A DNA stretch of 58,841 bases from Candidatus Eiseniibacteriota bacterium (GTDB lineage Bacteria > Eisenbacteria > RBG-16-71-46 > JAFGJU01): positions 804,833-863,673 of the forward strand of contig CP070702.1 of NCBI GenBank assembly GCA_020349905.1, read 5' to 3'. Both the position numbers and the translations under genes were made by a program. Shown here in pieces: positions 1 through 58,841 of this stretch. The notes beneath the pieces were generated by a model. The model did no database searches and had not been told where the DNA came from. It saw only the letters and a program-made list of their open reading frames with translations. Position 1 is the first letter of the stretch, and each line of letters begins with the position of its first letter.

Positions 1-97
1 TTACTAAAAGTTACCCGCCACGCTAATGGGTTTCACCGAATTCAATATGCCCTAAACCACCACACCCTCAAGTTCGCTCTTGTTTCCCACGCCCGTG
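1..97. other. Atypical left-end segment, not matching pnp
   Basis: The first 60 bases contain 26 G or C, clearly poorer than the GC-rich DNA that follows. The pnp reading frame has a stop at 53-55, and recognisable PNPase sequence begins only near position 100. The N-terminal PNPase core that should occupy this stretch is missing. Frame 1 stays open across the segment but I recognise no protein in it. It could be an assembly chimera, a cloning junction or a real rearrangement or insertion edge. Confidence 0.5.
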
Positions 98-622
98 GAA
101 AGGGCCCACGACGCGAGGTCGTTCGTGCTGGACGCGATGGACAGGAGCATCTCTGCGCCCAGGCCCCAGCTATCTCCCTACGCTCCCAGAATAACCGTAA
201 TCCAGATAGACCAGGACAAGATCAGAGACGTGATCGGTCCCGGTGGAAGGGTGATAAAGAAGATAACCGAGGAAACCGGGGCCCTTGTGAACATCGAGGA
301 TTCCGGTGAAGTCAAGATCGCTTCCTACGATGCCGCCAACGGGGAGAAGGCCCTCATGATGATCAGGAACCTGACAGAGGACCCCGAGATAGGACGCATC
401 TACAAGGGGACGGTCAAGCGAGTCGTTCCGTTCGGTGCTTTCGTGGAGATTCTGCCGGGCCGCGACGGCTTGGTACATATCTCTGAGCTTGAGCATCGCA
501 GGGTGGCGAAGGTAGAGGACGTGCTGAGAGAGGGAGACACCGCCGTAGTAAAGGTCATCGGCATCGACCGGGAAGGGAAAATCAAGCTGAGCAGGAAGGC
601 CGCTCTTGACGCCAAGGACTGA
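80..622 (+). CDS. pnp: Polynucleotide phosphorylase, C-terminal fragment (KH + S1)
   Basis: This is the 3' part of PNPase, the phosphorolytic 3'-5' exoribonuclease of RNA decay. The fragment is 180 residues against about 700 for a full enzyme. Residues about 38-97 form a KH RNA-binding domain with the GPGG loop (DVIGPGGRVIKKI). Residues about 100-178 form an S1 domain (GAFVEILPGRDGLVHISEL). Both RNase PH-like catalytic domains are absent. Homology starts around residue 8, so the TTG at 80 is only a formal start, and the true gene continued upstream before the unrelated-looking bases at 1-97. The M16 peptidase follows after 27 bp, a familiar pnp neighbourhood. Confidence 0.9.
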   Translation: MFPTPVERAHDARSFVLDAMDRSISAPRPQLSPYAPRITVIQIDQDKIRDVIGPGGRVIKKITEETGALVNIEDSGEVKIASYDAANGEKALMMIRNLTEDPEIGRIYKGTVKRVVPFGAFVEILPGRDGLVHISELEHRRVAKVEDVLREGDTAVVKVIGIDREGKIKLSRKAALDAKD

Positions 623-649
623 AGCGGTCGCGCGTGAGGGAGAAGCCGC

Positions 650-1909
650 ATGACGGAAGGCGTTTTCCACAGAGACCTCATTGACGGAGGCCTCACGGTC
701 GTGGGCGAGGAGGTCCCGGGCGTGAGGTCCGTTTCCATCGGAATCTGGATCCGTTCGGGTTCCAGGCACGAGAAGGCTGACCAGAGCGGGCTCTCGCATT
801 TCATCGAGCACATGGCTTTCAAAGGGACCGCCAAGCGTAACGCCCTCGAGATTGCCAGGAGTCTTGAATGCGTCGGCGGCCACCTGGACGCCTTCGCTAC
901 GCGGGAGTTCACGTGCTTCTACGCCAGGGTTCTCGACGAACATCTCCCGCTGGCCGTCGAAGTGCTCTCGGATATAGTCTGCCACTCGCTCTTTGACGGC
1001 GACGAGATCGAGAAGGAGAAGCGTGTCGTCTTAGACGAGATAAGGCAATTCGAGGACACTCCCGATGACCAGATCCACGACCTCTTTTCTGCGGCGATAT
1101 GGAAGGGCCATCCTCTTGGTCGCTCCGTTCTCGGAGCGAGGGAAACCGTGAGCTCCTTCAAGAGGGCGGACGTCGTAAGCTTCTTCGACACGAATTATGT
1201 ATCTCCGAACATCATCGTCTCCGTGGCCGGAAGGTTCGACCACGGCGAGCTTCTGCGGCTCCTGGAAGATAGCTTCTCGCGGCCTCACGGTGCCCGGTCG
1301 GAGGAAGCCGTTCCCGTCCCCGGCTACAACAGGCAGATTCAAGTTCACGACCGTGACCTCTCGCAGGAATACGTCTGTCTGGGAACGCGGGGATTCTCTT
1401 ACGGCCACGAGCTACGCTTCCCCCTGCTTGTGCTGAATGTCTCTCTGGGAGGCGGGATGAGCTCCCGGCTCTTTCAGAAAGTGAGAGAGAGGGAGGGGTT
1501 GGCCTACGCCGTCTATTCCTACGCCGACTTCATGAAGGACTCGGGGCTGTTTTGCGCCTTCATGGGCGTGGCTCCGGATTCGACACCGAAGGCCCTGCGC
1601 GTGGTGCTCGACGAGTTCGCCGCCGTGAGGGAATTGGGTCTGAGTCGCGATGAAATGAAGAGCGCGAAGGCCCAGCTCAAGGGGTCCCTTATTCTGGGAC
1701 TGGAGAGCATGAGCAACAGGATGACGCGGTTGGCGAAGTCCGAGATCTACTGGGGCAGATACGTCTCTCTCGACGAAGTAGTGTCCATGATCGAGGGAGT
1801 GGACTCGGAAGCAGTCTCACGGGCCGCCCAGGCCGTGCTGAGACCGGAGAAGCTCTCCGTGGTGGCACTTGGCCCTTGCCCGGAGAAGGACCTGACCGGG
1901 CTGTTGTGA
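650..1909 (+). CDS. M16 family zinc peptidase (pitrilysin/insulinase-like)
   Basis: A 419-residue, two-lobed zinc metallopeptidase of the mitochondrial-processing-peptidase-like bacterial type. The inverted zinc motif HFIEH is at residues 50-54. Glu130 (VLDEIRQFEDTPDD) lies 76 residues after the first His, as expected for the third ligand. The C-terminal lobe has the family stretch GGGMSSRLFQ followed by REREGLAYAVYSY. Length is normal. The ATG at 650 follows GGGAGAAG at good spacing. It sits 27 bp after pnp, so co-transcription is likely. The gene ends 3 bp from the stop of the opposing aminotransferase. The substrate is unknown, as for most relatives next to pnp. Confidence 0.93.
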   Translation: MTEGVFHRDLIDGGLTVVGEEVPGVRSVSIGIWIRSGSRHEKADQSGLSHFIEHMAFKGTAKRNALEIARSLECVGGHLDAFATREFTCFYARVLDEHLPLAVEVLSDIVCHSLFDGDEIEKEKRVVLDEIRQFEDTPDDQIHDLFSAAIWKGHPLGRSVLGARETVSSFKRADVVSFFDTNYVSPNIIVSVAGRFDHGELLRLLEDSFSRPHGARSEEAVPVPGYNRQIQVHDRDLSQEYVCLGTRGFSYGHELRFPLLVLNVSLGGGMSSRLFQKVREREGLAYAVYSYADFMKDSGLFCAFMGVAPDSTPKALRVVLDEFAAVRELGLSRDEMKSAKAQLKGSLILGLESMSNRMTRLAKSEIYWGRYVSLDEVVSMIEGVDSEAVSRAAQAVLRPEKLSVVALGPCPEKDLTGLL

Positions 1910-1912
1910 CTC

Positions 1913-3094
1913 TCAGTAAGTGAATCCTGCCTCTCTGATTCTCTTCACGGTCTCGACTAGCCGTTCCTCACTGACCGTGAGAGATATCCTCACGTATCCT
2001 TCGCCGTATTTCCCGAAGCCAATGCCGGGGGCCACCACGACCCCGGTCTTCTCCAGCAGGTCACCCGTGAATTCCGCGGACGAGGCATAGGAGCGCGGGA
2101 TCTTCAGCCACACGTACATCGTCGCCGAAGGGGGCCTGACGTCCCACCCGTTCTTCCGAAGCCCGCCCAGAAGTACGTCTCTCCTCTTTCGGTACACGTC
2201 GGAAACGGCCGCGGTGAGAGCTTCGGAATCCTCCAGGGCCGCCATCCCGGCCCGCTGCACCGCCATGAAGACTCCGAAGTCCATGTTCGTCTTTATCTTG
2301 AGAAGATTGCCGACCGCGGTCTTGTTTCCGCATGCGAAGCCCAGTCTCCAGCCCTGCATGCTGAAGGACTTAGAGAACGAGTGAAACTCGATGGACGTCT
2401 CCTTGTTCCGGTCGAACTCCAGAAAGCTTCTGGCTCTGAACTTGCTGTCCAGGGAGAGATCGCAGTAGGCAATGTCCGACATGACAAAGATGTCGTTCTC
2501 GAGCGCGAACTTCCTGAGGCGTTCGTAGAAATCGTCAGTGGCAACGGCGCCGGTGGGGTTGTTGGGATAGTTCACGAGTATCAACTTGGCACGTTTCACA
2601 ACTTCTGCCGGGATATCCTCGAGCCGGGGCAGGAAGTCGTTCTCTTCGAGGAGAGGGACTTCGTAGATGGAGGCCTGTGCGACGGTCGCCGCTCCCAGGT
2701 AAGCGGGATAGCAGGGCGATGCGATGAGTATGGTGTCCCCGGCGTTCAGATGCGCCATCATGAACTTGGCGAGTCCCTCTTTGGAACCTATGAGCGGCAG
2801 AACCTCGGAACCGGGTTCAAGTGATACGTTGAAGCGTTTCGAATACCACCGGGCGATGGCAGCCTTGAACTCGGGAAGCCCGGCGAAGGACGGGTAGCGG
2901 TGATTTTCCCTGGTGACGTCATCCAGGCTGTCGTGCAGGGCCCGGATCACCTTCTCCGGGGGCCTGAGATCCGGGTTGCCGACCCCCAGGTCTATGACGT
3001 CGACGCCCTGTTCAAGCTTGCGGTCTCTGGCCGCAAACACCTCGGCCAGTATGTAAGGGGGGAGGCTCCTTATCTTGTCGGCTGCTTCGAGCAT
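1913..3094 (-). CDS. LL-diaminopimelate/aspartate-type aminotransferase (class I/II)
   Basis: A PLP aminotransferase of fold type I, 393 residues, closest in pattern to DapL-type LL-diaminopimelate aminotransferases (LPPYILAEV, DVIDLGVGNPDLRPP near the N terminus). Visible active-site features are NYPNNPTG (175-182), SDIAY with Asp207 and Tyr210, and the Schiff-base Lys242 in SFSKSFSMQGWR. A C-terminal GYVRIS supplies the carboxylate-binding Arg. DapL would make LL-DAP for lysine and peptidoglycan, and lysC lies elsewhere in the window. The ATG at 3094 has GGAGAG upstream. ATG 3127 is an alternative. The frame extends to 3295 but that extension shows no homology. An aspartate or alanine aminotransferase role cannot be excluded. 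Confidence 0.82.
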   Translation of the reverse strand: MLEAADKIRSLPPYILAEVFAARDRKLEQGVDVIDLGVGNPDLRPPEKVIRALHDSLDDVTRENHRYPSFAGLPEFKAAIARWYSKRFNVSLEPGSEVLPLIGSKEGLAKFMMAHLNAGDTILIASPCYPAYLGAATVAQASIYEVPLLEENDFLPRLEDIPAEVVKRAKLILVNYPNNPTGAVATDDFYERLRKFALENDIFVMSDIAYCDLSLDSKFRARSFLEFDRNKETSIEFHSFSKSFSMQGWRLGFACGNKTAVGNLLKIKTNMDFGVFMAVQRAGMAALEDSEALTAAVSDVYRKRRDVLLGGLRKNGWDVRPPSATMYVWLKIPRSYASSAEFTGDLLEKTGVVVAPGIGFGKYGEGYVRISLTVSEERLVETVKRIREAGFTY

Positions 3095-3241
3095 AAGACT
3101 CTCCGTTGGAAGGAGTGAACGCTTCATCGGAAGTGCACTCCAGAATAGCACGAAGTACGGACAGGTGAAAGAAGTTTCGCGGCTGGCAGCGCTGGAGGGC
3201 TCCGTGGCGTGACTCGTGACGCCGGAGATGGTCATTGCGCC

Positions 3242-3270
3242 TTGACTGGAGGGCTCGCTTGCACTATGTT
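3242..3270 (+). promoter_or_regulatory. Sigma70-type promoter for the WecG/TagA gene
   Basis: TTGACT (3242-3247), a 17-bp spacer, then TATGTT (3265-3270). Predicted transcription starts near 3277, about 50 nt before the GTG at 3328. This argues against translation from the longer open frame beginning at 3235. Confidence 0.55.
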
Positions 3271-3327
3271 GTACTCTATTCGCTCTGTCTCTCATGCACA
3301 GTCTGCCCCGCCATCAGGGATTCTCAC

Positions 3328-4119
3328 GTGAAAGAATCTGTCACAGTCCTCGGAGTCACCATCCACAACGTCACGGCCAGTGAAGCGATCGAGGCGGTCG
3401 ATGCCTTTGTCTCCGAGGGAAAGCCGCACAAGATAATCGTCGCCAATGCGGCGAAACTGGTGAAGGCGCAGAAAGACCCCGAGCTGCTCGATGCCCTGCG
3501 TACTTCAGACCTGGTGACCGCGGACGGCATCTCCATCGTCTTCGGGGCGCGACTCTTCGGAGTGAAGCTGGTCGAGAGAGTCACGGGCTCGGAGCATCTG
3601 CTGCCTCTCTCATGCAGGCTTGCCGCCGAGAAGGGATACTCGGTGTTCTTACTGGGCGCGGGGCCGGGAGTGGCCGACAAAGCCGCCGCCATCCTCGAAC
3701 GGGAATGCCCGGGGCTGAATGTGGCCGGCACGCATTCACCGGGCTACAACGTTCTGAGGGACGAGCGGGAGACGGAGTGTGCCGTCGACGCAGTGCGAAA
3801 GGCCTCGCCGGACATTCTTTTCGTGGCACTTGGCACCCCCAAACAGGAGAAGTGGATCTCGAGGAATCTGGAGAAACTGGGTGTTCCTGTGTGCATGGGT
3901 GTGGGAGCCACGCTGGACTTCGTGGCCGGCGTTACGAGGCGTCCTCCTGCCTGGGTGCACGATGTGGGCTTCGCCTGGCTCTACCGGCTGCTTCACGAAC
4001 CCGCCCGTCTCTGGAGAAGAAACTTGGAGGGTGTGGTCTTCATGGGGCTCGTACTGAGGGAGCGACTCCTCGGCAGAGAGCGCGGAGACAGGGCGCGGCA
4101 GAGGGCGAGCGTAAAATAG
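3328..4119 (+). CDS. WecG/TagA/CpsF family glycosyltransferase (GT26)
   Basis: A 263-residue GT26 enzyme. Relatives transfer N-acetylmannosamine or ManNAcA to undecaprenyl-PP-GlcNAc during enterobacterial common antigen, teichoic acid or capsule assembly. Visible motifs are TADG (65-68, with the conserved Asp), FLLGAGPGV (about 107-115) and the signature VALGTPKQEKW (166-176). A basic, amphipathic C-terminal tail (LYRLLHEPARLWRRN) fits peripheral membrane binding. The GTG at 3328 has AGGGA seven bases upstream and lies just after a promoter, so I prefer it over upstream codons. It stands outside the main EPS cluster, convergent with the deoxyhypusine-synthase-like gene. The acceptor and sugar are unknown. 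Confidence 0.9.
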   Translation: MKESVTVLGVTIHNVTASEAIEAVDAFVSEGKPHKIIVANAAKLVKAQKDPELLDALRTSDLVTADGISIVFGARLFGVKLVERVTGSEHLLPLSCRLAAEKGYSVFLLGAGPGVADKAAAILERECPGLNVAGTHSPGYNVLRDERETECAVDAVRKASPDILFVALGTPKQEKWISRNLEKLGVPVCMGVGATLDFVAGVTRRPPAWVHDVGFAWLYRLLHEPARLWRRNLEGVVFMGLVLRERLLGRERGDRARQRASVK

Positions 4120-4171
4120 GCGACAGGCGTCGAGAGAGAGTCAAGGAGTGCAGGAAAGCGTCCTCGTGAGC

Positions 4172-4200
4172 GGCTCGGCCGAGCCTCAAGGACCCTTGAG
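4172..4200. terminator. Possible bidirectional terminator between convergent genes
   Basis: Two adjacent inverted repeats lie between the convergent ends: GGCTCGG/CCGAGCC (4172-4185) and CTCAAGG/CCTTGAG (4185-4191 and 4194-4200). The second overlaps the end of the minus-strand gene. No clear T-run follows on either strand, so the call is weak. Confidence 0.3.
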
Positions 4201-5184
4201 CTTGTGCAGGACAGATGCGACAAGAAGCGGGATCAAGAGCTCGTGGTGCCCCGTTAGCGCTATTCCCACGGACCCCTTCCCGATGCTGGTGGGTCTTTGC
4301 ACGACGTTCTTCAACGGCCTGTAGTGCTGGATCATATCCAGGTTGGCGCTCGTGAAGGGCCAGAGCCTGACGCCCTTGTTTCTGGCCACCGCGACAGCCT
4401 TCAGAAAAACCTCGGGAAGTATGACAGCGGAGCCGACGTTCAGGACGACGCCGTCTCTGATTCGTTCGACTAGAGAAGCGAAGAGCCTGAAGTCTCGCAT
4501 GCTCGTCTCTCCGATGGCCTTCCCCGACGCATGGGCGTGTTGATGCGTCACGTCCGTTCCGATTGCGACATGAACAGTAAGTGGTACGCCCCGGGCCTGG
4601 CAGGACGCGATGAGACTTTTTGCCGCGAACGGAGCGTTTGCTGCAATCAGGGCCTTCCCGAGGGCCTCACCCATTCCTTCCGTCCCCGAGAAGGCGGCCT
4701 CAATCGCTGCACTCATGAAAGCGGCGGTCTCGGCGGTCATGCCGAACGCCCCTTCCTCCAGCGCCTCCTCCACGTCTTCTGACGTTTCTCCCCACATGGC
4801 TATCTCGAGGTCGTGAATGGCGCAGGCTCCGTTCATCGCGAGGCCCGTGACGATGCCGGCCTCGATGAGGTCTACCAGAAGCGGTGAGACTCCCGTCTTC
4901 ACGACGTGCCCGCCCAACATGAAAATCACGTGTTTCCCGCGCCCCTTGGCAGTGACTATCGCCTCCGAAAGTCTTCTGAAGTCCTTCCCGGCAAGTATGT
5001 CGGGGAACAGGTCGCTCACCTGTCCACAGGGCAGAGATCTTCTAAAACCGCACGAGAACTGCTCCACGCTCACCTTGCTCTTCCGGGAAGAGATGGACAC
5101 GATACGGGAACGTGCTCCCGTCCTGCGTGTTCCAGAGCGGCGCGGCATCCCCCGGGCACGGCCACCAGATGACGGTCGGGGCAT
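4186..5184 (-). CDS. Deoxyhypusine synthase-like (DHS family) bacterial protein
   Basis: A 332-residue protein resembling the bacterial branch of the deoxyhypusine synthase family. Visible are GGHVVKTG (91-98), MNGACAIHDLEIAMWGETSEDVEEAL starting near residue 117 (not given in full), and a Rossmann-like C-terminal half. Bacteria lack eIF5A, and members of this branch are generally uncharacterised; some DHS homologues act on polyamines (homospermidine synthase type). The C-terminal catalytic-lysine region of eukaryotic DHS is not obvious to me. The ATG at 5184 has GGAGG five bases upstream, which fixes the start. It follows the DUF3108 gene by 1 bp, so it is the last gene of the minus-strand operon. 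Confidence 0.6.
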   Translation of the reverse strand: MPRPSSGGRARGMPRRSGTRRTGARSRIVSISSRKSKVSVEQFSCGFRRSLPCGQVSDLFPDILAGKDFRRLSEAIVTAKGRGKHVIFMLGGHVVKTGVSPLLVDLIEAGIVTGLAMNGACAIHDLEIAMWGETSEDVEEALEEGAFGMTAETAAFMSAAIEAAFSGTEGMGEALGKALIAANAPFAAKSLIASCQARGVPLTVHVAIGTDVTHQHAHASGKAIGETSMRDFRLFASLVERIRDGVVLNVGSAVILPEVFLKAVAVARNKGVRLWPFTSANLDMIQHYRPLKNVVQRPTSIGKGSVGIALTGHHELLIPLLVASVLHKLKGP

Positions 5185-5185
5185 T

Positions 5186-6085
5186 CTAACCTCCGGGTCC
5201 TACGAAGTTCATGTCGGTCAGGATTGCCGAGATGGAACCCACGGTCACCTTGCTCTTCATAAGCACCGGGATTCTCCTTGCGTCGTCCGTGAGCCAGATG
5301 GTGAGGCGTCCCTTTTGCCTGAAGACGCCCTCGCTCTTCAGAACCGGCTCTATGACGAGACAGTCGAACCTGCCCGCCGGAGTCTTCACGGTCTCCTTGC
5401 CGTGTACTATGACCTCGAGGGGGTAGTTTTTCTTGTCGGCGTGACACGGAAGAGAAACACGTTCACCCACGTTCAACTTCAGAGTTCTGACGTAGTAGAA
5501 TGCAGATAGTATGTCCTGCGTGCAAGAGAGAAACTCCATCTCCGTGCCGTCCGAGTACCTTGCCAGGCCGGCCTCGTGGTCGAATTCCACGTCCGCGTCC
5601 GAACGGTGCTTGCCCTCACGGATTCTCTTCGAGAAGCGTCTGGTTACGAGTCTCTCCCTGTCCATGAACGAATCGACCCGGTCTCTCACCTTGAAGAACA
5701 GCGAGAACAGATTGCTGGATTCGGCCTTCGACACGAGATGGTAACAGGGATGCCCGTCGATGTCTTTCATGCCCTCGACCTGCATGAGGGCATCACCTGC
5801 CTTCACGATACCGTACTGAACGGAGAAGTGAAACCACTCCCCGGCGTTGAAAGGAGCGTTTGCCGGTGAAGGCGTGCACGCATCCAGGGGGACGCTTCGA
5901 GCTTCATCCGGTCCCGGCGAACCCGATGGGGACGACAACGAATCCCCCGGTGCAACGGAGGCCGAGGATACCTGCGACGGTCCCTGTGCGTTCAGGCCGA
6001 ATGCGATCAGGATGGCGGCCATCACGCGGATCCCAAGGAGAAAGAGACAGGGTCTTCGCATCTTGCGTGCTTCGCTCATTGTCAT
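5186..6085 (-). CDS. DUF3108 domain envelope protein with signal peptide
   Basis: A 299-residue exported protein. An N-terminal basic and hydrophobic stretch (MRRPCLFLLGIRVMAAILIA, then FGLNAQG) is a likely signal peptide. A Ser/Pro-rich linker follows, then a beta-rich DUF3108 domain starting at FNAGEWFHFSVQYGIVKAGD. Members are periplasmic and of unknown molecular function. The frame is open to 6184, but the ATG at 6085 places the signal peptide at the N terminus and lies just past the deacetylase stop (6100), with AGG about eight bases upstream. ATG 6079 is an alternative. It is the middle gene of a three-gene minus-strand operon. Confidence 0.75.
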   Translation of the reverse strand: MTMSEARKMRRPCLFLLGIRVMAAILIAFGLNAQGPSQVSSASVAPGDSLSSPSGSPGPDEARSVPLDACTPSPANAPFNAGEWFHFSVQYGIVKAGDALMQVEGMKDIDGHPCYHLVSKAESSNLFSLFFKVRDRVDSFMDRERLVTRRFSKRIREGKHRSDADVEFDHEAGLARYSDGTEMEFLSCTQDILSAFYYVRTLKLNVGERVSLPCHADKKNYPLEVIVHGKETVKTPAGRFDCLVIEPVLKSEGVFRQKGRLTIWLTDDARRIPVLMKSKVTVGSISAILTDMNFVGPGG

Positions 6086-6099
6086 ATTCGAACCTGCTC

Positions 6100-6978
6100 T
6101 CACGATCGCTCCGGGCATCCAGCGGCCGAGCGCCTCCGGGGCTGTCGAAGTAACCCTTTGGCCACAGGTGTTCCCCTGGCGCACCAGTTTATGGCTCGCG
6201 ACTTAAGCCTTTCGACTCCTGCCAGAGGACCTCCTTCCAACTTCCTCACGAGAGAACCGAGAGTGTCTATCCTGTATACGGCCGCTCTTTCTATGCAGTA
6301 GAGGGCATCTACATTCTCTCCACGCCTCTTGAAGAGAGTGAATGCGGCCTCGTACCCCGATTCCCTCGCTACCCTGGCAACAAGAGCATTATAGATGCCA
6401 AACGGATAGGAAAGATATGGTACAGGCTGCGAGAGGCTCCTTTCGATTGTCTCTCGCGACCCCACGAGCTCGCTCCGCAACTCGCTCGTGCCAAGCCGCG
6501 TCAGATCCCTGTGAGTGGCGGAGTGAGAGTAGAACCTGGTGCCACTGGCTGCGGCCGTCTCGATATCCCTCCAGGCGAGATGCTCGAAGCGCCTCCAGCC
6601 GACGTTTACGTCCCAGAGGTTCTCCTTGCCCACGAATTCAGTGACTATGAAAACCGAAGCCGGAACGTCGTAATCTCTCAGAACGGGAAACGCAAAGTCC
6701 TTGAGAGCGAGGTATCCGTCGTCAAAGGTTATGGCCACGCTTCTGGTAGGAAGGAGGGCCTCCGACACGACCTTCTCCAGGGTGACGAAGGAGTAGCCGT
6801 TCTCCTTCAGGAACCTCACGTGCCGCTCGAATTGGCGCGGTGTCACCCACGTTCCCCCGCACTCGAATCGTCTGTCCACCTTGTGATAGAGCAGTATCGG
6901 CAGTCGGGAGCGTTCCTGATTCCTCAAGTCTGGTTCCCTAGCCGTGCCCGCCACTTCAACGTCTCTCTGGCCTGACAA
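6100..6978 (-). CDS. Polysaccharide deacetylase (NodB/CE4 family)
   Basis: A 292-residue CE4 carbohydrate esterase-like protein. Such enzymes remove N-acetyl groups from chitin-like, peptidoglycan or exopolysaccharide chains. Motif 1 TFDDGY (84-89) carries the catalytic base and a metal Asp. Motif 2 SHSATHRDL gives metal ligands His152 and His156. A motif-3-like SYPFGIYN follows around 195. An LLYHKV lead-in at 29-34 is typical of the deacetylase subfamily found with EPS genes. The start is TTG at 6978, supported by GGAGGG six bases upstream. No clear signal peptide is visible. It heads the operon with the DUF3108 and DHS-like genes and is divergent from the Yip1 gene. Confidence 0.88.
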   Translation of the reverse strand: MSGQRDVEVAGTAREPDLRNQERSRLPILLYHKVDRRFECGGTWVTPRQFERHVRFLKENGYSFVTLEKVVSEALLPTRSVAITFDDGYLALKDFAFPVLRDYDVPASVFIVTEFVGKENLWDVNVGWRRFEHLAWRDIETAAASGTRFYSHSATHRDLTRLGTSELRSELVGSRETIERSLSQPVPYLSYPFGIYNALVARVARESGYEAAFTLFKRRGENVDALYCIERAAVYRIDTLGSLVRKLEGGPLAGVERLKSRAINWCARGTPVAKGLLRQPRRRSAAGCPERS

Positions 6979-7208
6979 GTCTGACCCTCCGCGCGCACGA
7001 GGCGCCCGATGTGAGCAGAACCATCGACACCGGTCATCTTTCTCGCCCCCTGCACGGGCGCAGGGCGCCCGACCCGGACAACTTCCCTGTTGAAAGCTGC
7101 GGGCCGCTGTGTAAGCATACCGTACAGAATCGGAACCACTCTAGCACAACACCCGAGGGCAGACAACGGGATACGCGTGGCTGAAGGTGGACCGGCTGAA
7201 AGGTAGCG

Positions 7209-7898
7209 GTGTTCATGGAGAGGCGAATGCAGAACGAGGGCGTTGTCGATGGCGCTGCGAGCGCCGTCGAACAGCAAGAGCGTGCCGGTCCATCCTGGGA
7301 GAGAGACGAGTCGGTGGGCCCGGTGAGAAGACTGTCTGACACTCTCCTGGGTTCGCTCTTCAGTCCCAACGGATTCTTCAAACAGATGCGTCGCACCGGC
7401 GGCTATCTGAGTCCGTTGGTATACGGAATGATTCTGGGAAGTATCTCCACGGTCGTGCCAATAGTGTGGAACGTGCTTCTTGTTTCCCTGAGAGACGTAG
7501 TCCTTGAGTCGCCTGCGGCGCCTCAAATGTTCACGCCCAGCCCGGGGCTCTACGCGTTGCTGGCGGTTCTGAGCCCCATTCTGGTAACGCTGGTCGCGTT
7601 TTTGTGGAGCGGAGTGCTCCACGTCTTGCTTCTGCTGGTGGGCGGGGCCTCGCACGGGTTCCAGGCCACCTTCAGGGTCGTGTGTTATTCCAGGAGTGCT
7701 GGCGTCTGGCACATCGTTCCCTTCGTCGGCCCACTCGTTGGCAGCGTGTGGTACGTGGTTCTTCTGGTCGTCGGGCTGATCCAGGCCCACGAGACCTCTC
7801 TGGGGAGAGCGCTGGCGGCGGTTCTGATCCCGCTGGTCGTGTGGGCCGTTCTTCTGTTTGGCCTGGTCGTGGCAATGAGCACGTTTTCCTTCCTGTAA
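7209..7898 (+). CDS. Yip1-domain integral membrane protein
   Basis: A 229-residue protein with a soluble N-terminal 50 residues and about five hydrophobic helices. The lead-in LLGSLFSPNGFFKQMRRTGG followed by paired helices is typical of bacterial Yip1-domain (PF04893-like) proteins, whose function is unknown. The start is uncertain: GTG 7209 has AAAGGT upstream, ATG 7215 is possible, and ATG 7227 has GGAGAGG very close. A small inverted repeat (TCCTGT/ACAGGA) spans the stop codon at 7891-7908. It lies just before the EPS promoter region and appears transcribed on its own. Confidence 0.7.
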   Translation: MFMERRMQNEGVVDGAASAVEQQERAGPSWERDESVGPVRRLSDTLLGSLFSPNGFFKQMRRTGGYLSPLVYGMILGSISTVVPIVWNVLLVSLRDVVLESPAAPQMFTPSPGLYALLAVLSPILVTLVAFLWSGVLHVLLLLVGGASHGFQATFRVVCYSRSAGVWHIVPFVGPLVGSVWYVVLLVVGLIQAHETSLGRALAAVLIPLVVWAVLLFGLVVAMSTFSFL

Positions 7899-8024
7899 AC
7901 CCACAGGAGAGAGGGAATTCCGGGTGTGGTGGGGTGGAGCGGGGTTTTCCGACCGGCTCCAGACTGGCACCTTGTCGTTAATAGAGTTGGGGGCTTCTGC
8001 AGGCCTTCAGGGGCCAGAAAAGCG

Positions 8025-8053
8025 TTGACTTTTTGTTACTGCGGTGCTATAAT
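8025..8053 (+). promoter_or_regulatory. Strong sigma70 promoter of the EPS locus
   Basis: TTGACT (8025-8030), a 17-bp spacer, then perfect TATAAT (8048-8053). Initiation is expected near 8060. This is the best promoter seen upstream of the EPS genes. Confidence 0.8.
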
Positions 8054-8187
8054 AACTGACGGTTGAGGCTGTGTGGTTTATATCGGGCGAGTCGATGGCT
8101 GCCCTGTTGTGCTAACTGCAGCCAGCTGATGCCACCAACCAGCGGGACCAGGCCCACAGCCAAGCCGGGGGTTGATGCAGGAAGGGT

Positions 8188-8226
8188 CACGGTCAGCTTT
8201 CGTGAACGTGCGGCTGCCGTGTTTTT
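8188..8226 (+). terminator. Leader attenuator-like intrinsic terminator
   Basis: The left arm CACGG-T-CAGC (8188-8197) pairs with GCTG-CCGTG (8213-8221), giving nine base pairs with one bulged T. TTTTT follows immediately at 8222-8226. It lies downstream of the EPS promoter and 54 nt before the first start codon, so it could prematurely stop transcription unless an antiterminating factor or alternative fold intervenes. Confidence 0.5.
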
Positions 8227-8279
8227 CCTACTCGCCGGCCGCCAGCGCACCTTGCTTGTGGTTACTTTGACTTGGCTAG

Positions 8280-8993
8280 GTGGGTAACTTGCTTAATCGT
8301 TCGGAAGCCGGTAGGCGATTGATCGACGTTCTCATCTCGTCGGTCTTCCTCGTTGCCTTTTCAGTGCTTTTTCTCTTCATCGCTCTCGCCACGAAGTTGG
8401 GAACGCGAGGTTCGGTTCTCTTCAGGCAAGAGAGAGTGGGTTTGGGGGAAAAGCGCTTTACAATTTATAAGTTCAGAAGCATGTCCGAAAACGGCGAGAA
8501 GTTCCTGCCGCGGGAGCGCCCTGCAGCCAAAGAAGCTTCCAGGGTGGGACGATTCCTGAGGGGGCCGGGGCTCGATGAGCTTCCTCAGCTCATCAACGTC
8601 CTGAAGGGTGACATGAGTCTCGTCGGCCCACGTCCTTTGATTCCCGCGGAGCTCTACTGCCAGGACGAGCTTGGATACCTGGTGCGTAATCGGTGTCGTG
8701 TCAGGCCCGGCATGACGGGACTCTGGCAGATTACCAATAGAGAAAAGGGTGCTGTCCCGCCGTACCTGAGAGAGATGCTTGCGTGCGATGCCTTCTATAT
8801 CGAGAACCGCAGCATCTGGCTGGACATGAGGATCCTGCTGGTTACAGGCGGCTACGTGGCGAGCTGTCTTTTAAAGAACCTGAAGGCTTCCAGGAACGGC
8901 GCGGGGCAGGTAACGCTCGTGCCGTCGAAAGAAGTCGCTAGGATTCCCGAGCCTCAACCTTACACAGAGGCCAGGTCCTCAAAGGTAGTATAG
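8280..8993 (+). CDS. Initiating phosphoglycosyl transferase 1 (bacterial sugar transferase)
   Basis: A 237-residue monotopic phosphoglycosyl transferase (PF02397 type). It would move a sugar-1-phosphate from a nucleotide sugar to undecaprenyl phosphate, starting repeat-unit synthesis. It has one N-terminal hydrophobic helix (about 13-36), KFRSM (64-68), the catalytic Asp-Glu pair in DELPQL (99-104), DMSLVGPRP (111-119) and RPGMTGLWQ (142-150). The architecture is the short PglC/EpsL-like form. The GTG at 8280 has a weak ribosome site. TTG 8289 with AGGTGGG upstream is a real alternative. It is the first gene after the EPS promoter and leader. Confidence 0.92.
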   Translation: MGNLLNRSEAGRRLIDVLISSVFLVAFSVLFLFIALATKLGTRGSVLFRQERVGLGEKRFTIYKFRSMSENGEKFLPRERPAAKEASRVGRFLRGPGLDELPQLINVLKGDMSLVGPRPLIPAELYCQDELGYLVRNRCRVRPGMTGLWQITNREKGAVPPYLREMLACDAFYIENRSIWLDMRILLVTGGYVASCLLKNLKASRNGAGQVTLVPSKEVARIPEPQPYTEARSSKVV

Positions 8994-9144
8994 TCACTCA
9001 ACGGAGGTGATACACCGCTCAAGATTGCTAAGGGCGATACTCGACAAGTGAATGTAGATTCTCCTGCTCGCAGGAGCACTTGCGTATCAGTTTCTGTCCT
9101 TTGCTTCTTGGGCGATAGCTGAGAACCATCGTTGACTGAAAGCT

Positions 9145-9182
9145 TCGGCCGGTTCTGCCCAGGAGGCGGAACCGGCCGATTT
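9145..9182 (+). terminator. Strong hairpin before the second sugar transferase
   Basis: TCGGCCGGTTC (9145-9155) and GAACCGGCCGA (9169-9179) are perfect 11-nt arms. Inside, a T-G wobble and GCC/GGC extend the stem to about 15 pairs around a CAGGA loop. Only TTT follows, so it could be a weak terminator, an RNA-stability element or a translation-control hairpin, because the next start is about 20 nt away. A smaller CTCCTG/CAGGAG hairpin lies at 9061-9076. Confidence 0.5.
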
Positions 9183-9199
9183 GCTTGGTTGGGTGCATC

Positions 9200-9973
9200 A
9201 TGAAGGCGTCACTGACGAGGTCACCGTTTCAGCCGCTTCTGAAAGCGGCGAGGCCATCTCCGAAAAGTGCGAAGAAGGACCTTCTTGTGCGTTTCCGGGA
9301 GGCCTCCGTTGCCGGAGTCGTGCGAGAGGAGGACGCCGTCCCTCCTGTCTGGACGGTGACAGACGACACCGTCTACCTGCGCTACTTCAAGAGAGGCTTC
9401 GATGTCGCTCTGTCGCTCGTTGGGCTACTTCTGGGTTCCCCCCTGGCTTGTCTCATTGCGCTGGCGATAAAGCTAGACTCGCCCGGTCCTGTCCTGTTCA
9501 AACAGGTGAGAGTAGGCCAGGGGGGTAAGCCCTTTGTCTTTTACAAGTTCAGATCCATGTTCCTCGGGGCAGAGGGGATCAAGAGGGAGTTCCTGCACCT
9601 GAATCAGATGGACGGGCCTGTTTTCAAGCTCCTGGACGACCCCAGGATAACGCGCGTCGGCCGTTTCCTGCGCAGGAGCAGTCTTGACGAACTCCCCCAG
9701 CTGTTCAACGTTCTCAAGGGAGAGATGTCGCTCGTCGGGCCGAGGCCCCCCGTGCCCGAGGAGGTCCGCCTTTACGAGCCGTGGCAGATGCGCCGGCTCG
9801 CCGTCAAGCCGGGTCTCACGTGTCTCTGGCAGGTCAGCGGCAGAAGCATGATAGGGTTCGAGGAGTGGATGAGGCTGGACATCCAGTACATTCGCAACCG
9901 TTCTCTTCTTTTAGACTTACAGATTCTTCTGAGAACAGTGCCTGCCGTTCTCTCAGGCACCGGCGCCTACTGA
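9200..9973 (+). CDS. Initiating phosphoglycosyl transferase 2 (bacterial sugar transferase)
   Basis: A 257-residue second member of the same PF02397 family, with a longer soluble N terminus (about 60 residues) before its hydrophobic helix (72-92). Motifs are KFRSM (116-120), DELPQL (163-168), [11 protein letters not shown] (174-184) and [13 protein letters not shown] (203-215), all intact. This pattern resembles WbaP/EpsE-like C-terminal halves. The ATG at 9200 is preferred; the frame also allows TTG 9185. The gene directly follows the 15-bp hairpin, so its expression may be set apart from the first transferase. Two intact initiators imply two primer sugars or two linked glycans. Confidence 0.92.
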
Positions 9974-10035
9974 GCTTGGCACATGTTTTGCTGTTGGGCG
10001 CCAAGGGGTAAGAGGCTTTTGGGGTTGCTACGTGT

Positions 10036-10064
10036 TTGACACCCTCATCTGCCTCTGTTATTTT
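10036..10064 (+). promoter_or_regulatory. Sigma70 promoter upstream of wza-like gene
   Basis: Perfect TTGACA (10036-10041), a 17-bp spacer, then TATTTT (10059-10064). Predicted start is near 10071, giving a leader of about 120 nt before the GTG at 10190. Confidence 0.7.
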
Positions 10065-10076
10065 TAGCGGTCAGAC

Positions 10077-10095
10077 GTTCCCGGTCTCCGGGAAC
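10077..10095 (+). other. Hairpin at the 5' end of the wza transcript
   Basis: GTTCCCGG (10077-10084), a TCT loop, then CCGGGAAC (10088-10095), a perfect 8-bp stem beginning about six bases after the predicted start site. It may stabilise the 5' end or serve as a DNA operator. The rest of the 9974-10189 gap shows nothing else. Confidence 0.4.
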
Positions 10096-10189
10096 CTCGC
10101 GGGAGAGAACGGAGTCTGCCTGCGAGTAGAGGAATGCGGATTGCCCTTGGGTATCCAGAGCCCTGTGTACTGAAAGGAGAGATGTCAGA

Positions 10190-11038
10190 GTGAGTAGTGC
10201 GTCCAGACGGGGCCTACTGTTTGCACCTGCCGGGAATGCGGTCAAGTGCTTGTCAGTTCTGGTGATGGTTGTGTCAGTTGCGGTCGGAGGTTGTGCGGCC
10301 ACGCACCGGGGCGCAGACGGCACGGCCACGGGTACCTTGCGGATGGAAGATCTTGCCAGGCCCGAAGATGCCGGTGTCTGGGAAGCCGGAGACGAGAGGG
10401 TGAGTTGGGAGGCGGAGCCCTACAGGCTGCAGCCTGGGGACGAGATGCAAGTAAGTGTGCTCTACAATAGCAACCTCTCGGCTTCGACACGGGTGCTGCC
10501 CGACGGCACGATTTCAGTTCCTATCTTGGGTCAGATGCCGGCCGTGGGGAAGACTCCGCAGGAGTTGGCAGACGTCATCGCCTCCGGGCTCAGCGAGCTC
10601 ATCGTGGACCCCAGGGTCTCTGTGATCGTGACGAGGCTGGCCGGCAACTATGTGTTCATTCTGGGTGAGGTCAAGAATCCAGGGACGCATCCCATTTCGG
10701 GACAGTACACAGTTGCCCAGGCCGTCGCGGCGGCGGGGGGGGCGACGAACTCTGCGAAGCTCAACAGCGTGCTGGTTATTCGCAGGACTTCCCCCGACAC
10801 GGTGACCGGCATCAGGGTGAGTCTTGACAAGGTCCTCAAGAACAGGAAGCTGTCGGAGGACAGGATACTCCGTGCATATGACATAGTGTACGTACCGACC
10901 ACTTTCATAGGTCGCGTGGACAATTTCTTGAGCCAGTTCTTCGCACAGACTTCCTCTCCGTGGCTGTGGTATATATGGGCCAGGCGCGCGATAGACTGGG
11001 AGAGCGGAGGCCAGCTGGAGACTCCCGTGCCGGAGTAG
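10190..11038 (+). CDS. Polysaccharide export lipoprotein (Wza/GfcE-like)
   Basis: A 282-residue outer-membrane polysaccharide export protein. The N terminus has a hydrophobic signal ending in the lipobox AVGGC with Cys35 as the acylated residue. The Poly_export domain runs about 76-150 (YRLQPGDEMQVSV through VDPRVSVIVTRLAG), followed by an SLBB domain from about 153 (NYVFILGEVKNPGTHPISG). It is shorter than E. coli Wza (about 380), with one clear SLBB, like many BexD/EpsA-type proteins. The GTG at 10190 has AAAGGAGAG eight bases upstream. It precedes the Wzz-like gene by 73 bp, so the two would form the export channel pair. Confidence 0.93.
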   Translation: MSSASRRGLLFAPAGNAVKCLSVLVMVVSVAVGGCAATHRGADGTATGTLRMEDLARPEDAGVWEAGDERVSWEAEPYRLQPGDEMQVSVLYNSNLSASTRVLPDGTISVPILGQMPAVGKTPQELADVIASGLSELIVDPRVSVIVTRLAGNYVFILGEVKNPGTHPISGQYTVAQAVAAAGGATNSAKLNSVLVIRRTSPDTVTGIRVSLDKVLKNRKLSEDRILRAYDIVYVPTTFIGRVDNFLSQFFAQTSSPWLWYIWARRAIDWESGGQLETPVPE

Positions 11039-11111
11039 CGGCGTGCGAAGGAGACGGTAGGGCCGCGGGAATAAGAGAGTACAACTAGGATACCGCCGGG
11101 AAAGGTTGCAC

Positions 11112-12485
11112 ATGGCAGAGGTACAGGCAGGAAGACACGAAGCGACCCTGAGGGATTACCTGGGCATCATGTTTCGACAGAAATGGGTAATCCTGACGAT
11201 TCTTGCGATTCCCACGATTATCGTGCTGGTACAGACTGTCGGATCGAAGACTCTCTACAAGTCCACGTCGACCGTGCTCATCAGACGAGGACAGAAGGAG
11301 AGCGCGATAGTCCCGTACGTGACGGTTCTGCCCTGGGAGGAGCAGGTCAGTTCGGAAGAGCAGACAGCCACAAGTGTCGTGGTCATAACTAAGGCCCAGG
11401 AGATACTGGACGAACGGCAATCGGACGTCCCAGAAAATGAAAGAATCCTCATCAGGGGCTCGTCTGTAGAGGCGGGAATAGTCGGGGAGTCCAACGTGCT
11501 CGCCATTTCCTACGTCAGTCACGACCGCCACGTGGCTAAAACAGTGACCCAGGCCGTCACCGATGCCTACATGCAGTACAGAGAGGAAACAAGTCTGGCC
11601 CCCGGTCTCGTGAGCTTCTTCGATGGGGAAATACAGGACAAGGAGACCAGGCTCATAGGCCTGCGGCAGGCGCGAGAGGAGTTCATGAGAGTTCAGGGGG
11701 TAAACGACCTCACGTGGAGAACCAGGATGCTCCTCGACCTGTGGAAGGACTTGACCTCCACGCTCAGCTATGCGGTGTCTCAGAGGATTGTCCAGGAAAC
11801 CAACATCGCCGAGATGAAGAGACTTCTCAGCGACCTGGACGTCGAGGTGCCGGTGATAAGCTCCATGCCTCCTGCCAGCCAGGCGGCCATCAAGGACCTT
11901 CGCCTTTCCAGGATGGCGCTCAAGATGGACCTGCAGAGGAATCTGGCCAGCTACACCGAGAAGGACCAGCGGGTCATCGCCGTCAGGATGCAGCTCGCCG
12001 ACGTGGAAGAGCAGCTGGAGAGGGAGGTCAAGCAGGCCCTCGCCCTTACCGAAGCACAGCTCCCTCCGCTACGCGCGGCCGAAGAGCAGGCCCGGAGAGA
12101 GCTGTCGGCGGTGGAGGCCGCACTGCAAGGCTACCCCGAGCAGGAGACAATGCTGGCAGAACTGGATGCCAAGATACGGGTGCTGGAGAGGGACTACGAG
12201 ACTCTGACCAGTAAGAAGATAGACGCCATGGTCTCCAGGGAGAGTTCTCCTGAGTGGACCGTGGTTCTTCTCTCTCCCCCCTCGGAGCCCACACCTCTCA
12301 GGACCAAGGATTACGTCAGGCTGTCCCTGGGCCCTCTGTTGGGTCTCCTCGTGGGAATGGGGTTGGCGTTCTTGTTCGACAGTCTGGACCATTCTATAAA
12401 GACGAAGGGCGAGGCAGAAGCCATACTGGGAGTGCCCGTGGTGGCTTCCATTGTTGAGATGAAAGAGTGGGAGAAGCAGAAGTGA
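11112..12485 (+). CDS. Chain-length determinant/polysaccharide co-polymerase (Wzz/GNVR)
   Basis: A 457-residue inner-membrane co-polymerase. TM1 is at about 24-44. A periplasmic region contains long heptad-rich coiled coils (about 160-350), and TM2 is at about 401-421 followed by a short cytoplasmic tail. A Wzz-like N-terminal domain starts at LRDYLGIMFRQKW. The kinase domain is not fused; it is the separate CpsD-like gene at 13406. ATG 11112 follows GGGAAAGG; a TTG at 11106 is also in frame. The stop overlaps the ATPase start (GTGA), indicating translational coupling. It controls chain length and links synthesis to Wza-type export. Confidence 0.9.
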   Translation: MAEVQAGRHEATLRDYLGIMFRQKWVILTILAIPTIIVLVQTVGSKTLYKSTSTVLIRRGQKESAIVPYVTVLPWEEQVSSEEQTATSVVVITKAQEILDERQSDVPENERILIRGSSVEAGIVGESNVLAISYVSHDRHVAKTVTQAVTDAYMQYREETSLAPGLVSFFDGEIQDKETRLIGLRQAREEFMRVQGVNDLTWRTRMLLDLWKDLTSTLSYAVSQRIVQETNIAEMKRLLSDLDVEVPVISSMPPASQAAIKDLRLSRMALKMDLQRNLASYTEKDQRVIAVRMQLADVEEQLEREVKQALALTEAQLPPLRAAEEQARRELSAVEAALQGYPEQETMLAELDAKIRVLERDYETLTSKKIDAMVSRESSPEWTVVLLSPPSEPTPLRTKDYVRLSLGPLLGLLVGMGLAFLFDSLDHSIKTKGEAEAILGVPVVASIVEMKEWEKQK

Positions 12486-13330
12486 CGTACGAGAGTTTCT
12501 ACGGATTGAAGGAGAATCCCTTCGGGGTCACGCCCGACCCCAGGTTCTTCTTCTCCGGCAAGAGTCATCGGGATGCGCTGGCATACCTGCGGTATACCCT
12601 CGGCGAGCACAAGGGGTTCGCAGTCGTCACGGGAGAGGTCGGAGTCGGAAAGACCACGGTCGTCAAGACGTTCGTCCAGTCGCTGGAACACGGAGTCGAC
12701 ACGGCCGTCGTGCTGAACCCGAGGCTTTCCTTCAAGCAGCTTCTTTCGACCGTGGTGTCGGAATTCGGCCTTTCCGTTAAGGGAAAAAGCAAGGCGGAAC
12801 TTCTGATCGACCTGAGGAGATTCCTGTTAGACTCGCGGCGCAGGGACAGGAACGTCATCCTCATCCTCGACGAGGCGCAGAATCTCCCTGCGGCGTCCCT
12901 GGAAGAGATACGGATGCTGTCCAATCTGGAATCGGACGACAGGAAACTCCTGCAAATCGCGTTCGTGGGCCAGCCCGAATTGTCGGAACTCCTGGCCCTG
13001 AGAGAGTTGAGGCAATTGAGACAGAGAATACCTGGCATCTGCACCATCGCCCCGTTGTCCAGGCCGGAGGTTGACGATTACGTGAGGACCCGCCTGGAGA
13101 AGGCCGGAGGCGACGGGTCCCCGCGATTCGCGGACGAAGCTTTCGCAGAGGTGTTCAAGCACTCAGATGGGATTCCCAGACTCGTCAACTTCATCTGCGA
13201 CAGGACCCTGCTGCTGGGTTTCGTCGAAGAGAAGAAGCAGGTGGACGCGGGATTGGTCATCGCCGCCGCGAGGGACCTGGAGGTCGGCCAGAGCGAGGAA
13301 GAGGAGAGTCTCGGGAAGGCGGCTATGTAG
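12482..13330 (+). CDS. XrtA/PEP-CTERM-system-type AAA ATPase (ExeA-like)
   Basis: A 282-residue P-loop ATPase. The N terminus TYESFYGLKENPFGVTPDP followed by RFFF is characteristic of the ATPase found next to exosortase-linked EPS genes and of ExeA/GspA-type ATPases. Walker A is GEVGVGKT (51-58) and Walker B is ILILDEAQN (about 119-127), then a sensor region FVGQPEL. The GTG at 12482 overlaps the Wzz stop as GTGA and has GGAGAA upstream; a longer GTG start at 12467 is less likely. No exosortase or PEP-CTERM protein is in the window. It probably powers or regulates EPS assembly with its neighbours. Confidence 0.85.
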   Translation: MTYESFYGLKENPFGVTPDPRFFFSGKSHRDALAYLRYTLGEHKGFAVVTGEVGVGKTTVVKTFVQSLEHGVDTAVVLNPRLSFKQLLSTVVSEFGLSVKGKSKAELLIDLRRFLLDSRRRDRNVILILDEAQNLPAASLEEIRMLSNLESDDRKLLQIAFVGQPELSELLALRELRQLRQRIPGICTIAPLSRPEVDDYVRTRLEKAGGDGSPRFADEAFAEVFKHSDGIPRLVNFICDRTLLLGFVEEKKQVDAGLVIAAARDLEVGQSEEEESLGKAAM

Positions 13331-13405
13331 GGCGAGACTGGATGTGCCCTCGGGCAGCGGACGCGCGAACACTGACTGACCGCGTAGAAGCATGGAGGAG
13401 TAGCG

Positions 13406-14152
13406 GTGAGCAAGATCTCCGACGCACTCGACAAGGCGGACAGGGAGAGGAGGAAAGGCCTTGAGGGAGGCCGTCCCCCTGAACCCCCTTCTCAACTGGG
13501 GCCCTCGCTTTCGGGTCACCTGCCGAGCGGCATGTGGCGCGAGCTGGGCATCATGCGGAATCTCGTCGAGTCGCAACTTCCGTCCCGCAAGTTCCGCTCC
13601 CTTCTCATCACGGCTGCAACTCCCGGGGAGGGAGTTTCCACCGTCACGGCCAACTTCGCCAAGACGCTGGCGGATGATCCCTCTCTCAACATATTCGTGG
13701 TAGATGCGAATTCGGAAGACGCCGCCCAGCATGAGATGTTCCAGTTGGACAATTCGAGCGGGTTCGTAGAGTTCGCGAGAGGGGATTCCAAACTGGATGA
13801 CGTTGTAAGGGTCACTCCTCGAACGAACCTGTGCGTTGTCACCAGCGGGGCTCCGACCGGAGGAATGTTCCAGCTCGCAGGTACCGAGAGAGTTGCCGCC
13901 TTCATAGAAACCCTTCGGCCTCGTTTCCACTACCTGTTTTTCGATGCGCCTCCCGTGCTTACGTACCCTGAAACGGCCGTGCTGGGAAGCCGCGTGGACG
14001 GGGTGCTTCTGGTTGTCCGCTCCGTCAGCACCAGAAGGGAGGCAGTTGCGCGTGCCAGGGATGCGCTAGTGAAGTCAGGGTGCAACATAGTCGGCGTCGT
14101 TCTCAACAGGTACAAGTACTCCATCCCCGAATTTATCTACAAGAGAATCTGA
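13406..14152 (+). CDS. CpsD/BY-kinase-like P-loop protein with altered Walker A
   Basis: A 248-residue homologue of the cytoplasmic ATPase/tyrosine kinase partner of Wzz proteins. An N-terminal SKISDALDKADRER helix resembles those in EPS-associated kinases. The P-loop reads TPGEGVST (72-79), so Val77 replaces the conserved Lys. Walker A' is VVDAN (98-102) and the Walker B-like strand is LFFDAPP. The C terminus RYKYSIPEFIYKRI holds three Tyr in place of a long Tyr cluster. Loss of the Lys suggests weak or absent kinase activity and possibly an allosteric role. The GTG at 13406 has GGAGGAG six bases upstream. Confidence 0.85.
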   Translation: MSKISDALDKADRERRKGLEGGRPPEPPSQLGPSLSGHLPSGMWRELGIMRNLVESQLPSRKFRSLLITAATPGEGVSTVTANFAKTLADDPSLNIFVVDANSEDAAQHEMFQLDNSSGFVEFARGDSKLDDVVRVTPRTNLCVVTSGAPTGGMFQLAGTERVAAFIETLRPRFHYLFFDAPPVLTYPETAVLGSRVDGVLLVVRSVSTRREAVARARDALVKSGCNIVGVVLNRYKYSIPEFIYKRI

Positions 14153-14206
14153 TACGCGGGAGCCTCTCATTCTGAAACTGAAAAGACGCTCCGGGTTGTC
14201 TCTCCA

Positions 14207-15364
14207 ATGCAAAGATTGATTTATCAGGGTTCGCCGGACGAAGAGAACAGAGCGCGTCTCTTGCTCGAGAAGGCGTCGGCCGCCATTGCGGAGAGGGTGG
14301 GCAGCAGGGGTCTGGACGCAATCGTGCTTGCGGGAGGCTTCGGGAGAGGAGAGGGAGCCCTGCTGCGCGAGGACGGCCCGGACGGCGTTCCGTTCAACGA
14401 CGTCGACCTCCTCCTTGTCGGGTCCCGTCCCAGGGTATCAGCGAGCGTGCTCGGCGAGCTGAGACACTCGCTGGCCAGGCTTCTCCGGGTAGACTTCGTC
14501 GACATCAATTACATGCGCTCTTCCGAATTGAAGAGAGTGTCTCCAACGGTCTTCTTTTACGAGCTTAAGCACGGCAACAGGATTGTATGGGGGGCGCAGG
14601 ACGCCCTGGGTACGCTTCCGTCCTTCGACCCCGCTGAACTGCCCACGACCGAGGCGACGCGCCTGTTTCTCAACAGGGGGTTGGGCCTGCTCTCGGTGCT
14701 CCTGCAGCTGGAGACGGGCGAGAAGGGCGAGCTTGTGGCCAGGAGAAGTGCGGTTGCGTGGAGCAAGATCGTTCTCGCTGCCGGGGACTCGCTGTTGCTG
14801 GAGCGAAGGCTGTATCACTGGTCTTACGTTGAAAGGGCGAGGCGCATGAGGGAAGTGGCGCGCTATTCAGGGCTGGAGCCCGGCTTTTTCGATGCATACG
14901 AGAAGGCCGTCGCCTTCAAGCTCACGGCAGACTTCTCGCTTCTTTCATCGCGCGAGCCGGCCGCGCTCTGCTCCGAAGCCGTGCGCATTCACGAGAGACA
15001 CTTCCAGATGGCAGAACGCCAGCGCACGTTTGCAGAGTTGGCCGACTGGAGCCAGTATCCCTCCGTCGTACTCAGGGTCGGGCTCCAGCCCTTCCGCAGG
15101 AGGCTGAAACACTACTTGACGGGTTACGGCGTGGCCGCTCGAGTCCGCGGCCTGGCACAGTTCGTCAGACTTCCGCTCTGGGACGAGGAGAGACGTCTTG
15201 CACTTCTTCCCCTGGTTCTCTACGCGGTGCGTCAGACCCGCGGTCAGACCAGAAGGGACGGTTGCTTGGCCGAGGCCTGTGCCATTCAGTACGGCAGGAG
15301 GGAAGTGAGAGAGGGCGACTGGAAACGGCTGGCCGCCGACTTGGTGGGGGAATCTCATCCATGA
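14207..15364 (+). CDS. Nucleotidyltransferase-fold protein of unknown function
   Basis: A 385-residue protein not matched to a named family. The N-terminal quarter looks like a minimal nucleotidyltransferase (pol beta-like) domain: GGFGRGEG (43-50), then NDVDLLLV with Asp65 and Asp67, then a third acidic strand VDFVDINY (Asp96/Asp99). The remaining 280 residues are helical and Arg/Leu-rich with no signal peptide or membrane span. The catalytic acidic triad appears intact, so it may transfer a nucleotide or nucleotide-like group. Its stop overlaps the ATG of the phosphatase-fold gene (ATGA), a tightly coupled pair placed between the Wzz/CpsD genes and the flippase. Confidence 0.6.
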   Translation: MQRLIYQGSPDEENRARLLLEKASAAIAERVGSRGLDAIVLAGGFGRGEGALLREDGPDGVPFNDVDLLLVGSRPRVSASVLGELRHSLARLLRVDFVDINYMRSSELKRVSPTVFFYELKHGNRIVWGAQDALGTLPSFDPAELPTTEATRLFLNRGLGLLSVLLQLETGEKGELVARRSAVAWSKIVLAAGDSLLLERRLYHWSYVERARRMREVARYSGLEPGFFDAYEKAVAFKLTADFSLLSSREPAALCSEAVRIHERHFQMAERQRTFAELADWSQYPSVVLRVGLQPFRRRLKHYLTGYGVAARVRGLAQFVRLPLWDEERRLALLPLVLYAVRQTRGQTRRDGCLAEACAIQYGRREVREGDWKRLAADLVGESHP

Positions 15365-16521
15365 GCCGTGGCGATTACGGAAAGATATCCATCTTCGTAT
15401 TGGTGGACGCCCTCGGCTGGGAGTGCGTGCGCTCCAGCAAGTTCCTGACCGACCTCTTGCCGTTCAGGCGCCCGGTCGAGACGGTGCTGGGGTTTAGTTC
15501 CGCCGCGATACCGACTATTCTCAGCGGACAGATGCCGGAGGTTCATTCCCACTGGTGCCTGTTCAAGAGAGGGGGGCTTCTGTCCTGCTTCAGTTGGACC
15601 GCTCCGCTGAGGCTTCTTCCGAGGAAGCTGAGAGAGAATCATCGCACGCGACGCTCGGTGGAGAGAATGACTCGGGCGCTGTTCAGGATATCCGGTTACT
15701 TCTGCCTCTACGAAGTCCCTGTTTCGATGCTGCATCGTCTGGATTACGTGGAAAGACGGGACCTGTGGCAACCCGGAGCCCTGGCGGATTGCTCAACGAT
15801 TCTGGACACGCTCTCGGCCCGCTCGATTCCCTTCTACGCCAGTGGCTGGAGGGGAACGGACGAGAAGCGATTGGAGGCCACTGTGCGAGGGGTGGCTCAA
15901 AGTCCGGTGAGATGCTGTTTCCTCTACTTCAGCGAGCTCGACGCAGCTCTTCACACGTTCGGGCTGGATTCCGCGCAGGCAGAGGCGGAGCTGGTGGCCG
16001 CGAGTGTGCGCATCAGACGACTCGTGGCAAGAACTCAGGAACTCTACTCCGAGGTGGAGCTTTTCGTCTTCTCTGATCACGGAATGACGTCCGTCGTCGA
16101 GGGGCACGACCTGCAGTCTGTAATGGCCTCGACGGGACCCAGGCGCTCGCGCTACATGGCTTTCTATGATTCCACGATGGCTCGCTTCTGGCCGAAGGAC
16201 GACCCGACAGGAGAGATCGTCAGGGAGACGTTGTCTTCCGTCCCCTACGGCAGAGTTTTGTCCTCGGACGAGCTCTCTGAGCTCGGCCTCGGGTTCAACG
16301 GAAACAGGTACGGGGAGATTATCTTCGTCATGGATCCGGGCCACGTCGTCGTTCCCAGTTTCGTCTCGACAGGCGTGCCGAGGGCCATGCACGGCTTTCA
16401 TCCTTCGGACCCTTTCAGCCGTGCCTGCTTTCTGTCGCGCGACGAGCCAGAGAGCGCACCAGGACACATAAAAGACATGCATTCGTTCTTCAGGACTCGG
16501 CTGGGCCTGGAAAGAGAATGA
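15361..16521 (+). CDS. Alkaline-phosphatase-superfamily hydrolase/transferase
   Basis: A 386-residue member of the alkaline phosphatase/phosphodiesterase fold. Metal-site signatures are seen in order: VLVDALGWE (Asp16), a nucleophile region GFSSAAIPTILSG (44-56; Ser46, Ser47 or Thr52 are candidates), FSELDAALH (Asp and His), FSDHGM and a late AMHGFHPSD. There is no signal peptide, so it should act in the cytoplasm, unlike periplasmic phosphoethanolamine transferases. The start at 15361 gives an ATGA overlap with the nucleotidyltransferase-like gene. The pair may add and remove, or make and transfer, a phospho-substituent on EPS precursors; this is inference. Confidence 0.7.
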   Translation: MSRGDYGKISIFVLVDALGWECVRSSKFLTDLLPFRRPVETVLGFSSAAIPTILSGQMPEVHSHWCLFKRGGLLSCFSWTAPLRLLPRKLRENHRTRRSVERMTRALFRISGYFCLYEVPVSMLHRLDYVERRDLWQPGALADCSTILDTLSARSIPFYASGWRGTDEKRLEATVRGVAQSPVRCCFLYFSELDAALHTFGLDSAQAEAELVAASVRIRRLVARTQELYSEVELFVFSDHGMTSVVEGHDLQSVMASTGPRRSRYMAFYDSTMARFWPKDDPTGEIVRETLSSVPYGRVLSSDELSELGLGFNGNRYGEIIFVMDPGHVVVPSFVSTGVPRAMHGFHPSDPFSRACFLSRDEPESAPGHIKDMHSFFRTRLGLERE

Positions 16522-16525
16522 GCAC

Positions 16526-18142
16526 ATGAGAGGCGATGACGAGACAAGAGGACCCGATGTACCCCCGGGAGAACCTGTGAGCGGTGACACCGTGGCCGCC
16601 GCGACGGGAGCCGGTGCGGAACCGGAGTACGCTTCGACGGCCAGGAAGGTATCCACTGCCATGGGTTGGAGTGTGGGTGCCAAGCTTGCCCGGCTGGCCA
16701 TCGCCGTGGCCATGTCCATAGTCGTGGTGAGGGGTCTGGGCAGCCACGACTACGGGGTCCTAAGCATAGTAAGAACCATTCTCACCTTCCTGGCACTGAT
16801 ATGCGGATTCGGGCTGGGGCAGGCAGTTCTGAGATTCATGCCCGAGTTCAGAGTGCGGCGAGACGTAGAGGGACTCAGGGGGCTGTTTGCCTTTGTTCTG
16901 GTCGTTCAGTTGCTGGTCTGGGCGGCGTTTTTCGCCCTGTTCCTGTTTAAGGCGGGAAGTCTGGAAGCGCTGTACAGAACGCCGGGGTTGGGTTTCGTCC
17001 TCAAGGTGGGTGTGGGGCTGCTTGTCGTGGACCTTGTGGCCCTGGTGCTCTCGCAGACTCTGACCTCCTTCTACGACGTGAAGCTGCTGAGCGTGTTCAC
17101 CACTATCTCCCTCCTGGTCACTCTGGGCCTGACCATCGCCTTCCTCAGGTTGGGCCACGGCATAGTGGGGGTCCTGCTGGCTGCCGCCATATCAGGAGCG
17201 ATGCTCTCGGTGGCGCTGCTCGACCGCTGCGCGCTGCACGTTCCCCTCAGTCTCAGGCCCACGTTCAGGGAGACCCGGAGGTTACTCAGGTACTCCGTGC
17301 CCTTTGCAGCGATAGGGGTGCTTAACCTCATAACCTGGAGACAGTCCGAGACTCTGCTGCTGGGCTACTTCAGGAGTCCAGTGGAGGCCGGACTGTTCGA
17401 CCTCGGATACAGGATTCCTCAGCAGGTGCTGGAGCTCGTTCCCGGTGCGGTGTGGCCTCTCATACTGGCCACGTTCGCGGAAATCTACTCGAAGAAAAGA
17501 GAGTCTCTCCCGGATGCCATCGGTGGTTACTACAAACTTCTCTTCGTGCTCGTCGCACCGCTTTCGCTCTTCGGGGCGGCCATCTCCGTGCCGGCCGTGA
17601 AGATACTGTTTGGCCTGCCAATGGAGAGCTCGGGCCTGCTGGCGCAGATGTTCTTCCTGATATTCTCTGTGTCCTTTTTCTCCACGCCCCTCAGCATGGC
17701 ACTGTACGTAATGGAACTCACGTGGCTCAATCTCATCATCTACGTATGCAACGCCTTCGTGAACGTGGGGCTGGACCTCATACTGATCCCAAGGTATGGG
17801 CTGTACGGCGCAGTAGTACCCGTCGCCCTGGTGATTCTTGCCTCACCGTTCGTCTACTACTACGTCCTGAGAGCACGACGGGTGAGCTTCTGGATTCCCT
17901 GGGGTTTTATAGGAAGATGCTACCTGGCGTCCCTTCCACTGGCCGGCTTTTTCCTCGTAGCCAGGTACATCGATTCCGTGCCCGGTCTGGTGGCCGCGTG
18001 CGGGCTCGGCGGCGCCGTCTTCTGGGGCTCTGCAAGGGCGGTTGCCATATTCAGGGAGGAGGATGATTTTCTTCTGCGCGGTCTGGGACCCGGGCTACGG
18101 AGGTTGGTCCTGGGCTTTTTCGGTTGGAAAGGCGGAAGTTAG
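16526..18142 (+). CDS. Oligosaccharide flippase (Wzx/MOP superfamily)
   Basis: A 538-residue polytopic membrane protein with about 12-14 hydrophobic helices starting near GWSVGAKLARLAIAVAMSI. It matches the Polysacc_synt/MatE-type flippases that move undecaprenyl-PP-linked repeat units across the inner membrane. The first 45 residues are a polar Gly/Pro/Glu-rich tail, longer than usual. ATG 16526 is 4 bp after the preceding stop with GAAAGAG upstream. A start at the internal ATG of MGWSVG is possible. It completes the Wzx part of a Wzx/Wzy-type pathway, but no standard Wzy is found nearby. Confidence 0.9.
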   Translation: MRGDDETRGPDVPPGEPVSGDTVAAATGAGAEPEYASTARKVSTAMGWSVGAKLARLAIAVAMSIVVVRGLGSHDYGVLSIVRTILTFLALICGFGLGQAVLRFMPEFRVRRDVEGLRGLFAFVLVVQLLVWAAFFALFLFKAGSLEALYRTPGLGFVLKVGVGLLVVDLVALVLSQTLTSFYDVKLLSVFTTISLLVTLGLTIAFLRLGHGIVGVLLAAAISGAMLSVALLDRCALHVPLSLRPTFRETRRLLRYSVPFAAIGVLNLITWRQSETLLLGYFRSPVEAGLFDLGYRIPQQVLELVPGAVWPLILATFAEIYSKKRESLPDAIGGYYKLLFVLVAPLSLFGAAISVPAVKILFGLPMESSGLLAQMFFLIFSVSFFSTPLSMALYVMELTWLNLIIYVCNAFVNVGLDLILIPRYGLYGAVVPVALVILASPFVYYYVLRARRVSFWIPWGFIGRCYLASLPLAGFFLVARYIDSVPGLVAACGLGGAVFWGSARAVAIFREEDDFLLRGLGPGLRRLVLGFFGWKGGS

Positions 18143-18175
18143 AAGTGCCGATATATAATATTTGGGGTGTTTGAT

Positions 18176-19165
18176 ATGCAAAAGAGGAGAATTCTGGTAA
18201 CCGGGGGAGCCGGCTACGTGGGTTCCCACCTTGTACGCAAGCTGCTTTCAAGGGGATACGCTGTTCGAGTCCTGGACAATCTCCTCTTCGGGGATGAGTC
18301 CGTCAAGGAACTCTCTTCGGACCCGGACTTCGAGCTAATGAGGGGAGACATCCGGCACATCGAAGACGTCGTGCAGTCGATGGAGGACTGCTACGGGGTC
18401 ATCCATCTGGCCGGAATCGTGGGCGATCCTGCCTGTGAGCTGAAGCCGGACGTGACCCATGCCATCAACTACGAAGCTACGAAGATAATGGTCGAAATCA
18501 CCAAGTACAAGGGGTTGAAGCGATTCGTCTTCGCTTCCACTTGCAGCGTCTACGGCGCGGCCGAGGACTACGTCCTCAACGAGGGCTCGGTGCTGAATCC
18601 CGTGTCCCTGTACGCCGAGACCAACCTGAGGTCCGAACAGATAATCCTCAGAGGCTTCAACGGAACGGACGTGGTTTCCTCTATCATGAGGCTGGCAACC
18701 GTGTTCGGTGCCTCCTACAGGATGAGGTTCGACCTGGTTGTGAATATCCTCACGGCGAAGGCCGTCAACGAGCGGAAGATCAAAATATACGGCGGGAAAC
18801 AGTGGAGACCCAACGTTCACGTCGAGGACGTGGCCGAAGCAGCCATAACACTTCTGGAGGCGCCCGCCTCAGCCGTAGACAGGGAGATCTTCAACATCGG
18901 CAGCAACGAGCAAAACTACAGGATTGCCGAACTGGGCGACATAGTCCTGCAGTGCATCCCCGGCACACAGGTTGAGACTCTCGACGAGAGCCCCGACCCC
19001 CGCAGCTACAACGTCTCGTTCGACAAAGCGCGCCACGTGCTGGGCTACAGGGTGGGAAGAACGGTGAAGTCCGGGGTCCTGGAGATAGAGAAGATGTTCC
19101 AGGCCGGACTGATAGGCAACTTCCTTGACGACATATACTACAACGTGAAGTATCGCTACAAGTGA
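18176..19165 (+). CDS. NAD-dependent sugar epimerase/dehydratase with YxxxN
   Basis: A 329-residue extended SDR protein. The nucleotide-binding motif GGAGYVG is at 10-16 and the active-site Ser/Thr stretch is FASTCSVYG (119-127). Tyr146 is followed by A-E-T-Asn150, so the canonical YxxxK lysine is replaced by Asn (codon AAC). A C-terminal GKQWRPNVHVEDVAEA is typical of sugar-nucleotide SDRs. Loss of the Lys should strongly affect NAD binding and catalysis unless compensated. ATG 18176 is chosen over GTG 18167. It precedes the ArnB-like aminotransferase by 8 bp and may supply or remodel its keto-sugar substrate. Confidence 0.85.
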   Translation: MQKRRILVTGGAGYVGSHLVRKLLSRGYAVRVLDNLLFGDESVKELSSDPDFELMRGDIRHIEDVVQSMEDCYGVIHLAGIVGDPACELKPDVTHAINYEATKIMVEITKYKGLKRFVFASTCSVYGAAEDYVLNEGSVLNPVSLYAETNLRSEQIILRGFNGTDVVSSIMRLATVFGASYRMRFDLVVNILTAKAVNERKIKIYGGKQWRPNVHVEDVAEAAITLLEAPASAVDREIFNIGSNEQNYRIAELGDIVLQCIPGTQVETLDESPDPRSYNVSFDKARHVLGYRVGRTVKSGVLEIEKMFQAGLIGNFLDDIYYNVKYRYK

Positions 19166-19173
19166 GGAGGAAG

Positions 19174-20373
19174 ATGAAATCTTCGCTGGCATCAGAAGGC
19201 GGAACGCCCGTTCGCAAGGAGTTTCTACCGTTTTCCCTGCCCATGCTGGGAGATGAGGAGAAGGCCGAGGTCCTCAAGGTACTGGATTCGGGATGGATAA
19301 CGACGGGCCCCCGGGCCTTCGAGTTCGAGAAGAAGGTCGCTGCTTACGTGGGCGCTTCAGAGGCCGTCGCCCTCAGTTCCTGTACGGCGGCTCTCCACGT
19401 GTCGCTGGCGGTCCTGGGGGTGGGGCCGGGGGACGAGGTTATAACTTCGACCCTGACCTTCTGTTCGACGGCAAATGTCATAATCCATCTGGGTGCGAAG
19501 CCGGTTCTGGTGGACGTGCGAAGCGACACCCTGGGAATGGATCCGGTCGAAGTCGAGAAGAAGATGACTGCAAAGACGAAGGCAATAATTCCCGTTCACT
19601 ACGCCGGGCACCCGTGTCGTATGGACGACATAGATTCGCTGGCTGCTTCGAGGTCCGTACCGGTGGTCGAAGATGCTGCTCACGCCCTCGGGGCAGAGTA
19701 CAGGGGAAAGAAGATCGGCTCGCTGAGCCGGCTCACGTGCTTCAGCTTCTATCCCATCAAGAACATTACGACTGCAGAGGGCGGGGCCATCACCCTGAAC
19801 GACCGAGAGCTCGCGGACAAGATCCGTCTGTACAGCCTGCACGGCATGAGCAAGGACGCCTGGAAGAGGTACAGTTCAAGGGGAGCCTGGTATTACGAAG
19901 TGCTGTATCCGGGGTTCAAGTACAATCTGACTGACCTCCAGGCGGCGCTGGGACTTCATCAGATGGACAGGCTCGACGGGTTTCTGGCCAGACGAGAACA
20001 CATAGCTTCGCTGTACGACGAGGCCTTTTCGGAGTGTGAGGAGGTGAGCTCGCTCCACGTGGAGAGAGACGTCAAGCACGCGCGGCACCTGTATCCCATA
20101 CTGTTGAACCTGGAGAAGCTCAGCATAGACAGGGGCAGGTTCATAGACGAGTTGAGAGCCGAGAACATCGGCACGACAGTGAATTTCGTTCCGGTCCACA
20201 TGCATCCCTACTATCGCGATACCTTCGGATACGGGCCAGGCGATTTCCCGGTTGCGGAGGACGCCTACGAGAGGGTCATCTCCATTCCTCTGTATCCGAG
20301 GATGACGGACGAGGACGCAAACGACGTGATGGAGGCGGTAAAGAAGGTGGCCTCTCACCATCGCAAAGGCTGA
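19174..20373 (+). CDS. ArnB-like sugar aminotransferase (DegT/DnrJ/EryC1 family)
   Basis: A 399-residue PLP-dependent aminotransferase that would convert a 4-keto nucleotide sugar to a 4-amino sugar. It follows ArnB (UDP-Ara4O aminotransferase) closely in pattern: FLPFSLPMLGDEE, LDSGWITTGPRAFEFE, AIIPVHYAGHPC, VEDAAHALGA, the Schiff-base Lys in FSFYPIKNITTAEGG, and PGFKYNLTDLQAALG. The ATG at 19174 has AGGAGG three bases before; GTG 19162 overlaps the previous stop but lacks a site. With the downstream GNAT, ATP-grasp, ArnC-like and ArnE-like genes it defines an Arn-like module. The exact keto-sugar is unknown. Confidence 0.9.
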   Translation: MKSSLASEGGTPVRKEFLPFSLPMLGDEEKAEVLKVLDSGWITTGPRAFEFEKKVAAYVGASEAVALSSCTAALHVSLAVLGVGPGDEVITSTLTFCSTANVIIHLGAKPVLVDVRSDTLGMDPVEVEKKMTAKTKAIIPVHYAGHPCRMDDIDSLAASRSVPVVEDAAHALGAEYRGKKIGSLSRLTCFSFYPIKNITTAEGGAITLNDRELADKIRLYSLHGMSKDAWKRYSSRGAWYYEVLYPGFKYNLTDLQAALGLHQMDRLDGFLARREHIASLYDEAFSECEEVSSLHVERDVKHARHLYPILLNLEKLSIDRGRFIDELRAENIGTTVNFVPVHMHPYYRDTFGYGPGDFPVAEDAYERVISIPLYPRMTDEDANDVMEAVKKVASHHRKG

Positions 20374-20503
20374 GACCGCGGCCGGTGGGGAGCGTGCGTG
20401 ATGGGGGCCGCGAGGTCACGGCACTCGAGGACGGACTTGAAGGGCCTTCCCTGTGCGGGGAGCATCGTGCCGGCGAAGATGGTCAACGGAGGAGGACGCG
20501 AGG

Positions 20504-21037
20504 ATGAAGAAGAGTCGAGTTTCGCTTCGTGCGTTCGGGATGGAGGAGGTGGAGAGGTCGCTTGACTGGGTGAACGATGATGAAGTGACCAAGTACACGG
20601 GCACTTCTTCTCCCATTTCTGCGGATGAGCACAGGGCATACTGGGAGAAGGAGCTGAAGAACCCGCGGCGAAAAACCTTCTCGATAGTCACGTCAGAGGG
20701 GCGACACATCGGCAACATCGGGCTGCTAGAGATAGACTGGGTCGCCAGAAACGCAGAAGTCTACGTCTACGTCGGGGATGCTCAGTACAGGGGGAAGGGG
20801 TACGGAACGGAAGCCATCCAGTGTCTCGTGGAGTACGCCTTCGGGAGGCTCAATCTACACAAGCTCTTCGCCCGCGTCTATGCGTACAACGAGAGAGGAG
20901 CGAAGAGTTTCGAGAAGTGCGGTTTTACCAGAGAGGGTCATCTCAGGGAGCACGTCTTCAGAAACGGAGAGTATCATGACGTCGCCGTCCTGGGCATCTT
21001 GAGAAGCGAACAGCGGGATTCCGGGCAGACGAGATGA
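20504..21037 (+). CDS. GNAT family N-acetyltransferase (RimJ/RimL/PseH-like)
   Basis: A 177-residue GNAT enzyme. The acetyl-CoA pyrophosphate loop is QYRGKGYG (94-101). RAFGMEEVERSLDWVND at the front and NERGAKSFEKCGFTREGHLREHV (in two parts about 129-151) near the end are typical of RimJ/RimL-like and SpeG/PseH-like acetyltransferases. The ATG at 20504 is fixed by GGAGGAGG eight bases upstream; the frame extends to 20453 without homology. Its stop overlaps the ATP-grasp ATG. Following an aminotransferase, the expected substrate is the new amino group of a nucleotide sugar, giving an N-acetyl or N-acyl sugar; ribosomal-protein acetylation is the alternative. A 130-bp gap before it holds nothing clear. 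Confidence 0.88.
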   Translation: MKKSRVSLRAFGMEEVERSLDWVNDDEVTKYTGTSSPISADEHRAYWEKELKNPRRKTFSIVTSEGRHIGNIGLLEIDWVARNAEVYVYVGDAQYRGKGYGTEAIQCLVEYAFGRLNLHKLFARVYAYNERGAKSFEKCGFTREGHLREHVFRNGEYHDVAVLGILRSEQRDSGQTR

Positions 21038-22218
21038 TGGAGGGCAGAGTTCTCGTCATAGGAGCGGGTTTTCTTCAGAGCTTCGTAATTCGCAGGGCTC
21101 GCGACATGGGTTTGCACGTCGTCGCCGTAGACAAAGACCCCAACGCCGTCGGCCTCGCGCTGGCTCACGTCTCGGAGATCGTCGACGTGCTAGACAGGGA
21201 GGCCTGCCTCGAGGTGGCCAAGCGAGAGGAGGTCGACGGAGTGCTCTCCGTCTCGACGGACTTCGCGGTGAGGACGGTGTCGTTCGTGGCCGAATCCCTT
21301 GGTCTCCCGGGCCTCTCGACCGGGGCCGCGAGGGCGTGCACGAACAAGGCGGTAATGAGGCGGATTCTTGCGGAGGCCGGGGTGGGAACGGTGGCGCACG
21401 CGAGCGCGAAGTCCCCGGGAGAGGCAACGGCGGCGGCATCTGGCATAGGATTTCCGTGCATACTGAAGCCTGTGGATTCCGTGGGAAGCAGGGGCGTGAG
21501 CAGGGTGGACGATGTCTCTCAGGTGCACGGCGCGTTCGAGAGCGCGCGCGAGGTTTCCGCCTCGGGGGAAGTGATAGTGGAAGAGTTCGTGGAGGGCCCT
21601 GAGGTGAGCGTGGAGGCAATCACGGCCGGCGGAGACACCACGATCGCCGCTGTAACGGACAAGATAACCAGTGGTCCGCCCCACTTCGTGGAGCTGGGTC
21701 ACACACAGCCGTCGGCGTTCTCCGGGCAGGACAGTATCGGGCAGACCGTTCGCGGATGCATAGCCGCTCTGGGCATCGACTGGTCCGGCTCGCACACCGA
21801 ACTCAGGCTGTCCGCGGACGGGATCCGGGTCATGGAGGTGGGTGCGAGGTTGGGGGGGGACAGGATAACGTCCGACCTGGTGCCTCTCTCGACCGGCATA
21901 GACCTGATGGAGAGCGTCGTACTGCTGGCCCTGGGAAGAAGGCCGGAGGTGCGAAGACTGCGGGAGAAGGGTGCCGCCATCAGGTACGCGGCCGTCTACC
22001 CGGGCCTGGTGGAGGCCGTGGAAGGAATAGAGGCGGCACGCTCGGTGCGGGGAGTGACCGACGTCGTTGTGGACGTGCGCGCCGGCGACGTCGTGCCGGA
22101 GCTGAGGAGCAGTGCCGACAGAGTGGCGCACGTAGTAGCGCAGGGCGCAGATGCGCGTGAAGCAGGAGCAGCAGCGGAAGAGGCGGTCTCGAAGATCAGG
22201 ATAAGGGTGACATCGTGA
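21034..22218 (+). CDS. ATP-grasp carboxylate-amine ligase
   Basis: A 394-residue ATP-grasp enzyme. These ligases activate a carboxylate as an acyl phosphate and join it to an amine or thiol. The N-terminal preATP-grasp Rossmann domain begins RVLVIGAGFLQSF. The ATP-grasp core includes FPCILKPVDSVGSRGV, VEEFVEGPEVSVEA and a metal-binding RVMEVGARLGGD. The pattern is close to PylC/PurK/biotin-carboxylase-like ligases that modify small molecules. It overlaps the GNAT gene (ATGA) and the GT2 gene (GTGA). I infer that it attaches an amino acid or other acid to an aminosugar, but the substrate cannot be read from sequence. Confidence 0.85.
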   Translation: MMEGRVLVIGAGFLQSFVIRRARDMGLHVVAVDKDPNAVGLALAHVSEIVDVLDREACLEVAKREEVDGVLSVSTDFAVRTVSFVAESLGLPGLSTGAARACTNKAVMRRILAEAGVGTVAHASAKSPGEATAAASGIGFPCILKPVDSVGSRGVSRVDDVSQVHGAFESAREVSASGEVIVEEFVEGPEVSVEAITAGGDTTIAAVTDKITSGPPHFVELGHTQPSAFSGQDSIGQTVRGCIAALGIDWSGSHTELRLSADGIRVMEVGARLGGDRITSDLVPLSTGIDLMESVVLLALGRRPEVRRLREKGAAIRYAAVYPGLVEAVEGIEAARSVRGVTDVVVDVRAGDVVPELRSSADRVAHVVAQGADAREAGAAAEEAVSKIRIRVTS

Positions 22219-22946
22219 AGGAAAACGTGCGCATTCTAGTGGTGATTCCGGCTTACAACGAGGCGGCGAACGTGGGCAGGGTCGTGGCCGAGGTGAAAAA
22301 CGAGGCTCACTTCGTCGATGCCCTGGTGATTGACGACGGTTCCATCGACGACACTGCCGGCGTAGCTGCGAGGGCGGGGGCGATGGTCGTGAGGCTTCCT
22401 TTCAACCTGGGGATGTTCGAGGCGGTGAGGGCCGGCTTCGCGTTCGCGCATAGGAGCGGCTACGACATTACGGTTCAGGTCGACGCCGACGGGCAGCACG
22501 TGCCGCGTGAAATCGCCGAGCTGGTAAGACCTGTGGCGGAAGAGGAGTACGACGTCGTGGTGGGCTCAAGGTATCTGGAGGACCGGGGGTACAAGACTCC
22601 CCTCCTGCGCAAGTGCGGCATCCGGTTCTTTGCCTGGCTGACTTCGTTGGTTCTGGGGCAGACGATCACCGATACCACGTGTGGTTTCCGTGCATACGGA
22701 CGGCGAGCGTTCGGGATGTTTGCCAGTTACGACGCGGCGGAGTTCAAGGACTCCGTGGGCCTCGTGATACTGGGGAGGGCAGGACTGCGCATCAAGGAGA
22801 TTCCAGTAACCGTGAGGGAAAGAATAGGCGGCAGATCGACAATCTCAGCTCTGAAGGCTCTCGTGTATCCGTTCGAGTTCGTACTTTCTCTCGTGGCTGT
22901 GCTTGCTAGAAAGAGACTGACAGTACCCGGAGGTGAAGCATGCTAG
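22215..22946 (+). CDS. GT2 polyprenyl-phosphate glycosyltransferase (DPM1/ArnC-like)
   Basis: A 243-residue family-2 glycosyltransferase of the dolichyl/undecaprenyl-phosphate sugar synthase type. IPAYNEAANVGRVV opens the fold, VIDDGSIDDT follows, and the catalytic QVDADGQH supplies the DxD site. TDTTCGFRAYGRRAF and a late IPVTVRERIGGRST are typical of DPM1/ArnC-like proteins. Only weak hydrophobicity at the C terminus (about 213-233) is seen. The GTG at 22215 overlaps the ATP-grasp stop. The next gene is DUF2304, a well-known partner of this GT2 class. It would charge a polyprenyl phosphate with the module's modified sugar. Confidence 0.92.
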   Translation: MKENVRILVVIPAYNEAANVGRVVAEVKNEAHFVDALVIDDGSIDDTAGVAARAGAMVVRLPFNLGMFEAVRAGFAFAHRSGYDITVQVDADGQHVPREIAELVRPVAEEEYDVVVGSRYLEDRGYKTPLLRKCGIRFFAWLTSLVLGQTITDTTCGFRAYGRRAFGMFASYDAAEFKDSVGLVILGRAGLRIKEIPVTVRERIGGRSTISALKALVYPFEFVLSLVAVLARKRLTVPGGEAC

Positions 22947-23377
22947 GGCCGAGAGTGGAGCGCGTGGCAATCGTGATCAGCGTACTGCTTGTCCTCATCG
23001 TGCTGGACATGGTCAGGAGGAAGAAGCTGAGGGAGAAATACTCGCTCATCTGGCTCTTCACAGTGGCGGCGATGACTATACTGGTAGTCTGGGAAGGACT
23101 ACTGCTGTCCATAACTTCACTCATAGGAGCCACGAATCCTTCTTCCACGCTCTTTCTATTCGGAATTCTGTTCGCGCTCGTGATTCTTCTACATCTGTCT
23201 AACAAGGTATCCGACTTCTCCACGCAGCTGAGGATACTGGCCAAGGAGGTTGCGATGCTGAACGCGCAGCTTTCCGGGTTCAACGTTCCGCTAGGCAGCG
23301 GGGGAGATTCGGTCTCACAGGGTGGCGCTGACGTCCCCGGAAAACAGGGCAAGGAAACCGAGGAGGACCGGGCATGA
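22940..23377 (+). CDS. DUF2304 membrane protein
   Basis: A 145-residue protein with three hydrophobic helices, then a short coiled-coil segment and a polar Gly/Glu-rich tail. The RRKKLREKYSLIWL turn after the first helix is the hallmark of DUF2304. The family recurs next to DPM1-like GT2 genes and is thought to assist polyprenyl-phosphate sugar synthesis or flipping, but no mechanism is established. It overlaps the GT2 gene by 7 bp and the EamA-type gene by 4 bp, indicating strict co-expression. Confidence 0.85.
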   Translation: MLGPRVERVAIVISVLLVLIVLDMVRRKKLREKYSLIWLFTVAAMTILVVWEGLLLSITSLIGATNPSSTLFLFGILFALVILLHLSNKVSDFSTQLRILAKEVAMLNAQLSGFNVPLGSGGDSVSQGGADVPGKQGKETEEDRA

Positions 23378-23739
23378 GAACCGCGGTGTATATCCTCGCC
23401 TGCGTCACGATGCTTGTCGCGGGCCAGGTCTTGGTGAAACACGGGCTCAACCTGAAGGGGGGATTTTCACTCTCTCTGGCGTCGTTCTGGCCCGAGCTGA
23501 GCAAGTTGCTCACCTCTGGATACGTGTGGCTCGGCGCTATCGTAACGATGAGCAGTGGGTTGCTCTGGATGGACGTGCTCTCCAGGAAGGAGCTGAGCTT
23601 CGTCTACCCTCTCATAAGCCTTACGTACGTGGTCTCCCTGATCGCCTCTGCCCTGTTGTTCAAGGAAAGCATATCTCTGCTGCGTTGGCTGGGCGTCGTT
23701 GTCATCTGCTTCGGCGTGTACATGGTCTCAAGGAGCTGA
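23374..23739 (+). CDS. Small EamA/SMR-type transporter (ArnE/F-like)
   Basis: A 121-residue protein with four hydrophobic helices, the size and layout of the small multidrug resistance/ArnE-ArnF family. The last helices carry SFVYPLISLTYVVSLIASAL and SLLRWLGVVVICFGVYMVS, typical of EamA halves. ArnE/ArnF flip undecaprenyl-phosphate-L-Ara4N in lipid A modification. Its place after the ArnC-like GT2 and DUF2304 genes suggests the same job for another sugar. It has an ATGA-type overlap with DUF2304 and is followed after 4 bp by the large membrane protein. Confidence 0.85.
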   Translation: MRTAVYILACVTMLVAGQVLVKHGLNLKGGFSLSLASFWPELSKLLTSGYVWLGAIVTMSSGLLWMDVLSRKELSFVYPLISLTYVVSLIASALLFKESISLLRWLGVVVICFGVYMVSRS

Positions 23740-23743
23740 GAGA

Positions 23744-26464
23744 GTGAGTCTTGAAGCGAGCGAGAGGGGTCTTCTGCGGCTCTTTCTGGCGGTGTATCTC
23801 GTTTCCGTGGCAGGACTCTGGCTCTGCCTCGTTCAGGGTATAGCGCCCGGAGTGTGCATCGTCGCTTCGCTCCTGCTTCTCCTTATTGCGCCGGGTTTCG
23901 TTCCGGCTCTCGGTCTCAGACGTTCTCTCCGACTGAGCGCCCTGGAGGTGCTGCCGCTCGCCGTTTCTCTGAGCCTGGCGCAGGCGACCGTAATCTTGCT
24001 CCTCTTCGATCGGCTGTCGCTTTCTGTGCTGCACGCAGGCTGGCCGCTGATGCTGCTGACGCTGGGATGGTGGGCCTGGACGACGCGGTGGGCGAGGCTG
24101 GGCTTTTCGCTCCGGCGCGACACGGACCGTGCGGGTCTCGACGTCTCAGGCCACGCGAGAGTCCTGCTCACGGCCTTGTTGTTCGCCTGTCTCGTGGTCG
24201 TCTCCGTCCTCATGCTGGGTGTCGGAGCCCCTATGCAGTGGGAGACGGATTCCGTGGCACACGTTGCCGCCGTCAGGGGGGTGCTGGAGGAAGGTAGGGT
24301 CTTCCCGGTCGCGCAACCTTACGGGCCGAACGGCGTAGAGAGGGCGGACGTGAGATTCGGCGTCTTCCACGCCCTGTGCGCGGTCATCGCCGCCACCTCG
24401 GGAGCGGAGGTCCACACGCTCTGGAACGTTCTGCCGGCCTTCTTTGCCCCGCTTCTGATACTGGCCATCTTCTCGGTCGCGAGGGCAATAACTGGAAGCA
24501 CGAAGGCGGCTTTTGCCGCGGCCCTCATCTTCCCCTTGTGCTACGGCGGCGAGAGGAACGAGCTGCTTCGCATAGCCAGCTACCCCAACAGAGTCTCGAT
24601 GCTGGTCTATCTTGTCTCTCTGGGGATGTTCTTCCGGTACCTGAGGGACGAGAAGAGGTGGCTTCTGTGGTTGCTGGCGGCTCTCGTGGCCACGACGGCG
24701 GCAGTGCACGTGTACTATTTCATCGAGTTCCTTTTCGTAACGACGTGCTTTCTCTTTGTCAAGCTCCTGACGAGCCCTGGCTTGCGGGCCGAGATCCTGG
24801 CGAAGTGGACCAGGGGAATCGTGGTCGCGTCGGCAGTGTCTCTTCCGCTTCTCCTGTACAGGTTCCTGACCTCCTATTCGACGGCAAACCCTTACGCGGT
24901 CGAGGAACAGGGGATTCTCTTTCTCGGGAACTCCCTATATATCCTGAATCCGCTCAAGGCGTACGGCTGGCTGGGCCTGGCTGGAGCTGTCTCTATCCTG
25001 CTTCTGCCGTATTTCATACTGAGAGCAGGAAGGCAGGATTCCCACGCGTTCATCACCGCTGCCACGGCGGGGCCGCTGCTGCTCATCTTCAATCCCGTTC
25101 TTCTGCCGCTGGCCAGCAAAGTGCTGAACTACCTTGCCTGGAGGCTGATGTGGGCCGTGCCGTACGCGCTCTCGCTCGGAATCTTTCTGGCCGAGTTTCG
25201 AACCAACTTTAGGCTGCAGAGCGCAAGGGTGAGGGTGGTTTCGATGGCCTGCCTGCTGCTCATCGCGTGGGCCCTCGTGGGAGTCACGACGAGCAGGGTG
25301 GCTTTCTACAGGCACGCGCTCGCGCGCAGGGACGCCACATTCACGGAGAACATGGCCGTCATCTCCAATGAGCTCTCTCGCCTGGACCGGGAACTGAAAG
25401 GCAGGCGAGTCCTGCTGTCGGATCCCGTGACCGCCTATGCCATCCCTGCGTTCACGAGACACTTCGTGACCGCGATTCCTGTTGCCCATTCCGCGCCGGG
25501 GGATTCTTTTCCCGTGAGCAGGGTGCGAGACGCACTTGACGTTCTGAACCCCTCTGTGAGTATTGCCAGGACCAGGGAAGTTCTCCGGCAATACCGGGTG
25601 GAGTTCGTCGTGGTCAACACCGGCTTTCTCGAGAAACTGTATGCGTTCGAGTACCAGATAGATCCCTTGTTTCAGATTCAGGCTCTCGAGAAGATATCAT
25701 CGACTCCTGTGTTTGAGCACTTCTTCTCGGAGGGTGAGCTTCACGTGTTCAGTGTCGTCGGACCGCATCAGGTACCGCTCGCCCAAAGCCAGTCCCCTCT
25801 TCCGGGCAGCGAGCCCTTGCCTCCCGAGGGCGCGTCCCGGCTCCCCGACAGCGAAACCCCGTCGGCCCTCGTCCATCTTGAACCAGAGCCGGAGCAAGCC
25901 GCCGTGGGAAGTTTCGCGGAGTCGTTCTCCCTGGAATCAGTCCGGATAGACCCCGTGGTGGTCTCTCCGGGAGATTCGGTGAGAATAAGCTCTCTCTGGA
26001 AGTGTCTACGTCCTTTACCGAGAGAGGACGTCTTCCGGCTCTTCGTGAGGTTCGAAACAGATTTTCCCAGGGGCACGTTCTTCCACGAACGGTTCGGCAA
26101 GATATATCGCAAGCTCCTTGAGGGAAGATTGGGAACCAGATTCAGGTTCAGAGTGGACCTGGATCCTCACAGTTTCGACCGACCTCTTCATCTCTGGCAG
26201 AGCGGGGAATTCGTTAGACAGGAGATAACTGTTGCTGTGCCCGAGGACGTCTCCGGGGGGACGTACGTCGTGGAGATGAGCCTGCGCAGGATTTCCCCCG
26301 CCACCAACTTCCGTCTGTCCGACTTCCTGCAGGACAGGGATTACTACTCGGGCGTGGAAGTCGGGCGCGTGGAGGTGAGGGACGCGAGCGTCGGCAGGGC
26401 CCGCCCGGCGGGCTGCCTCCGCGCTTTGGCTACAATAGAACAAGGGAAGAGTGGCCGGATATGA
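23744..26464 (+). CDS. Large GT-C-like polytopic membrane protein with periplasmic tail
   Basis: A 906-residue protein. The first 530 residues or so contain about 12-13 hydrophobic helices, and the last 370 are soluble, with a beta-rich region (VVSPGDSVRISSLWKC onward). The first large loop has METDSVAH-type acidic residues (QWETDSVAHVAAVRGVLEEG, about 178-197), as in GT-C glycosyltransferases that use polyprenyl-phosphate sugars. No exact family was recognised. GTG 23744 has AAGGAG upstream and lies 4 bp after the EamA gene. I infer it is the ArnT-like transferase of the module. It is also the only remaining candidate here for a polymerase-like role. Confidence 0.6.
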   Translation: MSLEASERGLLRLFLAVYLVSVAGLWLCLVQGIAPGVCIVASLLLLLIAPGFVPALGLRRSLRLSALEVLPLAVSLSLAQATVILLLFDRLSLSVLHAGWPLMLLTLGWWAWTTRWARLGFSLRRDTDRAGLDVSGHARVLLTALLFACLVVVSVLMLGVGAPMQWETDSVAHVAAVRGVLEEGRVFPVAQPYGPNGVERADVRFGVFHALCAVIAATSGAEVHTLWNVLPAFFAPLLILAIFSVARAITGSTKAAFAAALIFPLCYGGERNELLRIASYPNRVSMLVYLVSLGMFFRYLRDEKRWLLWLLAALVATTAAVHVYYFIEFLFVTTCFLFVKLLTSPGLRAEILAKWTRGIVVASAVSLPLLLYRFLTSYSTANPYAVEEQGILFLGNSLYILNPLKAYGWLGLAGAVSILLLPYFILRAGRQDSHAFITAATAGPLLLIFNPVLLPLASKVLNYLAWRLMWAVPYALSLGIFLAEFRTNFRLQSARVRVVSMACLLLIAWALVGVTTSRVAFYRHALARRDATFTENMAVISNELSRLDRELKGRRVLLSDPVTAYAIPAFTRHFVTAIPVAHSAPGDSFPVSRVRDALDVLNPSVSIARTREVLRQYRVEFVVVNTGFLEKLYAFEYQIDPLFQIQALEKISSTPVFEHFFSEGELHVFSVVGPHQVPLAQSQSPLPGSEPLPPEGASRLPDSETPSALVHLEPEPEQAAVGSFAESFSLESVRIDPVVVSPGDSVRISSLWKCLRPLPREDVFRLFVRFETDFPRGTFFHERFGKIYRKLLEGRLGTRFRFRVDLDPHSFDRPLHLWQSGEFVRQEITVAVPEDVSGGTYVVEMSLRRISPATNFRLSDFLQDRDYYSGVEVGRVEVRDASVGRARPAGCLRALATIEQGKSGRI

Positions 26465-27645
26465 AGGTTGGCTTCGTGGCAGAATCTTTCCCGACCGCCG
26501 ACGAGATGAGCGGGGGGGTCAGGGTGAGCGTGAGAAGGCAAGCCGATTTCTTGAGCCGCGAGCACGAGGTCGTTGTTCTGGCTGCCCGGATGGTCTTCCC
26601 TCCCTTTTCCAGATACTCCGAGATGAAAGCGGCGCAGGGAAGGGGCGAACGTTTCAGAAGTGTCGAGCAATCTGTCAGAGTATACAGGCCTCCCTGCGTT
26701 CACTTTCCTCTGTTGTGGAAGGCGGCCGAGCCGTTTCAGCTCGCCCTCTGGACCGTGTTCATCTTCTCCGTTCTGGAGAGGGGAACCTCTCTCATACACG
26801 CGCACAGGTGTTTCCCTGCCGGTTACGCAGCGGCTCTCGCCGTGTCCGTTCTGGGGCTTCCGCTCGTTCTCACCGTGTACGGGTCGGACGTGAATCTGGG
26901 CCTGGACAGGGCCGTGGTGGGTGCGTGGGTGAGCTCGGCCACCAGATTCGCGTTGAGGCGTGCGTCGCACGTAATCGCCGTGAGCCAGGCACTGGTTGAG
27001 AGGATGCGAGCGTTCGGCCTGGAGGGCGTCAAGACGCGCGTCATACCGAGCGGGGCTGACCAGTTGCTACCGGACTCGATGGGGCAGAAGGAGGCCAGGG
27101 AGGCCCTGGGGCTTCCCGCAGGCGGGAAGATCGTCCTTATGGCCTCAAACCTGGTCCCGGTCAAGGACCCCGTCACAATGCTCAGGGCGTTCGCTGTCCT
27201 CAGGGGGAGCGAGGTGGACGCCACCCTTGTCATACTGGGGAAAGGAGAACTCGAGCCGGTGCTGCAGAGAGAGATTGCGGCCCTGGACATCTCGGATGCG
27301 GTTCTCTTGAAGGGTAGGAGGCCCCGGGACGAGGTACCGCTGTGGCTGAGGGCCAGCGACGTAGTCGCTCTGTCCAGTCTGGACGAAGGTTGTCCCGTGA
27401 TAGCCCTGGAAGCGTTTGCCAGCGGGCGGCCCTTCGTGGGAACGGCCGTCGGGGGAGTACCGGAGATAGTCCCGGACGGCGGCGTCGGTATTCTGGTGGA
27501 GCCGTCCGACCCCGAGGCGCTGGCGGCGGCCCTCAAGGAAGCGCTGGGCAAGAGCTGGAACAGAGAACACATCGTGAGACACGGCCTCCGTTTCTCCTGG
27601 GAGACCGTCACCCGGAGAATATCGGCCGTGTACGCGGGAATGTGA
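26461..27645 (+). CDS. Glycosyltransferase family 4 (GT-B) a
   Basis: A 394-residue retaining GT-B glycosyltransferase. The N-terminal acceptor domain starts KVGFVAESFPTADEMSGGV. The C-terminal GT4 donor domain shows LVPVKDPVTMLRAFAVL, GKGELEP and the E-x7-E motif in DEGCPVIALEAFASGRP (about 309-325). The ATG overlaps the stop of the large membrane protein by 4 bp. It is the first of five GT4-type genes between 26461 and 33551, interrupted only by the C5-epimerase homologue. Donor and acceptor are not readable. Confidence 0.92.
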   Translation: MKVGFVAESFPTADEMSGGVRVSVRRQADFLSREHEVVVLAARMVFPPFSRYSEMKAAQGRGERFRSVEQSVRVYRPPCVHFPLLWKAAEPFQLALWTVFIFSVLERGTSLIHAHRCFPAGYAAALAVSVLGLPLVLTVYGSDVNLGLDRAVVGAWVSSATRFALRRASHVIAVSQALVERMRAFGLEGVKTRVIPSGADQLLPDSMGQKEAREALGLPAGGKIVLMASNLVPVKDPVTMLRAFAVLRGSEVDATLVILGKGELEPVLQREIAALDISDAVLLKGRRPRDEVPLWLRASDVVALSSLDEGCPVIALEAFASGRPFVGTAVGGVPEIVPDGGVGILVEPSDPEALAAALKEALGKSWNREHIVRHGLRFSWETVTRRISAVYAGM

Positions 27646-27703
27646 GAAGAGGGCGGAAACGGTCCTGATAGGACCGAAGCAACGGCGGCGCAAGTTAGGA
27701 GCG

Positions 27704-28681
27704 ATGGTGATATCTGAGCAGGAAAGAATAAGACGTCTCCGTCTCACGATGGGGACGCGAATAAGAGAATCTGTCCTCCACGAATACTACGTCAGCTTCA
27801 AGAACTGGGTTCCCTTCGTAGAGTCCGAAGCGTTCGGTCCGCTGGATGAGGAAGGGATTCCGCTCGTGGACTACGGCCGGTACTCGGGAATAGCCGGAAT
27901 AGGACAGGTGTATTTTTCCGTCACTACGGCGCAGTATGCACTGGGGCTCTTCGAAATGTGGCTGGAGACCGGGGTGGAGAAGTGGAAGCAGAAGTTTCTC
28001 AACCAGGTTCGTTGGCTGGAGTCGAACGCGGAGCCGGTCGGAGACGCGGTGATGGTCTGGCCTGCCAGGTTCGACTTTCCCATATACGGACTCAAAGGAC
28101 CCTGGATCTCGTCCATGGCACAGAGCCAGGTGGCCTCGGTCCTGCTGCGGGCCTCTCAGATGGAGAAGCGTGACGACCTGAGGCAGATGGCCGAGAAGGC
28201 AATCGCGTCTTTCTCCATTGCTTCGGGTGAGCCCGGTGGAGTGAGCTTCGTCGACGGAGAGGGCGACGTCTGGTTTGAGGAATACATCACCTCTCCGCCG
28301 GCGCACGTTCTGAACGGGTTCATTTTCTCCCTTTTCGGACTGCTGGACTTCTCAAGGGTGACGTCGGACGAGAAGGCGAAGGAGCTGTGGTGGCAGGGCG
28401 TGGGCACGTTGGAGAGGAAGCTACAGCTCTACGATACAGGATACTGGTCCAGGTACGACCTCCTGCGGGACTGCGTGGCCAGCAGGTTCTATCACGGAAA
28501 CATCCACATTCCGCTCCTGCGAGCCCTCCACGTACTGAGCGGTAAGAGCGTTTTCATGCACTACGCTGACAGGTGGGAGCAGTACTTGAGCAGCAGGGTG
28601 TGCAGGATGAGAGCCAGGTTCTATGACATGCCGTCCCGGATCCTGAGGAAGTTGACACGGCGCCCAGGAGACTGTACATGA
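27704..28681 (+). CDS. D-glucuronyl C5-epimerase-like protein (C5_epim_C)
   Basis: A 325-residue protein matching the C-terminal catalytic domain of D-glucuronyl C5-epimerase, which turns GlcA into IdoA at polymer level in heparan sulfate. Signatures are GPWISSMAQSQ (132-142), WFEEY (190-194), PPAHVLNGFIFSLFG (198-212), YDTGYWSRYDL (243-253) and YHGNIHIPLLRALH (263-276). The conserved Tyr residues of the family are present. There is no signal peptide, so epimerisation would precede export or act on lipid-linked units. ATG 27704 has AGGAG upstream. Its stop overlaps the next GT4 gene. Some bacterial members lack known substrates. Confidence 0.9.
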   Translation: MVISEQERIRRLRLTMGTRIRESVLHEYYVSFKNWVPFVESEAFGPLDEEGIPLVDYGRYSGIAGIGQVYFSVTTAQYALGLFEMWLETGVEKWKQKFLNQVRWLESNAEPVGDAVMVWPARFDFPIYGLKGPWISSMAQSQVASVLLRASQMEKRDDLRQMAEKAIASFSIASGEPGGVSFVDGEGDVWFEEYITSPPAHVLNGFIFSLFGLLDFSRVTSDEKAKELWWQGVGTLERKLQLYDTGYWSRYDLLRDCVASRFYHGNIHIPLLRALHVLSGKSVFMHYADRWEQYLSSRVCRMRARFYDMPSRILRKLTRRPGDCT

Positions 28682-29967
28682 GAATTCTCTACGTCTGTTC
28701 TGACCCGAGCATACGGGCTGGAGGCAGGGGGGGCGGGTTCAGGACGCACATGGAAGAGATGATACACAGCTTCCGCAAGCTGGGACACGAGGTCGTGGTC
28801 CTGGATACGAAGAGAGGCCCGGGAGCTGAGCAGGATCCCCGCGGTGGACGAATCCGGGACGTGAAAAAGGGTATGGGACGCGGGGCGGATTCCGCCGGCA
28901 GGTTCGCTTCGAGGTCCTCGGATGTCGTGGGCGGCCGGGGTGTTCGCATGGTGCCCCGAAGCCTCAGGGTGTTCGTGAGGGACTGCTTCTACCTCTTCCA
29001 CAACGTACTGTTTTCTTCACGGATGGCTTCCCTCCTCAAGGAGGAGAGGCCGTTTGATTTCGTCTACGAACGGTACGCGATCTACCAGTTCGCAGCTTCC
29101 GGGTTGGCTCGCAGGCGGGGGATTCCTCTGGTGCTGGAGTTCAACGCGTCGATAGACGAAACGAAATTGACCGGCGGCCTTGGGCTGAGGCCGATTGCGG
29201 CAGCGGTGGAGACGAGCGTGACGAGACGGGCCGACGCCGTTGTCGCGGTCTCGGGTTTTCTGAAGAGGCACCTCGGGGGCCTTGGATTGCCGCCGGAGAA
29301 GGTTCACGTTCTGCACAACGGCGTCAACCTCCAGAAGTTCCACCCGGGCATTGATGGGCAAGCTATTAGGGACAAGTTCGGTTTCTCACGCTCGGACGTG
29401 GTCGTGGGATTCGTGGGGGGCTTCTCTGTCTGGCACGGCGTGCATCTCCTCCACGAGGTGGCTCCTCTTGCCGCCGGAGAGAGCCGAAACCTGCGCTTCT
29501 TCATGGTGGGAGGAAGGCAGGGTAACCCCAGATTCGAGACTTTCAGGGATAAGGTGAGCGAGCAGGGTCTGGGCCACTTGTTCCGTTTCGCGGGCGAGAT
29601 TCCCAGGGAGGACGTGCCGGAACACGTCGCGGCCATGGACGTCGCCATAATTCCGTGGGCCACCGACTACGGCTCTCCCACCAAGACTTTCGAATACATG
29701 GGAATGGCGAAGGCCTTGGTGGCCCCCAGGGTCCCGGCACTCGAGGAGGTCCTGGAGACCGGGACCACCGCCATGCTGGTGCCGCCCGGAGACGTGCGGG
29801 AGATCGCCCGCGCGTTGGTTCTGCTGGCACGGGACCCCGGCCTGAGACAGGGTCTGGGCAGGAGAGCCAGGAAGGCAGTGGAGGACACATACAACTGGGA
29901 CCGGAACGCGGCAGTTACCCTGGACATCGCGAGCAGCGTCATCGAAGAGAGGCGCCGTAAGGATTAG
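28678..29967 (+). CDS. Glycosyltransferase family 4 (GT-B) b
   Basis: A 429-residue GT-B enzyme. Its N terminus RILYVCSDPSIRAGGRGGGF has the Gly-rich loop used by GT4 enzymes. An inserted Gly/Arg-rich, apparently disordered stretch (about 50-95) is longer than usual. The donor domain shows HVLHNGVNLQKFHP, GFVGGFSVWHGV and SPTKTFEYMGMAKALVAP with its acidic ligand. It has a 4-bp overlap with the C5-epimerase homologue, so the two are translationally coupled, hinting that the sugar it adds or extends is the uronate. A 24-bp tandem repeat starts at its stop codon. Confidence 0.92.
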   Translation: MRILYVCSDPSIRAGGRGGGFRTHMEEMIHSFRKLGHEVVVLDTKRGPGAEQDPRGGRIRDVKKGMGRGADSAGRFASRSSDVVGGRGVRMVPRSLRVFVRDCFYLFHNVLFSSRMASLLKEERPFDFVYERYAIYQFAASGLARRRGIPLVLEFNASIDETKLTGGLGLRPIAAAVETSVTRRADAVVAVSGFLKRHLGGLGLPPEKVHVLHNGVNLQKFHPGIDGQAIRDKFGFSRSDVVVGFVGGFSVWHGVHLLHEVAPLAAGESRNLRFFMVGGRQGNPRFETFRDKVSEQGLGHLFRFAGEIPREDVPEHVAAMDVAIIPWATDYGSPTKTFEYMGMAKALVAPRVPALEEVLETGTTAMLVPPGDVREIARALVLLARDPGLRQGLGRRARKAVEDTYNWDRNAAVTLDIASSVIEERRRKD

Positions 29968-30038
29968 GCACGCTTCAAGAATCATGGATGGGCACGCTTC
30001 AAGAGTCATGAATCGGCACGCCTCGAGGATAATGTACT
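29967..30038 (+). repeat. Three 24-bp tandem repeats carrying in-frame ATGs
   Basis: Copies are at 29967-29990, 29991-30014 and 30015-30038. Units 1 and 2 share GGCACGCTTCAAGA followed by a TCATG-A core. Unit 3 has diverged (GGCACGCCTCGAGGATAATG). Each unit supplies an ATG in the same frame, at 29984, 30008 and 30032, encoding HASRVM/HASRIM repeats at the N terminus of the next glycosyltransferase. Unit number would change the protein by eight residues without breaking the frame. Confidence 0.85.
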
Positions 30039-31171
30039 TCAGCGATGCTCCTTATTTCGGGGGAGCGGAGAAGTATCTTGAACTGCTGATTGCGGCACTT
30101 GACAGAGACAGGTTCAATCCGTGTGTCGTAGTAAGAGCCGACGCTGATCTGGGAGGATTCAAGGAACGCCTTCAGGCGATCGGGGTGCGCGTGTTCGAGA
30201 CCGTTTTGGGGAGTCCGTACCACTTTAGGGGGTACTGGGACCTCTTGCGAATCGTCAACAGATGGAAGCCTGACATCCTGCACATCAACCTTGCCGGGAC
30301 CTACGATGCGCAAGCCAGTCTCGTGGCACCCGTGGCCAGAGCTGCCGGATGCCGCCTCGCGGTCTCGACGGAACACCTCGCCATGGTGGAGAAGCTGTGG
30401 AAGAGGCACCTGGCAAAGAGAATCAGCACTCTCTTTATCCATCGGGTCATCTCGATAACTCGCTCGAACGTTCGCTTTCTCACGGAGGTCCACCGCGTCA
30501 GCCCGTCTCGAATAGAGGTGATACACAACGGAGTCGATCTTGCCGAGCTTGACGACACGCGGCCTTCTGGCGTAAGGAGCTCCGTCGGACTTGCCGATTC
30601 GGCCTTCCTGTTCGCGGTGGTCGGGAGTCTGATAGAGCGAAAGGGGCACCGCACACTGCTGGACGCGTTTGCCAGTCTCGGCGCTACAAGCGGAGGGCCG
30701 AGCGCGCTCCTGGTAGTGGGTGCAGGGCCCGAGGAGAGGCGGCTCAGGAGAAGGACCCGTCAGCTGGGCCTGGAGGGAAGCGTGTCCTTTCTCGGGCACA
30801 GGGAGGATGTCCGGAACGTGATGAGGGACATTGATTGCCTCGTTGTGCCTTCTCTCATGGAGGGAATGCCCTTCGTAATCCTTGAAGCCATGGCAGCTTC
30901 TAAGCCTGTTATTGCCAGTAGAATATACGGGATACCTGAAGTAGTAGTTGAAGAAGAGACGGGCCTTCTGGTCTCTCCCTCCCAGCCGCTCGAGTTGTGC
31001 GCCGCGATGCGCAAGATTATGGACTCGCGCGAGCTGGCTCGCTCGATGGGAGAGGCCGGGAGGGACCGGGTGGAGAAGCACTTTACGAGCGCCGCAATGG
31101 CAGACCGAGTGGAGAGTGTCTACGAGTCTCTGCTGCGGCCCGGTGCTGCAGGAGGTGGGCTGGCTCCATGA
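29984..31171 (+). CDS. Glycosyltransferase family 4 (GT-B) c
   Basis: A 395-residue GT4 enzyme if started at ATG 29984; 387 or 379 residues from ATG 30008 or 30032. The family fold begins at RIMYFSDAPYFGGAEKYLEL, so the repeat-encoded residues before it are extra. The third ATG has GAGG just upstream, while the first two lack a clear ribosome site. The donor domain contains EVIHNGVDLAEL, GSLIERKGHRTLLDAF and SLMEGMPFVILEAMAASKP (E-x7-E). It is followed by a 4-bp overlapping GT4 gene. Linkage specificity is unknown. Confidence 0.9.
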   Translation: MDGHASRVMNRHASRIMYFSDAPYFGGAEKYLELLIAALDRDRFNPCVVVRADADLGGFKERLQAIGVRVFETVLGSPYHFRGYWDLLRIVNRWKPDILHINLAGTYDAQASLVAPVARAAGCRLAVSTEHLAMVEKLWKRHLAKRISTLFIHRVISITRSNVRFLTEVHRVSPSRIEVIHNGVDLAELDDTRPSGVRSSVGLADSAFLFAVVGSLIERKGHRTLLDAFASLGATSGGPSALLVVGAGPEERRLRRRTRQLGLEGSVSFLGHREDVRNVMRDIDCLVVPSLMEGMPFVILEAMAASKPVIASRIYGIPEVVVEEETGLLVSPSQPLELCAAMRKIMDSRELARSMGEAGRDRVEKHFTSAAMADRVESVYESLLRPGAAGGGLAP

Positions 31172-32433
31172 CCAGGATCCTTCTCGTGAAACCGGTAATG
31201 CCGTATCCTCCGGACCAGGGGACTAAGGTGGTCACCCTGAGTCTTCTGGAGATGCTCTCGCGGCATTTCGAGGTGAGCCTGGTCTGTGGCCTGCTGGATA
31301 GACGGGACGCCTCGAAGGTCCAGAAGCTTCGCCCGTTCTGCAAGCAGGTGTACACCTATCTTCTTCCCAACAGGAGGAGCGTGTTCCATTCTGCCTACTA
31401 CAAGGGGCTGAACACTCTCAGGGCCTGGCTGTCCGGGTTTCCCGCGGAGTCTTTCTACCTGGCCCCCGATGAACTTTCCAGAACGGTGGCGGAGGCCACA
31501 CGCTCGTCCAGCTACGACATTGTACAGTTCGACTACTGGTACACGGCGGACGCAGCACGCTTCGCGGAAGTTCCCTACAAGGTGCTTCTGGAGCACGACG
31601 TAGACTTCCTCCGCTACCAGAGACGGCTCACCATAGCGGATGGCTTCTGGGAGCGGCGCAGCATAGAGAGGACGCTGTCCGCAGTGAGGAGCAGGGAAAT
31701 AAGGGCCTACTCGGAGTTCGACCGCGTGCTTGCCCTTTCCGACGCCGACAGGGTTCTGATAGAGAAGCTGGCCGGTATAAGGGGAATCTCCAGGCATCTG
31801 CCCGTGGCGGTGGACTGCGAGAAGTTCACTCCCGCCTCCCAGGGAAAGATACCCTCTTCGATAGTCTTTCTGGGAGCTCTCGACGCGGACTTCAACGTGG
31901 ACGCCATCAGTTTCTTCTGTCGCTCCGTTTTTCCGCTCGTGCTTGCCGGGGTCTCCGACGCCCGTCTCTTCATCGTCGGGCGAAGGCCGCCCAGAAGCGT
32001 ACAGAAGCTGGCGGACGGACGCAGGATAGTCGTCTCTTCGGATGTAGATGACGTGGCCCCCTACGTGAAGCGCTGCATGGTCCAGGTGGTCCCGCTTCGG
32101 TTCGGAGGCGGAGTCAGGATAAGGACGCTCGAAGGGATGGCCATGGGGATGGCGATAGTCAGCACCACCATAGGAATGGACGGCATCGCCGCGAAGCCGG
32201 GCAGGGACCTCTTGCTGGGTGACACGCCCCAGGAGTTCGCGGCACGAGTGATAGAGCTTCTTCGCAGCCCGGTACTCGGCAGGAGGCTTGGCGGGAGGGC
32301 GAGGGAATTCGCGGTGCAACACCACGGCCGGGAGGTGGTGGAGAAACAGGTTTTCTCGCTGTACGAGGAGCTCAAGAAGCAGCGCGAGGAGAAGCAAGCA
32401 TACATGGAGAAGAGGACGGGCGAGCAAGAATGA
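31168..32433 (+). CDS. Glycosyltransferase family 4 (GT-B) d
   Basis: A 421-residue GT-B protein starting RILLVKPVMPYPPDQGTKVV, the pattern of the Gly/Gln-containing sugar transferase group similar to exopolysaccharide PEP-CTERM-linked GT4 proteins. The C-terminal half has VFLGALDADFNVDAISFF, LFIVGRRPP and VVPLRFGGGVRIRTLEGMAM, where the family glutamate sits in RTLEGMAMG. The start at ATG 31168 overlaps the upstream stop (ATGA). The open frame extends to 30997 only as a shadow inside the previous gene. The tail is Lys/Glu/Gln-rich and runs into the next start. Confidence 0.9.
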   Translation: MTRILLVKPVMPYPPDQGTKVVTLSLLEMLSRHFEVSLVCGLLDRRDASKVQKLRPFCKQVYTYLLPNRRSVFHSAYYKGLNTLRAWLSGFPAESFYLAPDELSRTVAEATRSSSYDIVQFDYWYTADAARFAEVPYKVLLEHDVDFLRYQRRLTIADGFWERRSIERTLSAVRSREIRAYSEFDRVLALSDADRVLIEKLAGIRGISRHLPVAVDCEKFTPASQGKIPSSIVFLGALDADFNVDAISFFCRSVFPLVLAGVSDARLFIVGRRPPRSVQKLADGRRIVVSSDVDDVAPYVKRCMVQVVPLRFGGGVRIRTLEGMAMGMAIVSTTIGMDGIAAKPGRDLLLGDTPQEFAARVIELLRSPVLGRRLGGRAREFAVQHHGREVVEKQVFSLYEELKKQREEKQAYMEKRTGEQE

Positions 32434-33551
32434 AGGTCACTCTGGTCGGGCACTATCCACCTCCGTTCGGAGGCGTGGCAGCGTTGATGAGACAGATTGA
32501 GGCCGCCCTCCGCGAGAGAGGCTGCGAGGTGAGCATATTCAACCTGGGACCCGGGCGGCCTGAGGGAGAAGAGGTCGTCAATTTCAACACAAGCAACCGC
32601 GCGCTCGAGTTCCTCCAGCTTGCGCGAGCCTTCGTTTCGCACGACTCGGACGTCTTCCACTATCTCTCGGCCAGCTACAGGTCCTTCTGGCTGGGAACCG
32701 TGTGCGTGGCGCTTGCCAGGATGGCGGGAAGGAGGATAGTCGTCTCTTTCGTGGGTGGTGCATTCAGGGAGTTCACAGCCGAGCTCGGTCACCTCAAGAG
32801 TGCCCTGGCCGCGTTTCTCCTGCGCAGGGCCAACGCACTGATTTCCTGCAATTCAGAGATAGAGGAGGTTCTGCGTTCCTTGGTGCCGGGCAGGACGGTT
32901 CACCGTATGAGCAACTGCTTTCCGCCCTGCGGGAGGGAGAAGTCGGGCCTGACGCGCGACGTTGAAGAGTTCGTGGCCCGCCACTCGCCGCTGGTCTGCT
33001 CCACCGGGGCGGCCTCGCCGGAATACGGGTTACTGAGCGCGGTCGCTGCCCTGGGGAAACTGAGGGAGCGCTTTGCGAACGTGGGCATGGTTCTTGTTCT
33101 CACGAGGTACGGTGATGCCTCACACGAAGAGGCGCTGCACCGGGCCATCGCCTCGGAGGGGTTGGAGGGGCACGTTCTTGTCGTGAGGGACCTGCCTGAC
33201 TTCATATCTCTTCTGGAACGCTCGGACGTTTTGCTCAGGAGCACGCTGGCAGACGGCGACTCCGTTTCGGTGAGAGAAGCGCTCTTTCTGGGAGTGCCGG
33301 CGGTGGCGAGCGACACTCCGTTTCGGCCGGAGGGTGTGATTCTGTTTCGCCGCGGAGATCCGGGCGACATGGCGGAGAAACTGACCCAGGCTCTCACTCA
33401 CGAGACTCATCGTCCTGTGCCCCGCTTTCAGGAAGAGGCAGTGGGGAACCTGGATGCGTTGCTCCAGATTTACCGGCACGCGCTGAGAGGGAAGGGGGCT
33501 CCCGGGTGCCAGCGCCGGTTCTGTGACAGAGGGGGGAGGGTGGGCCCGTGA
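32430..33551 (+). CDS. Glycosyltransferase family 4-like (GT-B) e
   Basis: A 373-residue GT-B-like protein. The N terminus is KVTLVGHYPPPFGGVAALMR, with the Pro-rich Gly loop of GT4 enzymes. The C-terminal domain is more divergent than its neighbours: VRDLPDFISLLERSDVLLRS then GDSVSVREALFLGVPAVASD, where the E-x7-E motif is only partly kept. The start is coupled to the previous gene by ATGA. It is the last gene before a 184-bp break holding a promoter, so this probably ends a transcription or expression segment. The last 20 residues are Gly/Arg/Cys-rich and of doubtful conservation. Confidence 0.82.
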   Translation: MKVTLVGHYPPPFGGVAALMRQIEAALRERGCEVSIFNLGPGRPEGEEVVNFNTSNRALEFLQLARAFVSHDSDVFHYLSASYRSFWLGTVCVALARMAGRRIVVSFVGGAFREFTAELGHLKSALAAFLLRRANALISCNSEIEEVLRSLVPGRTVHRMSNCFPPCGREKSGLTRDVEEFVARHSPLVCSTGAASPEYGLLSAVAALGKLRERFANVGMVLVLTRYGDASHEEALHRAIASEGLEGHVLVVRDLPDFISLLERSDVLLRSTLADGDSVSVREALFLGVPAVASDTPFRPEGVILFRRGDPGDMAEKLTQALTHETHRPVPRFQEEAVGNLDALLQIYRHALRGKGAPGCQRRFCDRGGRVGP

Positions 33552-33671
33552 GCCGACTCCAGAGAGCTCGGCACAACGGAGGCACGAAGCGCGCTGGAGG
33601 CCCCTAATTCGTTGGCAGGGAGCCGGTAGCGGCTGCCGCTTCCCGGTTTGGCCTCATGCCCGGCCGCGTGG

Positions 33672-33701
33672 TTGACGATAACTATATAGAAGTAGTAAAA
33701 T
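33672..33701 (+). promoter_or_regulatory. Internal sigma70 promoter before the nucleotide-sugar genes
   Basis: TTGACG (33672-33677), an 18-bp spacer, then TAAAAT (33696-33701), within an AT-rich island that contrasts with its GC-rich surroundings. Predicted start is near 33708, about 28 nt before the TTG at 33736. A GC-rich inverted repeat (AGCGG/CCGCT with GGGA/TCCC flanks) around 33616-33644 could end the upstream transcript, though it lacks a T-run. Confidence 0.6.
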
Positions 33702-33735
33702 TAACAGATTGTATCCAGTTCGGGGGGGTCGAGCT

Positions 33736-34743
33736 TTGCAGAAGGCCTTGGTCACAGGAGCCAACGGTTTTGCCGGGAGCCACCTGGTCCGGCTCCTGCT
33801 TGAACGTGGCTGGAAAGTCCTGGGGGTCACGAACGACCTGTCGCTCGACACGGGGTTGGTCCCTGGGGCGGGAGAGTTCGCCCTCAAGGAGCTTGACATC
33901 GGCGACAGACAGGGGCTGCTTTCCCTGCTGGCCGAGTTCAGACCGGAGAGCGTATTCCACCTGGCGGCGGTGACGCAGCTGGAGCTGGACAGGGGGGCGC
34001 TGGAAGAACTGTACAGGGTGAACGTTCTGGGCACACAGAATCTGCTCTTGAGCATTCTTGAGGCTAAACTTGAGCCGGTGGTGCTAGTTACTGGCTCCAG
34101 CGCGAGTTACGGCTCCTCTCAGGGCGTGGGTGGCCAGGCCCTGACAGAGGAATGCCTCCCTGCTCCGGAGACGCCTTACGGAGCCAGCAAGCTCGCGCAG
34201 GAAGTCCTGGCCGACACGCTGGGCAGAGGTGCCGGGCTCGGAGTGGTACGAACAAGGGCGTTCAATCACACAGGGCCCGGTGAGAGCCGGCGGATGGCCT
34301 GTTCCGCGTTTGCCAGCCAGGTGGCGGAGTGCGAGCTGGAAGGAAAGGACGCGGTGCGCGTGGGCAATCTGGATTCGTGCCGCGACTACTGCGACGTCAG
34401 AGACGTGGTCCGGGCTTATCTTCTGGCCGCCACCTCGGGTGAGCCCGGTGAACTCTACAACGTGTGTTCCGGAACGGCCGTGTCGATGCGCAGCATATTG
34501 GAACTTCTGGTCTCCATGTCGAAAACGAAGATCCGAATCGAGACGGATCCGGGAAGATTCAGACCCGGAGACGTGAGCTACCAGAGAGGGGACGGCTCCA
34601 AGATAGAGAGAGCGCTGGGCTGGAGGCCCGAGATTCCGCTGGAGAGGACTCTCTCTGACCTTCTGGACTACTGGCGGGGGCGGCTCGAGGCCGAGCGGCT
34701 CGAACACGAAGGCAGGTCCACCGAAAGGAGAAAGCGAGAATGA
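33736..34743 (+). CDS. GDP-6-deoxymannose reductase-like SDR (RMD/GMD type)
   Basis: A 335-residue extended SDR. The nucleotide-binding motif GANGFAG lies at 8-14, an SSASYG active-site Ser follows, and YGASK carries the Tyr-Lys pair. The stretch FNHTGPGES is characteristic of GDP-mannose 4,6-dehydratase and GDP-4-keto-6-deoxymannose reductase, as is ALGWRPEIPLERTLSDLL at the end. A role in GDP-rhamnose or GDP-6-deoxytalose formation is plausible because manC is downstream, but no clear GDP-mannose 4,6-dehydratase is adjacent. The TTG at 33736 follows GGGGGGG and fits the short leader of the promoter at 33672; TTG 33709 would be almost leaderless. Confidence 0.85.
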   Translation: MQKALVTGANGFAGSHLVRLLLERGWKVLGVTNDLSLDTGLVPGAGEFALKELDIGDRQGLLSLLAEFRPESVFHLAAVTQLELDRGALEELYRVNVLGTQNLLLSILEAKLEPVVLVTGSSASYGSSQGVGGQALTEECLPAPETPYGASKLAQEVLADTLGRGAGLGVVRTRAFNHTGPGESRRMACSAFASQVAECELEGKDAVRVGNLDSCRDYCDVRDVVRAYLLAATSGEPGELYNVCSGTAVSMRSILELLVSMSKTKIRIETDPGRFRPGDVSYQRGDGSKIERALGWRPEIPLERTLSDLLDYWRGRLEAERLEHEGRSTERRKRE

Positions 34744-35729
34744 ACTGGCAAGAACAGAAAGTCCTGGTAACTGGGGCCGGCGGTTTCATAGGAAGCCACC
34801 TTGCTGAGAAGCTGGTTTCGCTGAAGGCTTCAGTGAAGGCGTTTGTTCGCTACAACTCCAAGGGTGTCTGCGGCTTCATAGACAGTTTTCCGCCCCAGAC
34901 GCGCGAGAAGGTGACGGTCATACAGGGAGACCTGAGAGATCCGGAGGCCGTCAGGAACGCCTGCAAGGACGTGGACGTGGTCTTCCACTTGGGCGCGCTC
35001 GTCGCCATTCCGTACTCCTACGTCCACCCGGTTGAGGTGGTGGAGACAAACATCCTGGGGACCTTAAACGTGCTCACTGCCGCCAGGGACTGCGGTGTGC
35101 GAAAGCTGGTTCACACTTCCACGAGCGAGGTTTACGGAACGGCGCAGTACGTTCCGATCGATGAGAAGCATCCCCTTTGCGGCCAATCTCCGTATTCCGC
35201 CAGCAAGATAGGCGCGGACCAGCTTGCAGAGAGTTTCTACCGTTCGTTCGAGCTGCCCGTCGCGGTCATACGTCCCTTCAACACGTACGGGCCAAGACAG
35301 TCGGCGCGCGCCGTGATTCCCTCGGTCATAACCCAGGTCATCTCGCGAGGCACGGTATACATAGGAGCCACTCATCCGACGCGGGACCTGACGTACGTGG
35401 ACGACACGGTCGAGGGATTCATCAAGATTGCGGCTTGCCCCGAGGCCACGGGAAAGGTCACCAACGTGGGGTCCGGTACCGAGGTCTCCATAAAGGAACT
35501 GGTGGAGAAGATATGCAGCATCGTGGGCAAGAAAGCCGAGATAATCTTTGACCCGGCGAGGCTGAGGCCCGGCAAGAGCGAGGTCGAGCGTCTGGTGGCC
35601 GACACGACCCGAGTCAAGAAGATCACCGGATGGCAGCCGTCCATCACCGTGGACGAGGGGCTCAAGAGGACGGTGGATTGGATATCGGATCACTTCTCGC
35701 TGTACAAACCTGAGGTCTACGCGATATGA
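34740..35729 (+). CDS. LegB-like NAD-dependent 4,6-dehydratase (SDR)
   Basis: A 329-residue extended SDR. GAGGFIGS marks the NAD site (about 12-19). VRYNSKGVCGFIDS is the segment typical of the LegB group of nucleotide-sugar 4,6-dehydratases. STSEVYGTAQYVP and YSASKIGAD give the catalytic Thr/Glu and Tyr-Lys, and RPFNTYGPRQSARAVIPSVI and PTRDLTYVDDTVEGF follow. It would make a 4-keto-6-deoxy-HexNAc nucleotide sugar. LegB starts legionaminic acid synthesis, but no NeuB-type synthase is in the window, so a 4-amino-6-deoxy sugar is more likely. ATGA overlaps join it to both neighbours. Confidence 0.85.
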   Translation: MNWQEQKVLVTGAGGFIGSHLAEKLVSLKASVKAFVRYNSKGVCGFIDSFPPQTREKVTVIQGDLRDPEAVRNACKDVDVVFHLGALVAIPYSYVHPVEVVETNILGTLNVLTAARDCGVRKLVHTSTSEVYGTAQYVPIDEKHPLCGQSPYSASKIGADQLAESFYRSFELPVAVIRPFNTYGPRQSARAVIPSVITQVISRGTVYIGATHPTRDLTYVDDTVEGFIKIAACPEATGKVTNVGSGTEVSIKELVEKICSIVGKKAEIIFDPARLRPGKSEVERLVADTTRVKKITGWQPSITVDEGLKRTVDWISDHFSLYKPEVYAI

Positions 35730-36472
35730 GCTCCAGATCCGGACGAGCAAAGGGCGCTGCGGCCGAGAACGCAAGACAGAGGACTGCGGTCGTGATGGCC
35801 GGCGGCCTCGGTTCCAGGATGAGGCCTCTCACCTACACGATTCCGAAACCTCTCTTGCCGATAGGTGAGCGACCGATACTCGAGATAATCCTGTCTCAGC
35901 TGAAGAAGTGCGGCTTCGGCAAGGTCTTCATAACGACCGGGTACCAGGCCGAGCTCGTGAAGTCATACTTCGGAGACGGCTCGCGCTTCGGCGTGGCGCT
36001 GGAGTACACGAACGAGACCGAGATGCTGGGAACGGCCGGGGCCCTGTTTCTGCTCAAGGGCAAGATAGCCCAACCCTTCCTGGTCATGAACTGCGACATC
36101 TTAACGAAGCTGGACCTGGGTCAGTTCTTTGCTTCGCACCTGGAGGGCGGGGCGACCATGACAGTGGGCGCCACCACCTACGACGTGGAGGTGCCTTACG
36201 GAGTCCTGGAGGTGAAGGGCGAAACGGTGCGCGGGGTCGTCGAGAAGCCAAGGGCTTCGCATCTCGTGGCAGCCGGTGTGTATGCCATGAACCAGGACGT
36301 CCTGGAACTTGACCACGAGGGCAGAATGGACATACCGGAGCTGCTCAAGATTCTCATCTCGGCCGGAAAGAAGGTCGTCGTGCACCGCATAAAGGAACCT
36401 TGGATGGACGTGGGAAAGATGAGTGATTACGAGAAGGCCGGCAAAGAACTGGCGCTCTGGGGCGACGTCTGA
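35726..36472 (+). CDS. Sugar-1-phosphate nucleotidyltransferase (NTP_transferase)
   Basis: A 248-residue nucleotidyltransferase with the signature AVVMAGGLGSRMRPLT (about 21-36), PKPLLPIGERPILE, VMNCDILT (metal Asp) and EPWMDVGKMSDYEKA. It lacks a C-terminal hexapeptide or isomerase domain, so it is a stand-alone pyrophosphorylase, closer to RmlA/PtmE/HddC-like mannose- or heptose-1-P enzymes than to ManC. The first 18 residues are polar and probably disordered. It overlaps the LegB-like gene by 4 bp. It would activate one of the dedicated sugars as an NDP-sugar; the base is unknown. Confidence 0.88.
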   Translation: MSSRSGRAKGAAAENARQRTAVVMAGGLGSRMRPLTYTIPKPLLPIGERPILEIILSQLKKCGFGKVFITTGYQAELVKSYFGDGSRFGVALEYTNETEMLGTAGALFLLKGKIAQPFLVMNCDILTKLDLGQFFASHLEGGATMTVGATTYDVEVPYGVLEVKGETVRGVVEKPRASHLVAAGVYAMNQDVLELDHEGRMDIPELLKILISAGKKVVVHRIKEPWMDVGKMSDYEKAGKELALWGDV

Positions 36473-36487
36473 GGCCTAGGAGGATGC

Positions 36488-37231
36488 ATGGAAAGGGTCG
36501 TTCACAAGACAGCCAACGTGGATCCCAGTTGTACGCTGGGCTCGTACGTCGTGATCGGCGAGAGGGCCACCCTCGGTCCGGGGTGCGTCGTCGGCAGTGG
36601 GGTCGTGATCCATCCGGATTCGGTTATCGGAGCCGGCGTCAGGATTGACGAGCACGCCGTGATAGGAAAGCTTCCGATGAAGGCGGCCATAAGTGTGCTC
36701 AAAGAGACCCAACAACTTCCTCCCGCCAAGATAGGCGACGGATGCATCGTAGGGACCTCTGCCGTCATCTATCGAGGTTCGGTGATAGGGAGCAAGGTGC
36801 TGATTGCGGACCTGGCCACGGTCAGAGAGAACGTCACTGTGGGGGAATGCACAATCGTTGGCAGAGGGGTGACCATCGAGAACCTGTGTACCGTGGGGAG
36901 CTACTGCAAGCTGGAAACCGAAAGCTACATAACCGCCTATTCGATATTGGAGGACCGCGTGTTCATAGCTCCACAGGTCTCCACGTCAAACGACAACTTC
37001 GTCGGACGCACCAAAGAGAGGTTCAAACACTACGGGGGAGTCACCGTCAGGAAGGGCGGCAGGATAGGCACGGGGGCGGTGATACTTCCCGGAAAGACCA
37101 TAGGGGAAGATGCCCTGGTTGCGGCCGGCTCAGTTGTGACGCGCGACGTGCCGCCGAGAAAGATAGTGCTAGGAGCGCCTGCAAGGGTATGGAAGGACGT
37201 GCCTGAAGAGCAGCTTTTGGAAAACCAGTAG
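36488..37231 (+). CDS. Left-handed beta-helix acyltransferase (WbpD/hexapeptide-like)
   Basis: A 247-residue protein made almost wholly of hexapeptide repeats ([LIV]GxxxV) forming a left-handed beta helix. The late part ([20 protein letters not shown], then [20 protein letters not shown]) has the loop found in WbpD/WlbB sugar N-acetyltransferases, and the end [20 protein letters not shown] is standard. It likely acylates an amino group on a nucleotide sugar made by the downstream aminotransferase. ATG 36488 has AGGAGG five bases upstream. Serine or acyl-ACP acyltransferases share the fold, so substrate assignment rests on context. Confidence 0.82.
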
Positions 37232-37252
37232 ACTTCAAGTTGGGAGGACATA

Positions 37253-38365
37253 ATGAACGTACCTCTGCTGGATCTCCGGCTTCAATACCTGTCGATAAAG
37301 GAAGAGATTGACAAGGCCCTGTCGGAGGTTCTGGAGGACTGCGGCTTCATCCTTGGCGAGAGAGTGAAAGAGCTGGAGGCACGCATCTCAGCGTACTGCG
37401 GGGTCAAGCACGGCATCGCCGTGGCTTCCGGCACGGACGCCCTCTTCCTCTCGCTCAAGGCGTGCGGCGTGGGACCAGGAGACGAGGTCATCACGTCGAC
37501 CTACAGTTTCTTCTCATCTGCGGGGACGATCTGGAACGCCGGCGGGCGTCCCGTCTTCGTGGACATAGACCCCGACACTTTCAACCTGGATGTGTCGCAG
37601 GTCAAAGGGAGAATCAGTGACAAGACGAAGGCCGTCATGCCCGTTCATCTCTTCGGCCAGTGTGCAGAGATGGTCCCCCTGCTGGAGCTGGCTTCCGAAG
37701 CGGGGCTTCCCATCATAGAAGACGCTGCTCAGGCCATAGGCGCAACTTCCGACGGAAGGAAGGCCGGCTCCCTGGGTCTGCTGGGATGTTTCAGCTTCTA
37801 TCCTTCCAAGAACCTGGGGGCCTACGGCGACGCCGGGATGATAGTCACGAACGATTCTTCCGTGGCTGACAAACTCCGCCTGCTGCGGGTTCACGGAGCC
37901 AAGCCGAAGTACTTCCACCGGGTCGTGGGCGTCAACAGCAGGCTGGACGCTCTCCAGGCCGCCGTGCTTCTGGTGAAGCTCAAGTATCTGGACAGCTGGA
38001 GCGCCCGGCGCAGGAATAACGCTGGCCTCTACGACCGGCTGCTGCAGGACACGGAGGTTGTCACCCCGAAGGTGAGGAAAGGGAACGTGTCGATCTACAA
38101 TCAGTACGTCGTCAGGGTCCGGGCGAGAGACGCGGTGAAGGAGTTTCTGGCCAAGAAGGGAATAGGAACGGACATCTATTATCCGCTGCCTCTTCACCTC
38201 CAGGAGTGTTTCAGGGCCCTCGGCTACAGAAAGGGCGAGTTGCCTCGCTCTGAGAAGGCCGCCCAGGAAAGCCTGGCCCTGCCCATTTATCCCGAGCTGA
38301 CCCCTGAGCAGCAGGAGTACGTTGTCTCCTCGATTCGCGAGGCGTTGGACCTGGTTTCGCCATGA
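37253..38365 (+). CDS. WbpE/DegT-like sugar aminotransferase
   Basis: A 370-residue DegT/DnrJ/EryC1 aminotransferase. NVPLLDLRLQYLSIKEEID at the front, VPVH-type MPVHLFGQCAEM, IIEDAAQAIGA, the Schiff-base Lys in FSFYPSKNLGAYGDAG and VNSRLDALQAAVLLVKL match the WbpE/WlbE and FdtB group, which amino-transfers at C3 of UDP-3-keto-GlcNAcA or dTDP-3-keto-6-deoxyhexose. Together with the acyltransferase, Gfo/Idh and 6-dehydrogenase genes nearby, it resembles the Wbp set for 2,3-diacetamido-uronic acids. It has a 4-bp overlap with the heparinase-fold gene. ATG 37253 follows GGGAGG. Confidence 0.88.
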   Translation: MNVPLLDLRLQYLSIKEEIDKALSEVLEDCGFILGERVKELEARISAYCGVKHGIAVASGTDALFLSLKACGVGPGDEVITSTYSFFSSAGTIWNAGGRPVFVDIDPDTFNLDVSQVKGRISDKTKAVMPVHLFGQCAEMVPLLELASEAGLPIIEDAAQAIGATSDGRKAGSLGLLGCFSFYPSKNLGAYGDAGMIVTNDSSVADKLRLLRVHGAKPKYFHRVVGVNSRLDALQAAVLLVKLKYLDSWSARRRNNAGLYDRLLQDTEVVTPKVRKGNVSIYNQYVVRVRARDAVKEFLAKKGIGTDIYYPLPLHLQECFRALGYRKGELPRSEKAAQESLALPIYPELTPEQQEYVVSSIREALDLVSP

Positions 38366-40818
38366 AGAGCTTCGTCTGGAAAGTCCAGAGAATGCAGATG
38401 ATGAGCCCCGCCGAGATGGGGGTGAGGGCCGGCAGAGAAGTGCGGAACCTGGTGGAGTACCTCCTCCTGGCGAGCGGTGCGCGCAGAAGTTCGTTCGAAG
38501 CCGGGGGAGATGCCCTTACCGGAGGGCCTTTCTTCCGAGCCAAGTTCTTCTTCGAACCGGAAGACGAGCGTCTTCGCCTCGAATCGAGTCAGGCCAGCGC
38601 CCTTCTGGAAGAGGCCGCAGCGGCGGTTGCTCACCGGGTGCCCGTGCTGGGGCATCAGTACGACCTGGGCGCCCGTATAGACTGGCACTTCGACTACCGG
38701 CTGAACAGGCGGTGTCCTGTCCGCTACTGGAGTCTCATAGACCTCAAGAATCCCGACTTCGAAGAATCTATAAGGTGGGTCTGGTATCTCAACAGGCACA
38801 AGCATCTCGGAGTTCTGGGGCGTGCCTATTCTGTTTCCGGAAACAAGGAGTTCGCCCAGGAAATAGTAGATCAGCTTTGCGGATGGACAGAGCAGAACCC
38901 TCCGGAAGTGGGCGTCAACTGGGCCGCTTCCCTCGAGATTGCGCTCAGGCTCCTCTCCTGGCTCTGGGCGCTCTATCCGCTGAGGGACTTCGATGGCCTC
39001 ACGCCCAAGGCGCAGCGTGCCGTGATGGAGTCTGTGGAACTCCAGATGAGGCACATGTTCAGAAATCTCTCCACCTTCTCTTCCGCAAACAATCACCTGA
39101 TTGCCCAGGGTATGACGCTCTTTCTGGTCGGAACGCTCCTGCCCTGGATGCGCGGGGCGGCCAGGTGGAAGGAGAAAGGCCTCTCTATACTCTGGAGCGA
39201 GCTTCTCACCCAGACGTTCACTGACGGGGTGAGCAGGGAGCAGTCACTTCACTACCACTGTTTCGTGGTCGAGATGTATTCCGTCGTGCTTCTCTTCGCC
39301 CGGCGGAACGGCATCCAGGTGCCCGAGCGTGTGCGGGAACGCTTTTCCGGAATGTGCGAGTTCCTGTTGGACGTCTCGACGAGGGAGGGCAAGATGCCCG
39401 ACGTCGGCGATTCCGACGACCAGACGGTGATGCTGTCGGAGAGCCCGCGGGTGCTGCTCCGGTGCCTCATGGCCTGCGGCGCGTATCTGACGGAGAACGA
39501 GGATTTCTTCGGGAGAGTGTACGAAGTTCCCCACGACCTGGCATTTCTGCTGGGAGGGGAGGGCTCGGAATTCGTCAAGAAGGGGTCGCACAGCGCGCGG
39601 GCCGAGGCCTCGCGGGGCGAGGCGCGTTCCTCGAAGGCCTTCTCTGAGAGCGGGTACTACGTGCTTTCCGGGGAGAAGGGCGGCGTGGAGACCCGGTGCG
39701 TCTTCGACTGCGGAGAGCTGGGTCTGGGAACGACCGCAGCGCACGGCCACGCAGATTGTCTCTCGGTGACACTCGACTCGGGTGGCCGGGAGATTCTCAT
39801 CGACCCGGGAACCTTCACGTATCACAGCCTTCCGGAATGGAGGGCCTACTTTCGGTCCACCAGCGCACACAACACCGTGAACATCGACGGGCAAAGCCAG
39901 GCGGACATGGTGGGTCCCTTTGTTTGGAGAAGCCGCGCCACGCCCAGGCTCGAAGACCTGGCTCTGGAGAGCTGCTTCGACCTAGTGGCGGGCTCTCACG
40001 ACGGATACATGCGGCTGGCCGACCCCGTGAGCATCAGGAGGGTACTGGTCTTTGTCAAGCCATCGTTCCTTATTATCGTGGACGAGCTCAGCGCCCGGGG
40101 CCGGCACGAGTACGAGCAGAACTTCCACTTCGGAGGCAGCGTCTCCCTGGACCGGGCCGCCGGAGCGGCGCGGGTCCTTGACGGCAGTGAGGGGGCGACC
40201 GCACTTCTTTTCTCCCCTTCCATCGCCGGTGGAAGGGCGACTCTGGTCTCGGGAAGGGAGGAGCCCGTCCCGCTGGGCTGGCGTTCACCCAGATTCTGGG
40301 AGAAGACCCCCTGCGACTGCCTTTCGATAAGGGGGCATTTCAGCGGCCTACTTGTCCTGGACAGCTGCGTGGTGAGCACGTTGGCCGACGGGGCGGGAGA
40401 GCCGGCAGTGTCTTTTTCTGACCTCGGCGGAGAGGCGAGACGTCACAGCATGGTCAGGCGCCGCACCTCTCTCTTCGAGGAGACCTCGCTCATAAACCTG
40501 GGCGACGGCTGGGTGAGAGGGGAGCACCTTGAATCAGATGCGTCGTACGTGTGCCTGCGCGAGTACACGGCGGGAGGTAGAGAGATCTTCGGGAGAAACG
40601 TGGGAAACGTGCTGCGCGACGGCGAATCGCTTCTCGAATCCTCGGCTAGGTTTCCCTTCATCAGGGTGATGGTAGAAGGAGAGGCCGTCAAGTTCGAGGC
40701 GAAGGGCTCGGGCTCCGTTCTGGTCCGCGCGGACAGCGCCGGGAGCATAGTCTCCTCGACGCCGGGTGTGGACTACGAAAAGAAGGGACGGTTTGTCAGG
40801 GTGTCAGTGGAGAATTGA
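38362..40818 (+). CDS. Heparinase II/III-family protein (polysaccharide lyase fold)
   Basis: An 818-residue protein with the two-part lyase architecture. An alpha/alpha toroid (about 60-410) carries NWAASLEIALRLLSW, NNHL (243-246) and QSLHYH (294-299), which supply the usual Asn/His/Tyr residues. A beta-sandwich Heparinase_II_III C-terminal domain begins near 440 with AAHGHADCLSVTLDS and SAHNTVNIDGQSQ. Such proteins cleave uronic-acid glycans by beta-elimination and are frequent in EPS clusters. There is no signal peptide, which is unusual for a polymer lyase, so it may act in the cytoplasm or be non-catalytic. It overlaps the aminotransferase by 4 bp. Confidence 0.9.
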   Translation: MKSFVWKVQRMQMMSPAEMGVRAGREVRNLVEYLLLASGARRSSFEAGGDALTGGPFFRAKFFFEPEDERLRLESSQASALLEEAAAAVAHRVPVLGHQYDLGARIDWHFDYRLNRRCPVRYWSLIDLKNPDFEESIRWVWYLNRHKHLGVLGRAYSVSGNKEFAQEIVDQLCGWTEQNPPEVGVNWAASLEIALRLLSWLWALYPLRDFDGLTPKAQRAVMESVELQMRHMFRNLSTFSSANNHLIAQGMTLFLVGTLLPWMRGAARWKEKGLSILWSELLTQTFTDGVSREQSLHYHCFVVEMYSVVLLFARRNGIQVPERVRERFSGMCEFLLDVSTREGKMPDVGDSDDQTVMLSESPRVLLRCLMACGAYLTENEDFFGRVYEVPHDLAFLLGGEGSEFVKKGSHSARAEASRGEARSSKAFSESGYYVLSGEKGGVETRCVFDCGELGLGTTAAHGHADCLSVTLDSGGREILIDPGTFTYHSLPEWRAYFRSTSAHNTVNIDGQSQADMVGPFVWRSRATPRLEDLALESCFDLVAGSHDGYMRLADPVSIRRVLVFVKPSFLIIVDELSARGRHEYEQNFHFGGSVSLDRAAGAARVLDGSEGATALLFSPSIAGGRATLVSGREEPVPLGWRSPRFWEKTPCDCLSIRGHFSGLLVLDSCVVSTLADGAGEPAVSFSDLGGEARRHSMVRRRTSLFEETSLINLGDGWVRGEHLESDASYVCLREYTAGGREIFGRNVGNVLRDGESLLESSARFPFIRVMVEGEAVKFEAKGSGSVLVRADSAGSIVSSTPGVDYEKKGRFVRVSVEN

Positions 40819-40839
40819 GACCGGGACGGGGAGGAGTCA

Positions 40840-41889
40840 ATGCAGGATAAACTGAGAATTGCCATCGTGGGGGCCGGGGAGATGGGCATGGTGAGGGGAG
40901 TCATGGCCAAGGGGCTCCCCATGTATGAGCTTGCGTGCATCGTGGACTCTAGAGGTACTTTCGCCCGGCTTGCAGGGAAGCAGTTCGGTGTGCGTCACTT
41001 CTCGAGCTACGAGAAGGCCGCCTCCGCTGAGCAGTTCGACGCCGTGGTGATATCTACTCCTCTCAACTCCCATCACGAGCTGGGACTCAAAGCCGTCCGA
41101 GACGGCAAACACGTGTTCTGCGAGAAACCCCTGGCAGGCGACTCTTCTCTGGCCATCGAGATGCACAGGGAAGCCGCTGCGAGGGGAGTGAAGACCCAGG
41201 TCGGCTACAACTGGCGCTTTCACGTGACCTTCAGCAAGGCAAAGGAAGTGATCCAGAAGGGTGTCCTGGGCGAGCCGAAGTACGTGAGGCTCATGGTATA
41301 CAAGAGCGAGGTCGTAAGACCGGAGGAGAAGGGCGAGAAGAAGAACCGAGAGGAACGCTTCGGCTTCTACGGTGCGCTTGCGGTTCACGGGCTGGACCTT
41401 CTCCTGTGGTTTGCCGGGAAGCCGAGCAGCTTAAGCGCGCAGACGACGCGAGTCTTCAGCTCCGGGCTTTCGGACCTCATCTCCGCAATCTGCCGGTTCG
41501 ACGGCGGAATCCACGGAGTCATAGATCTGGGATGGAGTCACCACGGATTCGTGGATAAAGACGAGCTGTCTCTTCACATCACCGGGACCGAGGGGTCCAT
41601 GGTCGTCAATCCCGACTGCATCGAAACGTATCTGGAGAGGGAGTGTGGTGAATTCCCATGTGGGGACTCGCTCGTCTACGCGTCGGAGCTTCCCTATCAC
41701 ACCGAGTTCTGGTTTACACACAGAGGCCTGTCGCATGAGATGGAGGCGTTCGCGAACGCGGTGATCCGTGACGAGAAACCCGCCCCTTCATGGTACGATG
41801 GGTATCTCGTGGACAGGCTGGTCGAGGCGCTAGAGGAGTCGGGGGCGAGCGGCAAGCCGATATCGCCGGTCATCGAGGAGTCAGAATGA
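40840..41889 (+). CDS. Gfo/Idh/MocA family oxidoreductase
   Basis: A 349-residue NAD(P)-dependent sugar dehydrogenase. The Rossmann domain begins RIAIVGAGEMGMVRG and the family hallmark EKPLA follows in KHVFCEKPLAGD (about 87-98). A C-terminal alpha/beta domain includes NWRFHVTFSKAKEV and HGLDLLLWFAG. WbpB-type members oxidise UDP-GlcNAcA at C3 ahead of a WbpE aminotransferase, and that pairing is present here. Other members act on inositol or dTDP sugars. ATG 40840 has GGGGAGG upstream. The stop overlaps the TIM-barrel-like gene (ATGA). Confidence 0.9.
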   Translation: MQDKLRIAIVGAGEMGMVRGVMAKGLPMYELACIVDSRGTFARLAGKQFGVRHFSSYEKAASAEQFDAVVISTPLNSHHELGLKAVRDGKHVFCEKPLAGDSSLAIEMHREAAARGVKTQVGYNWRFHVTFSKAKEVIQKGVLGEPKYVRLMVYKSEVVRPEEKGEKKNREERFGFYGALAVHGLDLLLWFAGKPSSLSAQTTRVFSSGLSDLISAICRFDGGIHGVIDLGWSHHGFVDKDELSLHITGTEGSMVVNPDCIETYLERECGEFPCGDSLVYASELPYHTEFWFTHRGLSHEMEAFANAVIRDEKPAPSWYDGYLVDRLVEALEESGASGKPISPVIEESE

Positions 41890-42776
41890 AACTGCCCAGG
41901 GTAATGTTGGGATCCAATCCCTTTCACGCCGTGTCCTACAGAAGCGCCGACGAGAGGAAGGAGTATAGGCGACGTTTCGCCGACGTGGACAGCGTCTACA
42001 GAGTGATGGAGCGTTGTGCGGAATTGGGAGTCAAGGGCTTTCATTCCTACGCCAAGGACGTCGAGATCAAGTCCATCGTGAGGCTGAGAGAGAAGTACGG
42101 CGATTCCATCACGGTCGTGTCCATTCTCCCCGACATCTACGGTGCCATGTCCCGTCAGGTCGGTGGAGATTCCCAGGACAAGAACCTGGCCAAGGTCAAG
42201 ATGCTGGTGAAGAACATGCCGAGTCTGGTCTCGGCCGGCGTGACCGGGAATCTCGTACCCATGGTTGACTCTGTCCTCAAAACCGAGCTGGATTTCATCA
42301 AGGAGACCAGGCCCGATTTCATACTGCTTCACGGCACGCTTGCCGACATGGCGTGCGTGACTGACCAGAAGCGCTTGCTCGAGCTTTTCCAGGAGAGAGT
42401 CCGCAAGGCAGGGGCGATTCCGGGCATGACTACCCACAATCTGGGCACGGCATATCGGAAGCTGAAGGAGATGACGGTTCACTTTCCGGTCATCGAGGCG
42501 CCGTTCAATCCGCGCGGTTTCATGATGCAACCCTCCGAGGAAAAATGCCTTGAGATACGGCGCGAGGCGGGCGACGTGCATTTCATAGCCAAGAAAGTCC
42601 TCGCTGGAGGCTCGGTCGAGCCCAGAAGCGGTTTCCTGTACGCTTACGAGAAGGCCGGGGTTCAGTCCACGGTCATCGGCATCGGGAACGTGAGCGAGGC
42701 GGAGGAAACGTTCGCGGCTGCGAAGGAGATACTCGGAGACGGATTCCATGAGGAATACGACATCGCGGCGACCTGA
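41886..42776 (+). CDS. Uncharacterised TIM-barrel-like protein
   Basis: A 296-residue cytoplasmic protein, apparently an alpha/beta barrel: RVMLGSNPFHAVSYRS opening strand, ELGVKGFHSYAKD, ITVVSILPD, PDFILLHGTLADM, IPGMTTHNLG, FPVIEAPFNPRGFMM and a closing VIGIGNVSEAEETFAAAKE. The ending loosely resembles aldo/keto reductases or phosphate-binding TIM barrels, but I cannot name the family. Conserved-looking His, Asp and Asn in these strands suggest an enzyme. It is translationally coupled to the Gfo/Idh gene (ATGA) and precedes the AlgD-like gene by 36 bp, so a role in uronic-acid or aminosugar metabolism is likely. Confidence 0.6.
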   Translation: MKLPRVMLGSNPFHAVSYRSADERKEYRRRFADVDSVYRVMERCAELGVKGFHSYAKDVEIKSIVRLREKYGDSITVVSILPDIYGAMSRQVGGDSQDKNLAKVKMLVKNMPSLVSAGVTGNLVPMVDSVLKTELDFIKETRPDFILLHGTLADMACVTDQKRLLELFQERVRKAGAIPGMTTHNLGTAYRKLKEMTVHFPVIEAPFNPRGFMMQPSEEKCLEIRREAGDVHFIAKKVLAGGSVEPRSGFLYAYEKAGVQSTVIGIGNVSEAEETFAAAKEILGDGFHEEYDIAAT

Positions 42777-42812
42777 GACCAGATACAACCCAGAAGCGGA
42801 GGAGCTTTGAAG

Positions 42813-44129
42813 ATGGAAGTATCCGTTTTCGGACTCGGTTACGTTGGAACCGTGACGTCTGCGTGTCTTGCCAAGTTGGGGCACACGGTGACGGGCGTGG
42901 ACATAAACGAGTTCAAGGTCGACTGCATCGCCAAAGGAAAGAGCCCGATCGCAGAGACCGGACTGGAGGACCTCATCTCCGAGATGCAGGCCGCGGGTCG
43001 GCTCGGCGCGACTTCTTCGGCGGAAGAGGTGATCCGCTCCACCACGGTGAGTCTGATATGCGTGGGCACGCCTTCGTACGAGAACGGCTCCATCGACCTG
43101 GGGTTCGTGGAGCGCGTCTGCAGGGACATCGGGAAGGCACTGGGAGGTGTGAACCACTTCCACGTCGTGATGATAAGGAGCACGATGCTCCCCGGAACGA
43201 TGGAGGACAAGCTGGTGCCCGCCCTGGAGGAGAGCTCGGGGAAGAAGGTGGGGGTCGACTTCGGTGTGTGCTACAACCCAGAGTTCCTGAGAGAGGGAAG
43301 CGCGGTTTCTGATTTTTTCAATCCGCCCTTCACGCTCCTGGGCGCCACCGATGACAGGACACTTCGCGCGGCGCAGGAGGTGTTCTCGTCTCTCAGCGCC
43401 CCCGTGTTCACGACGTCTCCAAGGGTGGCAGAGATGGTGAAGTACGTGGCCAACAGTTTCCACGCCCTCAAGGTGGTCTTCGCAAACGAAATCGGAAACC
43501 TCTGCAAGAAGGAGGGTATAGACAGCCACGAAGTGATGAGGATCTTCTGCAAGGACAAGAGGCTGTCCATCTCGGAGCACTACCTGGAACCGGGATTCGC
43601 CTTCGGGGGCTCCTGCCTTCCCAAGGACGTGAGAGCTCTCTGCGCCAGATTCCGGGAGACCAAGACCGTTGCCCCCGTGCTGGAATCGATTCTGAGCAGC
43701 AATCAGAATCAGATAAGAGTTGCACAGAAGATGATAGAGGAGACGCGTAAGAAGAAGATAGGCATACTGGGAATCAGCTTCAAGGCCGGAACGGACGACC
43801 TGCGGGAGAGTCCCATCGTCAGCGTGATCGAGAGCCTGGTCGGAAAGGGATACTCGGTCAAGGTGTTCGACGAAAATGTCGACCTCTCCAGGCTGCTGGG
43901 AGCCAACAGGCAGTTCGTGCAGGAGGAGGTCCCGTATCTTCCTTCCATAATGTGCTTCTCTATGGACGAGCTGCTCGACTTCGCCGAGGTCGTGGTCATC
44001 GCCAACAAGGGTACCGGCTTCAAAGACGTAGGAGGCAAGCTCAGAAAGGACCAGGTCGCGATAGACCTCGTGCGCATAATGGAAGACGCGTCCGATACGG
44101 CCGGAACATACAAGGGAATCTGCTGGTGA
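42813..44129 (+). CDS. algD: GDP-mannose 6-dehydrogenase-like (AlgD-type) UDP/GDP-sugar dehydrogenase
   Basis: A 438-residue NAD-dependent four-electron sugar dehydrogenase. It opens SVFGLGYVGTVTSACLA. NPEFLREGSAVSDFFNPPFT, the catalytic Cys in FAFGGSCLPKDVRAL and FKAGTDDLRESP follow, and it ends in the GICW tail shared with Pseudomonas AlgD. The pattern matches AlgD better than UDP-glucose or UDP-GlcNAc dehydrogenases, so the predicted product is GDP-mannuronic acid. ManC at 48673 could provide GDP-mannose. ATG 42813 has GGAGGAG eight bases upstream. A WbpA-like role with the WbpB/E-like genes is the alternative, and the GTGA overlap couples it to a GT4 gene. Confidence 0.88.
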   Translation: MEVSVFGLGYVGTVTSACLAKLGHTVTGVDINEFKVDCIAKGKSPIAETGLEDLISEMQAAGRLGATSSAEEVIRSTTVSLICVGTPSYENGSIDLGFVERVCRDIGKALGGVNHFHVVMIRSTMLPGTMEDKLVPALEESSGKKVGVDFGVCYNPEFLREGSAVSDFFNPPFTLLGATDDRTLRAAQEVFSSLSAPVFTTSPRVAEMVKYVANSFHALKVVFANEIGNLCKKEGIDSHEVMRIFCKDKRLSISEHYLEPGFAFGGSCLPKDVRALCARFRETKTVAPVLESILSSNQNQIRVAQKMIEETRKKKIGILGISFKAGTDDLRESPIVSVIESLVGKGYSVKVFDENVDLSRLLGANRQFVQEEVPYLPSIMCFSMDELLDFAEVVVIANKGTGFKDVGGKLRKDQVAIDLVRIMEDASDTAGTYKGICW

Positions 44130-45310
44130 AGCGCACAGACCAAGCAAGTGGCGAACCCTCGTCCCGAAAGAAGCCCTACCGCGTGACGTTTCTGGCGTCC
44201 ACCCTGGTGACCGGGGGCGCCGAGAGAATGGTGAGGGAATTTGTCCTCCGGTTGGACAGAACCGTCTTCGAACCGTCTGTGGTGTGTTTGAACTCGTACG
44301 GACCCCTCGGGGAGGAAATCGCATCTCAGGGCATCGTCACCGTCAACGGCGTCATGCGGTCCAGGCACGACCCTCTGGCCCTGTGGAGACTGAGACGTTT
44401 GCTGGACCGCTTAGGCACGGAGCTTCTGCTGTGCCTGGACCATCGCAACGTCATCGTTCTGGGTGCGCTGTCCTCCCTGGGCGCAGCCAGGAAGCTGTTC
44501 GTGGCGGTCCACTCCACAAGGCAGTGGGGCGGTAGGAGAAGTCTTGGACCGGCAACGGGCTGGTTCCTGAGGTTTGCCGACCGGGTCGTGGCCGTGGGTG
44601 AGAACCAGGCCGCCTATCTTTCCAGGGAGGAAGGCCTCCAACAGGCCAAGATAGCGGTCGTACCCAACGGCATCGACGTCGCCGAGTTCGACAACATGCC
44701 CTCCGCGAGCGAGGTGAGGGCCTCTCTGGGAATCCCTCCTGGATGCGGTGTCGTGGGCATCGTGGCAGTCCTGAGACCGGAGAAGCACCACGAGCTTTTC
44801 CTCGAGGCCGCCGCATCGGTGGCGGAGCAGGTCCGCGACGTGCGGTTCGTTGTCGTGGGCGGTGGAAGCAGGAGGGAAATGCTGGAGAGTCTCGCTTCCG
44901 GACTCGGGATATCGGACAAGGTCCTTTTCACGGGTGAGAGAAGTGACGGGAGAACGTTGATGCAGGCCTTCGATGTGGCCGTGCTCTGCTCGCACCCCGT
45001 GGTGGAGACCCTGCCTCTGTTTCTGATGGAAGCCATGGCTTCGGGCAAGCCCGTTGTGGCCACGAGAGTGGGAGACGTCCCGTCTCTCGTCGAAGACGGA
45101 GAAACCGGGCTGCTGGTGGCCCCCGGTTCGCGCAAGGAGCTGTCCGGCGCCATCGTGCGTCTCCTGGAGGACGAGACACTTCGCAGCCACATGGGGTCCA
45201 AGGGCAGGGAGAAGGTGGCGAAGGAATTCTCGCTGGAGAGGTCGCTGGCGACCCTCCAGCGACTTGTGGAGGAAAGATTGAGGCCGGAGGGCAGCCAGGG
45301 AATATCGTGA
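44126..45310 (+). CDS. Glycosyltransferase family 4 (GT-B) f
   Basis: A 394-residue GT4 enzyme. After about 18 polar residues the fold starts YRVTFLASTLVTGGAERMV, the GG-AE loop of this family. The donor domain has VVPNGIDVAEF, GIVAVLRPEKHHELFL and VVETLPLFLMEAMASGKPVV (E-x7-E, about 293-312). The GTG at 44126 overlaps the AlgD-like stop. It is coupled to the radical SAM gene by another GTGA. Direct coupling to the AlgD-like dehydrogenase makes a mannuronosyl transferase role attractive but unproven. Confidence 0.92.
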   Translation: MKRTDQASGEPSSRKKPYRVTFLASTLVTGGAERMVREFVLRLDRTVFEPSVVCLNSYGPLGEEIASQGIVTVNGVMRSRHDPLALWRLRRLLDRLGTELLLCLDHRNVIVLGALSSLGAARKLFVAVHSTRQWGGRRSLGPATGWFLRFADRVVAVGENQAAYLSREEGLQQAKIAVVPNGIDVAEFDNMPSASEVRASLGIPPGCGVVGIVAVLRPEKHHELFLEAAASVAEQVRDVRFVVVGGGSRREMLESLASGLGISDKVLFTGERSDGRTLMQAFDVAVLCSHPVVETLPLFLMEAMASGKPVVATRVGDVPSLVEDGETGLLVAPGSRKELSGAIVRLLEDETLRSHMGSKGREKVAKEFSLERSLATLQRLVEERLRPEGSQGIS

Positions 45311-46266
45311 AGCCGACTTCCGCAGTACTGGCCGTGACGTACAGGTGCAACTCGCGATGCGAGACCTGCGACATATGGAGAAAGGGCCCGGGCAAAGAGC
45401 TCCGGCCAGAAGATTTCCGCAGGCTCCCGGACGGTCTGCGTAACATCAACGTAAGCGGAGGCGAACCGTTTCTCAGGGACGATCTGGTGGACGTGGTCCG
45501 GGTCTTGAAAGAAACGTACCCGAAAGCCACGCTCGTCATTTCGACGAACGGCCTGGCTCCGGAGAGGATAGAGCGGGAAGTCAGGAAGATGGGACGCGTG
45601 GGAGTCCGCGTGTCCGTAGACGCAGTCGGCGCACTCGGCGACGAAGTGAGAGGAGTCAAGGGAGCTTTCGACCTGGCAATGGAAACCGTTGACCGGCTGG
45701 CCGCTCTCGGCGTGTCGGACCTGGGCATCTCGTCCACGATAAGCCAGAGGACGGTGGGCGATCTGCGGAAGCTCAAGAGAATCGCCGAGAGCCGCGGGAT
45801 CGAATTCGTGACGAATCTCGTACACAGTTCTCCGACTTACTTCGGCGAACACGGGGATAAGATTCCTGCGATGGAGGCGCTGGAGAAGGAGTTGTTGTGG
45901 CTGAGGGGGTGTGAGCTCTCATCCAGGAGGCCAAAAGATTGGTTCAGGTCCTACCTGACTGACGGAATGATAGACCAGCTCGCCGGGAGAAAGAGAAGGA
46001 TACGGTGCCACGCTGGGAGGTACCTCTTCTTCATGTCCCCCGAAGGAGACATTTATCCGTGCAACATCTGGCCCGAGAAAATGGGAAACATCCTCGAGGA
46101 AAGCTACGAAGAGATGGTTGCACGGTGCGAAGGGATGTTTGAGAAGATAGACCGGTGCGGCGTTCAGTGCTGGATGAGCTGCACTGTTGCGCCCGCCATG
46201 AGGAGACGGCCCCTGGGGTCCATCCTCTGGGTGGTAACACACAAGCTCTCTCGGAGCAAGACGTGA
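45307..46266 (+). CDS. Radical SAM enzyme with C-terminal cysteine cluster (SPASM/twitch-like)
   Basis: A 319-residue radical SAM protein. The [4Fe-4S] motif CxxxCxxC is at Cys14, Cys18 and Cys21 (CNSRCETCDIW), and NVSGGEPFLRDD is the SAM-binding GGE motif. The C terminus carries more cysteines: CHAGRYLFFMSPEGDIYPCN and CGVQCWMSC, consistent with an auxiliary cluster as in SPASM proteins. It is coupled on both sides to GT4 genes by GTGA overlaps. The substrate could be a sugar, glycolipid or peptide; no small precursor peptide gene was seen. A radical epimerase or dehydrogenase acting on EPS sugars is inference. Confidence 0.88.
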   Translation: MKPTSAVLAVTYRCNSRCETCDIWRKGPGKELRPEDFRRLPDGLRNINVSGGEPFLRDDLVDVVRVLKETYPKATLVISTNGLAPERIEREVRKMGRVGVRVSVDAVGALGDEVRGVKGAFDLAMETVDRLAALGVSDLGISSTISQRTVGDLRKLKRIAESRGIEFVTNLVHSSPTYFGEHGDKIPAMEALEKELLWLRGCELSSRRPKDWFRSYLTDGMIDQLAGRKRRIRCHAGRYLFFMSPEGDIYPCNIWPEKMGNILEESYEEMVARCEGMFEKIDRCGVQCWMSCTVAPAMRRRPLGSILWVVTHKLSRSKT

Positions 46267-47480
46267 GTCTCAAGGTTCTGCAGGTTAACAAATTCTTCTT
46301 TCTGAAGGGAGGGGCGGAGAGATACTTCTTCGATCTCTCGGAACTCCTGCACTCCAGGGGCCACGAGGTGATTCCGTTTGCCATGCAGGATTCGCGGAAC
46401 GTTCCCAGCCCGTTCGCGGATTCGTTCGTCAGTCACGTTGAGCTTAACGGTTCAGGGCGGGCACCGGGCAGGGCCCGGGCGGCACTCAGGGTGCTCTACT
46501 CTTTCGAGGCCAGGCAGAAGTTGAGCGCGCTCTTGCGGCGCGAGAAGCCGGACGTGGCTCACCTCCACAACATAGCCCATCAGCTTTCGCCTTCCATAAT
46601 CGACGCGTTGGAGAAATCGGGGACGCCGATGGTCCAGACGCTTCACGACTACAAGCTTGCCTGTCCTGCGTACCTGATGACAGCAGGCGGGCAGCCCTGC
46701 GACGCGTGCGTGCCCGGGAAGTTCTACAACGCGGTTCTGAAGAGGTGCACGCAAGATTCTCTGTCCGCAAGCCTCGTCAGTTGTCTGGAGATGTACCTTC
46801 ACAGGTTGAGGAAGACCTATTCAAAAGTGAGCGCCTTTCTTTGCCCCAGCGAGTTCATGCTGGGCGTCATGAAGAGGGCGGGCTTCAACGAAACGAAGCT
46901 GTTTCACGTCCCCAACTTTCTGAACCTCGACTTCTACACGCCCTCGTTCAAGCGCTCGGGATACTTCATCTACGTCGGCCGTCTCTCGCGCGAGAAGGGG
47001 CTCGACGTGTTACTGGCGGCGAAACGCAAAGTCGGACGGCCTGACATGGTGGTGGTGGGAGACGGAGAGCTTCGCCCGTCGCTGGAGAAGGAAGCGTCAA
47101 ACGGCAACGGCATCTCGCTCAGCGGATTCCTGTCCAGAGAGAGGTTGGCTGAAGTGTGGAGAGGTGCCGCCTTCACGGTGGTACCTTCTGTCTGGTACGA
47201 GAACTTCCCCTATGCCGTGCTCGAGTCTTTCGCGTTCGGAAAGCCCGTCATCGCTTCCAGGATAGGGGGGATGCCTGAGCTCGTCTCGGACGGAGAGACG
47301 GGCTTTCTGGTGGAGCCGGGCGACGCCGAGGCATTGGCCGAGAAGATATCGGGCCTGGCCTCGAGGCCTGACGAGATATGGCGAATGGGGAGGTTGGCGC
47401 GCCGAATGCTCGAAGAGCGCTACTCGGCTGAAAGTCACTACGAGAGGATCATGAGTCACTACGAGAGGATGCTCCGATGA
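46263..47480 (+). CDS. Glycosyltransferase family 4 (GT-B) g
   Basis: A 405-residue GT4 enzyme. The front LKVLQVNKFFFLKGGAERYF has the GGAE loop. A cysteine-containing insertion (HDYKLACPAYLMTAGGQPCD, then CVPGKFYNAVLKRC) typical of one GT4 subgroup follows at about 125-160. The donor domain has VGRLSREKGLDVLLAA and SVWYENFPYAVLESFAFGKP (E-x7-E). The GTG at 46263 overlaps the radical SAM stop; open sequence further upstream is a shadow. It is followed by another GT4 gene with a 4-bp overlap. Confidence 0.92.
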   Translation: MSLKVLQVNKFFFLKGGAERYFFDLSELLHSRGHEVIPFAMQDSRNVPSPFADSFVSHVELNGSGRAPGRARAALRVLYSFEARQKLSALLRREKPDVAHLHNIAHQLSPSIIDALEKSGTPMVQTLHDYKLACPAYLMTAGGQPCDACVPGKFYNAVLKRCTQDSLSASLVSCLEMYLHRLRKTYSKVSAFLCPSEFMLGVMKRAGFNETKLFHVPNFLNLDFYTPSFKRSGYFIYVGRLSREKGLDVLLAAKRKVGRPDMVVVGDGELRPSLEKEASNGNGISLSGFLSRERLAEVWRGAAFTVVPSVWYENFPYAVLESFAFGKPVIASRIGGMPELVSDGETGFLVEPGDAEALAEKISGLASRPDEIWRMGRLARRMLEERYSAESHYERIMSHYERMLR

Positions 47481-48571
47481 AAGTTGCCATGATAGGCCAG
47501 AAGGGAATACCCGCCACGTACGGTGGTATCGAGCGCCACGTGGAGGAAGTCGGAACGAGACTGGCCGCGCGCGGGCACGAAGTGGCAGTATACTGCAGGT
47601 ACTACTACACCCGGATGAAGGACAAATATCGGGGCGTGAAGCTCATCAGGCTGCCCAGCATCAGGACGAAACATCTGGACACAGCCACCCACTGCGCCGT
47701 CTCGACCCTGGATGCGATGGTGAGGGGATTTGACGTCGTGCACTTTCACGCGCTGGGGCCGTCCCTGTTCAGCGCCCTGCCGCGCCTCGCAGGAGCCAAG
47801 ACCGTTGTTACCATCCACGGCCTGGACTGGCAGAGGGAGAAATGGGGTCCGGCGGCGTCCTGGGTCTTGAAGCGATGCGAATACCCTGCCGTTTCCTTTC
47901 CGACCAGGACAGTGGTCGTGTCTCGCACGCTCCAGGAGTACTTCAGGGAGAAGTACGGCGTGGAGAGCGTCGTCATACCAAACGGAACGAACATCCCGAC
48001 GCCCAGGCCTCTCTCGCGACTCAAGAAGAAGGGGCTGGAGCCCCGCAAGTACATCCTTTTCGTGGGACGGCTCGTTCCAGAGAAAGGTTGCCACTATCTT
48101 ATCGAGGCCTATCAGAAGCTGGAGACGGACGCCAAGCTGGTTATCGCCGGCGGCTCGAGTTTCTCGAGCGAGTACGTGGAGAGTCTCAAGCGGCACGCCA
48201 GCGACAGGGTTCTCCTGCTTGACTACGTCTACGGAGACGATCTGGAGGAGCTCTGGAGCAACGCGCTGCTGGTTGCTCTGCCGTCCACGCTCGAGGGGCT
48301 CTCCATCTCCTTGCTGGAGGCCCTGAGCTATGGAAAGTGCGTGCTCGTCAGCGACATAGCGGAGAACCTCGAGGTGGTTGAGGACTGCGCACCCTCGTTC
48401 AGGAGTAAGGACGTGGGGGACCTGAGGCGCAAGCTGGAGGAACTTCTGGCGGCCCCGGACGTGCTGGCCAGTTACGAAGAAAGGGCTAAACAGCACATTC
48501 TCCAGCGATTCACTTGGGACGGCGTGACGAAGTCCCTGGAACAGCTTTACGTGGAGCTCCTGTCCAAGTGA
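47477..48571 (+). CDS. Glycosyltransferase family 4 (GT-B) h
   Basis: A 364-residue GT4 enzyme with the distinctive front KVAMIGQKGIPATYGGIERH shared by WcaL/rhamnosyltransferase-like proteins of many EPS loci. IHGLDWQREKWG, VIPNGTNIPTPRP, YILFVGRLVPEKGCHYLIEA and LPSTLEGLSISLLEALSYGK (E-x7-E) are all clear. It is the last gene of the EPS plus-strand run. A new promoter lies 17 bp beyond its stop. Confidence 0.92.
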   Translation: MKVAMIGQKGIPATYGGIERHVEEVGTRLAARGHEVAVYCRYYYTRMKDKYRGVKLIRLPSIRTKHLDTATHCAVSTLDAMVRGFDVVHFHALGPSLFSALPRLAGAKTVVTIHGLDWQREKWGPAASWVLKRCEYPAVSFPTRTVVVSRTLQEYFREKYGVESVVIPNGTNIPTPRPLSRLKKKGLEPRKYILFVGRLVPEKGCHYLIEAYQKLETDAKLVIAGGSSFSSEYVESLKRHASDRVLLLDYVYGDDLEELWSNALLVALPSTLEGLSISLLEALSYGKCVLVSDIAENLEVVEDCAPSFRSKDVGDLRRKLEELLAAPDVLASYEERAKQHILQRFTWDGVTKSLEQLYVELLSK

Positions 48572-48587
48572 CAGCCGCCGCTTTTCC

Positions 48588-48616
48588 TTGAAACAGCCTT
48601 CTCCTTGTGTTATAGA
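48588..48616 (+). promoter_or_regulatory. Sigma70 promoter upstream of manC
   Basis: TTGAAA (48588-48593), a 17-bp spacer, then TATAGA (48611-48616). Predicted transcription starts near 48623, shortly before the ATG at 48635 discussed for manC. Confidence 0.6.
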
Positions 48617-48672
48617 GGGGACACCGTGTCTGAGATGAGGGGGGAAGTCCGACGCCGAAGCTCTACGCCATA

Positions 48673-49728
48673 GTGCTGGCAGGAGGTAAGGGGGAGAGGT
48701 TCTGGCCTCTGAGCCGGGTCTCCGCACCCAAGCAGCTCATCCCTCTGGTGGGAAGGGAGAGTCTTCTGGAGCAGACTGTCTCCCGGATCCTGCCTCTCGT
48801 CCCGCCCGAGCGCGTTCTCGTCATTACCTCGCGTAGTCTGGAAAGGGTCGTGAAGAAACGACTCGGTCGGTTCAAGGGAGTCACGGTCGTAGGAGAACCT
48901 GTGGGCCGCAACACGGCTCCGGCCATAGCTTTTGCCTCGACCCTGGTGTCGGCCCGGGAACCCGGGGCAATCACTCTGGTTCTGCCCTCAGACCACGTAA
49001 TCAGCACGAAGAAGCAGTTCCTGTCGGACGTCAGGCGTGCAGCGAAGGCCGCCCGCACCGGCAAACTCGTGGTCTTTGGCGTCAAGCCCGACAGGCCTGA
49101 GACAGGCTACGGTTACATCGAAGCGGGCCCGCGGATGTCTTCTTTGGGACCGGGGCTGTTCTCGGTCCGGCGCTTCGTGGAAAAACCCAACGCCCGCACT
49201 GCCAGGAGACTCTGTCGTTCCCGCTCGCATTACTGGAACAGCGGCATGTTCCTCTGGTCCGTTGACGTACTGATGGATGGTCTTAAGGAACACCTTCCCT
49301 CGCTTGCGCGGCAGATGGAAACGCTACGGCCCGGTGCCACGAAATCAGCGCTTAGTGCTAATCTCGAGAGGTTCTACTCCCGGGCACGGGCAATCTCCAT
49401 CGACTACGGTCTCCTGGAGAGGTCCAGGAACATAGCCATGTTGAAAGCCGGCTTCAAATGGGACGACCTGGGCTCGTGGATTTCTCTGGAACGCCTCCTG
49501 CCGCGAGACGGAAACGGGAACGTCAGTTCGGGCGACGTTGTCTCTCTGGACGCCCGCGACTGCGTGCTCTTCTCCAGCGGAGGCGTGGTGGCGGCCCTGG
49601 GAGTCGAGAACCTGGTGGTCGTGAGAACCGAGACAGCGACTCTGGTGTGCTCAAAAGAACACGCGCAGAGCATAAGGAGAGTGTCCGAGACGCTCTCTAC
49701 GTCGGCGAGACTAAAGAAATACCTCTGA
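48673..49728 (+). CDS. manC: Mannose-1-phosphate guanylyltransferase (short ManC type)
   Basis: This 351-residue enzyme makes GDP-mannose from GTP and mannose-1-phosphate. Signatures are LAGGKGERFWPLSR, EPVGRNTAPAIAFA, LPSDHVI, ETGYGYIE, FVEKP, WNSGMFLWSVD, SIDYGLLE and KWDDLGSW. It lacks the phosphomannose isomerase domain of bifunctional ManC/AlgA. The canonical GTG at 48673 cuts off the first beta strand. In-frame codons upstream read PKLYAIV, with no ATG, GTG or TTG before the stop at 48631. ATG 48635 lies one base out of frame across a G6 run (48639-48644), so a frameshift, a sequence error or a rare start codon is likely. Confidence 0.9.
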   Translation: MLAGGKGERFWPLSRVSAPKQLIPLVGRESLLEQTVSRILPLVPPERVLVITSRSLERVVKKRLGRFKGVTVVGEPVGRNTAPAIAFASTLVSAREPGAITLVLPSDHVISTKKQFLSDVRRAAKAARTGKLVVFGVKPDRPETGYGYIEAGPRMSSLGPGLFSVRRFVEKPNARTARRLCRSRSHYWNSGMFLWSVDVLMDGLKEHLPSLARQMETLRPGATKSALSANLERFYSRARAISIDYGLLERSRNIAMLKAGFKWDDLGSWISLERLLPRDGNGNVSSGDVVSLDARDCVLFSSGGVVAALGVENLVVVRTETATLVCSKEHAQSIRRVSETLSTSARLKKYL

Positions 49729-49749
49729 CCCGGGACGGGCTTACACCGG

Positions 49750-49769
49750 CCCGCATCCGCGGATGCGGG
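49750..49769. repeat. Perfect 20-bp palindrome between manC and SPOR gene
   Basis: CCCGCATCCGCGGATGCGGG is a perfect palindrome 21 bp after the manC stop. Without a T-run it is a poor terminator; it could be an operator or an mRNA-stability hairpin. No promoter is evident in the rest of this 121-bp gap. Confidence 0.5.
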
Positions 49770-49849
49770 TGGCTGGCGTAGGCCCCAGGTCTGGTTTACA
49801 GCTCCAAGGAGTGACGTTACTCTCAGGACCGGTAGCAAGGAGGTGAGCG

Positions 49850-50356
49850 ATGCTCTTGCGTTCATTGTGCTTACTCTCACTCTTGTTTCTACTGCTGGGC
49901 CTGGTCGGCTGCGCCTCGCAATCCTACTCTCCCGAGAGTGCTCCCCGCGCGGCCGCGAAGGAGACAAAGGAAAAGACAGAGAGAGTGGCTGGCGAAGAAG
50001 AGCTCGAGGCGATTCCCGAGCCCGTGGGGTTGACTAAGCAGGTCAAGCGGAGTCCGGACACCACTTCCACCTACGTCGAAGCGCAGGAGCCGCCGGGCGT
50101 GGAAGAGGCGGACGTGGACTCGGGATACAGGGTGCAGATATTTGCCTCGTCCAGCATGGAGAGAGCCGAGGAAGTGGCCAGCCAGGCCCGGAGCGTTTTC
50201 ACCGAGTCCGTCTACGTGGAGTACTCGGTGCCCTTGTACAAGGTAAGAGTGGGCAACTTTCTCTCCAAGGACGAAGCGATGCAGTTCAGGCAGAGGGCCA
50301 TCGAGGCCGGCTACGAGGGAGCCTGGGTGGCGGAGGCGATCATAGAGCCGGAGTGA
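49850..50356 (+). CDS. SPOR-domain lipoprotein
   Basis: A 168-residue exported lipoprotein. The signal ends in the lipobox GLVGC, with Cys21 acylated. A charged Ala/Glu/Lys/Pro-rich linker of about 65 residues follows. The SPOR domain spans about 92-165 (GYRVQIFASSSMERAEEVAS to GYEGAWVAEA). SPOR domains bind denuded peptidoglycan glycan strands, often at the septum. ATG 49850 has AAGGAGGTGA, a near-perfect ribosome site. The stop is 7 bp before the GlmU-like gene, so they are co-transcribed. The partner process is not evident. Confidence 0.9.
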   Translation: MLLRSLCLLSLLFLLLGLVGCASQSYSPESAPRAAAKETKEKTERVAGEEELEAIPEPVGLTKQVKRSPDTTSTYVEAQEPPGVEEADVDSGYRVQIFASSSMERAEEVASQARSVFTESVYVEYSVPLYKVRVGNFLSKDEAMQFRQRAIEAGYEGAWVAEAIIEPE

Positions 50357-50363
50357 CAGGAAA

Positions 50364-51641
50364 ATGGCCAGGTTCGGTGTGTGCATCTTCGAAGACAGGG
50401 GGTTTGCCGGCTTCGAGCCGCTCGTCTACACGCGAGCGGTGTTCGAGCTGCGCTGTGGCATTCTGTCCCTCTGGGAGAAGATGGTTCGAGACTACGAGGA
50501 GGAAGTCGAGCTCTTCTGTCTCGTGCGACCCCATCTGGCAGAGACCTTGAGGGGACGGCTGCCTTTCTCCGTGAATGAACTGGACAGCTTCTCCGGCGAG
50601 ACGATGCTCTTCGTCAACGGCAGGCTGCTCGCTCCGCCTGCTCTGTCCCAGCTTCTTCCCCTGGAGGGAAAGCCCGCCCGGTTCGTCAGCGACGGGGAGC
50701 TCATCGCCTTCAGGGTGGACGGGGCCGAGGCGTGTGATAAGTACGCCGACCCCCGCTTTTTTCTCGAAGCCAGGAGCACGGACTCGGTCGCCGCGGACCT
50801 GCCTGCAACGGAAGTCAAGGCCACCCTGGTGGAGTTCACTTGGGAATTGGTGTTCAACAATCCCGGGCAGATAGGCGTGGACTTCGACGATTCTCGGCAG
50901 GGAGGTAAGATCGAGGGGGAGGTGGACGAGAGGACCGTCGTTTACAACTCGGGCGCCGTTCACGTGAGCCCCGGGGCCAGAGTCGATGCCGGTGTCGTAA
51001 TAGACGCCCGAGGAGGTCCTGTGTTCATAGGAACCGATGCCAGGGTCTCCTCCTTCACGCGAATCGAGGGTCCGTGTTCGATAGGCGACGGCACGTTTCT
51101 GGTGGGAGGGAGAATCACAGGAGGCTGTTCGTTCGGCCCCTGCTGCCGGATCGGAGGAGAGGTCGAGCAGTCCATAATCCAGGGATATTCAAACAAGTAT
51201 CACGAAGGCTTCGTGGGACACTCCTACATCGGGGAGTGGGTCAATCTGGGTGCCCTCACTACGAACAGTGACCTGAAGAACACCTATAGAAACGTGAGTG
51301 TCCCCGTGGACGGGCGTCCGGTGGACACCAAGATGCTGAAAGTCGGCTCCTTCATCGGGGATTTCACTAAGACGGGAATCGGTACGCTTCTGGATACGGG
51401 CTCTGTCGTTGGCTTCTCCACAAACATCTTTGGAGGAAAGGGAGTGTTTCCCAAATACCTGCCCTCGTTTATGTGGGGCGACGGCGAGGACTTCAAGGTA
51501 TACATACTTGAGCAAGCCGTATCAGCTGCCAGGCTCGCCATGGAAAGACGCGACGTTGCCACGAGCCCCGAACTGGAGGAGCTCTTTCGTAAGACTTTCG
51601 AGCTCACGGAAAAGGATAGACGAAAGCTGTTGAGCGACTGA
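50364..51641 (+). CDS. GlmU-like putative sugar nucleotidyltransferase
   Basis: A 425-residue protein of the GlmU-related family common in the FCB group. An N-terminal degenerate nucleotidyltransferase-like part (FGVCIFEDRGFAGFEPLVYT, RAVFELRCG) lacks the classic GGxGTR loop. A left-handed beta-helix domain from about 200 follows, with repeated hexapeptides and YIGEWVNLGALTTNSDLKNT, as in GlmU acetyltransferase domains. A C-terminal helical tail closes it. The catalytic His of GlmU acetyltransferase is not obvious to me. It lies between the SPOR and galT genes, in a carbohydrate-activation operon. Its exact reaction is unproven. Confidence 0.82.
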   Translation: MARFGVCIFEDRGFAGFEPLVYTRAVFELRCGILSLWEKMVRDYEEEVELFCLVRPHLAETLRGRLPFSVNELDSFSGETMLFVNGRLLAPPALSQLLPLEGKPARFVSDGELIAFRVDGAEACDKYADPRFFLEARSTDSVAADLPATEVKATLVEFTWELVFNNPGQIGVDFDDSRQGGKIEGEVDERTVVYNSGAVHVSPGARVDAGVVIDARGGPVFIGTDARVSSFTRIEGPCSIGDGTFLVGGRITGGCSFGPCCRIGGEVEQSIIQGYSNKYHEGFVGHSYIGEWVNLGALTTNSDLKNTYRNVSVPVDGRPVDTKMLKVGSFIGDFTKTGIGTLLDTGSVVGFSTNIFGGKGVFPKYLPSFMWGDGEDFKVYILEQAVSAARLAMERRDVATSPELEELFRKTFELTEKDRRKLLSD

Positions 51642-51709
51642 TCGGCATGCCGGCGCGGCGTTCTCCCCGGGGCGGTCGGTCTTGATTGTACTACTGTTGA
51701 GGAGGCAAC

Positions 51710-52729
51710 ATGCCCGAACTGCGACGAGATCCAGTAATCGGTCGATGGGTCATCATATCCACCGAACGCGGCAGGAGACCCGTGGCCGTTCCAGAGCCGG
51801 AGACGAAGAAAGAGGCCGGTTTTTGTCCCTTCTGCGAGGGAAACGAGGACAAGACCCCGCCGGAGATATTTGCCTTCAGGGCTCCAAGCACCCGTCCCGA
51901 CAGCCCGGGCTGGACAGTCAGGGTGGTGCCCAACAAGTTCCCGGCGCTGCAGATAGAAGGCAGTCTCAACAGGCGCGCCGACGGAATGTACGACAAGATG
52001 AGCGGAATCGGGGCGCACGAGGTCATCATAGAGACCCCCGACCACACCATGGAGACGAGCCAGCTCTCTGCGGAGCACGTGAGAAGGGTGCTCGCCGCCT
52101 TCAGGGAGAGGGTCCTGGATCTGAAGAAGGACGCCAGGTTCCGCTACATCCTGGTGTTCAAGAATCACGGGCAGCCGGCCGGTGCGTCGCTGGAACACAG
52201 CCACAGCCAGCTCATCGCAACACCCATTATTCCCAAGAGAGTGGCCGAGGAGCTGGACGGGGCCAAGCAGCACTACGACCTCAAGGAGCGATGCGTTTTC
52301 TGCGACATGCTGCAACAGGAGACCTCGGACGGGAAGAGGATAGTCATGGAGAACGACGAGTTCGTCGCTTTCGCCCCGTTCGCGCCGCGTTTTCCCTTCG
52401 AGACGTGGATTCTCCCCCGAGTGCACGGGGCGGCTTTCGAGGCGATCGAAGAGGTACAACTGGCCCTGTTTGCGGAGACCCTTAAGGAAACCTTGATGAG
52501 AATAAACATTGCCTTGAATTGTCCGTCGTACAATTATATATTGCACTCGGCTCCCTGCAAGACTCCTGACCTGGAGTATTATCACTGGCATGTCGAGATC
52601 ATGCCTAAGCTGACCAGGGTGGCGGGGTTCGAGTGGGGAACGGGCTTCTACATCAATCCCACATCTCCTGAAGACGCAGCTCAGTTTCTTGGACAGATCT
52701 CAATCGAAGAGCCAAAGGAGGCGTCATGA
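51710..52729 (+). CDS. galT: Galactose-1-phosphate uridylyltransferase
   Basis: A 339-residue GalT of the HIT superfamily, which interconverts UDP-glucose/galactose-1-P and UDP-galactose/glucose-1-P in the Leloir pathway. PELRRDPVIGRWVIISTERG opens it. Zinc ligands are in FCPFCEGNED, and the nucleotidylated active-site His is in the SLEHSHSQLIA motif (HxHxQ). A second zinc-like CVFCDML and the C-terminal YYHWHVEIMPKL complete the site. ADP-sulfurylase-like or other NDP-hexose activities occur in this family. ATG 51710 has GAGGAGG upstream. It overlaps glgA by 4 bp, as often seen in galT-glgA pairs. Confidence 0.93.
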   Translation: MPELRRDPVIGRWVIISTERGRRPVAVPEPETKKEAGFCPFCEGNEDKTPPEIFAFRAPSTRPDSPGWTVRVVPNKFPALQIEGSLNRRADGMYDKMSGIGAHEVIIETPDHTMETSQLSAEHVRRVLAAFRERVLDLKKDARFRYILVFKNHGQPAGASLEHSHSQLIATPIIPKRVAEELDGAKQHYDLKERCVFCDMLQQETSDGKRIVMENDEFVAFAPFAPRFPFETWILPRVHGAAFEAIEEVQLALFAETLKETLMRINIALNCPSYNYILHSAPCKTPDLEYYHWHVEIMPKLTRVAGFEWGTGFYINPTSPEDAAQFLGQISIEEPKEAS

Positions 52730-54270
52730 AAAGAAAGTTCAAGATCAGCATTGCGAGTGCCGAGATGGTGCCGTTCGCGAAGGTGGGTGGCCTCGGTGAT
52801 GTGGTAGGTTCGCTGTCCAAGAAACTCGCAACGATGGGGCACGAGGTGCGCGTCTTCCTGCCTCGCTACGGGAGCATCAAGGCGAAGGAGCACGGGCTCA
52901 GGAAGGTGAGACTTCCTGAAGGGATGAGCCTGAACATCGGGGGAGTCGAGGGGGAAATTCTGCTCTGGCAGTCTCGCGCCAAGGGCTCTAGCGCCAAGGT
53001 CTATTTCGTGGGGAACGACCATCTCTTCTCCAGGGAGGGCATCTACGGAGACCCGGTCACTCACGAGGACTACCAGGACAACGGCTTGAGGTTCACCTTC
53101 TTCTGCAAGGCCATCCTGGAACTGCACAAAGCATTGGGTCTCGAGACCGACGTTCTCCACTGCAACGACCATCAGACAGCCTTGATACCACTCCTCTTGC
53201 GTCGCGACTACAGCGGGGAGCCCACACTCTCGAATGCCGGAACACTCTTCACCATTCACAACATGGGCTATCAGGGGGTGTATCCTCTGGACATCCTGGA
53301 GCAGACCGGACTTCCCGAGGACCTTGCCTATCCCATGGGTCCGCTCGAGTTCTGGGGAAAGCTCAATTTCATGAAGAGTGCCATCGTGTATTCCGATGTA
53401 ATATCTACAGTTAGCGAGACGTACGCGAAAGAGATTCAGTCCGGCGAAGAATTCGGTTTCGGCCTCGAGGGCTCGCTGAAGGCCCGAAGCGAAGACCTCT
53501 TTGGAGTGCTGAACGGCGTGGATTACACGGCCTGGAATCCGGCCAGGGACAGGCACATTCCGCACAAGTACAGCGCCTCGGATTGGGGTGGGAAGCTCAA
53601 GAACAAGCTGTACCTCATCGAGAAAGAGAAGCTGACCCAGCTCTCTGAGAAAAGTTTCCTACTGGGCGTGGTCTCCAGGCTTGCCGACCAGAAGGGTTTC
53701 GACCTGCTCCAGTCGATTGTCGAGGAGATGCTCTCTAAGGACCTCGGTCTCGTCCTGCTGGGTGCGGGGCAGCAGAAGTACCACGAGTACTTCCTGGCGC
53801 TTCGCTCTAAGTACCCGGGCAAAGTCTCCGTGAGTCTCAAGTTCAGCGAGAAGCTGGCCCATCTCATCGAGGCAGCGTCGGACGCGTTCCTGATGCCGTC
53901 CAAGTATGAGCCTTGTGGACTCAATCAGATGTACAGCATGAAGTACGGAAGCATCCCCATCGTGCGCTACACCGGCGGGCTTGCTGACACGGTCGAGGAA
54001 TTCGAGCCGGCATCCGGCAGTGGAACAGGTTTCGTGTTTCACGGCTACACGCCTGCGGCCCTGATGGAAGCCGTGACGAGGGCGTATGACACTTACCAAG
54101 ACAAGCAGCAGTGGTCTCGTCTCGTGAAGAACGCGATGGAGGCAGACTTCTCGTGGCGTCGTTCGGCGCAGGGTTACGTTGAGCTGTACAAGAGGGCAAT
54201 AGAGAGGAAGACCAGCGGCCCTTTTGCTAGCTGGGTCGACGCTCTGGCCGAGGGAGCAGTCGGGAGGTGA
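52726..54270 (+). CDS. glgA: Glycogen/starch synthase (GT5)
   Basis: A 514-residue GT5 synthase that extends alpha-1,4-glucan from ADP- or UDP-glucose. KVGGLGDVVG (19-28) is the nucleotide-sugar-binding motif. VLHCNDHQTALIPLLL, FTIHNMGYQGVYP, VSRLADQKGFDLL and the C-terminal PSKYEPCGLNQMYSMKYGSI follow, all typical. The length is normal. It starts in an ATGA overlap with galT. The gene ends 58 bp from the opposing lysC stop. It points to glycogen storage alongside EPS synthesis. Confidence 0.95.
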   Translation: MKRKFKISIASAEMVPFAKVGGLGDVVGSLSKKLATMGHEVRVFLPRYGSIKAKEHGLRKVRLPEGMSLNIGGVEGEILLWQSRAKGSSAKVYFVGNDHLFSREGIYGDPVTHEDYQDNGLRFTFFCKAILELHKALGLETDVLHCNDHQTALIPLLLRRDYSGEPTLSNAGTLFTIHNMGYQGVYPLDILEQTGLPEDLAYPMGPLEFWGKLNFMKSAIVYSDVISTVSETYAKEIQSGEEFGFGLEGSLKARSEDLFGVLNGVDYTAWNPARDRHIPHKYSASDWGGKLKNKLYLIEKEKLTQLSEKSFLLGVVSRLADQKGFDLLQSIVEEMLSKDLGLVLLGAGQQKYHEYFLALRSKYPGKVSVSLKFSEKLAHLIEAASDAFLMPSKYEPCGLNQMYSMKYGSIPIVRYTGGLADTVEEFEPASGSGTGFVFHGYTPAALMEAVTRAYDTYQDKQQWSRLVKNAMEADFSWRRSAQGYVELYKRAIERKTSGPFASWVDALAEGAVGR

Positions 54271-54328
54271 AGGAGACCTCAGAGATTGGCTGCTGAGCCC
54301 TCCGGGACGAAGGTTCTCTGGAGGCCGC

Positions 54329-55552
54329 TCACAGGCTTGCGGTGGATCCTTCTACCACGAAGGTCCTGTGAAGCTGTCTCACGGCCTGCTCCGTTTTCTC
54401 AGCCGGAACCAGGAACGAGAGAGTGATTGCGCTACAGGACGCCGCAAGAGGTTCTATGCCTGCAGAGGCGAGCGTGGAGAACGCGTCGGAACACGTGCAC
54501 GCGGTCCAGAGCAGGTTGGAGCCTACCACGGTGACGAGACCTACGTCCGGGACGAGTTCCATCGTCCCCGCTTGATTCCGCAGAAGCGAACCGCACACCT
54601 CCTCGACCCTGGCCCCGTCCGCCTCGGGAACGACCAGCACGAACACCCCTTCCTGAGAGGGCAGGGACGACTCGTTGAAGAGCCGCACCTCCACTCCGGA
54701 TTCCTCCAATCTTCTGAAGAGCGAGCCCGTGGCTTCCGGCGTCTTCTCCAGTCCGTGGAGTCTGGCCAGGACCATTCCTACGGCGTGCGCGATTCCTTTG
54801 ACACATTTCTGGTCCTTCTCTGGCGAACTTGTCACCATTGTCCCCCTTTCACGCGAAAAGCTCGAGCGAACATGAAGCGGGATGCCAAACCTGTAGGCGA
54901 GCTCTACGGCTGAGTGATGCACGACGCCCGCTCCAGAAGCCGCGAGTTCCAGCATCTCGACGTACGAGATGGAGTCGAGCTTTCGTGCGTCGGGTACGAC
55001 TCTCGGGTCGGCGCTGAAGACACCCGCCACGTCGGTGTAGATCTCACACTCCTTCGCCCTGAACGCGGAGGCCAGAGCAACGGCGGTGGTGTCGGAGCCG
55101 CCTCTGCCGAGCGTGGTTACTTCCTTGGTGGAACTGACTCCCTGGAATCCTGCCACGATGACCACGCGGTTCCTGACCAACTCCTCGGTTATTCTGGAGG
55201 CCTTCACGTCCACTATCCTGGCGCGCGTGTGCTGGCAGTCCGTTATTATTCCGCTCTGTGAGCCGGTGAACGATATGGCGTGGCAGCCTCTGTCGTTGAT
55301 GGCCATCGAGAGAAGGGCCATCGATATCCTCTCGCCGGCTGTGAGAAGCATGTCGAGTTCTCTGGAGGCGGGGTTCTTGGAGATGGTCGTGGCGAGATCG
55401 AACAGCTCGCTCGTGGTATTTCCCATCGCGGACACCACCACGATGAGGTCCGTTCCCCGCGCCTTGGCCTCGACCACTCTCTCTGCGACGCGTATTATCT
55501 GCTCCACGGTTGCCAGGGAAGAGCCACCGTATTTCTGGACAACAAGTTCCAT
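54329..55552 (-). CDS. lysC: Aspartate kinase (monofunctional, ACT-regulated)
   Basis: This 407-residue enzyme phosphorylates aspartate, the first step to lysine, threonine, methionine and diaminopimelate. The kinase domain has KYGGSSLA (7-14), [40 protein letters not shown] and [13 protein letters not shown]. Two C-terminal ACT domains follow, as in feedback-controlled LysC. The start is ATG at 55552; there is no Shine-Dalgarno sequence, and a -10-like TATCAT ends only 7 nt before it. It is convergent with glgA. The DapL-type gene at 1913 would act downstream in the same pathway. Confidence 0.95.
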
Positions 55553-55559
55553 GTTGACG

Positions 55560-55587
55560 ATGATAGCAGACGTCTGACTCCGGTCTA
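55560..55587 (-). promoter_or_regulatory. Possible leaderless promoter for lysC
   Basis: Minus strand: TAGACC (55587-55582), a 16-bp spacer, then TATCAT (55565-55560). The ATG begins 7 nt after the -10 element, so the transcript could start at or next to the start codon. Confidence 0.4.
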
Positions 55588-55807
55588 GAGAATTGTGCGC
55601 GTCGGGCGTCAGGGGAATGGACTGGGTTCGGCGTGGGACTCGCCACCCCCCGGGGGGTCACAGGTTTGTCTGCGTGCGCTTCGCCGGGGAGCCGGGTCGC
55701 CGCCAGCCCGATTGGACCTCCGCGCTCTCCCGGGTTGGTTCCCTGCAGCGAGACCGAAGGACCACGTAAAGCACGGGTTCCGTTCGAGATGCGCGCGGTA
55801 CTAGCTC

Positions 55808-55836
55808 TTGACAACGGTACTGCGGCAAGCTATATT
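55808..55836 (+). promoter_or_regulatory. Sigma70 promoter for tRNA-Gly/tRNA-Cys
   Basis: Perfect TTGACA (55808-55813), a 17-bp spacer, then TATATT (55831-55836), 31 bp before the first tRNA base. Near-consensus strength is usual for stable RNA genes. Confidence 0.8.
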
Positions 55837-55867
55837 GAAGAAGTACGTTTAGCTTGAGTCGGTACGA

Positions 55868-55943
55868 GCGGAAGTAGCTCAGCTGGTAGAGCCCCACCTT
55901 GCCAAGGTGGTTGTCGCGGGTTCGAGTCCCGTCTTCCGCTCCA
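55868..55943 (+). tRNA. tRNA-Gly (GCC)
   Basis: A 76-nt cloverleaf. The acceptor arms GCGGAAG and CTTCCGC pair perfectly, the anticodon stem CCACC/GGTGG surrounds TT-GCC-AA, and the T arm is CGGG-TTCGAGT-CCCG. The discriminator is T and CCA is encoded. Confidence 0.97.
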
Positions 55944-55996
55944 TCCGCGGCCATTTGCGGCGGATGGGTTTCCCTCGAGTTCAGCGGCTTTTTCCC

Positions 55997-56072
55997 GGCG
56001 GCATAGCCAAGTGGCTAAGGCGACGGTCTGCAAAACCGTTATTCACCGGTTCGAATCCGGTTGCCGCCTCCA
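55997..56072 (+). tRNA. tRNA-Cys (GCA)
   Basis: A 76-nt cloverleaf. The acceptor arms GGCGGCA and TGCCGCC pair perfectly, the anticodon loop is CT-GCA-AA on ACGGT/ACCGT stems, and the T arm is CCGG-TTCGAAT-CCGG. U73, an identity element for Cys, and an encoded CCA are present. It lies 53 bp after tRNA-Gly. Confidence 0.97.
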
Positions 56073-56131
56073 CTCTATTCCTTCGTGGTCTGCGCCTGTC
56101 GCACCAGCTTTCCACGTCCGGCGCGAATGCG

Positions 56132-56160
56132 TTGACACCTGCTCCCGAGGGTGTTACTTT
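56132..56160 (+). promoter_or_regulatory. Sigma70 promoter for the 56260-58524 genes
   Basis: Perfect TTGACA (56132-56137), a 17-bp spacer, then TACTTT (56155-56160). Predicted start is near 56167, about 93 nt before the TTG at 56260. Confidence 0.65.
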
Positions 56161-56259
56161 GCGCAGGGTCCGAGAGATGTTCGGCGCTGGCCGCCAAAGA
56201 GCTCGGGTGGCGGAGGTGTTTCCCTTAAGGAGCCAGTCTCAAACGCGAGAGGTGCAAAG

Positions 56260-57021
56260 TTGGAACGACTCAAGAACCTGGATAAGCTCAGACCCGAAGT
56301 CGCAAGGCCGCTTAAGCCTTACCTCGAGAGCCTGCTGTCCGTCCTGGGCGAGGAAGTCCTGTCCGTGGTGGCGTTCGGAAGTGCGACGGGCCCCGACTTT
56401 GTGCCCGGGCGTTCCAACGTCAATTTGGCGGTCGTCGTAAAGGAGCTTGATCTGTCCGTACTGAGAAAGTGCCTGAAGCAGGTGAACGCAGGCTTCAAGA
56501 AGAGGATAGTCGCTCCGCTCTTTCTTACGCAGCAATATGTGAACAGCTCGGCTGACGTGTTCCCGGTGGAGTTTCTCGACATCCGCGAAACCGGGGTAAC
56601 GCTCGTGGGAGAAGAGCCCCTGGCGACGGTGCGATTGGACCCGGAGAGTCTGCGGCTGGAGTGCGAGCGGCAGCTTAAAGGTACGTTGCTCAGAATCAGG
56701 CAGGCTTATCTGGAGCTGGGATTAGCGAAGGGAGGACTTGAGAGGGTGCTCAGTGATTCCATTACGTCCTTGATCCCTGTGTTTAGGGCCATGCTGGTAC
56801 TCAAGGGTGTCAAGCCTCCGCGAGGCAAGAAGGAAATCCTGCACGCCGCGTGCGAAGCCTGCGGGATGCCTGCTGAGACCTTTTCGGCTGTGCTTCGGCT
56901 CAAACTGGAAAAGAAGCACGTCTCCGGACAGAAAGGAGATGAGCTGCTCGGGGATTACATGGAACAGGTGCGCGACCTGGCCAGACTGGTTGATACTCTT
57001 AAGGTTTCGGGGGAGACGTGA
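56260..57021 (+). CDS. Degenerate nucleotidyltransferase-fold protein
   Basis: A 253-residue protein. The front half has a minimal nucleotidyltransferase-like pattern VVAFGSATG (36-44), but the acidic site reads SNVN (52-55) where active enzymes have SDxD, so both catalytic Asp are Asn. The rear half is helical (about 130-250), as in two-domain NTase/helical (HEPN-like) proteins. The family is not named. TTG 56260 is chosen because GAGAGG lies seven bases upstream; longer in-frame codons run into tRNA-Cys. A GTGA-type overlap couples it to the TPM gene, and LemA follows. It is probably a regulatory or binding protein. Confidence 0.65.
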   Translation: MERLKNLDKLRPEVARPLKPYLESLLSVLGEEVLSVVAFGSATGPDFVPGRSNVNLAVVVKELDLSVLRKCLKQVNAGFKKRIVAPLFLTQQYVNSSADVFPVEFLDIRETGVTLVGEEPLATVRLDPESLRLECERQLKGTLLRIRQAYLELGLAKGGLERVLSDSITSLIPVFRAMLVLKGVKPPRGKKEILHAACEACGMPAETFSAVLRLKLEKKHVSGQKGDELLGDYMEQVRDLARLVDTLKVSGET

Positions 57022-57893
57022 GACGCGGCTTATCCTTGACGCTTCACAAGATGGTTGTCCTTGCGCTCTCTGCTGCGTTCTTCTTGGCCACGCCGGCTTT
57101 TCCTCTGCTGGAAGGCTGGTTTGGTGAATTGAGGTCTTGTGTGGGTGTTGGAGATACAGGTATGCGCTCCAACTCCTTCGTGGCCTACGCACAGGAGTAT
57201 TCCCGGCCGCTGGGATTCGTGAGTGACTTCGCTGGCGTGATACCTGATGACACTGAGAGCAACATTGAAGCTATTGCCCAGGAAGTGGAACGGAAGACTA
57301 CGGCTGAGATCGCAGTCGTGACCGTTCCGACCGCAGGCGGAATGGATATACACGATTACTCGGTTGAGCTATTCACCAAGTGGGGGATAGGGAAGACGGG
57401 AAAGGACAACGGGATTCTCATTATCGCTGCCATCAACGACAGGAAGCTCTGGATAAAGACTGGCTACGGTCTCGAACACGTGATTCCGGACGCGGTCGCC
57501 TCCGACATCTATCGCGGCGTGCTGCGTCCCTCTTTCAGGGCCGGGGACTATGGTGGTGGCCTGCTGGCTGCAGTACTTATTGTGGCCCGGCGGATCGCGG
57601 AATCGGAGGGTGTGACTCTTGCTTCAGCTGATTCGGTCGTTGCAGCCCAGCCAGTCGTGGTGACTGACGAAGGGACTAGGATGGTTCTCTTCGGTTTCTT
57701 TGTGTTCGTTGCCTTGCTTGTTATTATCACGCTGATACAGGCGCGCGCTATAGTCTCCGGAAAGCGTACCGGGTTTCCCTTCTGGACCATCGGAGGATTC
57801 GCGGGGGGAGGTGGAGGAGGGAGTTTCGGAGGGGGCTTTGGCGGTTTCGGCGGGGGCAGTTGTGGTGGCGGAGGAGCCGGTGGAGGTTGGTAG
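57018..57893 (+). CDS. TPM-domain membrane protein (YgcG/TPM_phosphatase)
   Basis: A 291-residue exported protein. A hydrophobic N-terminal segment (LHKMVVLALSAAFFLATPAF) acts as signal or anchor. The TPM domain spans about 62-195 (PLGFVSDFAGVIPDDTESNI, TTAEIAVVTV, KDNGILIIAAINDRKLWIKT). A transmembrane helix at about 220-242 follows, and the tail is nearly all Gly with Ser and Phe (about 258-291). Such proteins commonly neighbour LemA. TPM domains have been linked to photosystem repair and phosphatase activity, but the bacterial role is unclear. The GTG at 57018 overlaps the preceding stop. Confidence 0.9.
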   Translation: MRRGLSLTLHKMVVLALSAAFFLATPAFPLLEGWFGELRSCVGVGDTGMRSNSFVAYAQEYSRPLGFVSDFAGVIPDDTESNIEAIAQEVERKTTAEIAVVTVPTAGGMDIHDYSVELFTKWGIGKTGKDNGILIIAAINDRKLWIKTGYGLEHVIPDAVASDIYRGVLRPSFRAGDYGGGLLAAVLIVARRIAESEGVTLASADSVVAAQPVVVTDEGTRMVLFGFFVFVALLVIITLIQARAIVSGKRTGFPFWTIGGFAGGGGGGSFGGGFGGFGGGSCGGGGAGGGW

Positions 57894-57954
57894 CTGATGT
57901 GTCGTTGTGTTGTGAAATCGAGTGTGCCGATGTCTCATTCATGAGGGGGTCGAG

Positions 57955-58524
57955 ATGCAGAAAGGTGGAGTAATCGTTCTCGTAATTCTCGCTTTGCTTG
58001 CCATCATTGTAGTGAGCTGGTACATAAGCGGTCTCAATCGCGTCGTACGGCTCGACGAGCAGGTGGATGGAGCGTGGGCTCAGGTCGAAACACAGCTTCA
58101 GAGGCGAAACGATCTAATCCCAAATCTGGTGGAGACTGTGAAGGGGTACGCCCAGCACGAAAGGGGCCTCTTTGAAGAAGTCACTAGGCTCAGAAGTGAT
58201 TGGGCACGTGCAACAACCAAAGAGGAGAAGATAGAGAACGCCAGGGCGATGGAGTCAGTCCTCTCGAGACTTCTGCTCGTGGTGGAAAACTACCCTCAGC
58301 TTCGGGCTTCTGAGAACTTTCAGACGCTTCAGGCTCAGCTTGAGGGCACAGAGAACCGCATCGCCGTAGAGAGGAAGAGATACAACGACGCGGTTCGTCT
58401 CTTCAACACATACATCCGTGAGGTCTTCGGAAGCTTCTTCGCGAAGAGAAGAGGGCTCACCGAAGCCGCGCCGTACTTCGAGGCCGCACCTGAGGCAACG
58501 GAAGTTCCGGAGGTGAAATTCTAG
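57955..58524 (+). CDS. lemA: LemA family protein
   Basis: A 189-residue LemA protein with one N-terminal helix (about 6-24) and a helical periplasmic or cytoplasmic body. The signatures DEQVDGAWAQVETQLQRRND, LIPNLVETVKGYAQHE and NPQL-like NYPQLRASENFQTLQAQLEG are all present, with RYNDAVRLFNTYIREVF at the end. Function is not established; LemA is widely paired with TPM proteins and with membrane stress or proteolysis genes. ATG 57955 has GAGGGGG five bases upstream. The frame extends to 57922 without support. The gene ends 28 bp before tRNA-Leu. Confidence 0.95.
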   Translation: MQKGGVIVLVILALLAIIVVSWYISGLNRVVRLDEQVDGAWAQVETQLQRRNDLIPNLVETVKGYAQHERGLFEEVTRLRSDWARATTKEEKIENARAMESVLSRLLLVVENYPQLRASENFQTLQAQLEGTENRIAVERKRYNDAVRLFNTYIREVFGSFFAKRRGLTEAAPYFEAAPEATEVPEVKF

Positions 58525-58552
58525 CCGTACCCGAAGCTCCGCTCGTATCGAT

Positions 58553-58638
<86 letters not shown>

Positions 58639-58841
58639 TTGTAGAGTCGCAGTTTGCTGCCGACACCGTATCTCAGTTCTGCTTACAGCCCCGATGAGAT
58701 TACGGATTCTGCCTATATCGTGTTGATTCGACGTCAGCAGATTGACGACCCCTGGTTCCTCCCTTGTTTTAGGGGAAAGACGACGAGCCAATTCCTCTAA
58801 CTTACAGTCACTTAAAGCAATATCGACGAGAGTAGAGAATT
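58639..58841. other. Right-end non-coding sequence
   Basis: These 203 bp after tRNA-Leu hold no convincing gene. The last 60 bases are AT-richer. A 5-bp CCCCT/AGGGG inverted repeat lies near 58748-58775. No att-like direct repeat of the tRNA 3' end or integrase gene is visible before the window ends. Confidence 0.5.

Follow-up and report, generated by a model that had tools for sequence, protein, structure and literature searches.

Nucleotidyltransferase-fold and NPP-fold proteins as near-obligate partners in bacterial exopolysaccharide gene clusters

Which function do two unnamed, coupled genes have that lie between a tyrosine kinase gene and a flippase gene of an exopolysaccharide (EPS) cluster? 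The question was raised by a stretch of 58,841 nt from Candidatus Eiseniibacteriota bacterium (contig CP070702.1), in the following called the window. A sequence-only reading had placed the pair between the CpsD-like gene and the flippase, linked by an ATGA overlap, and this layout proved exact to the nucleotide (Table 1). We call the first, nucleotidyltransferase-like protein NT and the second, phosphodiesterase-like one PD. The gene order in the window is two sugar transferases, Wza- and Wzz-like proteins, an XrtA-type ATPase, the CpsD-like kinase, NT, PD and the Wzx flippase, and further 3' follow sugar-modifying enzymes and glycosyltransferases. NT and PD are hence located inside a Wza/Wzz/CpsD/Wzx EPS cluster of an Eisenbacteria-type genome. 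The CpsD-like gene scores 104.3 bits against TIGR01007, just below the cut-off of 108. The start of NT agrees with its two closest relatives, the aligned N-termini being alike. Carriage of the pair on a plasmid was not found. Both proteins had been described as not exported, and this is borne out: neither a signal peptide nor a transmembrane stretch was predicted in NT or PD (19-residue hydropathy maxima of 1.10 and 1.29, respectively), and both are predicted to be cytoplasmic. At 19162-21037 of the window an aminotransferase reaches 401.8 bits against a PseC cut-off of 423.5 and a GNAT protein 86.4 against a PseH cut-off of 93.1; these near-cut-off matches suggest an amino-dideoxysugar in this polymer.

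Table 1. Positions in the window of the NT and PD genes, their predicted functional residues and the neighbouring EPS genes
Feature	Position	Strand	Remark
Wza-like export protein (context)	10190-11038	+	
Wzz-like co-polymerase (context)	11106-12485	+	
XrtA-type ATPase (context)	12467-13330	+	
CpsD-like tyrosine autokinase gene (context)	13406-14152	+	directly 5' of NT in most Eisenbacteria
NT gene	14207-15364	+	385 aa; pol-beta-fold nucleotidyltransferase-like, with C-terminal all-helical domain; without Pfam/NCBIfam family
NT GGFGRGE loop	14333-14353	+	residues 43-49; G43 and E49 in 82/83 homologues
NT DxD, predicted metal-binding pair D65, D67	14399-14407	+	
NT third acidic residue D99	14501-14503	+	D or E in 75/83
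Shine-Dalgarno-like GGTGGGGGA of PD	15343-15351	+	nine bases 5' of PD start
NT/PD stop/start overlap ATGA	15361-15364	+	
PD gene	15361-16521	+	386 aa; cytoplasmic NPP/ENPP-fold phosphodiesterase-like protein (PF01663); ATG at 15361
PD metal ligand D16	15406-15408	+	
PD predicted nucleophile S46	15496-15498	+	invariant, 105/105
PD metal ligands D194, H198 (DxxxH)	15940-15954	+	
PD metal ligands D239, H240 (SDHGM)	16075-16080	+	
PD family signature DSTMARFW	16168-16191	+	D270, T272, R275, W277 invariant, 105/105
PD metal ligand H344	16390-16392	+	
Wzx-type flippase gene (context)	16526-18142	+	PF13440; directly 3' of PD

By sequence comparison NT is nearly without relatives of known kind. It matched no family in Pfam or NCBIfam, PDB sequence-profile searches returned no relative and no significant match, and a scan of genome contigs with NT alone as the query gave zero matches. 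Weak matches to NTP_transf_2 occur in 7 out of 44 NT homologues (best E 0.025). Structure prediction of both proteins, which had been named as a check, assigned NT to the nucleotidyltransferase (NTase) fold and PD to the NPP/ENPP fold of the alkaline-phosphatase superfamily. The AlphaFold model of NT, calculated from a 44-sequence alignment (pLDDT 91.7), consists of an NTase domain followed by a long helical one. When compared to the PDB by Foldseek, its nearest matches were ANT(4'), AAD(9), KNTase and AadA, all of them weak (best E 7e-4, TM 0.33–0.40); MNTs were also among the matches of the N-terminal domain, GlnE was a poor match, and the CD-NTase CdnG a very weak one (E 0.73). Judged by this model, the N-terminal domain of NT has the pol-beta nucleotidyltransferase fold. 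PADLOC did not class NT as a CD-NTase, and no link to defence was found.

The GGFGRGE loop and the three acidic residues of active nucleotidyltransferases, recognized before in NT, are present as residues 43-49 and as D65, D67 and D99. In the helical domain, the basic residues R157 and K187 are found in 83 of 83 homologues, and in the alignment the conservation of G43, E49, R157 and K187 exceeds chance. All three acidic residues are present in the window copy and in 65 of the 83. D65 is replaced by Asn in ten homologues and the third acidic residue is absent in eight; therefore, some NTs may not catalyse. Nine of the ten NTs with Asn have a polysaccharide deacetylase gene directly 3', often together with a family 2 glycosyltransferase (GT2). 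The enzymes ANT(4'), AAD(9), KNTase and AadA transfer AMP to hydroxyls of sugars or aminocyclitols. NT is similar to these ANTs in its succession of NTase and helical domain, in the G-[GS] loop and in the DxD/E motif with a third acidic residue, but differs from them by the absence of any sequence-level match, a longer helical domain, the GGYGRGEG signature, and an EPS context with glycosyltransferase fusions instead of a link to resistance.

PD is easier to place. It scores 50.6 bits against PF01663 (cut-off 23), and its AlphaFold model (pLDDT 96.4) matches Xac NPP (E 1.3e-18, TM 0.70) and ENPP4-6 (E about 1e-18 to 1e-17, TM about 0.70); both choline-phosphodiesterases ENPP6 and ENPP7 are among the fold matches, and ENPP1 has the NPP fold as well. 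All six NPP metal ligands are present in the window copy (D16, D194, H198, D239, H240 and H344), confirming that PD keeps the ligands of the alkaline-phosphatase superfamily. The metal ligands are kept throughout the family, and S46, D194, H198, D239 and H240 are conserved in 105 out of 105 homologues, which in this alignment exceeds chance. With the NPPs (Xac NPP, ENPP4-7) PD thus has in common the fold, the two-metal DxxxH/DH/H ligands and a score above the Pfam cut-off; it is unlike them in its cytoplasmic location, its nucleophile, its own DSTMARFW signature and its place in EPS clusters. Where NPPs have a Thr nucleophile, an HMMER alignment to ENPP7 sets Ser46, and this holds for 105 of 105 homologues; therefore, PD is filed here as a PF01663-fold protein and not as a bona fide NPP. 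Furthermore, the phosphate-contacting Asn of the NPPs, which we take to be N111 of Xac NPP, appears to be missing: the aligned position 67, within a weakly scoring stretch, is occupied by F, L or M in most homologues and by S or Y in others. A phosphomonoesterase activity of PD would therefore be possible.

Do the two genes belong together beyond this one locus? Because the NT family is too divergent, PD was chosen as the bait for genome scans. A PD profile run against 84,980 species genomes found at least 492 relatives, and the best 80 of these, judged by their record titles, span about 18 phylum-level lineages, including Gammaproteobacteria, Verrucomicrobia, Acidobacteria, Rokubacteria, Omnitrophota, Spirochaetes, Cloacimonadota, Myxococcales, Planctomycetes and Chlamydiae. 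Occurrences of NT and PD are almost always within polysaccharide clusters. The number of genomes with both genes, PD only, NT only or neither was 27, 2, 1 and 17 in Eisenbacteria, 66, 1, 1 and 173 in Verrucomicrobiota (241 genomes) and 12, 2, 6 and 150 in Chromatiales (170 genomes). Fisher tests, which ignore phylogeny, give p values for this co-presence of 1e-9, 3e-57 and 2e-12, respectively. In each of the three Eisenbacteria genomes with one gene only, a contig end cuts the locus, and of the six NT-only cases in Chromatiales, five are only distantly related to NT (E 1e-38 to 1e-47). Four loci of this distant type were fetched; none is in a recognisable EPS cluster, and the DxD pair is visibly absent from two. 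Among these loci are L173, L175 and L176 (about 7.0-8.5 kb); in L173 and L176 the distant relative is located beside lepA, apparent rse genes and a degP/mucD-type protease; L175 and L176 seem to have lost the DxD pair.

The physical association is strong too. In Eisenbacteria, NT is directly 5' of every PD for which enough upstream sequence exists. Among 88 NT genes, a number that includes two loci duplicating one genome fetched twice, PD is directly 3' in 43 and a GT2 is 5' in 25, these being the commonest separate neighbours. That the homologues are found together is hence decided by adjacency as well as by genome counts, and the conserved pairing is confirmed. There are also genomes in which the two genes lie apart. 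In 26 genomes the fetched flank of the PD locus contained no NT; 22 of these have an NT elsewhere, and for at least seven of them contig name or length shows that PD and NT share a contig. The distance is 140 kb in one genome and about 3.9 Mb in another, there with EPS genes beside each of the two, and in a third NT and PD are on different contigs. Since the pair is co-present though unlinked, hitch-hiking within an operon is alone insufficient as an explanation. NT and PD distances are correlated with r = 0.83, a value inflated by shared ancestry. The two families are near-obligate partners, even when unlinked, and there is good support for their belonging to a single EPS pathway. As further EPS genes travel along, co-presence speaks for a shared pathway and not necessarily for the same substrate.

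Gene fusions point to a role of each protein in glycan assembly. NT is fused to a GT2 in a Myxococcales genome and to a family 4 glycosyltransferase (GT4) in a Verrucomicrobia genome, and PD is fused to a GT4 in two Omnitrophota; no fusion of NT to PD was seen among the loci scanned. Another frequent companion is a kinase above the NCBIfam uridine-kinase cut-off, which is encoded directly 5' of NT in Rokubacteria and Omnitrophota and hints at a chemistry of pyrimidine nucleotides. The uridine kinase gene of the window organism is not linked to the pair. A uridine-kinase-like gene was noted in six EPS clusters, of which one, from an Omnitrophota genome with the PD-GT4 fusion, has it just upstream of NT; two members were tested. 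In several phyla a partner-switch set of SpoIIE phosphatase, HATPase and STAS proteins is directly 5' of PD (L076, 7700-9900, and about 28 further loci with STAS cluster c5). This is reminiscent of SypE/SypA, which control EPS in Vibrio. A hexapeptide or NDP-sugar-synthase-like protein adjoins NT in several phyla (L110, 13101-14495, minus strand, and cluster c25) and appears to include the C-terminal portion of an initiating sugar transferase.

Taken together, NT and PD probably serve one step of polysaccharide building. The reading we prefer, at a probability of roughly 40%, is a single cytoplasmic modification step in Wzx/Wzy-type EPS assembly, in which a sugar hydroxyl is nucleotidylated by NT, after which PD cuts the phosphodiester. 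NT, as an ANT/GlnD-like enzyme, would take a nucleoside monophosphate (with lower probability a phospho-alcohol) from a nucleotide donor and attach it to a sugar hydroxyl of the repeat-unit precursor or of a lipid-linked intermediate. PD with its NPP fold would then hydrolyse the phosphodiester formed by NT, and this might either leave a phosphate on the sugar or remove the group altogether, as proof-reading or as a reversible cap before flipping. Transfer of a nucleotidyl (or phospho-) group followed by phosphodiester cleavage is favoured because of the folds and the fusions, although the ANT match behind the nucleotidyl-transfer part is weak. Beyond the computed folds, active-site residues, EPS context, unlinked co-presence and glycosyltransferase fusions, we infer what serves as donor and acceptor, in which order the enzymes act and what the final product is. 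Doubtful is a wider version, in which such a step would be widespread in EPS assembly, NT nucleotidylating and PD de-nucleotidylating a glycan intermediate, so that a phosphate is installed or a reversible pre-flip cap is formed, and a uridine kinase would recycle the nucleoside in some lineages.

The acceptor could instead be a protein. GlnD and GlnE nucleotidylate their protein targets, and the GG-Y/F-GRGE signature of NT is, as we take it, similar to the GGxGRxE loop of these enzymes, with which the pair would also share the coupling of adding and removing activities. NT might then modify an EPS kinase, co-polymerase or glycosyltransferase and PD strip the nucleotide off, and it fits that the CpsD kinase gene is directly 5' of NT in most Eisenbacteria and that SpoIIE, HATPase and STAS regulators often adjoin PD in other phyla. 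However, the eraser would here be a separate NPP-fold protein and not an HD or second NT domain, GlnE matches the NT model poorly, the fusion partners are glycosyltransferases and not kinases or regulators, and no one protein target is constant in the neighbourhoods, which makes this explanation unlikely. Still further down we rank a product that acts as a messenger: NT would synthesize a nucleotide signal controlling EPS output, and PD degrade it. CD-NTases have the NTase fold, ENPP1, which degrades cGAMP, the NPP fold, and second messengers often regulate EPS. Against such a signal, PADLOC found a single cyclase match at chance level (E 0.079), the fold match to CdnG is very weak, a constant receptor gene is absent, the third acidic residue of NT is not strictly conserved and glycosyltransferases are the fusion partners; we regard it as very improbable.

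The sequence-only reading had proposed that the pair activates and then transfers or removes a phospho-alcohol group, as in phosphocholine- or phosphoethanolamine-like decoration, on EPS precursors. This is partly supported: its EPS part holds, its phospho-alcohol activation finds no specific support. In capsules, LicD-family proteins of the NTase fold act as glycerol-phosphate transferases, and CDP-ribitol is the substrate of FKRP-type enzymes (PMC11666461); because of this real capsule precedent, activation of a phospho-alcohol or a LicD-like transfer from a CDP-alcohol, with PD transferring or removing the group, was kept as a rival. NT shares with LicD/fukutin-type proteins (PF04991) the NTase superfamily, whose members of that type act on glycan hydroxyls in capsule and teichoic-type pathways, and ENPP6 and ENPP7 are among the fold matches of PD. 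But the PF04991 profile matched neither NT nor any other protein in the whole genome, the structures nearest to NT are ANTs, which put a nucleoside monophosphate on sugar-like hydroxyls, and not CTP:phosphocholine-type cytidylyltransferases, and nothing found indicates a choline- or ethanolamine-type substrate of PD. In addition, neither an alcohol kinase nor a CDP-alcohol enzyme is consistently beside the pair and no CDP-alcohol pathway was seen; the kinase recurring beside NT in other phyla is a uridine kinase and not an alcohol kinase. Phospho-alcohol chemistry thus appears quite unlikely. To be judged improbable is also that NT mainly senses a nucleotide or NDP-sugar for glycosyltransferases and PD is a phosphatase clearing dead-end precursors. 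The replacement of D65 by Asn, the missing third acid of some NTs and an NPP Asn apparently lost from PD would fit a scaffold, and the fusions are compatible with one, whereas the full acidic set in the majority of NTs and the invariant R157 and K187 argue against it.

New here are the near-obligate partnership of NT and PD across lineages and their fusions to glycosyltransferases. The core EPS genes, Wza, Wzx, Wzy and Wzc, have been named already. In contrast to these, a nearly all-or-none module of two enzymes, spread over about 18 phylum-level lineages among the best PD relatives, comprises one family without a name (NT) and one with only a generic name (PD). A description of the pair was not found in open-licence papers, which is weak evidence of novelty, and neither the founding XrtA/EPS paper nor a Sphingomonas EPS deletion study mentions such enzymes. 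To our knowledge, the chemistry of a nucleotidylated or phosphorylated glycan intermediate is not known from EPS assembly; if the pair makes one, this chemistry would be new to the process. Both genes are present in a cultured organism, Thiohalocapsa halophila.
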